Assembly: GCA_013396655.1 (NCBI GenBank)
Contig: WBMV01006433.1
Location: 409,537 to 473,536 of the forward strand
Length of the DNA: 64,000 bases
From: Campylorhamphus procurvoides
Taxonomy: Eukaryota > Chordata > Aves > Passeriformes > Dendrocolaptidae
Reading direction: 5' to 3'
Each line of letters starts with the position of its first letter. Position 1 is the first letter of the stretch. Below the pieces are notes generated by a model that was not told the DNA's origin, did no database searches, and was given only the letters and a program-made list of their open reading frames with translations. Of this stretch, positions 1 through 64,000 are shown piece after piece. Made by a program: the position numbers and the translations under genes.

Positions 1-2574
1 TGCTTAGATCTTGTCAAGGAAACAAGACTCCAAATAATAAAGATCAATGTTTCAGGCTCTCTGGATATGCGGAATTATGTGTACATCCTCATCCAGTTTA
101 TCAATACCAAAATATCTATTTGAATTTTATAAGGGCTCAATTAACTGAACAGCCACTGGAATAGATAATGTGATCTAAGCTCACAAAAATATTGCTGAAT
201 ATTTCAAGCCTTGATCCTCATGTCTATGTTGCAAGAAGGAGAAAGTGAATCCTCTTGTGCTGGTTTAAAGATAAACCCATGGGAGAAATGAACCCGACTC
301 AAGAGAGATTCCAAGTCAGAGTTACAATTTGCTAAAAAGATTACAATAAATACAATGATACAGAGAAAAAATTGCTTTTAACCCACAAAACCCAGATGTA
401 TAACTCAGCACCATGGGGCACGAACAGAATGGTGTTTGTTAGCCCCTTTGCTGAGCACCACATGGTCCTCCTGAGTACAAAGGAAAGGAAAACCTGGTGG
501 TGAGGATGATGGTCACAGTCTTGTTAAGAGTGGCAGTCACAGTCCTGCTGAGGTTCTGGCCCTCCTCTGGATCCAACGAGTGGTACCAGAAGTCCTCAAA
601 CCCCAAGATTATACATGCTCAGGTTCAGGTGGGAATTCTCAGCATGTCCCCTGTGGGGAGTTTCAAAATGGTTGATTTAACTCTATGAGTCGTGGGGTAT
701 TTTTGGAATCTTTGATGGTCTAGGTCACTGCAACTGCATATTGTGCCAGTTCCTAATGGCCCATTAGCAGACATGACCCCTGAGGCTGGGTGTGAAGGTG
801 CTGATGCCTCCCCGGAGGGGAGTTATCACAGCAGAGTCGCTGGTTTGAAGACAGAAACATTCCCATGCCTCGCAGGGTTCTTTAACACCCAGATTGTAGC
901 CTGAGGGATCAGGTGTGCTCTGGGCAGCTGCTGCAAATGATCCATTATTAATAGTCCATCAGAAATGACAGAGAGAGTGTAAAATACACAGTTTTGGTTA
1001 CACCCACACAGTGATAAACTGGTCCTGGCTGCTGTAACTAGGACACCCCTTCTTCCAAAACATGGTGCATTGACCACTGCCAAAGGCTCCATTCCTAAAC
1101 TAGAGTAACTAAGGTATGAGTCAGTCCAGCAGTTTCCATCTCCCTGTGCAATACTTCCTCAACACAGGTGTCAGGTTACTTTCCTTCATGCTCCTGCACT
1201 GTCAGGAAAACCAAGCTTGAAAGATTATCTTTATCTAACACTGACAATTACAGGGAGGAAAACAGTAAGGAAAAAGAAAAAAATAAACTTTCTAGGAAAA
1301 AAACAGGAAATTTTGAAATACACTGTGTGAAATATCTGGAAATGAAGCTGGTGTATAGTCAAGCTGCCATTAGCATTGCAATTCTCTAACAGGGCAAGAG
1401 TATATTGTAGATGTATTTAGAGAGTTACATTCCCAGCCCAAACTTCATAAAGTTACTGGTTTGGTTATAAAAATACCTTTTACTGAATCTCAGTACAATA
1501 CTTTTTCCAAGAGTTCTCCCAACGTCCAACTGTACTGAGCTCAGATGATTTTCTGAAAGCAATGTATTTTATTTGTTTAGAGACTTCAGTTCTATTTAGT
1601 ACTTTTCCAAATATTTGTTTAATCTCCCCTCAATTTCACATGAAATTCTGCCCCCACACCATCCTTTGGCAAGGAACGTCAGGAACTTACACCCACAATT
1701 TCAGGAAACAACCCCCCCCTTCTCTGTGTTTTGAACCTTGTTCTTTCATCTGATGCTTCCTTCCAAGTTCTCCTGTTGGAGGATGAACAGATGATACATA
1801 CTGACACTCTCCATGTCATTCACTCTATCAAATCTGCCCTAACCTTTATCTAACATAGTCTATTCTTTGTATAGAAGTTATTCTATGTTTCTGACTTGAT
1901 TCCCAGGGTACCCACTCCACTGCATACAATGTAGGTTAAAATGTAAAAATATAGGAAATTAAACTATATTAGACTAATTACTGTGAAAAAACTCACATCG
2001 TTTATTTCAATGTTCTTCCTTGAAAGTAGTTTTCAATAAACAACTGTACTTTTTCTCCATTAGATGTCCTAAAGGCATCTAATAAAAAAATTAGATTGGA
2101 TTTCTACATTGAAAAATGAGGGAAAATAAAGGAAAATACCCAGCCTTTGAGTCAGCCTTTGTTGGTTCAGTTTACCCATGCATTTCAAGTCAGAAGTCCT
2201 GAAACAACAAAAATCCATACACCAAACAAATTCTTTGGTTAGTCCACAGGCAGACAGTTTGTCAGGACTAAAATGATACCTTCTTTCCTTAAACTTACAG
2301 TGTAATATAATGAATGGAACTGTTGTACTTCCCTGGGGGAATCATTTGTGTGAGCTGACTGATTGAGATTTGAGGAGGGTTGCTATTATTCTGACTCGCT
2401 TAATGAAGTGTATGTGGCAGAGAACATAAGGAAATGGTGTCGGTGCCATTCCACATAAAATCAAAAAAGGTGCCCGATTTTAAACAGGGGGACCAGACAG
2501 TCCGAGTTTCAGCATCCACATGGGAACTGGAGGAAAAAAAAATTTAAAAAGGACACAAATTCCCAGAGCAGGCT
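1..2574. other. Non-coding stretch, no gene recognised
   Basis: Only short chance open frames (under 90 codons) occur here, none with a recognisable domain or good splice context. Base composition is AT-moderate, with A/T runs near 1.9-2.1 kb. By gene order this should lie between GPR19 and CDKN1B, but no CDKN1B exon is visible. Confidence 0.5.
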
Positions 2575-2985
2575 AATTAAATATTCTCTCCACCTCCTTC
2601 GCCGTATTCATTNCGCTGTCCGCGGTGCTGCGGGGACCGGCCCGCACAGCCCCGACGGGGCGGGCGCCCCTCGCAGCGGGGTCCTGGTGGAGGGGCAGCC
2701 ACATGATCCGCATCCCACATGACACAGAAAGGAACGGAGCGGCAGCCAGCCCTGCGGAACGTCATTTTTTCCTCCGCGAAAGAAGAGGGGTGGAATACCG
2801 CATCCCTCTCCCTCAAGCAGCTTTGCAAACATCCGGGCAGAGACAGCTACAGACGTGAAGACACCCCGTGGTGCCCAGCAGGACTGGGACTGTCCCAGAG
2901 GTGCCCTCACTTGGGATAGTAAGCAGAACAAGGAGGAGACCAGCGCCTCTGGGACTATGCTTTGGAGCAGGTATGTGGATGGATG
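2575..2985 (+). promoter_or_regulatory. GC-rich block, candidate GPR19 promoter and first non-coding exon
   Basis: About 300 bases are strongly GC-rich and rich in CpG, in contrast to the AT-moderate surroundings. This is what a CpG-island promoter looks like. A good 5' splice site (GGAGCAG followed by GTATGT) lies at 2970/2971 on the + strand. It could splice to the strong acceptor at 16873/16874 in front of the GPR19 coding exon, across an intron of about 14 kb (about 9 kb if the duplication upstream of GPR19 is false). GPR19 has non-coding 5' exons in mammals, which makes this plausible. The sequence gives no direct proof of transcription. The single N at 2613 means part of the block may be missing. 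Open frames here do not resemble known proteins. Confidence 0.35.
2613..2613. other. Assembly gap (single N)
   Basis: One N sits at the upstream edge of the GC-rich block, between AT-moderate sequence and a GC-rich run. A true gap of unknown length collapsed to one base is likely, because GC-rich promoters often drop out of sequencing. I see no repeated sequence across it. Confidence 0.8.
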
Positions 2986-5900
2986 GATAGGTGCTGTGCT
3001 GAACACTGCTGTAGCTAAAGGGGTAGTTCTCCCTGTGGAGACAAATAAGATGAGCTTTTCCAGTAATTTATCTTATGTATATTTACTTACACGCATTGAA
3101 GATCCTTGGGGTTTGGCAAGGAGGACTCATTCCTCAGGAGAAAATGTTCGGTGGGGTTTGAATTTTAAGATTATTCCGCTGAAAGCAGAGAGATGTGTAG
3201 AATTACTGCAGAACAACTCCCTATATTTTTTGCACAAATCTACATTCTCTATATCTATATTAATTAGTTTTCAATTATGCTACTTATTTGTCTAAAAAAA
3301 TCCCCTGACATCATCAGTTCAATGAAAACAGAAAATTACTTTTACAGCAATGGAACAGACCAACCTGCTCATCTGGTTTTTTCTGTCTCTAGATACATTC
3401 AAACAGCTTCTTCTTTCTTCTAAAACAGCTGCTTTTGTATTTTTCAGCCATTAATTTGAAATCATCCTTTTCGAAAGCATTGTCTCCCTTTTTGTGTGTG
3501 GCTGCCTGGATGCAGTACTTAGTCAAACACCACAGGCACAGCAATCTTTGCTTATCTGTAGCCAGCACAGGAAAGGGGACTATTCTGGCTCTGCTAATTC
3601 AGGCACATACTCTCTAAGAATCCATAGCCATATTTCTTATTTATCCAACTGGCTTCCAGCATGTCAAACAGTGTGTTGGCTCCACAGAGTAATGGAGAAG
3701 TAAAGCTGCCTTCTGCTTCCAAAAGGCCATTTCTGTGTATGGGGCTGGGTTCATTGCCAGTTCTTTCCGGCAATGATTTTAAAATGTGGTTCTTGAAGAT
3801 TTCTTGTTAAGATCACTGTTAATCACTTAAACGTGGCTTGGTTTGCAAAAAAACCGGTTGCCAACCCAGAGACATCCTTAAAAGTCAATCTTTATTTGGG
3901 TGTCTAAATATGGATTTTTGGAAGCTTGATTTATGAGTAAGCTTGACTTATGATTTATTTTGAGCATGCTGGCCTCAGATGAGTCAGTAAAGGGAGGAAT
4001 TTCTACACCTTAGACACATTTGGGAGGCTCCGCTCCTTATCTTAAAGTAAGAGCTTGTAAACTCCCCCACAGTTCTCCTGTGAAGCCTCTGTTTGCAAAG
4101 CTGTGCAGTGCAATTCCCCCATCTGGGTCACACCATATGATCTCCATCTGCATTTTCCTTTGCAGCCCCACGAAGCATCCTCTCTCTGGTGTTTAACAAT
4201 TTAGAGAGCAACTTCAACCAGACAATGCAGAATAAACCCCTAACATGCTCAAGTGGAGTCTGCTCGCCCTCCCCACCACAAACCTCCAGTTCAGGGGTTA
4301 TCAGCAGGCTGACACCTTGCCTCAGTGGCTTCTTCTAGGCTGCTTTTGTCCTCTCTGAGCTAGTTCAGCTGAGAAAATCCCTTCCCATAATCATCTCCAC
4401 ATCAGACATTTCCAGCTTAACTATGGGGTTTGCCTTTAGCCTCCCAGTTTCTCCAACAAAGCTAGTATAGGCAGACTATGAAATACTCTCACTAATCACC
4501 ATATTCTCTGGCAGAGGCCCATGGGAATTTTATTCTATCGCTCACTCAGGTCTCCTCCTTTTATTCCTATCTGATAAGTCCTCCTGGAAGCATCCTAAGA
4601 TCTCTGGCAGCCCTAATTATTAGCTAAAACTGCTACCCCACTCCTTGTTACTGTGTCTGGCACAGGTGACCTCTATCATGTGAGCACAGTTCCATGTTAC
4701 TGAGAAGAGTCAAGAGACATATGACAGGAACTATCACGTTCCAGAACAAATGTTTGTACCACTGCAAAAATCCTGTTGCCATACTAACTTTTTGTGGGTT
4801 AAGAAAGCAGCTTTCACAAGATTTAATATCAAGAATTCCTTTCTACATGACCTTTCCATACAAAAGCAACAACAAAACACCTTCTAAGGTTCTCCTAGGA
4901 GGAGAACTTGTGCTTGCTGATAGTGAGAGGGTGAGCTGAGCTGCTGAAGTCCTCACTATAGCAGCTGATGCATTTTCCCTGTGGGGGAGGGAACACTCAG
5001 TGGGGAGAGAGTGAGAATTTCCAAGACACAGGCAGAAAAATCAGACAAGTGTGAGATTCACCACCACTTATCTGTCAGCACTCACCATGTCAAACCAGCC
5101 CTGCTAAGCACTGTGTTCCTCACATCAAGCTGTGCTGTGGGGAAGGCCTGGTGTTGCCAAAAATTAATGCAAGCATGTGGAAGAGAGCATCTATTTTTTT
5201 ACCACTGAATCAGGAAAGGGCACAGCCTAGCCATGTCCAAGGACAAACTCAATCCCCATTACGGAGGACAAGAAGCCTCTATAGTTTTATTTCAAGCTTC
5301 TCTACACCCTTCTTGGACAATTCCAGTAGGAGAAACCTGCTCTGACAGCAGACTTGGAAATTAGGTCAGTCCCTCTTCTCCTTCTCCCACTTTTTTCATG
5401 CCCCCACAGTCACACTGGGCACAGATCTGGGTTCTGTCATTATTTTTAGACCAGTGCTAATCTGGAGTTTTGCATACTAGTCACAGCAGTAGGAAGATAC
5501 AATAAAGCTTTGAGACACTTAAACCCGTGTGTCTTTCCTTTGGGGAAGAACAGCTACATCTGTAACAGGAGACTCTTAACCATTACCTGTTTGTAAACAG
5601 TGTGTTACCCTCGTTTTGCTCATGAGGTAGGACTCAGAGAACAGTTCTCTGTGTGTTTCCTGTGATTAGCCAGACCAGGCTGTGGACAGGAACAGAGGAG
5701 ATGGAAGGAACAGGCAGTCTAAAGGTCATGGCAAACCCACAACTCTTTTGGCACAGCTTGGGTCTGTGGAAGGATGGTTGTGTCCTGCCTGGGCATTATG
5801 AATAAACCTACAGCTACTGCAGGAATAACTTCTCACTGCAAGCGACCCTGCCTATCTCTGCAGAAAGTCCTCCTCTCTACAGATCTCAGTGTTGCAAATT

Positions 5901-6430
5901 CCTTGTGTCCTTCAGCAGAGCCCTAGCTGAAGAGAGTTACGCTTGTCCCCTCGCTCTGATGAGGTGAGGGTCTCTATCTGGGTAGTATTGAGCACAAATC
6001 TAGCTCATATTTTACCACAGTCTGTCCCTGAACTAGGGCATGATGTTGGGTATAAGTGGAATCTCCAGTTACTGTAAGGGCTCCTTCTCCCTGCCAACAG
6101 AGAATAAACATCTTATGGTTTAGGTGCACGAGTAATTACTGGGTCTTAGCAACTCACATCAGGTCAATAGACCTACAGTGACTTCCTGCATGTCAGTCTT
6201 AACCCACAGTAAGCATATGAGAAAAATAATTGACTTTAGATGCAGGAAAATGCTGTTGCTTCCAGAACGTTTAAGATCCTTAAGACCTTTAATGAGCTTC
6301 AAGTGATGGTAGTGTCTATTAAGGAGACTAAGCCAATATGCAGTGACTTGTGACTTATGTATGGGTTTGAATCCTGCTTGTTCATCAAAGTTATGCCTCA
6401 TGGACTTGCCCTGAACCCAGCATTACAGGT
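2986..6430. other. Non-coding stretch, probable GPR19 5' intron or intergenic
   Basis: I see no coding exon, RNA gene or clear transposon. Open frames up to 146 codons (for example from 2855) have no recognisable features. The sequence is ordinary unique-looking AT-moderate DNA. Confidence 0.45.
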
Positions 6431-9400
6431 CTGTAGCCAGAGTAGTTACTCCAGATGTGAGCTAACAGACCCAGAAGCAATAGAGGGACCCTGTTCTTGT
6501 TCTAGTTAGTTACTGCATGTCTCACCCATTACTAAGGTAAGTTAAAAGGATGAAGCTGAAAAAGGATTCTTTCTCAAGCAGCCAGTACAAGAAATGTAAA
6601 CTGATGCCAATCCCAGCAAGTATTGCAGTATTATATCCTTGTCCTCAGTTTTAATACCTTGTTAAAATACTCAGGAAAGAACTTGAAGAGTCAATGAAGG
6701 TTGATGGCAAAGCAACTGCCCAGTTGCCCTTAATTTCCTCAAGCATACAGCAGAAAAATCTTGTTTAGATTCATGCTCATGCAGTAGCCAAATATAACAT
6801 ATATTCTCTAGATGTGTTAGAAATTAGAACATTTCCTACTTTGATTTGATTCCATCCATATTTTCTGCTCCCGTGACCTCACCCCACAACACAGGCTGGG
6901 CCATCAAATCCTGATATAAGATGTAATAACACATATTGCAACTAAGTTTATATAATCAGTGCAGGTCAGAAGCTTTCACCATTAGTTGAGCTGTGTCCAC
7001 ACCAGCCCTGAAAGCTTCATCCATGAACCCATCCACAGTCACAGTCATGTCATCTTTAGCTACCCATGCTGCAGAATAGGAATCTCCACCAGCTGGGTAA
7101 AGCTAGGGAGCAGACAGCAGGTATGGGTATGGATCTCAAAAGTTTTACTGCATTCAAAACACATTATTCTCTTGATAAAATAGGAGAAAATGTTTTTTAT
7201 CCCCATGTGCTGGAATGCAGAGAGTGAAGAAGAAGAGATTTTTGGGCTTTGCTCAGAAAAACTGCCCAGAGAAAAGTCTTCGTAAGAGGAACAGGGCAAA
7301 TAGCTGAGCATTTTTATGAGCACTGGACCAGAGAAAAGAACTGGCAGGGAAATGGTATGCTTACAAAAGCATGTGTATCCGCATTCCTTCACTGGAGCAG
7401 AAGTACTAAATGCACACAGTCATCCCTGAATAACAGGAGACAGAGATTAAAAGACTGTGCTCTTCTACAAAGGGATTTTTACACTGACACAATGCATGCA
7501 CAGGGTAGTTAATTTGAATTTAGGCAGGGATGAGTGTCACCTTGTAGCATCTTACAGCTGGACAAAAGCCATCCCTTACCCATTCTGATTCAATTTACTC
7601 ACACTTCTAATGTTGATTAAACTCAGTTAGATGGAGCAATTCTCTTCCAGTCTGGCAGATATTCCCGAGATACTCTTCAGAGAGGTAAGTTTATGGAGTA
7701 AATCGCCAGCTTAATTCTTTTGAAATAATTTGATGGGCCAATGCTTGCCTGGTGTTTTGCATCTATGATGCTGAGAAGTAAAATATATTGAATAAAAAAG
7801 GCCCTCTGCTAGTGCTAAGTCAAGTAATGTGCAATGACCAGATTCTTTAGGTGCTTTTTCAATCCTGAAAAACAGCAGTTGGGAAACAGAGAGTTTATTC
7901 TTTTAATTAATCATAAAAAAAACCAAAACAAAACAACAACATATTTATTGCATTCTTTTGTGAATCTTATTAGGTTTTGCTCTTCCAAATTGCAATGGAC
8001 ACCACATTTTTAGATAGGGCAGTAAACATGCAAACACATAATAACTATGCCATACAGGTTTTATACAACAGCAAAGTAAATGTGGCAGTGATTTTATGAA
8101 GATCTTGTGGTTCAAATATTTAATCTCTAAGTAACAGATCTGTTTTGGAGAGTTAGCTATCAACCCAAAGGGACAATCCTGAAAATGGAGTGATTTGGTT
8201 TCCAAACTGCAAATTACTGTCAGTAAAATGAAACTGTAGCACCAGAAATTCCCTCTTCGATAATTGTGAGTCATTTCACACGTCCTTTCTTTTCCCAAGC
8301 AAATGTACCTAAAATAGATTTTAAAACAAAAGTACAGAAAGTCCTTTATCAGTCTTAAAAGGATTCCCACTCTAAAACGTTTAAATGACAAAGTGAAGGA
8401 AAAGTAATACAAGCATTTTTAGTAACTCAAAGTGTAATTAGGCCTCATGTATTTGCTATATGTCATTTTTTACATTTTGTGTTTCTAAATTTCTGCTTGT
8501 TGACCTGCAAGGCAGAGGGAGATGACAGAGCCCATCACTGCTTTTTATGGATCCGATATTTGTAAGTTGAATGGCTCACTAACACTTAAAACATACTTCT
8601 GTAAACAATGCAGCAAACGGGAACACGGGAATTGAGGATAAGTAATGTAACAAGTTACAGAATCCCCAGGTATTTGCATCCTAGACCCATCCAGAGTTGT
8701 GCATGTGCTGAGCTCTCATGGTCCTATTTCTTTTTGGAACATTACATATAATCCAGAAGTTCAAGCCTCCACCATAAAAACCAGACTGGCCTACAGAAGA
8801 AAAACATATGTTGGGCCATAGATGTTAAGGTTCTTAGTGCTAAATCAGGGCATGGTTCTGATCTCAGTGCCACCTAGGGAAAAGAGGCTTGAATAGAGAT
8901 CCTGTAAGATAAAAGAAATAGCTTCTGGTCCATTTGAAGGAAAAATTATCTATGACTATACGTGCAGGGATCTCAAAGTACATTGGTTAATCAGATAGCG
9001 TTTACTTTTTTGAAAAATAAGTAATTCCTGTACAACCAGAGAAATCCTTTGCTCAAGTTAAACTCCCTATTAGCTGCATTTGTATTTTCACCTGTACCTT
9101 GTGGGCAATGTGCTGAATGACCTTGATTGTTTCCAAGGAAGAAAAAATCACAGAATACAGTATTACTTGCACATGTGTTTGTTGCCTCTTCTGTTTTACT
9201 CACAGTGACGAAATCACCACCTCCAGAGTCACATAATCAGATACTCTACCTCTCAACACAAGAACGATCTCTGGTGAAGGGTGGCACATGGGACGGCCTC
9301 TCCCGCTCATGTGTGGCTTCCTCTGCTAGCAAAACTCCAACACAAGACAGCTGGGTACATCTCTTGCTGTTCTCCTTCCCCTGTAGGCACCCACTGGTTA

Positions 9401-11382
9401 GCTCTCCATACATACCTCTGAGTGGGTCACATCCTCTTCCCTGCTGGGGCTGCTCAATTCCTGTCTTTCCAAAGGCATGAACCCAAGTTCTCCAGTAAAC
9501 AGTGGTTGGGCTGCCTTTTAGGCAAAATGCATTAGGAAACAACGCCTATTTGAGTACTACAACCCTATAACTACTTTGGGTTTTATCCACCTGCATAACT
9601 AAATGTTTCAGGTCTGAGCAGACATGGAGAGCAGATTTGGTCCACGAGGAGAAATACCATGAAAACAGTGTTAGTGAGTCTGCATATTTTAACAGCTTAG
9701 GAAGGTCATTGCATTCTTGTAACAGACTTCCAGTATTCTTCACTACTGGGCAAGAAATTTTATCTGGTCATTCTCCTATGAAACTTCATTTGTACAGCTG
9801 GCTATTTTTAAATGACACATACTTCTGCAAGGCAAGAAGGGAAATTAAGGAAGAAAATTAGCTCATAATGTTCTTTTCTTTCTAGTTAATAGGCTCCACA
9901 TGTATTATTCTATTACAGATAATTCTAACACATAATTTGTTGTACTGTCAATGTATTCTGCCACTCTGGCAGAGGCAGCAGCCCAAACACCCTGCCAACA
10001 GCTGATGACAGCACGATATCTCCAGGGGAGCAGATCCACCCTACAGAGAGCGGGGAAAGACAAGTAGGAGCCCTTTGAGAAATCAGGAATCATCTGCCAG
10101 AGGCAAACCCAGTAAGAAAACAGTGAGGGAAGGCAATTAAGGGTGAGAGGGAAGGTAAGGCCAGGCTGGGCAGTACCCACCTCCTGCAGCAGAGGGGACA
10201 AGGGCCAAAGTATGATCTGTTGACAGAGCCCCTTGCAGGCAGCTGACAACTCAACCACCATGACATTCGCTTCTCAGTCTCACTACTGATGTTCCCAAGT
10301 GTTATTCTGGCACAAGGGTGCCACGCAAATATTCTTTGTTTAACCAGTCCCACTGAAACAAACCCAGTTGTTACTGGCCTCCAACTGTTTCAGCCACAAG
10401 TCCAGGTTCACCTGAAGAGTATTCTCAGATCCCAGACTGCCCACATGCAAAAGCTGCTCAGTAAGCCCGGCTACTGTGGGAGCAGCGCTGGTGACTCATG
10501 CATTGACCCACTTTAGGATGATGCAGAGTCAGCGACTGGGCACAGAGTGAGGAGAGCACAGAGAGGTCCCAGCTGCAGCTGTGCAGACTGGCCATGTCTG
10601 TGCAGCTGTGCTGTGCTGCTCTCAAACACACTCTGCATTTTCAAGCACATTAAATTTATGGCCATGCTGTGCAGCTGATTGTATCTCATGACTGTTCATG
10701 TGAAACAAACAATGTCATATTCGTGCAGCTAATAATTACAGTCTAAAAAGGTAGAGGAGAAAAGTCTCCTATAACCACAGCAAGAAATTAATACATCTAT
10801 TTCTCTTCCACATCTGATTGGTTTTTTTGGCACTGCATTACTGAAAACACATGCAAAACAGTGTTTCTAATGAGCAAAAGGTTTTGCACACCAAGATAAT
10901 AACTGAAAGGACATCAGACTGCAGCAAGCTGTTCATATGCATGTAGTCACTAAAATTAGCTATTTTCCCTGTTTTATCCTCGCAATAGGCTAAGACCAAC
11001 CCAACCATCCAGCTAAATTCAAGATTGGAAACTGACAATATGTGCATTCTTTTCTCTTGCTCCTCAAAACAGAAGGTCATACCTCTCATATTCTGTGGTG
11101 TGTCTGTCATGAAGGTACAGGAAAATAATTTCACACAGATAACACACTCAGACAAACTTTAATTCGCAAGCAATGACAGGTTGACAGGTTATAGGTTTGG
11201 TGTTACCAGTTGGGGATATTGCTACTCCACAGACAAAGAACAATGACCCAAACTGTACCCGTGCTCATAAACATGTTGAAGGCCTGTCCTTCTTCTGGGG
11301 GAGGGGGTGGTCGTGCTAGTAGTGAGGGAACTCAGTCCTTGGAAGTCTCCTTGGACAGCATCCCAACCCCAAGGGAAGGGCT
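6431..11382. repeat. 4,952-bp segment, copy 1 of a head-to-tail pair
   Basis: This segment matches 11384-16335 base for base at a constant offset of 4,953. By eye I find eight single-base differences (6601, 7468, 7497, 7498, 7544, 7549, 7905 and 9448 in this copy) and no length difference. The copy ends exactly at the N at 11383, where the text breaks off mid-sequence and restarts at the beginning of the unit. No gene is recognised inside; the short open frames recur in both copies simply because the DNA does. The end of one contig and the start of the next most likely represent the same locus or two haplotypes of it. Confidence 0.97.
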
Positions 11383-11383
11383 N
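11383..11383. other. Assembly gap (single N) at the junction of the two copies
   Basis: The N separates the last base of copy 1 from the first base of copy 2. A gap placed exactly at a duplication boundary points to a scaffold join of overlapping contigs and not to missing sequence. Confidence 0.95.
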
Positions 11384-14300
11384 CTGTAGCCAGAGTAGTT
11401 ACTCCAGATGTGAGCTAACAGACCCAGAAGCAATAGAGGGACCCTGTTCTTGTTCTAGTTAGTTACTGCATGTCTCACCCATTACTAAGGTAAGTTAAAA
11501 GGATGAAGCTGAAAAAGGATTCTTTCTCAAGCAGCCAGTACAAGAAATGTAAATTGATGCCAATCCCAGCAAGTATTGCAGTATTATATCCTTGTCCTCA
11601 GTTTTAATACCTTGTTAAAATACTCAGGAAAGAACTTGAAGAGTCAATGAAGGTTGATGGCAAAGCAACTGCCCAGTTGCCCTTAATTTCCTCAAGCATA
11701 CAGCAGAAAAATCTTGTTTAGATTCATGCTCATGCAGTAGCCAAATATAACATATATTCTCTAGATGTGTTAGAAATTAGAACATTTCCTACTTTGATTT
11801 GATTCCATCCATATTTTCTGCTCCCGTGACCTCACCCCACAACACAGGCTGGGCCATCAAATCCTGATATAAGATGTAATAACACATATTGCAACTAAGT
11901 TTATATAATCAGTGCAGGTCAGAAGCTTTCACCATTAGTTGAGCTGTGTCCACACCAGCCCTGAAAGCTTCATCCATGAACCCATCCACAGTCACAGTCA
12001 TGTCATCTTTAGCTACCCATGCTGCAGAATAGGAATCTCCACCAGCTGGGTAAAGCTAGGGAGCAGACAGCAGGTATGGGTATGGATCTCAAAAGTTTTA
12101 CTGCATTCAAAACACATTATTCTCTTGATAAAATAGGAGAAAATGTTTTTTATCCCCATGTGCTGGAATGCAGAGAGTGAAGAAGAAGAGATTTTTGGGC
12201 TTTGCTCAGAAAAACTGCCCAGAGAAAAGTCTTCGTAAGAGGAACAGGGCAAATAGCTGAGCATTTTTATGAGCACTGGACCAGAGAAAAGAACTGGCAG
12301 GGAAATGGTATGCTTACAAAAGCATGTGTATCCGCATTCCTTCACTGGAGCAGAAGTACTAAATGCACACAGTCATCCCTGAATAACAGGAGACAGAGAT
12401 TAAAAGACTGTGCTCTTCTATAAAGGGATTTTTACACTGACACAATGCACACACAGGGTAGTTAATTTGAATTTAGGCAGGGATGAGTGTCACCTTCTAG
12501 CGTCTTACAGCTGGACAAAAGCCATCCCTTACCCATTCTGATTCAATTTACTCACACTTCTAATGTTGATTAAACTCAGTTAGATGGAGCAATTCTCTTC
12601 CAGTCTGGCAGATATTCCCGAGATACTCTTCAGAGAGGTAAGTTTATGGAGTAAATCGCCAGCTTAATTCTTTTGAAATAATTTGATGGGCCAATGCTTG
12701 CCTGGTGTTTTGCATCTATGATGCTGAGAAGTAAAATATATTGAATAAAAAAGGCCCTCTGCTAGTGCTAAGTCAAGTAATGTGCAATGACCAGATTCTT
12801 TAGGTGCTTTTTCAATCCTGAAAAACAGCAGTTGGGAAACAGAGAGTTTATTCTTTTGATTAATCATAAAAAAAACCAAAACAAAACAACAACATATTTA
12901 TTGCATTCTTTTGTGAATCTTATTAGGTTTTGCTCTTCCAAATTGCAATGGACACCACATTTTTAGATAGGGCAGTAAACATGCAAACACATAATAACTA
13001 TGCCATACAGGTTTTATACAACAGCAAAGTAAATGTGGCAGTGATTTTATGAAGATCTTGTGGTTCAAATATTTAATCTCTAAGTAACAGATCTGTTTTG
13101 GAGAGTTAGCTATCAACCCAAAGGGACAATCCTGAAAATGGAGTGATTTGGTTTCCAAACTGCAAATTACTGTCAGTAAAATGAAACTGTAGCACCAGAA
13201 ATTCCCTCTTCGATAATTGTGAGTCATTTCACACGTCCTTTCTTTTCCCAAGCAAATGTACCTAAAATAGATTTTAAAACAAAAGTACAGAAAGTCCTTT
13301 ATCAGTCTTAAAAGGATTCCCACTCTAAAACGTTTAAATGACAAAGTGAAGGAAAAGTAATACAAGCATTTTTAGTAACTCAAAGTGTAATTAGGCCTCA
13401 TGTATTTGCTATATGTCATTTTTTACATTTTGTGTTTCTAAATTTCTGCTTGTTGACCTGCAAGGCAGAGGGAGATGACAGAGCCCATCACTGCTTTTTA
13501 TGGATCCGATATTTGTAAGTTGAATGGCTCACTAACACTTAAAACATACTTCTGTAAACAATGCAGCAAACGGGAACACGGGAATTGAGGATAAGTAATG
13601 TAACAAGTTACAGAATCCCCAGGTATTTGCATCCTAGACCCATCCAGAGTTGTGCATGTGCTGAGCTCTCATGGTCCTATTTCTTTTTGGAACATTACAT
13701 ATAATCCAGAAGTTCAAGCCTCCACCATAAAAACCAGACTGGCCTACAGAAGAAAAACATATGTTGGGCCATAGATGTTAAGGTTCTTAGTGCTAAATCA
13801 GGGCATGGTTCTGATCTCAGTGCCACCTAGGGAAAAGAGGCTTGAATAGAGATCCTGTAAGATAAAAGAAATAGCTTCTGGTCCATTTGAAGGAAAAATT
13901 ATCTATGACTATACGTGCAGGGATCTCAAAGTACATTGGTTAATCAGATAGCGTTTACTTTTTTGAAAAATAAGTAATTCCTGTACAACCAGAGAAATCC
14001 TTTGCTCAAGTTAAACTCCCTATTAGCTGCATTTGTATTTTCACCTGTACCTTGTGGGCAATGTGCTGAATGACCTTGATTGTTTCCAAGGAAGAAAAAA
14101 TCACAGAATACAGTATTACTTGCACATGTGTTTGTTGCCTCTTCTGTTTTACTCACAGTGACGAAATCACCACCTCCAGAGTCACATAATCAGATACTCT
14201 ACCTCTCAACACAAGAACGATCTCTGGTGAAGGGTGGCACATGGGACGGCCTCTCCCGCTCATGTGTGGCTTCCTCTGCTAGCAAAACTCCAACACAAGA

Positions 14301-16335
14301 CAGCTGGGTACATCTCTTGCTGTTCTCCTTCCCCTGTAGGCACCCACTGGTTAGCTCTCCATACATACCTCTGAGTGGGTCACATCCTCTTCCCTGCTGG
14401 AGCTGCTCAATTCCTGTCTTTCCAAAGGCATGAACCCAAGTTCTCCAGTAAACAGTGGTTGGGCTGCCTTTTAGGCAAAATGCATTAGGAAACAACGCCT
14501 ATTTGAGTACTACAACCCTATAACTACTTTGGGTTTTATCCACCTGCATAACTAAATGTTTCAGGTCTGAGCAGACATGGAGAGCAGATTTGGTCCACGA
14601 GGAGAAATACCATGAAAACAGTGTTAGTGAGTCTGCATATTTTAACAGCTTAGGAAGGTCATTGCATTCTTGTAACAGACTTCCAGTATTCTTCACTACT
14701 GGGCAAGAAATTTTATCTGGTCATTCTCCTATGAAACTTCATTTGTACAGCTGGCTATTTTTAAATGACACATACTTCTGCAAGGCAAGAAGGGAAATTA
14801 AGGAAGAAAATTAGCTCATAATGTTCTTTTCTTTCTAGTTAATAGGCTCCACATGTATTATTCTATTACAGATAATTCTAACACATAATTTGTTGTACTG
14901 TCAATGTATTCTGCCACTCTGGCAGAGGCAGCAGCCCAAACACCCTGCCAACAGCTGATGACAGCACGATATCTCCAGGGGAGCAGATCCACCCTACAGA
15001 GAGCGGGGAAAGACAAGTAGGAGCCCTTTGAGAAATCAGGAATCATCTGCCAGAGGCAAACCCAGTAAGAAAACAGTGAGGGAAGGCAATTAAGGGTGAG
15101 AGGGAAGGTAAGGCCAGGCTGGGCAGTACCCACCTCCTGCAGCAGAGGGGACAAGGGCCAAAGTATGATCTGTTGACAGAGCCCCTTGCAGGCAGCTGAC
15201 AACTCAACCACCATGACATTCGCTTCTCAGTCTCACTACTGATGTTCCCAAGTGTTATTCTGGCACAAGGGTGCCACGCAAATATTCTTTGTTTAACCAG
15301 TCCCACTGAAACAAACCCAGTTGTTACTGGCCTCCAACTGTTTCAGCCACAAGTCCAGGTTCACCTGAAGAGTATTCTCAGATCCCAGACTGCCCACATG
15401 CAAAAGCTGCTCAGTAAGCCCGGCTACTGTGGGAGCAGCGCTGGTGACTCATGCATTGACCCACTTTAGGATGATGCAGAGTCAGCGACTGGGCACAGAG
15501 TGAGGAGAGCACAGAGAGGTCCCAGCTGCAGCTGTGCAGACTGGCCATGTCTGTGCAGCTGTGCTGTGCTGCTCTCAAACACACTCTGCATTTTCAAGCA
15601 CATTAAATTTATGGCCATGCTGTGCAGCTGATTGTATCTCATGACTGTTCATGTGAAACAAACAATGTCATATTCGTGCAGCTAATAATTACAGTCTAAA
15701 AAGGTAGAGGAGAAAAGTCTCCTATAACCACAGCAAGAAATTAATACATCTATTTCTCTTCCACATCTGATTGGTTTTTTTGGCACTGCATTACTGAAAA
15801 CACATGCAAAACAGTGTTTCTAATGAGCAAAAGGTTTTGCACACCAAGATAATAACTGAAAGGACATCAGACTGCAGCAAGCTGTTCATATGCATGTAGT
15901 CACTAAAATTAGCTATTTTCCCTGTTTTATCCTCGCAATAGGCTAAGACCAACCCAACCATCCAGCTAAATTCAAGATTGGAAACTGACAATATGTGCAT
16001 TCTTTTCTCTTGCTCCTCAAAACAGAAGGTCATACCTCTCATATTCTGTGGTGTGTCTGTCATGAAGGTACAGGAAAATAATTTCACACAGATAACACAC
16101 TCAGACAAACTTTAATTCGCAAGCAATGACAGGTTGACAGGTTATAGGTTTGGTGTTACCAGTTGGGGATATTGCTACTCCACAGACAAAGAACAATGAC
16201 CCAAACTGTACCCGTGCTCATAAACATGTTGAAGGCCTGTCCTTCTTCTGGGGGAGGGGGTGGTCGTGCTAGTAGTGAGGGAACTCAGTCCTTGGAAGTC
16301 TCCTTGGACAGCATCCCAACCCCAAGGGAAGGGCT
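11384..16335. repeat. 4,952-bp segment, copy 2 of a head-to-tail pair
   Basis: This is the second copy of 6431-11382, with the same ends and the same internal open frames. After 16335 the sequence runs on without a break into unique DNA leading to GPR19. Copy 1 is likewise continuous on its left with unique DNA before 6431. Each copy is therefore anchored to unique sequence on one side only, as expected for overlapping contig ends. Confidence 0.97.
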
Positions 16336-16841
16336 TCTCACCACAGACATGCTGCTCCAAGAAAAACCACATAAAAAAGCTGGTTTCCAGCAGGAGCCTC
16401 ATTTATAACCTGGTCAGGTCAGGGCTTGTGAGCATACATGGTGATGGTCCAGAAACTCCTCTGGGCTGAGATGTCTCATTGCCTGGGAACCCTGTGTGTT
16501 GACCAAGTGGTCCTGCCCTTCTCCTTCCCCCCACCAAGGCAGGGATGGGGTCGTGGTGCATGTGCAAAAGCCACGGGGTAGGGCTGTAAGGCACAAAAAT
16601 ATGGGCATGAAAGGCTAGCAGCCACCACATATCAGCCAGGGGGATGGGGCTGGGGGTGCTCCTGACACAATGGACCAGCTACAATACAATCCCAGAAGCT
16701 GCATTCAGTGTTAACTCAGAAATACAGAAGTCACGTGAGGATCCATGCAGTGTATATTTCTGCCAGTTTATCTGAAATTAAGGTATACTACTGAGAATTC
16801 TCCTTTGTTGGTTAAGGTAGGCTTTTCACGCAGAGCTGTTG
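16336..16841. other. Unique non-coding sequence upstream of the GPR19 coding exon
   Basis: This stretch leads from the end of the duplicated segment to the GPR19 splice acceptor. It has no recognisable exon. It contains one arm of a diverged direct repeat (16698-16745). Confidence 0.5.
16698..16745 (+). repeat. Diverged direct repeat, copy A
   Basis: About 48 bases match 19487-19535 in the same orientation, with six mismatches and one gap by eye (about 86%). The shared core is CTCAGAAATACAG. The pair brackets the GPR19 coding exon. It could be two copies of a dispersed repeat or an old local duplication. The family is not recognised. Confidence 0.6.
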
Positions 16842-16873
16842 AAAACAACCTTTTCTCTCCTCTCTTTTTGCAG
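16842..16873 (+). promoter_or_regulatory. GPR19: Splice acceptor of the GPR19 coding exon
   Basis: A long pyrimidine tract ending in TTTTTGCAG at 16873 gives a strong 3' splice site. The exon then begins with TCTGACCC. The GPR19 ATG lies 35 bases further on, which fits a gene whose entire coding sequence sits in the last exon behind a short piece of 5' UTR. Confidence 0.75.
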
Positions 16874-16908
16874 TCTGACCCAAAGACGTGGCCAAGTTTG
16901 CCCAAAGC

Positions 16909-18135
16909 ATGGATAACAGCAGCAATCCTTTTCTTCTCCCTACCTTACTGATCCTGCTGCAGAACACGAGCAACCCCGAAAACTCGATCCCTCCTGCTGG
17001 CTATGAGATTACAGAAGCTCCACCTCCAGGACTCAGCTCAAGCAGGACTCTCTTAGACTATGGACTGACGCCGGGGGAAATTGCAGTAGCCAGCGTGGTT
17101 TGGGGAGTGTTGTGGCTGGTTTCCATCCTGGGAAACTTCCTTGTTTGCTTAGTCATCCATAGAAGCAGAAGGACACAATCCACCACCAACTATTTTGTGG
17201 TCTCCATGGCTTGTGCAGACCTGCTCAGCACTGTTGTGAGTGCGCCCTTCTGGCTTCTTCAGTTGACCTATGGCAGGTGGATCCTGGGGAACGGGATGTG
17301 CAAGCTGGTAAGGTACATACAGTACCTCACCCCAGGAGTCCAGATCTACGTGCTCTTCTCCATAGGTGTGGATCGATTCTACACTATTGTCTATCCCCTG
17401 AGCTTCAAAGTATCCAGAGAGAAAGCCAAGAAAATGATTCTGGCCTCTTGGCTCTGTGGTGCTCTGTTTGCATCACCAGCTTGTTTTCTCTATGGCTCCA
17501 ACAGCGACCACCACTGCAACTTTTTTCTCCCTAATTTTTGGCAAGGAGCTGTCTACAGTATCATCCACCTCTTGGTGGTGTTTTTGATCCCATCCCTCCT
17601 CATTATCCTCTTTTACAAAAAAGTCATTAAGTACATTTGGAGAATAGGCACAGATGGAATGACTGTCAGGAGGACAACAAATATTGTCCCAAGAACAAAA
17701 GTGAAAACCATCAAGATGTTCTTAATGTTAAACTTGATGTTTCTCCTGTCCTGTCTCCCTTTCTACATGGTACAGCTGTGGCATCCACAGGAAACAGACT
17801 ACAGAAAGAGCTCCTTGGTTTTCCTGGCTGTCACCTGGATCTCTTTCAGTTCCTCAGCCTCTAAGCCAACCCTTTACTCCATCTTTAACGCAAACTTCAG
17901 AAGGGGGATGAAAGAAACTTTTTGCATGTCTGCCATGAAATGCTACAGAAGCAATGCATACACCATCACCACCAGTTCCAGGATAGCAAAAAAAAATCAT
18001 GTTGGTATTGCAGATATTCCAGCTACAGCCAAAAGTGTCACCAAAGACTCCACCTATGATGCTTTTAACCGAGAAGCCAAGGAAAGAAAGCTTGCCTGGC
18101 CTATTCCAGCCAATCCTCCAAATACGTTTGTCTAG
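16909..18135 (+). CDS. GPR19: G-protein coupled receptor 19 (orphan class A GPCR), complete
   Basis: The protein is a 408-residue plasma-membrane receptor of the rhodopsin class, recognised by close similarity to mammalian GPR19 (about 415 residues). It includes the very conserved stretches HRSRRTQSTTNYFVVSMAC and TPGVQIYVL and the C-terminus NPPNTFV. N-glycosylation sequons lie at N3 and N19. TM1 carries N76, TM2 D104. TM3 starts near C131, which should pair with C203 in loop 2. The DRY box is D155-R156-F157. TM7 has KPTLY (319-323) instead of NPxxY, as in mammalian GPR19 from memory. The TM6 toggle position is Cys282 (SCLP), where mammals have Trp. The C-terminal TFV is a possible class I PDZ ligand. 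The ATG at 16909 is chosen; the frame is open upstream to a GTG at 16888, but no in-frame ATG precedes it in the exon. The coding sequence is intronless and intact. The ligand is unsettled. Convergent with CREBL2. Confidence 0.97.
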   Translation: MDNSSNPFLLPTLLILLQNTSNPENSIPPAGYEITEAPPPGLSSSRTLLDYGLTPGEIAVASVVWGVLWLVSILGNFLVCLVIHRSRRTQSTTNYFVVSMACADLLSTVVSAPFWLLQLTYGRWILGNGMCKLVRYIQYLTPGVQIYVLFSIGVDRFYTIVYPLSFKVSREKAKKMILASWLCGALFASPACFLYGSNSDHHCNFFLPNFWQGAVYSIIHLLVVFLIPSLLIILFYKKVIKYIWRIGTDGMTVRRTTNIVPRTKVKTIKMFLMLNLMFLLSCLPFYMVQLWHPQETDYRKSSLVFLAVTWISFSSSASKPTLYSIFNANFRRGMKETFCMSAMKCYRSNAYTITTSSRIAKKNHVGIADIPATAKSVTKDSTYDAFNREAKERKLAWPIPANPPNTFV

Positions 18136-18234
18136 TGGACTTCCTTGCTTTGAAAAGTTATCATGTACCCCCAGAAGAAGGCATTTTCTCTCCCTTTTGA
18201 ACCAATGTATAGTTACATATTTTTAACACAGATT

Positions 18235-18254
18235 GGGTGGGGGCGGGAGGGGGG
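18235..18254 (+). promoter_or_regulatory. G-quadruplex-forming run in the GPR19 3' UTR
   Basis: Four G runs of 3, 5, 3 and 6 bases are separated by single-base loops (T, C, A), starting 100 bases after the GPR19 stop. This fits the canonical G-quadruplex rule with the shortest possible loops, on the mRNA-sense strand. Confidence 0.7.
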
Positions 18255-18271
18255 AAGAGATGTTTTATTTT

Positions 18272-18277
18272 ATTAAA
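18272..18277 (+). terminator. Possible ATTAAA polyadenylation signal for GPR19
   Basis: An ATTAAA hexamer lies 137 bases after the stop codon, followed by T-rich sequence. It is the nearest candidate. AATAAA motifs also occur further on (for example 21568-21573), so the true 3' end is not settled. Confidence 0.3.
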
Positions 18278-20004
18278 TGCTTTGATTTTGATACATTTGC
18301 TCTATTTCATTTCAGTTATCACATTCTGCTTTGCAGAACTCCTCTCCCAGAACCACGAGCAATGCTCTAATACAAAACAAGAGCCCTTACACTCTCTATC
18401 TGTAGGAAAAAAAAGGAAAGAAGAAACATTGCATATTTTAATCCCCATAGAGGATAGGCCAGAGTGTATAAATACCTAAATCCATGCAAAGCCATCTAGA
18501 CTTGCTTCTGTTATGCCCCTGTGAATCCTGTTGCACTGTGGTTGTTCCTTCTGTTGAGACCCCACAGGTAAAATGTCCACACTTGGGCTCTGTTGGCCTC
18601 AGCTGGAGCCCACTGACCTCATCAGTGGCAAAATTCCCACTGCCACAGTGGGGTCAGCATTGGGCCAGCACCAGATGCTTTTGCATCTCTGCCCGCGTGC
18701 CTCTCCAGAGGTCTTGTAGTCTGAATTGCCCAAGAAAAGTCCCCTCCTTGGTCTCATCCTCCCCACCTCCTCTCAGGCTGCTGCTGCACCCAGCCTGGTG
18801 CACTCACCCCGAAGGTGGGGCTTGGCACAGCTGGGGAGAAGGCTTGCTGAGTAAAAGGGGCCATTGTCTGTGCCAGGCACTGAGGGCCTTTTCACACCTG
18901 AGACTGAGTGTTCCCCTGGTCTGCACCCCTTCTGCTTTGTGGCACTGCAGCAAAGAGTGGCCCTTCCCAAACACAAGCAGGAAAGCGAGCACTGCAGGAC
19001 CATGCTCACCTGACAGCATCCTCCACAGGGGTGTGCTTGAAGACATCCCTAATAGGTGTCCCAGAAGGGACAACCTGCCTGGGAGCTCTGGATGCAGGTG
19101 GAGCCAACTCCTGCTGCTCCTTCTCTGCCAGCACTGTCCTAGTGGGACCAGCTGGGACTTTAGTCCTCCTGGGAAGGGGAACGATTCCAGCTGTGTGAAC
19201 TGGAGACCAGTGGGGCGAGGCAGGAATTTCTCTGAACCCTGCCTGCCACAACAGTGACAAACTCATGAGAAATGGGTGCTAGTATTTGTGCATGGGGAGA
19301 TGTTGGGCTGCCAGCCCTTCATTCCAGCTGAACAAAGGCATAGGAACCTCTGTGCCTGTGGGCACCTATAACTTGGGCCCTCCCGCTTAAAGTATGTACT
19401 CTAGAGGCAAATTTGGCTTGCTCCATAGGGGATGTAGGCCTACTCCTATCACAAGGAAGAGGTAACAACATGCTTAGGTCCTAGATGCTGTATTTCAGTG
19501 CTAGCTCAGAAATACAGAGGTCACTTGAGCATCCAGGAAGGTGATAAACACCATCTAAGAAGTAGATGGATGATTGATTAGCGAGGCCCCCAAGTTCAGC
19601 TATAATCCATCTGATAGCAAGATAGTTGGCAGCTAACAGAGCCATCATCTTTCAACCTGGTTCCAACCTCTTTTTTTGCCTTGTGCTCAGCGATTTGCTG
19701 ATATCCACTACCTGGACTCTGAACCATAAAGGCTTTGTGTGGTCAGTGCTCAGGCAAGACAGTGTCTGTAGAGGGGATGAAAAAAAGGAAGAAGCACTGC
19801 AAGGGTCCATCAAGTAAGGAAGGTGACCTACATGAAAGGAAGAGGAGTAAGGAGGGGCTGTAAGCAAAACCATTCTCATTCAAAATGAGCTGGGCTTGGA
19901 CTCATCTGGCAACCAATCTGCAGGTCGTATCAACAGAGGACTGCTGATCTCAGAAATTCTGCACATGCCAAGGTCAAGTCAAGGCGCCTGGGTCCCCTTT
20001 CAGA
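18278..20004. other. GPR19 3' flank, no clear gene
   Basis: The stretch is moderately GC-rich around 18.5-19.3 kb and includes a 257-codon open frame (18484-19257) with no recognisable domain. It is either GPR19 3' UTR or intergenic. The second arm of the diverged direct repeat is at 19487-19535. Confidence 0.4.
19487..19535 (+). repeat. Diverged direct repeat, copy B
   Basis: Same-orientation partner of 16698-16745, about 86% identical by eye over about 49 bases. Similarity fades outside the core on both sides. Confidence 0.6.
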
Positions 20005-20312
20005 GTTGGGCAAGGCCAGTCTTTGTCAATGACCTGGATGAGGGGATTGAGTGAGCCCTCAGCAGGTTTGCAGATGACACTGAGTGGGATTATTCATCTG
20101 CTGCAGGGTAGGAAGTCTTTGCAGAGGGATATGGACAGGCTGAATCGATCAATCCAGGCCAATTGTACGAGGTTCCACAAGGCAAAGTTCTGGGTCATCC
20201 CCTTGGGTCACAATAACCCCATACAGTGCTTCAGGCTGGGGGAAGAGTGGCTTGAAAGCTGCCTGGCTAAAAAGGACCTGGTGGCCAGGACTAGGAAAAG
20301 TTCAGTCACCCA
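20005..20312 (+). mobile_element. CR1 LINE reverse-transcriptase fragment (degraded)
   Basis: Translation across frames reads as the end of the CR1 ORF2 reverse transcriptase: a VNDLDEGIE-like motif, the catalytic box as FADDT, then a QRDMDRLN-like helix, a LGHNNP-like strand and a WLESxxxKKDL-like motif. A stop follows the DEGIE motif and frames shift, so it is a dead relic. No CR1 3' tail is attached. Confidence 0.9.
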
Positions 20313-23300
20313 AAGTCATCTATAGTTCCTGAAACAGAGAGCATCTTTTTTCCTCTTTTTTCTTTCCCCCATTATCAATCTCATTAGTAAGAATTGGACT
20401 GAGTCTGTGTGAGGAATATTGATTTTTTTTGCTCAATTCTCATAGTATTGCCATAGTACAGTAGCACACCCTCAGAAAACACAGATAACTATTTATCCAC
20501 TGAATTAAGTCAGCACAAGCATCTGGTTGGTAGTTCCCCTCACTCTGTTGGATTAATGTGGCCCTGTGTGCTGTAGATGCAGAATGTACAGCCCAGGCTG
20601 CCACACCACTCACCTGCAAAGTTTTCCTTTTTCAGTTCTTACAGTATTGACAAGAAAGTCAACCAGACTGAAGGTCCATCCATCCTAGTAACCTACTGTT
20701 TACTGCAGCCACCAGTGGGTGCTTGAGGATAGAACATAGGAAGCAGAGAAGCTACACAGAGGACTCCTGACACATCCTTCCAGCCTCCAGCAGTCACTGG
20801 CAGGAATTAATACCCTTCACAGAGTAGCTGCCAAAAAGTGGTGCCATGGTGCCATTCAGTAAATCCAGAGCAGGCCCAAAATGACCAAATCACGAAGTCT
20901 GAAAGAACAAACTGCCCCACTCTGCTTGCTCAGACTCCATCTGAGCAGACTTCAGGAGCATTTTGCCTGAGAAACAAGGATTTTAACTCTGCAGTTGAGG
21001 ATCTCAAGTACTTTTTTCCAATTCTCTATTTGCTTCTCAACTAGCTCTGAAAAAGTCAGTACATGGTGAATAGTCAGTTCCCATACACTCTCTCTGTGCC
21101 AGTCTTGGGTATGTAAATCTCTGCCATGTATTCCCTCCATTATTTCTCTCCTGAACTGAAGAGTCTCATTGTGCTCTGTCCTTTCTTGCACAGAACTGGC
21201 TCCAGACCAGCCTCTCCTTGGAGCACCTTAAGGTAGCCAGTAGGGCATGGCCAAACATCCTCGGGTCCAGGCTATGAGCAGGCATTTCACACTCAAGTCA
21301 TGCTAAAAGCATTGACACTTTGATCCCAAGTGTTAAACTAGGCAATAGAAGACAGTATGCAAGTGTCAGCTATCCCTCCACACACTCCTATTTAAAAAAT
21401 TTCAAGTCTGTTTAAAAGAGATATCCATTGTCACAACCCCCTCAGAGAAGGATTATTTTTTCTTCTGCTTTCAGAGCAAATGTGGCACACTTGGGTTCCT
21501 GTTCATGCCTGAAAGTGCTGCAGTAGTGAAAGTTAATAGAACAAGAGCAGCAAGTATTACAGAGTGTAATAAACATGCCTGAGTATCTCCCCTTCCCATC
21601 AGCAGGGAGCACGTGTTGGAGCTCCAAGGTGACATGCTCTGAAGAGTCTCTCATGCTGGCAGTGTGGGAGTGGGAAAACCCCTTTGTTGGGAAATAATTC
21701 TACATGTCTGTTAGAAAACTTCCCTCCTCCTCTACAAGTACGGTTTTAAGAACCCTTATAGGAACACTTCCAGTATGTATTTCACAAATTCGGAAATCCC
21801 CATTAAATAAGGATCTGGTATTTCTCATAAAGCCATTAGCAAAAAATTCACATGAATTAGAAGTTGAGAGGATCTTGAAAATGAGAAAAGAACAGTATTT
21901 CCTGTGTGGTTCATACTTAGAGCAGGTTGTTCCTCTCTGAAACATGTGCTTAGTTTTCCTTTGCCATTTCATTGCCTCTGACACAGTAAAATCAGATTTA
22001 GTGCCAGGTCAACCTTGCAACATTATTTTTAATGTTGGAGATTGAAACATAACAGTTGTTCTTTTGGTTAGTAATTTTATTAGAGATGGAACTAAACAGA
22101 ATGAGTCCTGAGGTTGCAGATGACCACAGGGTCATGGTTACCCACCTCCTGCTAGTTCTGAGTCTGGAGGGACACAGGACACTTGTTTCTTCATGTCTAT
22201 GCAAATGGAAGGGCATAAGGCAGCCTCATTATGTGGCCATCATGGACAGGACAGGCCATAACAGTCACTGTCCTGTTGAGGTGTATCCAGAGAAGTTGTA
22301 TGCAATGAGCCCGTGCTCAGCCAGACCCCAAAGATGTTCCAGTGGATGCTGCCTGTGCACAGCCAGCTTTTGGCCCACAGATGAGGAGCAAGCCTCAGAC
22401 CTTTATGAAGCTCAAAGGAAAATATTGGAATGGAGCTGTCTTCAGAGTAGCTCTATTGCTGAAGAGGAAGGGAGAGAGAGAGAGAGGCAGTTCTTCCCTA
22501 TAGCACTAGTTCCACAATGCAGGCCCATAGCCTGCTAGATGTCATTTAATGTGTAGAGCCCAAATAACTCACCAGTGGGTGTGAAACCACAGACTTTGCA
22601 GCCGTTTTCCCTCTTGTGAACTCAACTACATTTTCCCACCTTTCAGAAGGTGTAAAACTACAGAAGGTGACCAGGAAAAGTCCAGGATTGCCATGACACA
22701 ATGTTCCCAGGCTGAAACAGCTGGCAGCTCTGCACTGAAATCACAGGCCTAACCAGTCCAGTGACCATGAGAGAAGTCTGGAGGTTGGATTCTGCACCAA
22801 TAAAAGCCCAGTCACAGTTGTGTCAGAGTGAGATTGACTCTGCTTGCCATGGCTTCTTTTAACCAGGACTATTATACTGTTAAAAGCACATTCTCATTAA
22901 CATAAGCTGCTTTTGAACGTGGAGGAATTTTCCCCTTATGCAGCTACACTGATAAACCTTCCTGATTTCTGATGCAGCTTTCAGTATGTTCCTCTCCATG
23001 CTCTATTCCATCAGCCATGGCTGCTGACCATGCTCGTGCTTTGGTGAATATTGTGCTTCTGGGAGAGGTGCCTGAAGAAAGGCTGCCTGAGCTTCCCAGC
23101 CACTGGAAGTCTAGTGCTGCTGAGTGAGAACTGACAAAGACACCATGCTTACAGGTGCTGAAGATGGAAACTATCTGGCAGCTTGGCAGTTGAAATGGCA
23201 GCCACTCCATGCTTAGGGTTGACTTTGGACACCTGTAATAAAATGGATGGAGATTAAAAAGTGGTGACCTGGTATTAGAATAAGAAGAAATCCTTCTATC

Positions 23301-26300
23301 ATCTTAGGACAGGTGATGGAGGGGTTTGATAGAACCAATGCCAAGCACCTCCTGGTCTGCCAAGGCCCCAGAGGTGCCAGACACAGGAGGAAGATCATGG
23401 ATTGCCTAAGCAAGACATAGAAAATGTTGCACGACCTTTCTGATCAAGATAAACATATGTCTTCACATTCCCTCACTGACAACAGACTGTGATATATTTA
23501 AAGGAAGAATAAAGTTAAAGAAGGTGTGGGAAAATAACAGAACACTGGAGAGGAAGTTTATAAACACATTGAAATGACCTGGAGCTGAGATGTAGAAGAA
23601 AACAAATACCATATTTTCCTTGTGTGTTGGACGAGTATCTCTGTTTTGATAACCTGTGAAAGAGGCAGCCTATCGAATATGCTTGAGATTCCTACTGTGC
23701 TGTGGAAAAAACTGAAGCACAGTGGTAAACTACACCTGCACAAATCCCTAAAATACAGGTGAGAACAGCAGGTTTGATGATCCTCCAGCATGGTCTGAAC
23801 TCAACAGTGCCTCTCTCCAGGTGCTCCTTCAGGGATTCCCCTGGTTGGTAACAAAAATAAATATACTCCTTGCATTTCATCCATGGTTTTCTGGTTGTTC
23901 CTGTGTCCAGCCCATACCAGCTCACACAGAGGAGTGAGGAAATTTTAACATTAGAGCAAACAATGCTACTCAGGTAAACGTACCATGAAGAAACACATTT
24001 TAATGGGGGAATGACCAGCAACTGCCTCTAGAGCTTCAAACACCTCTTGAGACATCCCAGTACCCCAGAAAGGTTGGTTAGGTGCCTGGGATGCCAATCA
24101 CTGCTCCTGCATGAGTAGGAACACTTGTCCATGAGCTTGCACCTAAGCCAGATGGAAACCAGAATGCAGGCGTAGACTGGAGCAGGCAGCAAGTCACTAG
24201 GACAGGCTTGGCACTCAGCAAACAAAAATTCCTGGTTCTCAAACACATCTCAGCCCCATCTACAAATGAGAAGTTCTGGAAGAGAGGACTCCTGGAACTC
24301 TAGCCCATCCACCCCTCAGTTTTAAATATTGTCTGTGTGGAAACATGATACATGCCAAACATTGAACAATTTTTTTCCATTAAGCAGACACATGTTAAGT
24401 GGAAATTAGATCATCGCAGTTTACTTTTGCTAATAAGTGGCTTGCATTTGGGAATTACTATTACAAATTGTCACATTATGTCCCTTCCTTTTTATTTCAG
24501 CAGAAAGCTGGATTTTTGGTTAAACATATTTTAAAAGTTTCCAGTTGAGGGGTGGAGGGTAGTGAGAAGCAGAGAAACACATTTTACCTATTTTTTCCCA
24601 GCCTCCCAGAGGTGATACCGAAGTGACTATCACTCATTATTGGACTTAAGAGTTTCCATACGCACACTTAAGAATCCCCTGAGTATTTTCAGTCTCTTCA
24701 ACTCAATCCATTTGACTTCAGAATTAACTGACATTGATTTAAGAGCTGATTTTCCAAGGTGTTGAACGCATGCCATTTATTTCATTGAAATTCTGAGTGC
24801 TCAGCCTTTCCCAATATCAGATCCTTCCTGTTTAAAAGAACAGAAAGCAGATTTGAAGTTTATTAAAGCCAGACCTACATGCTAAAAGGAAGGGTTATTA
24901 ACTCCCTAAGTGGTTCTGTAAGTTAATATGTCTTTATTAGTTGGCTCTTTTCAACCTAGCAAGTGTTGTGGAATAGACCATTATAAACTACATAAGCTTT
25001 ATTTGAACTAACTTCTAGTAAAACATAACACACCTACTGGATGATTGTTATATAAATGTCACCTGATGAGCAGTCTGGACTAAAACACAGACCTTTTTCT
25101 ACACTACTTCTAATACATCCCAAGTCTTTCTTTTTTTTTTTCTCTTTCATAAAACTAGTCCCTAGATAAAATTCGTAAGTGGCAAAGACAGCACTAATTC
25201 CTTTGTGTGCAGCATCTCAAGTGTTTTACACCAGCTCTTGATCTGGGCCCACATTTTCAGGGGAATAGAAAAAGAAAAAAAGATTACATCACCAAATTAT
25301 TGAATTTGTTCTTGTTTCATGCCTGGCCAGACACTAGCCTTTTCTCTGCATGGACAAGTAAAAGTGAGAGACACTTTTGTTTCCATGGTTTGGGGAGGAG
25401 GAACTGATTAAGGACTTGAATTTTTTGAGGCCACGTAGAATTAGACAGCAGAGACAACTTACAGATGGATGTAATTAACCCATCTTATTTCCAAAAGCAC
25501 TACAGCACTTCTCTTCAGCCCTGAAGATTTTACTATATCCACTTCCATACATACCTCAGAGTCCCTCCTCATATCAATCCAAATACAGGATTGAAAGTGA
25601 AATCCAGAGTTAGCAACATTTCAGATTAGTTATCAGTTAGCTGTAAATGCAGCAGGAGCACCCCCAATTTCCCTATTAACTTACAGCACTGCTAAGGGCA
25701 CATCTGCTGTCCAGCTTTTTGCAGACTCTGAAACAGCCCTTGCCATGTTACTGACTTGGTCTTTCATAGTAATCCAGGGCATCTATCTTGAGTTGGGATG
25801 GGGTTTTCTGTAAGAGGGATGTGCTGCCAGCACCAGCCTATGGCAGAAAGCATTGAGTTTTCAGAGCTAAACTGTTCATAATTTTAGGACATCATCACAA
25901 GACAGGAGGTACCACTTCAGTACGGGTCAGAAAATGTCAGAAAGACATAAAACCAGTTATTTCAAAATATTTCAAGGGAGGGTGATGCAGCACAAGGTGT
26001 CTCTCCACAAATTACTCTTGAACCTACAACAGCACCTCTTTAAGTCCTACCTGATATCTTCAGCCCTGAGTGCAATGACAGGCATGCTGCCTTTCCACTA
26101 CCACTCCACACCACTGTTTGTCACCCCCATGCAGAGTCTGCCACCCAAAAGTCCTAACCCTATTACTAGTCAACTCCTGACAGCCCAACAATGTTTTTGA
26201 TGGACAAGTTACCTAGTTATGTCTTCAAAGACTGCTTCCTGATGTTGATCATGTTAACTGTCAGAAGAAATTTTTATCCAGGTAACAAATCAGTAGAGAT

Positions 26301-29273
26301 TTGTCTTTAAGGGAAACATTACCTCTTTCCTCCACTGAAAAAAAAATCATAAAAGTAAACACCTTTAAAATGTACTTGAGTATTGTATTTCAGGTATTTC
26401 GTGCCATTGTGGAGGTTTTGCTTGAGAAAGGACACAGAAGGAATGTCTTTGATTGAAAATTATCTCCTTCAGTGGTCTACCAAAACTCTCCACAGATTTG
26501 GTGCAGTTGCACAGGTGTAAAGGATGTACTTATTGCAGTGGTTTTTGTAGTATAACCAAATGTGTGCATTGGATATATGATACCACCAGCCTTGCACAGT
26601 TCCAGCTTGCACTGCATGTATGCAGCAGCAAATTCATGGCAACCTCATCAACAGCTTCCTGGGAGGCGGCACCTCTGTTTAGTTTTCTCCACTAAACTGT
26701 TTGGTGAACAGAGAAAAAATGACCTGTATGGAGAAAAGCTCCTTGCAGAGCCCAACCACCCACCTGTGAAGCAGATATAGAAACATGAGCATTTCTCACC
26801 CTTTACAGAGCACCCTCTGTAACTTGTTCTTTACATCCAATATTTCTCCCTGTAATTCCTTTGTGATGGCAAGACCACTAGTATTCTCACCTCAGTTCTC
26901 AGGAGAGGATTTTCTTCTCAATTTCCCTAAAAACAGTCTTTATTTCCCTTTTAACTCCAAATAACAACCAACTAGCTTAAAAGAAACACGGTGCATAATT
27001 AAATAATTATCCTATTCACAAACATCCCTCAGGGGGTACTTGTACAGTGCCAAACCTTCTGCTGCACACTTGTAGGAGGAAAGTTCATATAAAGAGGCTG
27101 CAATCCTCATTTAATTTATATTCCCATTTAATTATATAAAATCTTCAGTTGGTAAAAACCTAGCTTTTAAAACTGATAGCACATGAAAAAGTTTTCCAGT
27201 ATTATAGGGGCAGAGGCTATGTAAGAAATGAGTGGCAATGCTCCTATTTCCAAGCCAAAGTAATAAAAAATGAATTTAGGGTTTCAAGCTCACCTGACTA
27301 GATTTTTACCATTCGTATATTCAGTTTTAGCTAATATACTTTCAGAAACCACTTCATCAGCTTAGGTGTTCGATAGAAAATCTCAGAAGCATTAATTGAG
27401 AAAATCACAGATCTTTCTTTTATTGAGAAATTTATCACATGCCCTACATGTATAAAAATCCTTAAAGAAAGGTTTTTCAGCCATCAACATAGGAGAGCCA
27501 TAAGTTTTGAAAACCCAGTGTAAGCAAGCTGCTGGTTTCAGCTTTACAGAGCAACCTCCAGACTCCTCAACCACACTGGTTACACAGAAGTCTCTCTTGG
27601 ACATCAATCCAAAATGGAAAACTGGAACCAAGAATCACTCAGACTTTTGGGTACACCAAGCTTATTTTGGGACATGTTTATCACCAGCCTGGTTTGCTGG
27701 GGAACTAGGGCTTATGTAATTGTGTTTGCAGCCCATCTGCATCAGCAACTCATGGATCCCTTTACCAACTCCAACTCAGTTTGAAAGGAAAGTCATAAAG
27801 CCAATGCAATTTGGACAACTAACATGTCTAGGACTGAGTGAACTAACCTATCCACTTGAAGGGGAAAGCAAAAGAGACCCTTTTTGTACTCTGAGAGCAG
27901 CGCACCAGCCAGACAGCATGTGTCCATGAAGATCTGCCACAACCTGGCTGTCTCCTACCCATACCAGGGCTCAGGGAGTCAAAGCAGAAGGGGGAAGCTG
28001 CAGATACTGAGGGAAGAAAAAGGAAGAGTAAGGCAAAGATCACAAACTCAAAGAAAATCACACTGTTGGGACTTCACAAACTGAACAACTTGCTTTACAG
28101 TGAGACAGAATTTCTTCCCAGGAGACTTTACCATGCAAACATCTCTCTAAATTCAGTGTATGAAAACAGCACAACCTAATACATTAGCACTATTAAAGGT
28201 AAGAGAAAAAAAACAAGTGTACTATATATTCAGTCTTCATCCAAATGTTGGTGCAAACCCAAAAAACACTATGTCCTTCTGTACAATTCAAGTGTATGAT
28301 TACAAGTGATCACGTTCGAGCAGTTTAAGAAGCTTCTGCTGTTCAGATGAGAAAAAAACCTGACTCTAAATAGGCACAGTCTAATCAAACCCAAAGAAAA
28401 AATCACCATATGAAAACGGCCCTCCCAGTGGCCCCAGGATACCAGAAATACTCTCTGATGAAGGTAACAATATTTTAATATTCAAAGGAGGCAGATAAAT
28501 GACAATTTTGTCCAAGAAAACCTTGAACAGAAAAGCTAGGAGGAGAGCTTGGAATCCTAGATTAATTGTTTAATGAAAAGCAACTTGAGTTCCACTTTTC
28601 TTTGTAGGGCAGAAGAGGAGTTTGCAGAGGTCCAAGCTACCAAGTGTCACCTACCCACAGGACAAATGATTGCTGCCAGCCACTGGCCCCCACAATTGAT
28701 TCTTTCTTGTAGCCTGATGACTGCAGGAGAAATACTACTAGATCTTCCCTGGCCCTTGCTATAGTAAAATTGTGTCCTCAAAAGCAATCAGTGCTCCTTG
28801 GAATGCTAACGGCCAGCTCCCAACAACAGGAACAAAGCTGGAGTGCATCAGTATTGATTTGCCACCTCCACGTATATCTTGAAATCAAGCTCCATAGAAA
28901 AATGGTATATATGGAAGAAATTAGCACTTAGAAGTATCCCTGATAATCCTTGCACTTCTCTCCATCCTTTCTAATGAACTTGAAATTGCTACTTTATAAA
29001 ATTCTCACTGATGTCTGAAAACAGGTCTGTATGAATGAAGACAGGGAAAAGAAGTTTTACAGTAATAAAGAAAATCATTCTAATCCATGTTAACAGGTGA
29101 TAAAGTTACAGCTGGTGGCAGTATTTTTCACAGATCAAGGCAAAGCAGTGTTAATAACAGGCACACTTGTTTTGTTTCTATGCCTTATTTCATACAAAGA
29201 ACATGATCAATTAAAAAATGCAAGGTGAATGCAAGTAATCACAAGAGGCCATTCACCATTATGCCGAGATTCT
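20313..29273. other. Intergenic region between convergent GPR19 and CREBL2
   Basis: About 9 kb of AT-moderate sequence without a recognisable gene or RNA. The longest open frame is 160 codons (22056-22538) and looks like chance. Poly-A/T tracts are common. Confidence 0.5.
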
Positions 29274-29279
29274 TTTATT
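29274..29279 (-). terminator. CREBL2: Candidate polyadenylation signal of CREBL2
   Basis: This is the first AATAAA (TTTATT on the + strand) met when reading the - strand down from the CREBL2 stop at 31715. G/T-rich sequence follows, as expected downstream of a cleavage site. It would give a 3' UTR of about 2.4 kb. An ATTAAA variant at 29517-29522 is an alternative. Confidence 0.5.
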
Positions 29280-31714
29280 AATACATCCAAGGACTGCAAC
29301 TGTGCTTATTCCACAAGTAGTCCATGGTAGAGGGATTAAAACAGATAACCTTTATAGTTGTCCTCCAGCTGTCAGTCAGCCTTTTTCATCTGCCAGCATG
29401 TGTAGACAGTATCAGCTCCATTAACAATGCCACTCATTTAGTAGCATTGGATTGAAATGATGACAACATTAAGTGGCTACTGAAAAATAAAAAGATTATG
29501 TGAATCCAAAAAGGTATTTAATTGGCTGTTTCTCAATCACCTACATTTCAGTTCCATTGGTTACTAGTAATTAAAAATTCCTATTTTGTTTCGGGTTATA
29601 AACCCTAAGAATAAAGTAATGAGAAATGCAGCTTGCTGAAGTGAGAGTAGTAACATTCTGTTCTTATTGATACATCCCTGACCAAGCCACCACTTTGGGA
29701 AGGTTTACAAAAATACTTGTCACAGGAACAATCAGCTGATCAGAAAGCCAGGCAATACCTCCTTCCCCTTTCGCTGTCCGAGACAGGACCCCAGATTTAA
29801 ATGGAAAACTAACAGTTATTGTATTTACTTTGATGATACTTTTTCTGGGTGATGTTCCTGAGATAAAACCACTTTGGGCCAAAATTTTTAAAATGAATCC
29901 CCGCCCCTAACTGTTTCTGACTGTTTCAGCTATGTAAACCTAAGCTAAACTTCTTTAGTTTGAAAACACCATCACTGCTGAAAACGCTGGGCAACCTAGA
30001 ATTTTACAGAAATACAAGTAACAGAGTTGCCTAAATCCCAACATTTCAAGTGAAAGAAGACTTACAACTTTGGGAGTAGCAAAACTGTTTCAACACAAGC
30101 CCAGCATCTACAACTGAACAAAATCACTGCCATCTGCTAATGCTGCTGCCTTCCTCCCGATCATATAGCTTATCAGAAGAATGCTTGAGCAAGCAAAAAG
30201 CATGCCAGGGTGAGCATTGCTCACTGCTTGCCCTCGACTGAGAAACAAGAAGGTCATGAGCTACAGAGGCTGATAATATTACTAAGCGCTTGTAGTGCAG
30301 AAGGTGTATTTACACTGATGTTACTGAGAGCTTGAAATGTAGAAGGGGTACTCAGTGTGAATTGGTGGGTGCTGTACAGAGTTGGTGCAGAGGCAGAAAC
30401 AGCAGAGTAACTCATGTCTTTATATAGTCGTCTGAAAAAGGAACCCTTGATAGCTTTTGAAAATAGCTATCAGGCCATTTAGGGAAGAAAGGAGATTCAC
30501 AGAATACTCTTTTCCTGTAGGAAAAATGGAATGGATACCCAAAAGTGGATTACAAAGGGGAGAGGAAAGAAAAAAGCCCAGAAATGCAAAACAGAAAACA
30601 CTGACCTAGCAACACAGCTAGATCTGTGTTTGATACAGAGTAGGAAAGAATTGTTCTTACATTACAGGCATTCACAGCGTGCCACATAAGGTGATGGTGA
30701 AGCTGGAGGCCACTGCTGGTATGCTCTACCACAGGAACATGAAGCATTGCTGTCACCAGCACTGTAAAGCTTGATCAAAACGTATTTTCAACATTGCCAT
30801 GAGAAACAAGGTAGGGAAACAAGTCACTCCTCACAACCAGCTGTTTCTATTCACACTGAATACCTGTCTCACAAGAACACGTTTTATAATCCACTTGTAG
30901 TCCTTCATTCACAAATCTGTTTCATCACCAGAACACCTATCAGCTGTAGTGTAGTTAAGAACATCACTAACACCTACCCAAACACATCCAGAGATGAGGC
31001 ATTTGCAACATCTCTGGACAACCTGTGCTGGTGCCTCACCAGACACACAGTAAAGATTTTTTTTTCTAATATGTAATCTAAACCTACTCTCTGTCAGTTT
31101 GAAGCCATTCCCTCTTGTCCTGTCACTTCAGGCCCTTAGAAATGGCCCTTCTCCATCTTTCTTGGGGACTCTCTTCAAGTACCAGAAGGCCAAAATACAT
31201 CTACACACAAATCTTTGCATTCCATAAATACAGCTGAATCCATAAATCAGTTGAATTTTAGTCCACTGATGCACTATTCTGTATGTGATACCTCAGATTT
31301 TACTGTTGATTAGAAGTTTATGTTTTCTCACACAAATTCACAGAGTCATATAAGAAAGTCAGTTATTAACAGAGAAATAAATGCTCAATGGCACTAGCAG
31401 GAGTAACTCACAGTATTTTTTCCTTGCTTAGCTGCAACAGGGATTTCTACATCAGTCAATTCTCTCTCAATTCATGCTGCAATTCTTAAGCATGACGAGG
31501 ACTACAGTTCTTATTTCAGCTTTTCCTCCGTTTTTTTTCTGCATTTTGAGACTAGTCTCAAACATTTGCTTCTCATACTGACAGTAATTTTATAGGTAAT
31601 TATAGAGATCATAATTTCTTGGAAAGTAGCAAATGGAACTATGATCTCAAATCTGCTCTAGTTCTTCATGAGATTCCAGGAAAAACTAGATTCATTATTG
31701 ATGTTGATTAATCT
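29280..31714 (-). other. CREBL2: Probable CREBL2 3' UTR
   Basis: The stretch is non-coding sequence between the inferred stop codon and the first AATAAA. It contains a CR1 fragment in the sense orientation of the gene (about 30968-31200). The extent is inferred from the signal alone. Confidence 0.5.
30968..31200 (-). mobile_element. CR1 LINE 3'-region fragment
   Basis: The sequence is the reverse complement of the CR1 3' UTR pattern: the blocks read back as tract, GGTGAGGCACCAGCACAGG, then CCAGAGATGTTG. Both ends are truncated, with no octamer tail. It lies inside the presumed CREBL2 3' UTR and on the same strand. Confidence 0.85.
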
Positions 31715-31719
31715 TCAAC
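31715..31719 (-). CDS. CREBL2: CREBL2 exon 4, coding part (two bases plus stop)
   Basis: The acceptor is unusually good: CTGAC, a long T-rich tract, then ACATTTTAG ending at 31720. The exon begins GTTGA. Joined to the lone T ending exon 3, this gives TGT (Cys) followed directly by TGA. In human CREBL2 the protein ends in Trp at the equivalent place, so one base change (TGG to TGT) would explain the Cys. The phase fits, and I saw no better acceptor, but the assignment rests on splice signals and not on coding similarity. Confidence 0.6.
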
Positions 31720-34700
31720 CTAAAATGTAAGAGAGGAAAAAAAAAAGGCAAAAACAGTCAGTTACAGGCACTCTCACAAATTTAGCTAGGTTTCAGCTGA
31801 GAAGAAACAGAAAAGCTTTTTGAAATTTGTCTAACATATTAAAGAACCAAACCTCTGATATAAGTCCAAATAGTCTTTGAAAAGCACTTAACAAAATACT
31901 GCTTTTCTGACAAATACCAGATGATGGAAGTAGACTTTTTTTTTTACATATAATTACAAAACATTGTCAGTTAAGTGAGAAGTTAATTAAATACATTTAC
32001 TTCACTGTTAGCATACATACAGCATATAAAAAGCCAAGCCTTGCTACACGTTTTTCTTATGAAGCTGCCACTATCTGGTACATCCTTGGGTTACATTCCC
32101 CAAAAGCATTAGTGTAACTGTACAGTGCTTACTCCATCATCAGCTAAGTTCAGTCTCACTACACTTAACTGTAACAAGAGTTCTAGTGTTGTTGCAAACA
32201 CCAAATAGTACAGACAGCCTTTTCTGGAGACTGTGGATAGTTTTCAAAAGATACCCACCTTTAGCTGGGCAAATGGTTCTAGCTGAGCATTACATTTCCA
32301 TGGCAAGTAGGAAAATTAAGCATTTCCAGGCTCATTTCCTTCCTTCAGTACTTGTGAGAAGGGACTCAGCTGTGCTCACTCACTGCAGAAGAAAGGTGTG
32401 AAAAGCTGTATCCATCTTACACAAGGAGAGGACAAGACTACACCATCCTCCATTACTTAAGGTACTAGATGAGACTCCTAGACAGAGGACCTGGTGGCAT
32501 CACTTCCAGGAGCCACCTCAATATGGATGAAGATTATAAGCATTAGAATAACAAATGAACTTGAACCACAAACATTTGTTAGTTTTTACAAGGGGAACTG
32601 CTAAACTTCAAGCTCTAAAATGAAGGACTCTCAGAGATTCAGCTAAGGCCAGAAAGTTTGTAACACAGCACGATCTGTCACATGATGGAAAGCATGGAAC
32701 TTTAATGATTGTTGCTGGGAATCCTACCTTTTGTAACCAACTACAGCATCTTGAGCATATTTAAAAACCTGAAGTTAGAGCCTGTAACTATGTGTCAAAT
32801 ATTTTTTGCTTGCAAGACAAACAAGAATGTGATGTAGGTGTAACATGCCTCCTGTCCATCTGCATGAAGTACAAAAAACCTGTTAGAACTTGGACACAAC
32901 TATCAGTGCCACAGAGCCGGACCCAGACTTGCCAAATACAATCCTGTAATGCCAACTGCTGATTAAGCCAAGAAGCAGAAGCCACCATAATGGGGAACAG
33001 AAAAAAATTGTTGCCCTTCACAATGAGAAATTCAAATTCTCCATTTCCTTCAGAAAAGAAAACTTCCTGCTGAGAGGCTTCTTGTTTGGTATCACAGCAA
33101 GTAAAACAAAGAAAGAGGGAAGAAACCAAACAGGGAAGATCAGAGCTGCATTTGTCACATTACCTAATGCTGAGCAGAGCTGTTCTGGTCACATAGTGTA
33201 ACTCCTCTGCATGTTTTCTACATCCTTGATTCAGAGAGACACTTACATACAGATAACATTTGAAATATATGTTTAGTTACAATACATTGTTTACACCTGA
33301 AAGTAGACTGTGTAAGACTAATTCTAATCCAAAATAATACATTTGGTATGATGTTACAGAATCTAACAACAAGGTTCACAGAGTCTGTGAATGTCTGGCT
33401 TAGGGTTTTTCTTCCTCCAGAAAATGGACAGGCAAGCATTCAACATAGACAAAAATCCCCAAACTTCTGGGTTGGCTTTATTGCTATCTTTCAGGACAAA
33501 CTGCAGTTCAGAACTTCAAATGCATGGGGTAGATGACAGGGGCAGGGCGGGACATGGACAACACAACCTGAATCCTCATATCCCTCCCCATCTCTACTTC
33601 AGTATTACTTAACTTTTTATAATAGTTTCCTATATCTGTGCAACATTTATGGCAATTGCTAACTAAGTACATGCTTGGAGGGTCACAAGAAAACAATTAC
33701 AACTATGCCTTAAGGTTCAATATACAAGTGCTCAAAATGGAATTCTGAAAACAACTGTGCTGTACACTGAAAGATGGCACTTCATTATTTTCAGTGCTTT
33801 CAACTCACTTTGAATTGAGATAATGTTAAACAGACCCAATTAGTTCAATAAAAAGAAGGCAACATTCAGTCTAGCAAAGTCATTCATTATAATATTTATT
33901 CTATGAAACAATGAAGAAAACATGATATTAAAAAGTGTTCCATGCATTTCATAAAATACAGAAATATTACCATAAACAAAACAGATTAAGGAAGCCAAGC
34001 CCCCACTGAAAATCCAGAGAGATCCAGTCTCCACACTGCATCATATGAAAACAAAAAGCATATCCAGGGCAAAGAGCAGTCTGAAGAAAGCAGCAGATTA
34101 TCTGTCAAGAACTTGGATGAGTAAATCAGCTTAGGAGAATTTTGCCATTACTTTTCTTACCATAAAACTGATGCAACTTCGTCTCCTTGCTACCAGTTCT
34201 TGGCATTATCTTTGGCTGGGAAACCAGGACAGCACAGCAGAATTAATTTTAAGTTGCTGTCCAGGAAGGTTCTAGGACCGAAAATATAGGTAGCTACAGT
34301 AAGACAGTAGGACCCAATGGGTGAGAGATAATGGCTGGAAGCAAGATGCAGGGACATACTTGGACTATCTTACCAGGAGCACAGCGGGTGGAAAATATAT
34401 TCAGTGAAAGAAGTATGGGCAGAAGCAGGAAATACATCTAGTACTTCTCTTTAAGAATCCCAATCACATATGAGACATGCTGCACTACAGAAGGATGCTG
34501 AGAGCAACAGCTTCATTTACAAGTTACATTGCTATAAATCTTACTGAAAGCTTTTGATCCAGTTCTTTCTCCTCAACCTACAGTACTGTTTGGCTTTAGC
34601 AAAGTTGTTACGAGATCCTTCTCTTGCTTTTACTTTACAGAACCTTCAGACTCCCACAATGGTTAACAACCACATAACTACCAAAACCAAAACCAGCCTA

Positions 34701-35738
34701 GTTCTGGGCTCTGATATAAAAGCAGCCCCCATCTCGTACTAGGAATTCCCAAAAGCTGCCATACCTGTATTTTGGGAGGGTGGTGTAGCAAAAGAAGGAA
34801 CAATGCTCCACTTACACAAACACCTATTACCCTGAAAGCCCCACTCCACACAGCCTTAGGAACACCATCAAAGAGTTTCAGGTGGGGAGGAGCAAAGAGA
34901 AGACAGCAGACCGAGATCCTTCCTCCTGTATCTGGGGATGCATCCACTTCTCAGAAGAGCATTCTTCTGCAAGCTACCAAGCTATCTCTGCTGCAGTGTG
35001 GAACGTTCTGCATTGGCCTCTGGCGAATGATGCACCACGGGAGAAGATTGTTACGGTTGAAAATGTGGTTTTCATGTTGATTCTTTCATACAAAAAGCTA
35101 GGAATTCCTATTTAAAAAAAAAATCAGTAGAGTGTAATTTAGCCTGTAGCATGAACTATTACAAAATTTCAAGTAGTAAGATACAGAATTGCCCACACTA
35201 CATCTTAACTCCCTCCCCTTGCATATACCTCTCCGGCATATGACTTTACATCACAAGATCTTTTCACCCTCCAATCCCCAAAAGAAACTTATTTCATTCC
35301 CTGGACAAGCACAAATGAGTCAGAAAAAAAGACTCCGTAGGAAATCCCAAATCCAGCATTTCTCACTGCTGAGTGCCCGCAGCTAGAATAATGTTTTCTT
35401 CATGAAGTTTTTAAAATTCAATTATGTTTTATGTGCTCCATTTACCTTGCACTAAAAAAATAGAAAATGCTGTAGGCCTTCAGAGGCCTTGGTGAAACAC
35501 AAAAACTGTCTTCTTTTAAATTAACTGCCCAGTTTCCTACCAAGTGCAGTATGTGTGCTGTCCATGTAAATATTACACAGACTCTTTGTACTACCCACTA
35601 AGCTCTTTCCTTCAATCAACTATTTGTGCCCAAAAGCACATCCTTATGTTTCTTCCTACACCACAGCCATCCTCCTACACCACAAAAGATGTAAAAAAAA
35701 AAAAAAAAAGAGTAATTAATCATAGGCTGGATACTTAC
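31720..35738 (-). other. CREBL2: CREBL2 intron 3
   Basis: Bounded by the GTAAGT donor after 35739 and the acceptor at 31720. It contains only short chance frames and T/A tracts. No other exon or transposon is recognised. Confidence 0.6.
35692..35709 (+). repeat. A homopolymer run
   Basis: A run of about 18 A lies about 30 bases beyond the exon 3 donor, inside intron 3. Its length is likely polymorphic. Confidence 0.9.
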
Positions 35739-35886
35739 AGGGATTGCTGCTGTTTGCTTCTGTCTTCCCAGCCTTGGCAAGTTTGGTTGAGTTCTGCTGT
35801 GCTTTGCCTTGCTCCTCTCCAGTTAGCAGGGCTTTTATTTCAGAGGGGATTTTCCCTTGGTCCATCGCCATGCACCACTGCTTGTA
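35739..35886 (-). CDS. CREBL2: CREBL2 exon 3 (C-terminal part)
   Basis: The exon is 148 bases long, from acceptor TTTCAG to donor T|GTAAGT. It encodes 49 residues (about 72-120 of the protein) plus one base of the next codon. The start YKQWCMAMDQGKIPSEIKAL is essentially identical to mammalian CREBL2. The tail, rich in Gln, Lys and Ser, is more divergent and appears one residue longer than in human. It continues the bZIP helix from exon 2. If the donor were not used, the frame would run on for only nine codons to a stop. Confidence 0.93.
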
Positions 35887-37012
35887 CTGAAATATGCAAA
35901 CACATTAGGCATTAGCAAACTGCCAGGACCACATTAGCAGACAAAACAGAGCTGTAATCTTTACCTTCCGGTATATTAATTTAAGGTCTGAATTTACTGA
36001 GCTGAAGGCTCTTATGAAACTGTAGAGCACTAATGAGCTAAGCACGTGTCCATGGCTGCATACCTGGCCTCAGCAAATCCTGTTTCAGTCAATAAACTGC
36101 TACTCAGTGGCCATACTAGACAGAATACTGTAATTATTAAACAACATGGAACACTTTGTGCAATTTCTTGCTGCTGACATATGAGAATACCGTTCCAGTT
36201 CATGGCCTATTAAAAACAAATATTTCACATGACTGTGGGGCTGACTGACTATCAAGAGGTCCTTTCTGATTGTGCAAGGCACAGTTGCAGCATATGTGCC
36301 TTATTCCTAGTCCCCTCATCTTAAATTCTTCACTGCCAAAGCCTGAAGCACATCAAAAACCCTGTGGACAGTTAGCTACCTTTTCACCTGATCCTAAACC
36401 TATTCACCTGTGCTGATTAGCCCTGCTGATTCAAACAAACCTAAAGCTAGGTCAAGGCAGTATCCTCAGCTCTGGTGAAATTTCAATAGCATCTCAATAT
36501 CACAGAGGAGCTATGTCTGATTTTCAGATGACACATTCTCTTTGATTAATGCTGCTTATTCGGCCAAGACACCCACATTAAATGTGCTGGAAAACAGGAC
36601 AGCTTTGGAACCATCTACACAAAGAGCATGCTGCAAGAGTCAACTTCCCCAACAGAGAAGCAAGGACACACTCTGGATGTATGTTCTCCCTTGATATGTT
36701 AATAAATCTCTTTCCACCATCTACCAATTTCTGTATCTGTCAAAGATTTTTCAAAACAAGCATTTCAAAGACAACAGACTCAAATGCAATGGCACTTTCT
36801 TTGCTTACTTCCAGTTAAAAATCAGCAGATAACTTGTGACATGAAGTTCATACTCTACGCACCGAAGCAGGCAAACAGCTGGATGCATCTGATGCTTTGA
36901 CACCTTCTGCCTAGCCAAATGCCACTGTCAGTTACTGTGATTTTGAGCACAAATGCTCATGAGGACAGGTCCCAAATAATACCGAGGGTTAGGTTAAATT
37001 AGAGTTTCCTAC
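35887..37012 (-). other. CREBL2: CREBL2 intron 2
   Basis: A 1.1-kb intron with donor GTAGGA after the exon 2 ATG codon and acceptor CATATTTCAG. No other feature is seen inside. Confidence 0.8.
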
Positions 37013-37210
37013 CATTTCAAGCTCTTCTCTGAGAGCACAGATGGCTCGCTCTCTGCTTGAAACCAGCTCTTCCAGGTACTGGTACCTCAGCTTCTTCCTG
37101 GCTCTGCACTCTCTTGCACTCTGACGACTTCTTTCGAGTTTTGCCTTCAAGTCTATTTTGGCTGGTTTACGACCTCGTTTGCCTGGTTTCTTTACCTTGC
37201 CTCCAACCAC
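37013..37210 (-). CDS. CREBL2: CREBL2 exon 2 (basic region and leucine zipper)
   Basis: CREBL2 is a small (about 120 residues) nuclear bZIP protein related to CREB/ATF factors. In mammals it is reported to interact with CREB and to act in adipocyte differentiation and metabolism. This 198-base exon encodes residues 6-71. It has a Lys/Arg-rich stretch (KVKKPGKRGRKPAK, likely nuclear localisation) and a basic DNA-contact region (RSRQSARECRARKK, about 32-45). The first half of a short zipper follows, from L46 to M71, with imperfect heptads and no transactivation domain. It matches human CREBL2 almost perfectly over the whole exon. The acceptor is TTTTCCAG and the donor ATG|GTAGGA. The frame opens with GTG, a spliced Val codon and not a start. 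Confidence 0.97.
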
Positions 37211-37454
37211 CTGGAAAAGAACAGCACAATAAAGATCCTGTTCTGCAAAGATAATGCTGTAACACCATGTGATTGTGATTACTCAGTGCCTCCAGTATAA
37301 AATCTTGCATGGAAGTTCACTGATTCTGGAGCAACAGAGGAAACAAGAATGCTGACGTATGAAGTTTACAGTAATGGCATTAAAAACAAAAGGGAGGGAT
37401 AGGATTTCATAGTGAAGTCAGCGCTTAGGCAGTCCTGTTGTAAATGCTACTTTT

Positions 37455-38005
37455 CTGATTCGGAGCTCCTCAACATGGCTGAGTTGGGAAGGACCTCTGG
37501 AGATCATCTCACCCAAACCACCCCTGCTCAAGAAGGGCCAGCTAGGACTAGTTGCCCAGGACTATATCCAGATATCTTTTAAATATCTCCAGGAAGGGAG
37601 ACTCCACAATCCCTCTCGTCCACCCGTGTCATTGCTCAGTCACCCTCGTAGTAAAAAAACCCAAACATTTCCTGATGTTCAGATGGCCCCTCACGTGTTG
37701 CAGTTTGTACCCACTGCCTCTGGTCCCACCTGGGTACCACTGAACAGAGCCTGTCTCCATCTTCTTTATACCCTCCCTTTCAAGTATTTGTACACACAGA
37801 TGAGATTCCTTGAGCCTTGTCTTCTCCAGAATAGATGGTCATGGCCTTTTCTTCAAAGGAGAGATGCTCCAGTCCCTTCATCATCTTAGAGGCCTTTTGC
37901 CAGACTCTCTCCAGTGGCTCCACTGCTCTCTAGTATGGGGGAGCCCACAACTGGACATGCTACTCGGAGATCTAGGAGGATATTTGGGACATTGAGGAGG
38001 CATAG
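37455..38005 (-). mobile_element. CR1 LINE 3'-region fragment, about 550 bp
   Basis: Read on the + strand it is the complement of CR1: a GGGAAGGACCTCTGGAGATC-type start, then blocks corresponding to a TTCCTGATGTTCAGA motif, GTTTGTACCCACTGCCTCTG, a TTGAGCCTTGTCTTCTCCAG motif and AGAGATGCTCCAGTCCCTTC. Element orientation is therefore -. The terminal octamer repeat is absent or eroded. Confidence 0.93.
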
Positions 38006-40785
38006 TCAACTTGTAGTGATATTGGTTTAATATTACTAACAACCCATGTTCTAGTACTTGCCAGAAATATTAGAAAAATTATATTATCTAGAAATACTAT
38101 ATTATGGAGTTTACCATCTTATTTTAGAAGGAAAAAATATTTATTTATATCAATATAACACAAAACTTAGCTTTGCTGCAATCAACAGATTCAGCCTATT
38201 CTAAAGATGAAACTTGTCAGAATTATTCACTAGCCATCTCAGCTTCCTTAGGCCATATTTCTTTCAAAGGAATCTTCTGAGGAGTTTTACTAAACAGGGA
38301 ACTCAGTCATACCAGGTCCTACCTCTGCTGCCTCTACTCCAGTGGTACCAAACCCCTCTGGCCACGTTCACCTTCAAAACATTATTACACAGCCTGGTGT
38401 GAGTCTCCTCACACAACCTATCAATGTTAACTCTCCCTGTACCTGATTTAGAACTCCCTTGCAGAAATGGAACTCCCCAGTTTCTTGCCCTATGGAACAC
38501 AAGATTTTGCAAGCATTTTCCCCTCTATTTGTGGCTGCTTTTTAAGCAGTCTGAAAGCTTCTCTTGCTACAAAAAAAATACATTTTTAAAAAGAGGATTA
38601 GTTTCCTGTGTTTACTCTATGCTTCCCCACCCAAATATTTGTCTTAACATGGGAGCATGGCAAAAGAAAGTTTTAAATATGGTTTGAAGCTTACTTCACT
38701 GGTCACTGGGTAGTATCACCCTGTAAATATTACATCAACCACACACCCCAGCTCCCCTCTGAAGTGAGGATTTCTCTCTATTTGCATTCTGACCACACTA
38801 TTTGAATGGAGTGGGTGTGGAGAAACACACCTAACACACACAATTGCATACAAGAATTTCACTCCTGTTTAGTATTTCACCATCCTGTACAAGGGCTGGA
38901 CTTTTTCCAATAGGCAGTGTTCAAAATATCAGAGTTCGCCATTTAAAAAGGGCACTTTTACTGTGTAATGCTACAAAATAAATAATTTTTAACATTCAAA
39001 GAAGTCACTTGTTCTACAAACTTAGCAGGCTGTAATAAAAACAATAACACAGTGAATCGATGTGCTAGAATGAAGAGGCAAAAAAAAGGACTATACAATT
39101 GAGCCTATTCTTTCTTTGGAAAGTGAGACAACAATCACATGCCAACATAATCCTACCCGCTCTGTATTGTCTCTCCTAATTTATTCAGGAGTAGCTGCCT
39201 ACCACAAGCAAATGAAGGAACAGAAAGTACTTAATGGACATCTCTGATAATGAAACAAACACAACACATTCAGAAGAGCCAAGAAAAAAAAATCAAGCTC
39301 TTTTTACACTTTAATTGCTGAATACAGTTTGAACAATCCACTCGTTCCACCAAGGTGCTCTCCTTAAGTTTTCTAGTTCAGAAAATATAGTCTAGTTCAA
39401 AGTAGAATAAAATTAAACAGCCATGGCCAAGGCAGGGGGAAGAAGCTCCAAAGAAAAGAAATTGAACTTTCCTAAGAAATGAAAGTGACTGTCCCCTTTC
39501 AGACATGTCCAGTGCAGCTCTGTCATCTCACTGAAATGCACTCATAGTTATGCATGATGCAATCTACACTCCCAGCTAGCAGGAGGTAGAAACTCAGTCT
39601 TCCATGCTGGGGTGTAGGCATTCACAATTTGCTATCTATTATTACTTGTACTTGGAAGATTTCTAGTTATTGTATTATACACTACAGTCAGAGTACTTCA
39701 GTTCTCAAAGACTTTTAGCACCTAAGGCTTTTCTATGCCAGTGCAAGGTAGTTCAAAGTAAATCTTCAAATTCAAGAGCTAGGTAAGGTCTTGTAACACT
39801 CCAGCTCTCTTAAAAAAACCTTTGCCCCTGAGTTCTGACCCTCTGGAACTAGACTGAGCTAGCACTCAAGGCTGGAGTGCCAGCACACTCCACACTGTTG
39901 TATGAGCAAAATAGTAACTCGAGTCTTAATCCTGTACAGGAGCTTGTCACAGCCATGCCCTTTCACCACAGCATCACGCAGGTGAATAGTTCCCACCACA
40001 CTGTTTGTCACAACCAGCAACTTAAAGATTGCTTAGCACATTGCAAATGCATCCTGGATCCACCATTAACAATAAACTGTTTTCCCTCTAGTCACTCCAG
40101 AGACCTTTCTACAGATAGGTGTACTAATGGCTCTCTCTCTCCAAGATCTTTTACCACTGCAGCAACCCTGCACACCAAGCTCTCTTATGGAAGAAAAATA
40201 ATCTGACTTCACACCATCCCTAAAGATTCATACTGTCTTCATAGCTCCTGGAGTTCACCATACAATTAAGCATCACCCTGTAAAGTTAGTTTGGTAAACC
40301 ATTTAATCAAATCCTGCATCCTCACCACTTTTTCCTCATCAATATTTAGAAACTCCTGCTGTAACCTTAAGCAACCCATTCAGGGGAAAAAAAGGCCTGG
40401 GAAATCCTTTGCCCCCATCCAACATTACCCTATCTCCCTGTAGTCATGTTTCCCTACTCAGTTGCTATTCTGATGTGACAGAAAGAAGACAAAGCAGAAG
40501 TGATAGTTGATGTTGAACATGGCAACAGACCAAGAAACAAGCAAGCAAACATTTTTGTCCCTTTGTATTCCTCTGGAGTTTATAAAGGGATGTGATCTAT
40601 TAGCATTCAGCAGTACGAATTTGTTTTTTTTTTCACAGAGTCATAAGCAATCAAGACCCAGAACAACATCAATCATTACATTTGTCATAGAAATGTTAGT
40701 AATGGCATGCACTAGTTAGATATCTGACCAGGCCCCCACTTCAGTTCACTCAGACTTCAGAAAACAGAAAAATATAATTCTTTTC

Positions 40786-40855
40786 TCAGGCCAGGAGTTG
40801 GACTGGATGATCCTGATGGGTCCTTTCCAACTCAACATATTCTATGAGTCTATAA
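40786..40855 (+). mobile_element. CR1 LINE 3'-terminal fragment
   Basis: About 70 bases match the CR1 end: GTTGGACTGGATGATCCT, then GGGTCCTTTCCAACTC and ATTCTATGAGTCTATA, the degenerate octamer tail. This is a severely 5'-truncated insertion in CREBL2 intron 1, antisense to the gene. Confidence 0.92.
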
Positions 40856-43800
40856 TTTTCTTTTTAATACAGTACTTAGATCATAACCTCATTCTTATCT
40901 GCCATCAGTGTTCAGACACAAAGTTATTTGACCTGGAATTGGAAATAGCTGCAATTACTTGACCTGATATAGAAAATCCCTCACTTTTCTGGATTTTCTT
41001 ATTATAAGGATGCAGCAGCTACAAAAGCACTTCCAGAATGCCTGATGGAGAGGTCCTCCTTAGGAAGGACATGCACACATAATACAGCCCTGAAGTATTG
41101 AGCCCCTTGGATAGAAGACTGTGATAAAGCTGGCCTCATTGTGACATCTGCAGGTTTTAAACAATTCAGCAGATTAAACAACACCATACATAGTGTTGAA
41201 GCAATGCTGATCGCATTGACCAGTTCACCATTTTCCAGCAGTGCTGAGTTCATTCACCAAGCAGCTCCATCAAAGAGTGGTTGAGAATCAGCTCAAAGAA
41301 TCATCTTAAGCACACTTTTCATTGCATTAGCAGCTGAAGGTACAGGTCTGCAGAATTTAACTTAGCATGGAGCTGATGACCATATACAGAAATTATATCA
41401 AATTGTAAAAATCATTAGTAAGAAGAAAAACCTAAGTGCTGTATTACAGTAGAGGAAGGAGGAATCTATTCACACTTCCAAATATTTTCTTAAAATCAGA
41501 AAGCAAATTAAGTTAGTCACAAGTCTCCTAATAAAGATGAAACTTACTGATTTTCCAACTCAAAGTATACCACTCACTGTAGCAGTAAAAAATCCAGTTT
41601 ACAAAGTATGCTTGTTATTCCTCCATGCATGACATTTTATATGCTTAACATAGATCTAACTTTCACTAGCAGGCAAAATGCATCCAATAATGATCCAAAA
41701 ATGTAAGATACTACTTAGTGAGCAAACATCGTATGTCTTAAGCAGATAAGTCAACGGAAATTTATCTTAAAACTCCAATGACACAAAGTGATTAATGTAC
41801 TAAGAATGTAATCTTTAGCACAGATGCATGAAGACTGCCTCTGCTGCAATGTCTACTTTAACAAAGCATAAGCTAGGAATAAATATCAAGTGTTCTCATA
41901 AAGTGTTCCACAGGCACCTGCAAGTCAAGATGGGTAAGTGCTATGGTTCAGAGCAGCAATCACCCAGACATCACCTTACTGCTCAACTCCTCTTCCCCTG
42001 AGGAAGGACTTACAGCCTCACACATGGAAACGTCCACCAATGCACTGTACACATTCTCCCAGTTCACACTAACAGAAGCCAGGCATTTCTTCAAACCTAT
42101 CTCTGTTAGAGCTCAAAACAGGCACAGAAATGGTCAGCTAATTCTACCATGTATATGCTACTAGTTTACTGAAACAATAAAATAAAACTGTTCTAGCTAT
42201 TTTATAGGGTCTAAGCTCATCCATTCTCCTCACTCATTGCAAACACAAGCAGATGTGTCATCTAAGCAATGCTGAGCAGCACCTCCTTAAAACAATTAAT
42301 GACTTAAAATTGCTCACACAAAATTATAATCAAAGCTGTTTACATTTTATATTGCCAAGCAAGCAGCAATGAGAACACTTTACATGCGGACATGATCTTG
42401 CACTGTGCAAACCTGCACAGTCTGAAAAAGCCCTGGAAGGGTGAAAACGTAGCAGCCCACCTCCTTAACAACTGAGGTCATCTCCACACCAGTTTTCAGG
42501 CCCTGCTGTAGCATTCAAAGTATTACCCAGAGTCAATTCCAGGCTTGCCTAGGAGATCACTCTCTCTGTGATCCTAGTCACTCACGACAGCAAGGGTCAC
42601 AGACAGACACCTGCTATAAGACATCTCAAGGATGAGGACTCATCAGGCACTCTCTTTTAAGTAAAAGATCTCACATTTTATTTGCTCCCACACTCCCTCC
42701 AAGGAGATCTGTATCCCCATAATTATTACTTAGGACCATGCAGGACTGAGTATTGGATGTTTCAAAGCTTGGCTGTGTGGAAAGCAGTGCAACTCCTTGT
42801 GTGCAGCCTTTTGCACCAGGCCTTCCCCTGCTCTAACACCAAGCACTCCCTCAAAATGGAAAGGCTGTATGAACACACCAGAGCAAGGCATCAACAGGTG
42901 CTCAATCCATAAATATAAATGCCCCATACAAACGGTTTATCTGAGGGCTTGCTTTTTCAAACTCAGGTAACACCTAAAAACACTCTGAGCTTATCTATTT
43001 AAAGGCTTTTCTGTCACTTCACACACTACAAGTTTGAGGAAGTTTAGAAAAAGTCAGACTTCAAGACCAACATCCTTGCCCAAGTCCCTGGAACCAGTCT
43101 GATGGAGAACAAACAATCTGAGCTGGTTAGCCACTGCCTCTTTTACAAGACTAAAAGAATATACTTCTTCATTTAGAGGATGCAACAATTTATTTACAAG
43201 CAAAAGAAAGCAAACAACCAAGAGCCAGCCTGTTCAATGTTGAGAAACTAACCTGGAACTAAAAGTGCATGAGATTGAGATCTGCTCTCTCAAAAATCTG
43301 AAGAATGGACCTGTTTATTATCATCAGAACTGGGTGAAAAAAGGTTTTCTTAAGCCTTCCTTTGTATATCCAACACATCAAGCTGCCTTGAACTAGCAAG
43401 GCATTAAAAAACCTGTTGGGTGCATTTCACTGAATTTTCATTCCCATTCAAAAAAGTAATCAATTACTACATTCCATTGCTAATATCGGCAATGATGCAT
43501 TATACATTTTTCCCTCCCACTTTAAATTAAAAAATAATATTTAAAATACAATATTGGTCTTAAAAATGCATTTTTTCTTAAAATTCAATCTAATTATTGA
43601 TATTTTGAGTCAGTTCAATTTATTTTTGAAGAAAAGTAAGTTTCATCTAAACTTTTTGAAAACTAAAGCTATTTTTTCAGTACAAGGCAGTAATATTTGT
43701 AATAAGAGAGGGCAACCCCAAATTGTTTTGGTGGTGGTTTGGTTTTTGTTTTCTTGTTTTTAATTTCACTGGAATAACAGAAGTGACCTGATGTTAAAAA

Positions 43801-45043
43801 CTTTTTTTTATCTCTCATTTCTAGCCATAAACTGAAAAGTTAATTACCCAAATAAGTATTGCAGAGCACTCCCTATAAAAATGTCTCTAATTAATACAAA
43901 AGATTGCAGCTAACTATATAAAACTGAATTTTAATGGATGCCAACACGAGTTATCAGTTAACACGAATGCACAAAACACTTCTTACCCTAGCTCAAACTC
44001 TCTGCTTCCCAATGTATACAAAAATACATAATAAGTTACATGTAGTTTTGCAAACTAACCAAGTAATTTCACCTATAAAGGTTGAAAGGACTATAAGAGT
44101 TTCTCCTTTCTCCTGTGTCTACATAATTCAGAGGTGCACAAGTGTAGTTTTAACGGGAATTAACTGCCAAGGAACAGCTACATCACTAAACTGTTTCCCT
44201 TACACAACCAACAGCTCGAACCACAGCAGGAAGTGAGACCAGTACCTGAACAAGCCTTAGTTTCAGGGCAGGTCTACTGAAGAAAAGAAAGGCATATTCT
44301 GGGGTTGGTTTGTGGATTTTTTTGTGTGCACAACTTAAGAACATCCTGCAGAACTGAAACGTGAAATTTTTCTAGATCTGATGTTCAGCTGTTCTAACTC
44401 TTTTTCTTACTATTTCTTTCCAATTTTAAGAAATATGTTAACCAGAAACATTTTTCTAATGCTCTCTTAAACCAAATAAGGCTAAATTAAACTGCACTAT
44501 GAATTAGAGAAAACATTACAGCCTGCAAGCCCAATTCTAAATTCTTTATGTCGTGCCAATGAAGGAAAACACTGAACTTGGTTGGAGTCAGCAACAGAAT
44601 GGTTACTTCACTACTAATGCAATTTAATTGTCTCGGTTTTTACAGAAAAATGCCTGTCACAGTCACACTTGTTCAGTTCACACACAAGACTATAACCAAA
44701 GCAGGCCAACCCTCTCAATCAGGAGGAAAGCAAGATTCAGTGGAATTTCTAGGAGATTCCAAGGACGTGTTGCCTCCAGTTGTAAGACCGCAGTGGCTAT
44801 AAAAAGAGGTACAAATAGGGCTTGCCTCATCCTGACACAGCAACCTGCAATGGGAAGAGCCCTCCCAAGAGAAACAGCATCCCTTGAACGGAGTCCCCAA
44901 ACCCTCAGGGCAACCCTCAGTCTCCCGATCCTGCCCTGGCCCACGCCTGGAGCCCTAAGGCAAGGCCAGAAGCAGCGTGCGAGCGCTGCAAGCAAGGAGA
45001 ACGAAGGGGCCACCCCTCCTGCCCTCGGCTCCAGCTCCCTTAC

Positions 45044-45058
45044 CTTGCTGTCATCCAT
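45044..45058 (-). CDS. CREBL2: CREBL2 exon 1, coding part (five codons)
   Basis: The exon encodes MDDSK and ends at a clean AAG|GTAAGG donor. Joined to the Val-Val-Gly-Gly-Lys start of exon 2, it gives the exact N-terminus of mammalian CREBL2. The phase is 0. The context of the ATG is CACACATGG: G at +4 but C at -3, so only a moderate Kozak match. The first exon extends upstream as 5' UTR through the adjacent minisatellite. Confidence 0.93.
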
Positions 45059-45070
45059 GTGTGCCGCCAG

Positions 45071-45257
45071 CCCCGGCGGACGGACTGACAGACAGGCCCC
45101 GGCGGACGGACGGACAGACAGACAGGCAGGCAGGCAGGCAGGCAGCCGGCGCTCAGGACAGACAGGCCCCGGCGGACAGGCGGACAGACAGACAGGCAGC
45201 CGGTGCTCAGGACAGACAGACAGACAGCCGGACAGACAGGCAGCCGGCGCTCAGGAC
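45071..45257 (-). repeat. GACA/GGCA minisatellite with higher-order structure
   Basis: Tetranucleotide runs of GACA, GGAC and GGCA are interleaved with longer modules. GGCAGCCGGCGCTCAGGACA (one copy with T for C) occurs three times, near 45141, 45197 and 45239. CCCCGGCGGAC also occurs three times, near 45071, 45097 and 45167. It ends 13 bases upstream of the CREBL2 ATG and is probably transcribed as 5' UTR. The 224-codon frame that crosses it is low-complexity and not a gene. Confidence 0.92.
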
Positions 45258-45320
45258 ACGGCAGGGCCGGCCGCGGCCATCGCTCGCCGCCCTGTTTGTT
45301 GACAGCGGCGGAGCGGGGCG

Positions 45321-45338
45321 CGCTGGGAACTGTAGTCC
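45321..45338 (-). promoter_or_regulatory. ZNF143/THAP11-type motif 1 (inverted)
   Basis: On the - strand this reads GGACTACAGTTCCCAGCG, matching the ACTACAnnTCCCAGCA consensus bound by ZNF143 (Staf) and THAP11. It is oriented opposite to motifs 2 and 3. Confidence 0.8.
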
Positions 45339-45386
45339 TGGCGGGTCGCGCGGCCTTTGGCCTCTGCCCTGCTGGGGGGCGGGAAA

Positions 45387-45403
45387 ACTACAACTCCCAG
45401 CAG
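45387..45403 (+). promoter_or_regulatory. ZNF143/THAP11-type motif 2
   Basis: ACTACAACTCCCAGCAG is a perfect match to the ZNF143/THAP11 consensus. It lies about 50 bases from motif 1 and 53 bases from motif 3. Confidence 0.9.
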
Positions 45404-45455
45404 GCCCTGCGAGGGGGACGTGCGGCGACGGGCCCGGGCCTGCTTGAGCGGGAGA

Positions 45456-45473
45456 ACTACATTTCCCAGCAGG
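45456..45473 (+). promoter_or_regulatory. ZNF143/THAP11-type motif 3
   Basis: ACTACATTTCCCAGCAGG is a near-perfect consensus match. It has the same orientation as motif 2 and the same flanking GGCC, so the two may be a local duplication. Confidence 0.88.
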
Positions 45474-47104
45474 CCGCGGGCCCGCCCGCCGTTGCTGTGT
45501 GGGGTCTGGGCCTCAGTCCCGGGGCTGGCGCCGCCCCACGGCACCTCCCCACGGCACCTCCCCAGCAACTCCCTAGCAGCTCCCCGATAGCTCTCCGGCA
45601 CCCCGGCGGCCCTGGGACCGCGGCCGGGGCTGGGCAGGGCCGATCCCGAGCCCTGAGCTCCGGCTGTCACCCCGCCGGCAGCCCTGCCCTCACCAGACCC
45701 CGTGCCTGGTCACTGGATACTGAACAGGAAAACACCGAACCACAAACGAAGTTTGTGCTGTTACTTGCCTTGCTTTGCCCTGCGAGTTCCTGAAGACAGA
45801 ACCGAGACTTCCAAGCCACCTGGATGAACACTGTGACGCTCTGAGCTCCTCAGCTACCCCAAGCCTGAAGTAGCCCTGTAACCCTTTGAGGAGATACCCG
45901 TGTGCCTCTAATCTTCACATCGACACGTGGCAGAGAAGGTTAATGTTGCTCGCTTGATGCAAGGCCAAACCATGTATCATCCTCTCTGTCCCACCCCACA
46001 GGTCTGCTGAAATTAAGATTCTGCGTGCTCGAAAGACACATGTACCCCAGCAAACAGCTCTGTGAACATGGTCCATGGTTCAAGTTGGCAGCGAGACCTG
46101 AAGCTAGGCGTGTTTCATGTTGCTGCATGTTTCTTTTTATTCATGCAACTCTACTCACAGGAGTTTCCCATGATTTAATCTCCCTTATGTGTGATTGTTA
46201 GGCCCAAAGACTTTGTCATGGGATTTTCCCCCTGAATCACAGATCTTCCTCTTGGAAGGATATTCTTTCTAGATGGCAGAGACAAAGCACTTTCAGGAGG
46301 TTTTTTTCTCTATAAGCTCATATGCTTTCCAGTTGTCAAAGACAAGGCAGTTTGCTCACTGCTTTGTATTTGCCTGTCCAAAAACAATTAATCAGTTCTG
46401 TCAACTTCCCCCTGAAATACCAGTAATAAAAAAGCAGCAATGATCAGTATATTAAGCTGGAAGCATCAGCTAATAAAGTGTAAGGAATAGATCACTATGA
46501 GCTTGCCTAGGTTGTCTCCTGTGATCCCTTCCCCATCTTTGCCTTCAAATTCTTCAAGAAGGTGGTGAGGTGCCTCATACCGCCTTTGGCACTGTCCTGG
46601 GGCCATAAAGCTGGTTTTGAAAGTCATTTGGGGGTTTCCCCAGTAAAGGGAAATATTGAGTGGCAAGGATCCAACATAGCTCACTTAGGCAATCCTCTGT
46701 TGCAACATGAGTGGAGGAAGGAGATAAGACAGAGCCCTGATGCTGATTCAGAAAGGCCAGGGTCCTTTTAACCAGCAAATTAAAGTTATAGCTGCATCTT
46801 TTCAGTAGATTACCCAAAACTACCCCTTTTGCTCTATATCACTTAAGAAGCAGAGCTTTCGGCTTCAGACCAGCATAAGCACAAGTTCCCTGCCTAAATA
46901 TGTAAGAGCTTCTGTATTTTAGTACAGAACAACTCAAAATATGCATTTCAGTCTGCTTTTCTACTATGGTTATGTTGTCCCCCTGGATGAATATAGACAT
47001 GCAAGTTGAGTGGGAGTCTGTCAGAAAGAACAATTGTGAATGGGACTGAATATTATATATATGCACATACATATAGCACATAAGATTATGACATTTTAAA
47101 CTGA

Positions 47105-47290
47105 TTTTAAGAGCTAGAAGTACTTCTTTACACAGCAAATAGTGAACTCTTGGAGTTTACTGCCACAGGACACTGAAGCAGAGAGTACAGCACGTTCAGA
47201 AAAGGATTAGATACATTTATGTTTCATAAAAAGGTACCAAGGGGATGTATTCTCCATTATCCCTAATCTAACTGTTTGGGATACTGGGGT
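47105..47290 (+). mobile_element. Old CR1-type LINE fragment
   Basis: Blocks such as CTTCTTTACACAGCAAATAG, GGAGTTTACTGCCACAGGA and GTTCAGAAAAGGATTAGATA follow the conserved 3' region of CR1-type LINEs in sense orientation. The match is weaker than for the other copies here, consistent with an older subfamily. Confidence 0.65.
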
Positions 47291-48336
47291 TGTATGAGAG
47301 GAGCAGAGGACAGAGAAGAGCCAAGTTCACATATTCGCCCTAAAAACTGTCTCCTCTTAAGGACCAATGCTCTGACTCAGCAGGTGTTTGTGTTTGTTGT
47401 CTAACAGGTCACCATTTTGACCCCCAAAGACTCACAAATAAATTAAGATTTTTAATTAAAACTTCCTTGATTAAAGTAAAGGCAGATGATCTATGTATTA
47501 GACAAATTCATCCTCACAGGTTACTGTCTTTCCTATAAGTGATCATTCCTAAGTGATTCTCTGAGACATCCTGATGGTTTTGTGGCTAAACCACAGTGAT
47601 GTACACCAAGGACACACTATCTTATATTAAACCCAGTGTCACAAATCATCTTATGCAATATCTAATGGTCCCTGTTGAAAATTAGTTATATTTATTAAAG
47701 GAAAGATTGTGCTTCTGAGATCCAGAGAGACTTTGAGGTATATAAATAAAATGGATTCAGGCAATTCAGTGACAATCAGGCAATACTTTAAACATCTTTG
47801 CTTATGTCAATGTGACTTAAAAAGAGATATCATTCACAGGGTGATTTTGCACCATGTGCTCATATTTGCAATGATGTCAATAGATCCCAAATGGGTGTTT
47901 ATTCTCTCCAGAACTGTAAATGTTTTAATTCAGGCAATTCAAAATCTGTTCCTCTGAAAGCCTGCCTGATATAGGAATAAATCTTGCAATGTTTTGATAT
48001 CAAGACTCAGCATTTTACTAAAATTGCTCCCCTGTATGTTTGTGGAGTCTTTAGAATTTAAGAGCCTTTGAGAAGAGTTCATTTATGGATGTAAACACAA
48101 AGATTAGGTTATTTTCTAGTTTGTTTTCCAATTGTACTGAGATGCCAATGGCTTTAATAGGGACACTACCTCATTTGCCATGGGTCAAAGAGTGCATGTA
48201 CAGCTTGTCTTTCAATCCCTTGGGATTTGGGAGGGTTTTTTGTAGAACCAATAGAGAAATTGCATCTACATCCCTTAATCTGACACCCAAGAAACATTTC
48301 TGGAAATACAAGAAAATCTCTGTTTTCAGTTTATAG

Positions 48337-48357
48337 AGGTTTATTTACATAATATTC
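48337..48357 (+). repeat. 21-bp direct repeat, copy 1
   Basis: Identical to 48422-48442; the starts are 85 bases apart. Together they are AT-rich sequence ending in TACATAATATTC. Confidence 0.85.
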
Positions 48358-48421
48358 AGAACACCTTTACCTTGTCATTTATACCCAACTGTTAAATTAT
48401 TTGTCAGCAAGAGGTGATAGA

Positions 48422-48442
48422 AGGTTTATTTACATAATATTC
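48422..48442 (+). repeat. 21-bp direct repeat, copy 2
   Basis: Exact copy of 48337-48357. The bases just upstream (ATAGA) are also similar, suggesting a small local duplication. Confidence 0.85.
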
Positions 48443-49806
48443 TACACCATTTTTTATTTTTTTTTTAATATAACTATGGTAAAACTATACTGGTTTGTTG
48501 TTAGTTTGGATTTTTTTTTCATTAGAGAAATCAGCTATATATTCTAAAGCTCTGAAAGACCTGGCAAACACATGAACAGCATATGCTCACAAGTACATTG
48601 ATTGATCACCTCTATTGCTTTGATTAAAAGAAAATTCTGATTAAAACAAAAGCTCTTTGAAAGTTGGCTTTTAAAATCTAATCATTGTTTGAATGAGGCA
48701 CGGCACACTGGAAACCTGTTCTGTGACTATTTCCTATACACTGTATAATTAAATGTTGATAAGGGGGTTACTCTCATATTTGCTAAATGTTCTTTTTGTG
48801 ACAAGATGAGCGCCTTCTATAGTTGCAAATTCTTGAAGTCATATCTACAAGCGGAGTTCTTCCTGTTTAGCTATTGCACATGTACTTCTCAAATAAAATA
48901 GACTCAAGATAATTTCAAATAATCAGCTTTTGTCCTGTGCATACACACACACCGAAAAGTTGCAGCTTTGTCTAGCCAAACTGACTTTCCCATGTAAGCA
49001 AAATCTTGAGACAGTGCTCATGATGTATTTGTATTACTGAAGGGATAAACTATCTGTAAATTAAAATATTGCATGAAAATGCTCATGCTGCAGTTAGAAA
49101 GGAGCTACTTCATATTTTCTAGCTAGTAGAAGGGAGAAAAAGAAGTCAGATGATCACACATATGATGGGTAGTTCCAAATATGGTATATGAGGAAAACTA
49201 GGAATGGTTCAAAAAGTCAGTTGAATAACATGAATTTCATGCAAAACTTACACTAAATATAAGAAACTGAGAATCAAAGAGCAAGACAAACAAATCACTG
49301 ATTAAGAAGATGACAAAGAGTAGGTTAAAGTTCAATGAGGTGAGCAAGTGAATAAAATTTAATCTTGTTCTGAAACAACAAGCAAACAGAGCAGCACAAT
49401 ATGCCACGTTCAGGAATGTGAGAGCCATGTTGTATCTGGCACTTGAACAACAGAGAATTATTGCTGCTGATATGGTAATTGCAGAGGTACAGAAAAAAGT
49501 GGGTGGATCATGTGAAATTCATGAAATACTTGAGGTGAACTTACAGCAGGATTAGTCTTTTAATTGTGTGCATTGATCTCTATGCACAACTGGTTTACTA
49601 AAAAGGCATATTGTTCATTCTCAAGGAGTTTAAAAATCCACTTTAGCTCAGTGTCTTTTTTTTTTTTTTGTGGTTCTTAAGTTATTTTGCAGCGTGCTCC
49701 CCCCCTTTGGCCTACGCAAACAAATATGCCTGCATAGGCATACCTATTAGAGCCAGTCAAAAACTGTCAGTAGCTGGCCATTCTGGTAAGAGCATTTCTG
49801 GTTGTG

Positions 49807-49862
49807 CTTTCCACAGCACATGAAATAATTTTAAACACTTTTGTCCAGACCCAGATTCTGTG
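49807..49862 (+). repeat. Inverted repeat, left arm (56 bp)
   Basis: It matches the reverse complement of 51639-51694 with four mismatches in 56 bases (about 93%). The shared core is TTTTGTCCAGACCCAGATTC. The family is not recognised. Confidence 0.85.
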
Positions 49863-50644
49863 GCATGGCCTATGCTCACATGCAAAACATTTACTAATCT
49901 AAGTCTGATACTGTTGTCGTGGCCAAGGGCACAAATAAGATTTCTACATAGCTTAAGCAAAAATTGAAGGACTTGTATGGCAAGCTGGATCTGCACTGTA
50001 ACTGGGTCAGAGGACTTCCATGATGACCTTGACTACTTTCAGAAATGCCATTGTCCCTCATGTGAAGAGTCGGGTAGTCAGATACAGCACTTTGCTCTGG
50101 TCTGCACTGCTCATCCCATCTTAAGTCAGCATCATATCAGCTAACTTTTGTTTTGCAACTGTATTTAAGCGTATTGGATTTCCTAATATTGTTGTAACTC
50201 CTGATGAGCCTTGTATTTGTGTTTAATGAGATTTGTTTTTAATGAGACTGCTCAGGTGAACAGAAGTTATTTATGGTATCAAAAGCTGCACCACAAAATG
50301 TGTTGTATTAATTTATAACTAATAATTTATGAAGAATACACTCATGGATAACACACAGTTGTTCACAGGGCTATTTCAAGGAAACAGGCAAAATATGCAG
50401 CAGGTTACTGGGAGCTGGCAGGCTGCATGCCTCCCCCATCTGTACAGTCAGAATAAAAGTGTGTTGTTTTAGAAATACGCAGTAAAAAGCACAGCTACCT
50501 TTAACTTCTTGTCAGCACCCTTCTCTGTGGCTCTCAAAATCTTCCTCACATGTTCATGAGCTTCCATTCCACCAATATTTCCCAAAAAAAACCCCATCAA
50601 GTATTCCCTCCCCTTGCTTACATCTACGTAAAGATGATCAGAGG

Positions 50645-51031
50645 GCTGGAACTCCTTTCTGTGAAGAGGACAGAGTTGGGGTCATTCAGCCTGGAGAAGG
50701 TCTCCAGGGAGACCTTATAGCAGCCTTCCAGTACCTAAAGAGGGCTACAAGAGAGCTGGACAGAGACTTTTTACAAGGGCATGTAGAGACAGGACAACAG
50801 GGAATGGCTTTAAACTGACAGAAAGTAGGTTTAGGTTACATATTTGGAAGAAATTCTTTACTGTGAGGGTGGTGAGGCCCTGTCACAGGCTGCCCAGAGG
50901 TATTGTGGATGCCACATCCCTGGAAGAGTTCAAGGTCAGGTTGGATGAGACCCTGGGCAAGGATTTGGAACAAGATGATCTTTGAGGTCTCTTACAACCC
51001 AACCCATTCTGTGATACTGTGATTCTATGAT
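50645..51031 (+). mobile_element. CR1 LINE 3' end with octamer tail
   Basis: This is a well-preserved CR1 3' region in sense orientation. It runs from TTCAGCCTGGAGAAGG through CTTATAGCAGCCTTCCAGTA and the GGCTGCCCAGAGG block. The end is TTTGAGGTCTCTTACAACCC, then TTCTGTGATACTGTGATTCTATGAT, the typical CR1 terminal repeat. It is about 390 bases long and 5'-truncated, and is the least decayed CR1 copy in the window. Confidence 0.96.
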
Positions 51032-54000
51032 AACATTGCCTCTCCTGCTCTTCCCATCAGCCAACAATCTACTTTGCTTCTCTGAGTGAGCCTTTTCTCG
51101 AATTGGCTGAGCTGCCAAACCTTTGCCAACAAACTCATCTGTGATGACGCCAAGCAGTAGTTGCAGATGGACACAGTCATGCTCAGTGAACATGAGTCAG
51201 ATGAACTGGGAAGAAAAATAACAGGTAATACTTTTTTTAATGTGACTGGAGCTACCATTGTTTGACTCACACAGGTAGATTAGTTTCAGAGAAAATTACT
51301 TTTGAGCATGTATTTCCAAAAATAGGCTGATGAAATTTTGCATTTTATTTCACTGAGATTGCACAAATGTGCCTATCAAGTGGGCCAGGTGCGACCCAGT
51401 ATAAAAGTGCAGATACTCTTGAACTTCTCTTTCTACTTTCACACAACCTGATGCTCTGTCACCTTCCTTGAGAAGTACTCTTGACATTTAAACAATGAAT
51501 GTAAAACCCTCCATGTTTCTCTCTTGGTAACTCCCAGCAAATTGGAATGGCTTCTGGGGTATTTGGAGTAATTTAGGTAGCAACAACTGAGAGATCCAGA
51601 AGCTCTGTTAGACCCCTCAGTCAGGCACATGCCTTGATCACAGAATCTGGGTCTGGACAAAACTGTTTAAAATCATTTTATGTGTTGTGGAAAGTATTGG
51701 GGTGAGACCTAGGTAATAGCCAGCTCCTTTCTCTCCTCTCTAGCTTCTGTGCAGAGAACCTGAATGCATGCTCCTGATGGAAGCTACGTCATATGCACAT
51801 GCTCTGCTTTGTGATGGGGAACCAGTATTTGCCCAAGGGTGACACCAGCTTAGCATAGACATGGGCATGCCCCCAGAGACACAGCACAATATAGCTATTT
51901 TGGAGGACCTAGTGCACTTTTAGCCTTTTGCTACTCTGACTCTGCTCACTTTGGTCTTGACGTCACTGAAAGAAATGGCATTTAAATTCGCCAGTCAGAT
52001 TGCTTGTTCACAAATGATCATACCAAAAATCTAACAACCAAGAGGACTGACTACAAATGCACAGAAATATCTACTAGTTTTCTCAAAACTATCTCTGACT
52101 TGAAACCATAATTGATTTGTGGCAACAGTTTGAGGATTTGGAGGATTAACTGTAATTATAAGGTCAAAATTAGAAAATATCGTTCTAACTACTGAGGCAT
52201 ATCTCTACAAAAGTGCTAAATGATGCTGTGAGGTAATTCAAGGGTAGTAAACCTATAGCAAGAGGAGTTTTCATCCTCTCCATGATACCTTGAGATCCAC
52301 AGCTATGTGTTTATAAATAGGACATTTAGGAGTTTTCTCCAAGTATTCCTCATGACTTTAAGGCCCAGGTTAAGCTACAGGAGAAACATATGTAGGGTTG
52401 ATGCCCATGTTAGATGTCAGTCTGCTTGGTTTCAAAGCCATCTCCAGAAGCTTATTTAAAACATTTACCTCAGTCTGCTGCTCAAGATCACTGAAACTTA
52501 GAGGTAAGTAGCTAATTATAGATCCTGTGAACAGACCTGTCAGTAGTCATCTCATAGAACCAAATGATGTCATGCTACAGAATAGTTTTGCTCTCAGTTT
52601 GACAGGTGTTTTACAAAAAGAAATGCAGGTGGGGGATTTGTATGTATGTTTGTTGCAGATATGTTTTGGTTTTTACCATCTCCAGTTCTTCAGGCAAACG
52701 AGCTATTTATTAAACAACTGCTGCAATGTCAGGTATAAACATTAACCAAGAAAGCAATGAATCTATACAAAGATTGACAGCTGTTTGCTAAATGTTCACT
52801 TTGGTTGAATGTGTGTAGTCCTTAGCTCTTTAGTGACTTGTCTTATTGCAAGAAGCATCAGCCTCAGAGCACTGTAAACTTCCTTCAGTGAAATCATTCC
52901 TTTCCTGCTATTTCTGCCTTTGTTAACATAATTTAAATGTCTAGCTATGTCAGGGAGAAAAGATGTTATGGATGTATCTGAGTTGAGACTGCAATGGAAA
53001 ATTTTCCCTTGACAGTGTCAGAAATGTTATTCAGAGTCTCTCAGACAGTTACAGCATTCTTAAATGGAATACAACTCACCCTTTTCCCCCTTTAATGTGT
53101 TTAGCAGAGAGGTGGCAACCCAACTGCTGGGAAATTCCTAAGTATTTATATCCTTTAACTCTTAAATGATATGAACAAGTAATAGAAAATGTCACACACT
53201 GAATATATGAGTAATGTTACCATTAATCAATCATTCAAAATAAACTGGATTATTCTGTTTGTACTATACTGTAGCTATTCGCAGATAGGTGTACTAAAAG
53301 AGCAAGCTTGATTGTTACTGGCTCTGCTCCATGTGGAGCTTTATGAGCAGCATCTCTTCCAAGTTCACTCCTCTTCCACACATGCTTTGGCCAGGCACAA
53401 GAGAAACTCACAAATGTGGAATACCACCAAGATGCAATTGTCTGCTTTCTGGTGTCAGCATCTGACTCCCACTTACATTTAATTTTCAACTGAGTATAGA
53501 AGCTGTGAGGCAGCTGAAAAATGAGATCTTTAGTTGCTCTAAACTAGTAATCAGACCCAGTATGTTTTAGAGAAAATCGGAATTTTGAAAATGAAGTCCG
53601 AACGAAACAAACAATTTATTAATTCCTAGTTTCAAGAAAGAATGGTTAATTTACAACTTAAGTTGGTGACTGGTGTCCTACACATCAATTCAAAGAATGA
53701 AACTGGAATTTGTGAGTTACCCTGGAGGTCTCATCTGTCTCAGTTCCCAATGATATTTCATCAGTTTTGGCAGCAGACTACTACTTTTAATGAATGTGTC
53801 ACAGGGCATCCAGGAATCCTAGAAAAGTGCCATTGTGTATGTACCTGGAACAACTCAATATCTGGTATAGAAAAAAATCTCTGCAAAGAAAATGCAGTGT
53901 CAAACAGGTTGCAGTCATTGCCAGTGTAGTACAGATTCTCACTGTGTAGAAACAATCTGTGCAGGCAAATACCCTGAGGCAAATTTACCTGCAACACGTA

Positions 54001-55264
54001 TCTTTGTTGGCACTGTAGGGCAACATGTGCATGATCTGTTCAGCACATCTCAGGTCCAAATCCCCTGGTGCCAGACAATTTACACTGTGGCTGCATTTGC
54101 ATTTGCACTTCTCTCTGAACACAATGTGGAGTCTATGGCCATGCTTCCACTAAAATATACTGAAATGTCATTAGTAAGTACATACCTATTTAAAAGCCTG
54201 TTTAAAAGACAAGTGTCTCAAATTACTTAAGCATACCTGTGTAAACTACTGAAAATAAAATAGGTGCCTTATGGATTGCAGAAAAGAATCTGTGGTGCTG
54301 ACAGTCTGTATAAATGAAAATTATTAAAAAAAAATTATAAAGCTCCTTGGCATGACAAATCATTCATAAACAATTGAGATGGCTTTGTTGCTTAATCTGT
54401 GTATGTTTTTGTCTTATAATCTGGGTGCACGACTGAGAAGAAACAAATATAATAGAGCCCTTTTGCACCACTCTAGAAGTACTGAGAAACATTCAACTGG
54501 AAGCTGCACTGTCAGCTTATGAACAGCTATGAAGAGTGAGCTATGTAATTCAGAATAAGACTCTGGGATTTTTAAAGGTATATTTGCTTTTGCATTTGTT
54601 ACTATGGATTTTATTGTTGTTGAAGGATCTCATACCTTCATTCCTTAAATTACATATTTATGGCCTTGACTCATTTTATTCCAGGGCCTTTTTTCATACC
54701 CCTACCAATGTGAAAGGGCATCTTTATGGATATAAATGTGATTTGCTACCATAAAAATATGCAATTGCTAAGCACAGCAGCAACTTTTATCAACCCAATA
54801 AAATCCAGCAGCCATGCTGCATCACAGGCATGCCACTGAGAGACAAAGCAGAGAGAGGAGGAGTATGTTTCTAACATCTACTGAGATTAATCAGTTAAAA
54901 TACATCATGTATTATCATGTGATTATTGCAGACTCTCTCTTCAGCATATATTTAAGCTTGTTGGTAAACTTTATAGGTGTACATGCTACTTTAGAAATTT
55001 TTACAGTATAAATTAATATTCAGTATCCCAGCTTTATAGGGTTTGGTTTAGCAATAATGAGATTAACCTTATAATAGCTGTATTTTAAAGAACTGGCTTC
55101 CTCCTGAAATAATTTTGCTCATAAAAATGTAAACATAGAAATTTATACTCTGAAATTTAACAACAGTGACAGGACTATCTTAATGTTTGACGGATAAATT
55201 TTCAGCCAGGAATACTGATGCACTGAGATTCCTCAATGTGAAATGACTACCCCCTCTATACTGT
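51032..55264. other. Intergenic, no gene recognised
   Basis: Ordinary AT-moderate sequence. The open frame on the - strand at 50936-51193 overlaps the CR1 tail and is not taken as a gene. It contains the right arm of the inverted repeat (51639-51694). Confidence 0.5.
51639..51694 (-). repeat. Inverted repeat, right arm (56 bp)
   Basis: Reverse-complement partner of 49807-49862. The arms are separated by about 1.8 kb, which includes the CR1 insertion at 50645-51031. Confidence 0.85.
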
Positions 55265-55480
55265 ATAATAAATTAGGTTGGAAGGGATCTCTGGAGGTCA
55301 GCTGGTCTAACTCCCTCTGCATAGCAGAGCCAACCTCAGCACTCAGTCCAGCTCCAGAGTTAGATCAGGTTGCTCAGAACCTTGTCCACTCCAGCACTAT
55401 CTTCAAGGATGGGGAAGCCATTCTAGGCACGTCTTCCATTGTTTGACCACCCTCATTCTAATAAACTCTTTTCTATTGTC
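55265..55480 (-). mobile_element. CR1 LINE 3'-region fragment
   Basis: On the + strand it reads as the complement of a CR1 3' end: AGGTTGGAAGGGATCTCTGG, then a GATCAGGTTGCTCAGAACC block, CTTCAAGGATGGGGAAGCC and a GTTTGACCACCCTCATTCTA block. Orientation is -. Similarity becomes unclear after about 55480. Confidence 0.92.
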
Positions 55481-58400
55481 AGATGGCAAATGTTAACCTG
55501 ATGACCATCCAAAAGAGTAGGTCGCTCTACTTCTGTTGGCTTAGCAAGGTGAACTGCCTCATTTTGCATTATAACAATGCCAAGGATCACAGTAAGAAGC
55601 AGAGGGTGTCCAACTGTGAGCTAGAGCATCACCCAGCAGATGGGCTCAACCAAGGCATCTGCCTGCATCTCCTCAGGCTCTGTACACCCATGCCACTGAC
55701 ACATTTGGTTCACTCTTTCCCTACCAATTCCTGTACGTCTTTGTTTCTGTTTTGCCATCTCCTCTCCAGTGGCTGAAGTCTTTGTTCGTTCACATGCTGT
55801 CAGCCAAACAGGAACCACACTCTTCTTTCAGTGACATCCAGCTTACAGCATTCATGCAACTGCATCCTGATCTCCTGCTGGCATTATATGGTAAGAAGGT
55901 ATTTTAAATGAATCATCAGTTATAATAGCCATTTTTCTTAAACTGTAGCTGACATCATTTAATTGTAGGTCCTAGTACAAAATAACAGATGAATAAACAT
56001 ATAATTTCTGCAACTTAGTAATTAGACAGGCTCTTTGAACAGGGGCTTCTTTTTCCTTTTATATTCTGGAGCTCAAATTGCATATACCATTTTCCCATAA
56101 AAGTCTGCACTGACTGGCTCACAAAAGACTGTGTCCTCATATGTTCCTGTCTAGGAAGTTCTTCTGAGCTTTCACAGCTGCCAAGAAAAAATGTCTTGGA
56201 AAGTCATGTCCTCTGCTTGAAACTCCACCTCTTAAAAAACCTTCTGTCCCATTTGATTGCATAATATCCCATTTAGATTTTAAATGGTCATGAAGAGGCA
56301 CATTCTTCAGCATAAGTTGCTCTGGAACTCATCATCATTTGATCAATGACTTGAAAAATTTTTTAATGACTGGAAAGTTCACAAGCCAAATTTATATTTG
56401 AAGTAAGCATATGCAGCTTCAAATAAGTCATGAGAATTCTGAGGCAGACTTTCACAAAGAAAATAACACACTGTATTTGCAGCCCTGTGCTTTACCCTCA
56501 TTGACATTCTCCTCTTCTTTTTGCGGGCCAAACATAAACTAGAGTTTTAAACGTTTTTAATATGTTAATGATTCTTCCCCAGCTATAAGGAGAATGAGGG
56601 GCAAACTACTTTGAGGCAGAAATGTTCTTGCAAGATTTTCAATCCCTCCGTAGAGCTAGAGGAGTTGTAAGCATACCTAATACACAGAAGCCAGCTTGTT
56701 TCTGAGCATCAGAAGGGTAGTCAAGAAGGCAATATAAAAATAAACCAGCAGTCCTTCACCTCACCTCCACCTTGCACCTAAAAAAAAAGAAAAAACAAAG
56801 ACACACTGAGATTTTCACATGCTTCTTTTCCCTGTAACCTGATATTTTCACCTGTCCTTCTTGACAAACTCTGCTCTCTGTTGTTGACAATTGGACTAGT
56901 GTCAGACTGACGATTTTCTGACCATAAGATATTGTTCAGAGTTAACAGTCTTTTTTCCCAAGAATGTTTTTACTGTAAGGCCTAAATATTGATGTTCTGG
57001 GTGTTATCCACTTAAAAGTTTATATGAATGAAAGCTTATAAATGCAGGTCATTGTAATGCTATGCCCTTCTTTCCCACAGCATCAATTAATAGTAATTAA
57101 CTTGGTTTTCTTTCCCATTTTAGAAATGAAGTTTATTTTTCATATCCATTATGGGTTTGTCTGTCTTTTCCTTTTTTGATATTAGGTTCTTTTTATCTAT
57201 TAAGTACATTTTAATGATTCCATGGAATAAAAATCTATCTCTTTCACAATCCATTTGAATAACAATGTAGTTTCACTTGCATATTACTGTATAACAACCA
57301 AACTGCACCTTAGAAATAAAATAAAAAGTAACCTATCAAATCCACAATGTTTAGGTTACCTGTAAGTGTCAGGAGCTGTTAAAGATAGGCAGAAACAACA
57401 AAACTGATCAGGAGAAATGGTGAAGACTCTAAAACTGTCAGAAAATTTCCTCTCCTGTGTACATACCTTGAAAAGAAAAATATTTTAAAATAAGCCAATA
57501 TAAATAAATTTGTCTTCATTACCACAGGTTATACATTCTCTTTCTACATTCATACTTTTAAACTATTTTCCTGATTGTGAACTTTATCATCCTGTCAATA
57601 CAGTAACTTTGTACTTAATGGTTTATATTGACCCAGACGACATTTCACATCTCACAACTTTAAAACATTTTATGAAGGCTGTCCTTTCATTCTTGTGTCC
57701 TTGGTACTAGTAAGAAAATATTTTATTATTAGAAAAACAGAAAATCTAAAATGTATTTAGGGCTGGTAATGACTATCCCACATGATTTAAAGTATTCAAA
57801 CAGTTAAAAAGAAGGATATGAATAGTCAAAGACCTCGTACATTTTATGCTGCCTTCATAACAAACACAAAGCCATTTTACTTCTGATTCATCATTGGCCA
57901 CAAAACAAAACACAAACACACAAATCTACTCTCCAGATAGTATAAATCAGCATAGCAACTGAAGTGTTAGTTGAGCCACGATGATTTACACCATCTGTAC
58001 TTAGAGCCCATTCCTAGTCGATTTCAATACAAGTGTATCAGCCTACAGATAATTGACTAACAGTGAGTGAGAGCTAAAAGTAGGTGAGGTGGGTGTTTAT
58101 TGGGACAACTACCTTAATTTCTGGAACATTTATGGATTTTTTACTGTATCCGCTTTTTTGTTGGTTTTATTTAAATATTTTCTCTTTAGATATACAGAAA
58201 AGTGAAAAGTGTTACTAGTTAAGTTTTTCAGTTGCTGTAGTTTTGTCTGTACTTGTTGTTTCTTGCAAACAGTATTTCATTATTCTGTTTCCTGATGACA
58301 TGTTATTATGCTCCTTTTCTGTAAATATTATTTATTATGATCTTCAATTTCAAGTGCCTCCTCAAAGCATGATCTCTCTGTTTCATTCAGAAGTGGCCTG

Positions 58401-61400
58401 ACCATTGAAAAATTATTTTTTTTTTGTTTAAGAGGATTAGAATTTATCAAACCCCCTAAGCTTCAAAAAGGCCATCCATAGAACCAGAAATTATTACTTC
58501 TTCCTTCATCTTTTCTCACTGTCCTCTCTTATATATCTCACTTATAGCTTTCATATGTGTTACAGCCTCTGTATGTGTGTGCGCCTTTGCAAACTAAGCC
58601 AACAAACTTTCGTGCAAGTGCTTAATTTTAATAAATCTCCCTGCTTACATAAGCAAAAAACTGTTAGTATTTCTTTTGTGAGATGGAAGAGACAAGAGGG
58701 AAAAGAATGAACTAGAGGTTAGATGTGGAATTTAAGAGAACTTGCTTCAGTTCTCCGATCTCCAACCGTCTTGCTATACTATCTTGGATGAGTTACTTTA
58801 TGTCAATAAGTCAGCCTTACATCCATAAAGCATGGATTCATGATACTCTGTCCCACAAAATACTTGAAAAAATAAAGGGTACTCAGAAACTACAGAGATA
58901 GGAATTATGTAAATTCCTATTGAGTAATGAAGTAAGAAGGTACAGGGAAGTGGACAGCTGATGCTCTCCCTCGTTTTTTTTTTCTTTATTTTTTTCCCTG
59001 TACTTTCTGCTGCTCTGGTTCCTGTAATTCTCCTTTTCTCTTCCACTGCTCCAAATCACCCACTGTTGTCCTACAGAGAGGAATATTGCTTCCTCTTGTC
59101 TTAAATTCCTCTCAACTCAAAGCCACACGTCTGCATTGAACCTAGACCTTGCATACCAACCCCAGCTCATTTGATGTGCTATGAATCTGGCAGTGCTAGA
59201 GAAGCTACAGGGAAATAGAAATATGAAAAGTACCTGCAGTGGCAAACTAATGAGGTTATTCTCATTTAACCATTTTCCAGGGGGACAGAGCTTCCCAAAG
59301 TCTGATGCACACATGGAAGGGAGGGAAAGGACAAATAGGGAGATACTGGGTTTTCTCAACTCACTGTATTTCCCGAGCATTGCTACTGGCACCCTATGTC
59401 TCTGAAGCCTGCATTTCTCATGCTACTCAAATTCCTTATCTCTGGACTGAGCTCTGTGATCTCCTACTGACCTCCAGCTACAAACTTTCCTCTCTCTTCT
59501 GCTCTTTCCCCACTCTCAGTCCTACATCTTCTATTCCTACTGGTTTCGAAATCCTCATATTCCCCTTGCTGCTCTCCTACAAACCTGCACTGCTCCTACT
59601 GCTGTACCCTGCTTTCTATGCCAACAAAGGTAGTGGTATCTAAAAATGCTGTGACTGTTTCAACGTGAGTATCTCAGCAATGCATCGACTTTTAAATACT
59701 CTGAAAGAATGTTGGTAGCAGTTATGTCTGTTACAGCAGTCATCTCTCAAAGCAGATTAGGCCAAACTCCCCACTACTCCTGAAGCTGTCCATGAAAAGG
59801 TCATCACCTCACTTCCCATCTTGGGTTTCCCCTAATCCAGTACAGCCAAAACAAACCAGTGCAGCTGACTTCTTCTATTTAAACTGCTTAAGCTACTCTG
59901 GTTGACTTTGGCCAAAACAAGTTTGGGAGGGATTGGGCAAGCAGCTTGCAGCTATGATGGTGACTGGGAGCTGTCTGGGAATGGTAACCTCTTCAACAAC
60001 TCCACTTTAGCCTGTGGAGGAAGTGAGCACCCACAAGGGCATTTTGAAGTGTAGTAAGTTCTGTGCTTAAAGTTCAATTCCCACTTATTTCGCAAGAGGT
60101 TTCTCTGGCAAACCATTCCTTTCCACTATGCAGAAAACGTGATGACGTTACTCAAGCTGTCATTCATGTTTCCCTTGTTTAATCACTGCTAACTGATTAA
60201 CCAAGTGAAGTGCCACAAAATGCATTAGCTGGAAAAGGAACAAACAGCTATGCTTGCTTTTATGAATAAAGAAACAGACACCTTTGTAAACAAGGTGCAT
60301 GACCTCTGGCTCTTAAAAGTACCCACCTATTCCCCCTCCCAGGGCCCTCAGGAATAGGGGCAGTGAGGGGTGATACACTTGCATCCACTCCTGCCAGAAG
60401 CAGAACATGAACTGCTAAGACATGAGGGAGTGTCAAAGTTCAAGGGCTGTTGCGTAGCCAGCTGGACAGCCACGATAATGTCTTGTGCCCTTGTTTTACC
60501 CTGTATAGACACTTCTGGTCTTCTTATCTCATAAGCTTGATAAGGAGGCACAGGAAAGGAACGCTAATTTTAACTCCTTTTGTCGTATTTTGTCAGAAAG
60601 GAGCAGTATTCTGAGGCCAAAAAATCCATCACCAGAAATGCAGCAAAATATATTTCATAGAATGGATGGACCTTTGAAAACTTGAGAGGGAAGGTCAGCA
60701 ACCAGGGACACCAGCAAGGCTGGGTACTCCCTCTCCAAGATGGTTCAGGTGTTTGCAGAACTAAGGCCTGACTCTCTTCCTGGCTTGCGTCTGCAGTTCA
60801 GATCATTTCCAGGAGCCTGCTGTGCAAGTGGTAGGTAGGAACCTAAGGCTTCAAAGGGGAAAAAAAAGTTAAGCTGGAGTTAGACTCTGACATGCAAACA
60901 AGTTACCACTCCTACATGAGGCATGTCAGCTCACACTTTGTCCATTGCAAACAGGAGATAAAGAACATGGGTTCCTTCTCTCAATGAAGCAAGGTTAGAT
61001 GCTGCCATGTTTGAGTCTTCCTGAATCCTGTTTGTGTCTTCAGGTTAGCAACAAACCCGTCCAGTTTCACCCAGCAATGTTCTTTCTTCCAAATCGGGCT
61101 TTCACCTCAAGCTCAGCTGAAAAGAAAAAGTTATTCTTAGTAACAATTTCAACATGCAGGAATTGTGATATCACTGGTTTAGTCGCACCTTTTAGGAAGA
61201 AAAAATATCCCGACTCTATTTTGATAAAGCTTTAACTTGTACAGACTTCTCTGTATACATCCTTTTTTTTTCAGCTAAAAATATTTCAAAAAGATCACAA
61301 GTACTTCTTATTCTTACAATTTTAGGGTCAGAAAACTTTTGCAGTCCCACAACTAAAAAAACCCAAACCAGTTACATAAGGTGTTATCGAGTTGAGGTGA

Positions 61401-62504
61401 CAAAAGGGAAGAGAGAATTGAAATATCTTTCCTGCTCACCACACACCTCTCTCCACTGCTCCCCACTTCTCTTTGTGAGGATAACTGTGCTGGAACTATT
61501 TGTTCCTGCAGTTCTCTGGTCTGAATAAGCTAGGGCACTGGCTGTCACCTCCAGTTTCTCTGGCACGCTCTCTGATCCCCTTCATCAAAATGGGTCAGTT
61601 CTAGCTCTCTTAACCACCAGTTAATTGTGCAGGTTTTTAATTCTGTGGGCACTTTGGGGCTTTGTGAAAGGCATCTTCAGGGCCACAGGTTAATTGAGAC
61701 AAAAGGGCAAAACCGCTCTTCAGCTACCAGAAGATGGACATGAGCAAAATAGTGAACAGACTGATGTTAATTGATTTACCGTAATTTTTTCACTGCATTT
61801 GATCTTTTGATGCTTGGGCTTCTCTCTCTCCTGCGTGCTCTGCACTGCATTGCACAAGATGTGACTGTTCTGTATGAGTGCCAACAAGGCATCCTTATGA
61901 GGGACAGCTCACAACTCCTTAACACTAAGCCCTTCATCGAGGTGGTTCTTGGTCAGTTTTGTGAGGACAGAGCCCACCACCTTATAATTTGCTCTAGTTG
62001 CCTGCTTCCTGAAACGCCAACCACACAAGTCATTTTACTGTGAGTGATAGCCATGTGCCTTTCCGAGGATACTTTGTCTGAAAGGACAGCCACAAAGAAT
62101 GTAGGGACCCATAGAGTTAATTCTCTTTCTCATGCTGTCTTCCAAGGGATTCAAAAGCCATCAGAGGTGACTGACTGGAGATTGAATTTTGGTTTGTGAG
62201 ATGTCCTGCATACCCAGCAGTGCTGTCAGGCTCTCTGTACTGATGATGTCTCTGAGTAACAAAGAAGACTGCAGAATATGCTGGTGTAACTGGAAGAGGG
62301 ATGTGTGAGACAGGACCCATCCAGTCCCTGAAGGATGTGCCTCACTAGTTCAGATTAGTACTAGCCATAACAGATACATGTTAAGACAAAAAGCTTCTGT
62401 GTATCTGTGCAGACTTTATTCTCAAGTTTTTGGTTTCATATTTTTAAATTTTTTTTATTTAACAAGGTTATTTAAAGGGCGAAGGCCCTCAATGTTCCAC
62501 GTGG
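55481..62504. other. Intergenic, no gene recognised
   Basis: About 7 kb of AT-rich sequence with homopolymer tracts. No exon, RNA gene or clear transposon is recognised. Open frames stay at or below about 112 codons. Confidence 0.5.
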
Positions 62505-62606
62505 CCTACAAGGTGCTCTGCCCACATCAAGTGAAAGGGGTTGGAACTGGATGACGTTTAAGATCCTTTCCCTTCCCTGAACTGCTCTGTCATTGTATGA
62601 TTCTAT
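62505..62606 (+). mobile_element. CR1 LINE 3'-terminal fragment
   Basis: GGGGTTGGAACTGGATGACG, then TTTAAGATCCTTTCCCTTCC and ATTGTATGATTCTATAAC match the CR1 3' end including a decayed octamer tail. Only about 100 bases remain. Confidence 0.9.
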
Positions 62607-62739
62607 AACACTCCTACCACTGGAGGATCTGACGCCTTCACACCGTGATGGTTCAGCATCACAACACGCGGCGACACAATGCAGAAGGCCAAGCTGGTAT
62701 TAATGGAGCTGCCCAGGGCACTTGTCCCTTCCCTGGCCA

Positions 62740-62855
62740 GTGGCACGGAGGGCAGTGGCACAGGGACTGCAGTGGCACAGGGACCGCGGTCCACAGGGCC
62801 CTGTGCTGCCCCACATCCCCGCACTGCCCCATATCCCCAGCACTGCCCCACATCC
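62740..62855. repeat. GC-rich short tandem repeats next to a gap
   Basis: Two local arrays lie here. The first repeats GCAGTGGCACAGGGAC (62752-62787). The second repeats an 18-20 base unit CACTGCCCCACATCCCC with small changes (about 62806-62855) and runs straight into the N at 62856. Confidence 0.8.
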
Positions 62856-62856
62856 N
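62856..62856. other. Assembly gap (single N) at the end of a tandem repeat
   Basis: The gap interrupts the GC-rich tandem array, so the array length is not reliable. Confidence 0.85.
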
Positions 62857-63538
62857 TTACACCAATGACCTCATCCCCGCAGCTTGAAGTTTTCTGACCA
62901 GCCAAACTCCTTCTCTCGCCCTCTGCCTGCTCTTCCCGTGGGTTTGTCGCCGTTTCGGTCATTCTGGGAGCCGAAGGCTTTAAAAAACCCAAAACAACCC
63001 CAAACACAAAGACCAAACTCACACACAACCCCCCCAGCCCCCAAACTTTGCCCTCCTCCCTGGCTTTTCAGTGTGTGTGTCCCCTCATCGCTGTCCCCTT
63101 TTACTTCTTCCAAGCCATCCTGGGGGGACGAGGGGAGGGAAAGAGAAAAAAACAGCCCCAAAGCTCCAAATGTTTCCTTTTTATGGTCCTCTCCCCTCCC
63201 ACCTTCACGCTTCCCACTCTTAAAAAAAAAGAGCAGAATATATTTTTCCTGTTCTTTTTTAATTTTAAACAGTTTGGTTGCCGTTTTGTTTTGCCTTTTT
63301 TAATTCTCTTATTGAAGAAGAAGGAGGAAGAGGAGCTTTTCCCAGCGGCTTGGGGGCTGTTTGGGGCGGCAGCGGCGAGGCTGGGGGCGATTACCGTGAC
63401 CCCTGCCGAGGGGACAGACGGACAGAGGGACGGACAGAGGGACAGGCAGGGGTGACACAGTCAGTGCCGACACAGTCAGTGCCGGCAGGAGCGCAAGGAC
63501 CCCCGGCCCGGGGAAGGCGAGCGGGGCTGGGCGGGGAG

Positions 63539-63563
63539 AGGAGGAGGAGGAGGAGGAGGAGGG
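63539..63563 (+). repeat. GGA trinucleotide repeat
   Basis: About eight tandem GGA/GAG units lie inside the CpG island. Confidence 0.9.
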
Positions 63564-63590
63564 AGGTGAGGCATGGGCGGGCGGTGGGAT

Positions 63591-63636
63591 CGCTCCCTCC
63601 CTCTCTCCCTGCCTCTCTCCCTGCCTCCCTCCCTCA
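63591..63636 (+). repeat. CT-rich simple repeat
   Basis: Imperfect CCCT/CTCT/CCTG repeats of about 45 bases, followed at 63643-63664 by three CCCCGG hexamers. Confidence 0.9.
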
Positions 63637-64000
63637 TGCCCTTGGCCCCGGCCCCGGCCCCGGAGCGGATCCCCCGCACAGGACGGGGCGCTGGAGCGGC
63701 GGGGCCGCCACAGGTGGTAAGACGGGGGTGCGAGGGAGGGGACACGGACACAGACACAGACCCTGCTGCCCTCCCCGCTGCCCTCCCTGCTCCCCGTCCC
63801 TCCTTCCCACCTCCCGACATCCACCTGCCCGTCCCGCTGGGAGGAGGGACCCGGCGGGCCGGACTGGGGGTGAGCGGGGATCGGCCCGAGCGCCGGGGCT
63901 GGGGGTGCTCGGGGTGCCCCAGAGCCCCAAGGGCTCCTGCAGAGCTCCGAAGTTCTGCCTTGGGCTCGCAGAACGCCGAAATTCGAGGCAGCTGACAAAA

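Follow-up and report, generated by a model that had tools for sequence, protein, structure and literature searches.

The window, by which we mean the whole stretch of 64,000 nucleotides that was analysed (C1754:409537-473536, C1754 being the scaffold), carries a direct repeat of 4952 bp upstream of GPR19. This repeat is very probably a single genomic stretch printed twice, with two overlapping contigs laid end to end and left unmerged. Its parts are arranged as follows:

Window 6431..11382, no strand: copy 1, 4952 bp, read as the right-hand end of the left contig.
Window 11383, no strand: lone N, read as a contig join with an unmerged (negative) gap.
Window 11384..16335, no strand: copy 2, 4952 bp, read as the left-hand end of the right contig.

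In the proposed course of events, two contigs of the draft assembly would overlap by 4952 bp, and the scaffolder would have placed them in the correct order and orientation without merging the overlap. A single N would then have been written between them, so that the same stretch appears twice; the lone N probably stands for a negative gap.

Comparing the copies position by position, we found 4944 of 4952 positions equal (99.84% identity), with 8 substitutions and 0 indels. The first-pass annotation, working by eye, had likewise reported eight base differences and copies of equal length, and both statements hold. The differences, given as copy 1/copy 2 in copy 1 coordinates, are:

6601 C/T, 7468 C/T, 7497 T/C, 7498 G/A
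7544 G/C, 7549 A/G, 7905 A/G, 9448 G/A

The register of the repeat is unambiguous: across offsets 4940-4964, only 4953 yields identity (4892 of 4900 positions), the others giving 1258 to 1402. Leftward of 6431, identity drops to background, position 6430 facing the N at 11383 in the same register; rightward, the repeat necessarily ends where copy 1 meets that N. Zero unmatched bases separate the identity from the N on either side, and the copies do meet exactly there, between 11382 and 11384. Continuity with unique sequence is also as the annotation had described it, on the left only for copy 1 and on the right only for copy 2. The BLAST alignment of the copies over the whole stretch has 4955 columns, 3 of them extra and running through the N, which we take as chance. 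Tandem Repeats Finder was limited to periods of up to 500, and a repeat of 4952 bp is therefore outside its reach.

The first-pass annotation had also reasoned that a real duplication would not be expected to have its junction fall on an assembly gap. The N is indeed at 11383, but the argument is not watertight on its own, because graph assemblers can break contigs at the edges of true repeats too. This leaves room for a different account, in which 4952 bp were truly duplicated in tandem not long ago, possibly as a polymorphism, with the contigs broken exactly at the repeat edge and the junction left unassembled because the assembler did not bridge it. Two near-identical copies in tandem, at a divergence of 0.16%, are compatible with such a recent event upstream of GPR19, which we nonetheless regard as highly improbable. 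The copy-to-copy junction is absent as continuous sequence, the junction base itself being N, and a true duplication should occur away from gaps as well.

We examined how such repeats are distributed along 324 kb of this one scaffold (C1754 309537 to 633536), window included. This sequence has 18 N runs, of which 14 are single Ns and the other four are 835, 1774, 1866 and 9068 long. The 9068-N run, at the edge of the 324 kb and without a left flank, was left out, giving 17 N runs, among which that at 320674 has a left flank of only 2069 bases, up to the 9068-N run. A direct repeat abuts the N run on both sides with zero slack at 5 of the 17, including 4 of the 14 lone Ns:

C1754 420919 (window 11383), lone N: two-ended overlap of 4952 bp, 8 mismatches.
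C1754 473537, run of 1774 N: two-ended overlap of 125 bp, 0 mismatches, 100% identical.
C1754 566671, lone N: two-ended overlap of 222 bp, 0 mismatches, 100% identical.
C1754 580123, lone N: two-ended overlap of 435 columns, one gap.
C1754 600993, lone N: two-ended overlap of 250 bp, 4 mismatches.

Self-BLAST of the 324 kb (word size 20, E-value cut-off 1e-10), with direct repeats kept from 80 bp and 90% identity upwards, returned five repeats (125, 222, 250, 435 and 4952 bp), every one at an N run, and none of that length and identity away from N runs. Since all five lie at N runs, contig ends that overlap have evidently stayed unmerged in this assembly, in most cases with a single N between them. 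The long near-identical repeats of this scaffold sit at contig joins, which is the mark of unmerged overlaps and not of duplication. That the other four also lie at N runs, with none of at least 80 bp elsewhere, argues against a true duplication at the fifth.

Using exact 20-mers, we scored each position by searching for the first 20 bases on its right in the 10 kb to the left, and for the last 20 bases on its left in the 10 kb to the right; a position passed when both distances agreed within 5 bp and were at least 80. An exhaustive count found 4 of 17 N runs passing versus 0 of 299,512 non-N positions; 600993 misses at one end owing to a mismatch. This count supersedes two random controls. 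In one, 0 of 5000 cut points passed on 294 kb. In the other, run on 324 kb without the 80-bp condition, 8 of 20,000 positions passed. Each of the 8 lies in one of two short tandem arrays, around C1754 603480-603557 and around 604346-604351, and the distances at its two ends are either 51 bp or disagree with each other, which leaves it below the 80-bp criterion. The annotation's interpretation of the repeat as an unmerged contig overlap is thus supported, the same zero-slack geometry recurring at other N runs and at none of the non-N positions counted.

A lone N is not by itself proof of an overlap, because 11 of the 17 N runs have no flanking repeat by self-BLAST of the 324 kb and one more, the lone N at C1754 625497, is one-sided: there the left end recurs 205 bp into the right contig, over 69 bp at 100% identity. 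No flanking repeat was found at the lone Ns at window 2613 and 62856. The window closes with 125 bp (63876-64000) that recur exactly at C1754:475311-475435, past 1774 Ns that start at the window's end; this is another unmerged overlap, with a sized gap. The overlap upstream of GPR19 is more than 10 times as long as the next longest (435 columns), which we count against the unmerged overlap.

A search of the bird's own genome with the repeat, covering 1,019,375,700 bases in 2666 sequences, gave four short matches elsewhere, the longest covering 86 query bases and none above 94% identity. The lack of a third copy in that search speaks against a true duplication, if weakly, as the window's own copies are also unlisted there.

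If the repeat is an unmerged overlap, its 8 substitutions point to a different allele on each contig. The bird would then be heterozygous here, with both of its alleles represented, and this may explain why merging failed. An overlap of this heterotype kind is the likeliest reading of the differences, and the "contig overlap" and "two haplotypes" proposed for this repeat are compatible, not competing, readings. The differences make up 0.16% of a copy, and 7 of the 8 are transitions, with none an indel. Six of them are confined to 438 bp (permutation P 0.0006), and no difference occurs over the final 1934 bp of the copies (permutation P 0.018); both tests were picked once the data had been seen. 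The first 170 bp are likewise free of differences. With 1934 bp the same in both copies, collapse into one sequence would be the normal outcome in a short-read graph assembler, and this, too, counts against an unmerged overlap. At the adjacent differences 7497-7498 and 12450-12451, copy 1 has TG and copy 2 has CA, a pair that would be expected if an original CG had decayed on one strand in one lineage and on the other strand in another.

The contigs could instead come from the same haplotype, with the 8 differences being consensus errors (a homotype false duplication). Unmerged ends do arise without allelic difference, as seen from the overlaps of 125 and 222 bp, whose copies match at every base, and the uneven placement of the differences fits errors as well. 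SNP density between haplotypes is usually uneven, too. Against consensus errors, transitions account for all but one of the differences, and indels are absent. Moreover, errors of contig ends are expected to cluster at those ends, precisely where the copies are clean. We therefore consider a same-haplotype overlap unlikely, and keep to two contigs carrying different alleles as the preferred reading.

Similar artefacts have been described in other assemblies. Kelley and Salzberg 2010 (PMC2864568) define duplicated overlapping contigs (DOC) as two adjacent contigs whose alignment is confined to the ends facing each other, with candidates, in the passages of that source relied on here, exceeding 300 bp and 95% identity and lying less than 300 bp from both contig ends. 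The alignment reported here extends over 4952 bp at 99.84%, 0 bp from both ends. As for separate, adjacent contigs, a lone N stands between the copies, and its status as a contig join is suggested by the other N runs. The DOC calls of PMC2864568, in the same passages, also need mate-pair consistency, whereas our comparison is by sequence alone. With that qualification, the pattern is that of the known "duplicated overlapping contigs" artefact as those passages present it.

In the relevant part of PMC9516828, gaps between copies on one scaffold are among the characteristics of false duplications. The near-identical adjacent copies and the gap of its heterotype class have their counterpart here in the two copies and the N at 11383, although the classes of that source, as given there, rest on read depth and heterozygous k-mers and ours on the nucleotide sequence only. 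According to a statement in PMC5368935, ALLPATHS-LG assigns a negative gap size where contigs overlap. A lone N in ALLPATHS-LG scaffolds was read as indicating misassembly once PCR had failed (PMC6907397, in the portion concerned), and single N insertions were called construction anomalies (PMC5902842, likewise). The single-N mark is common to those joins and to the present case, and it is treated there as suspect. In contrast to our case, the portions of PMC6907397 and PMC5902842 dealing with these joins describe no flanking repeats, and ALLPATHS-LG may not be the assembler of this genome.

The gene next to the repeat is downstream of the duplicated stretch and outside it, and a CpG-rich stretch lies on the other side:

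Window 2451..2900, no strand: CpG-rich stretch, GC up to 0.64, CpG observed/expected up to 0.92.
Window 16909..18135, + strand: intact GPR19 coding frame, ATG at 16909, stop ending at 18135, 408 aa.

The frame matches Pfam 7tm_1 (E 1.3e-42), and the named best matches are bird GPR19, in line with the gene name that it had been given. Among the matches listed (the best 120 of 538, from a database clustered at 90%), the closest GPR19 is that of Sclerurus (94% over 89% of the query), and next, within the same best 120 of 538, come Scytalopus (93% over 89%) and Pipra (92% over 100%). These three we take to be suboscine passerines, and on these matches the GPR19 of the window resembles that of suboscine birds. 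CDKN1B is expected beside GPR19 in vertebrate synteny. Within the copies, an open frame of 157 aa (7945-8418, minus strand) has no Pfam match and is taken as chance; in the window as a whole, Rfam gave nothing at gathering score.

Judging from its composition, the CpG-rich stretch is possibly what the first-pass annotation called the candidate promoter. A lone N at 2613 lies inside it, with AT-rich sequence to the left and GC-rich sequence to the right, and sequence of the candidate promoter may be missing at this point. From the end of the CpG-rich stretch to the GPR19 start codon at 16909, the printed distance is 14.0 kb, and 9.1 kb after subtraction of one copy and the N. The annotation's estimate that this distance is overstated by about 5 kb is therefore accurate, the excess being 4953 bp, if the repeat is an unmerged overlap.

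These findings indicate that the apparent duplication is almost certainly not a real feature of the genome, and we present it as a cautionary case, not as a discovery. In work on this scaffold, an error of about 5 kb would enter counts of segmental duplications, promoter-gene distances and alignments of the region upstream of GPR19; four further two-ended overlaps lie on the same scaffold. Moreover, the 8 sites at which the copies differ are probably heterozygous SNPs of this bird, which would tend to be missed by read mapping to this reference.
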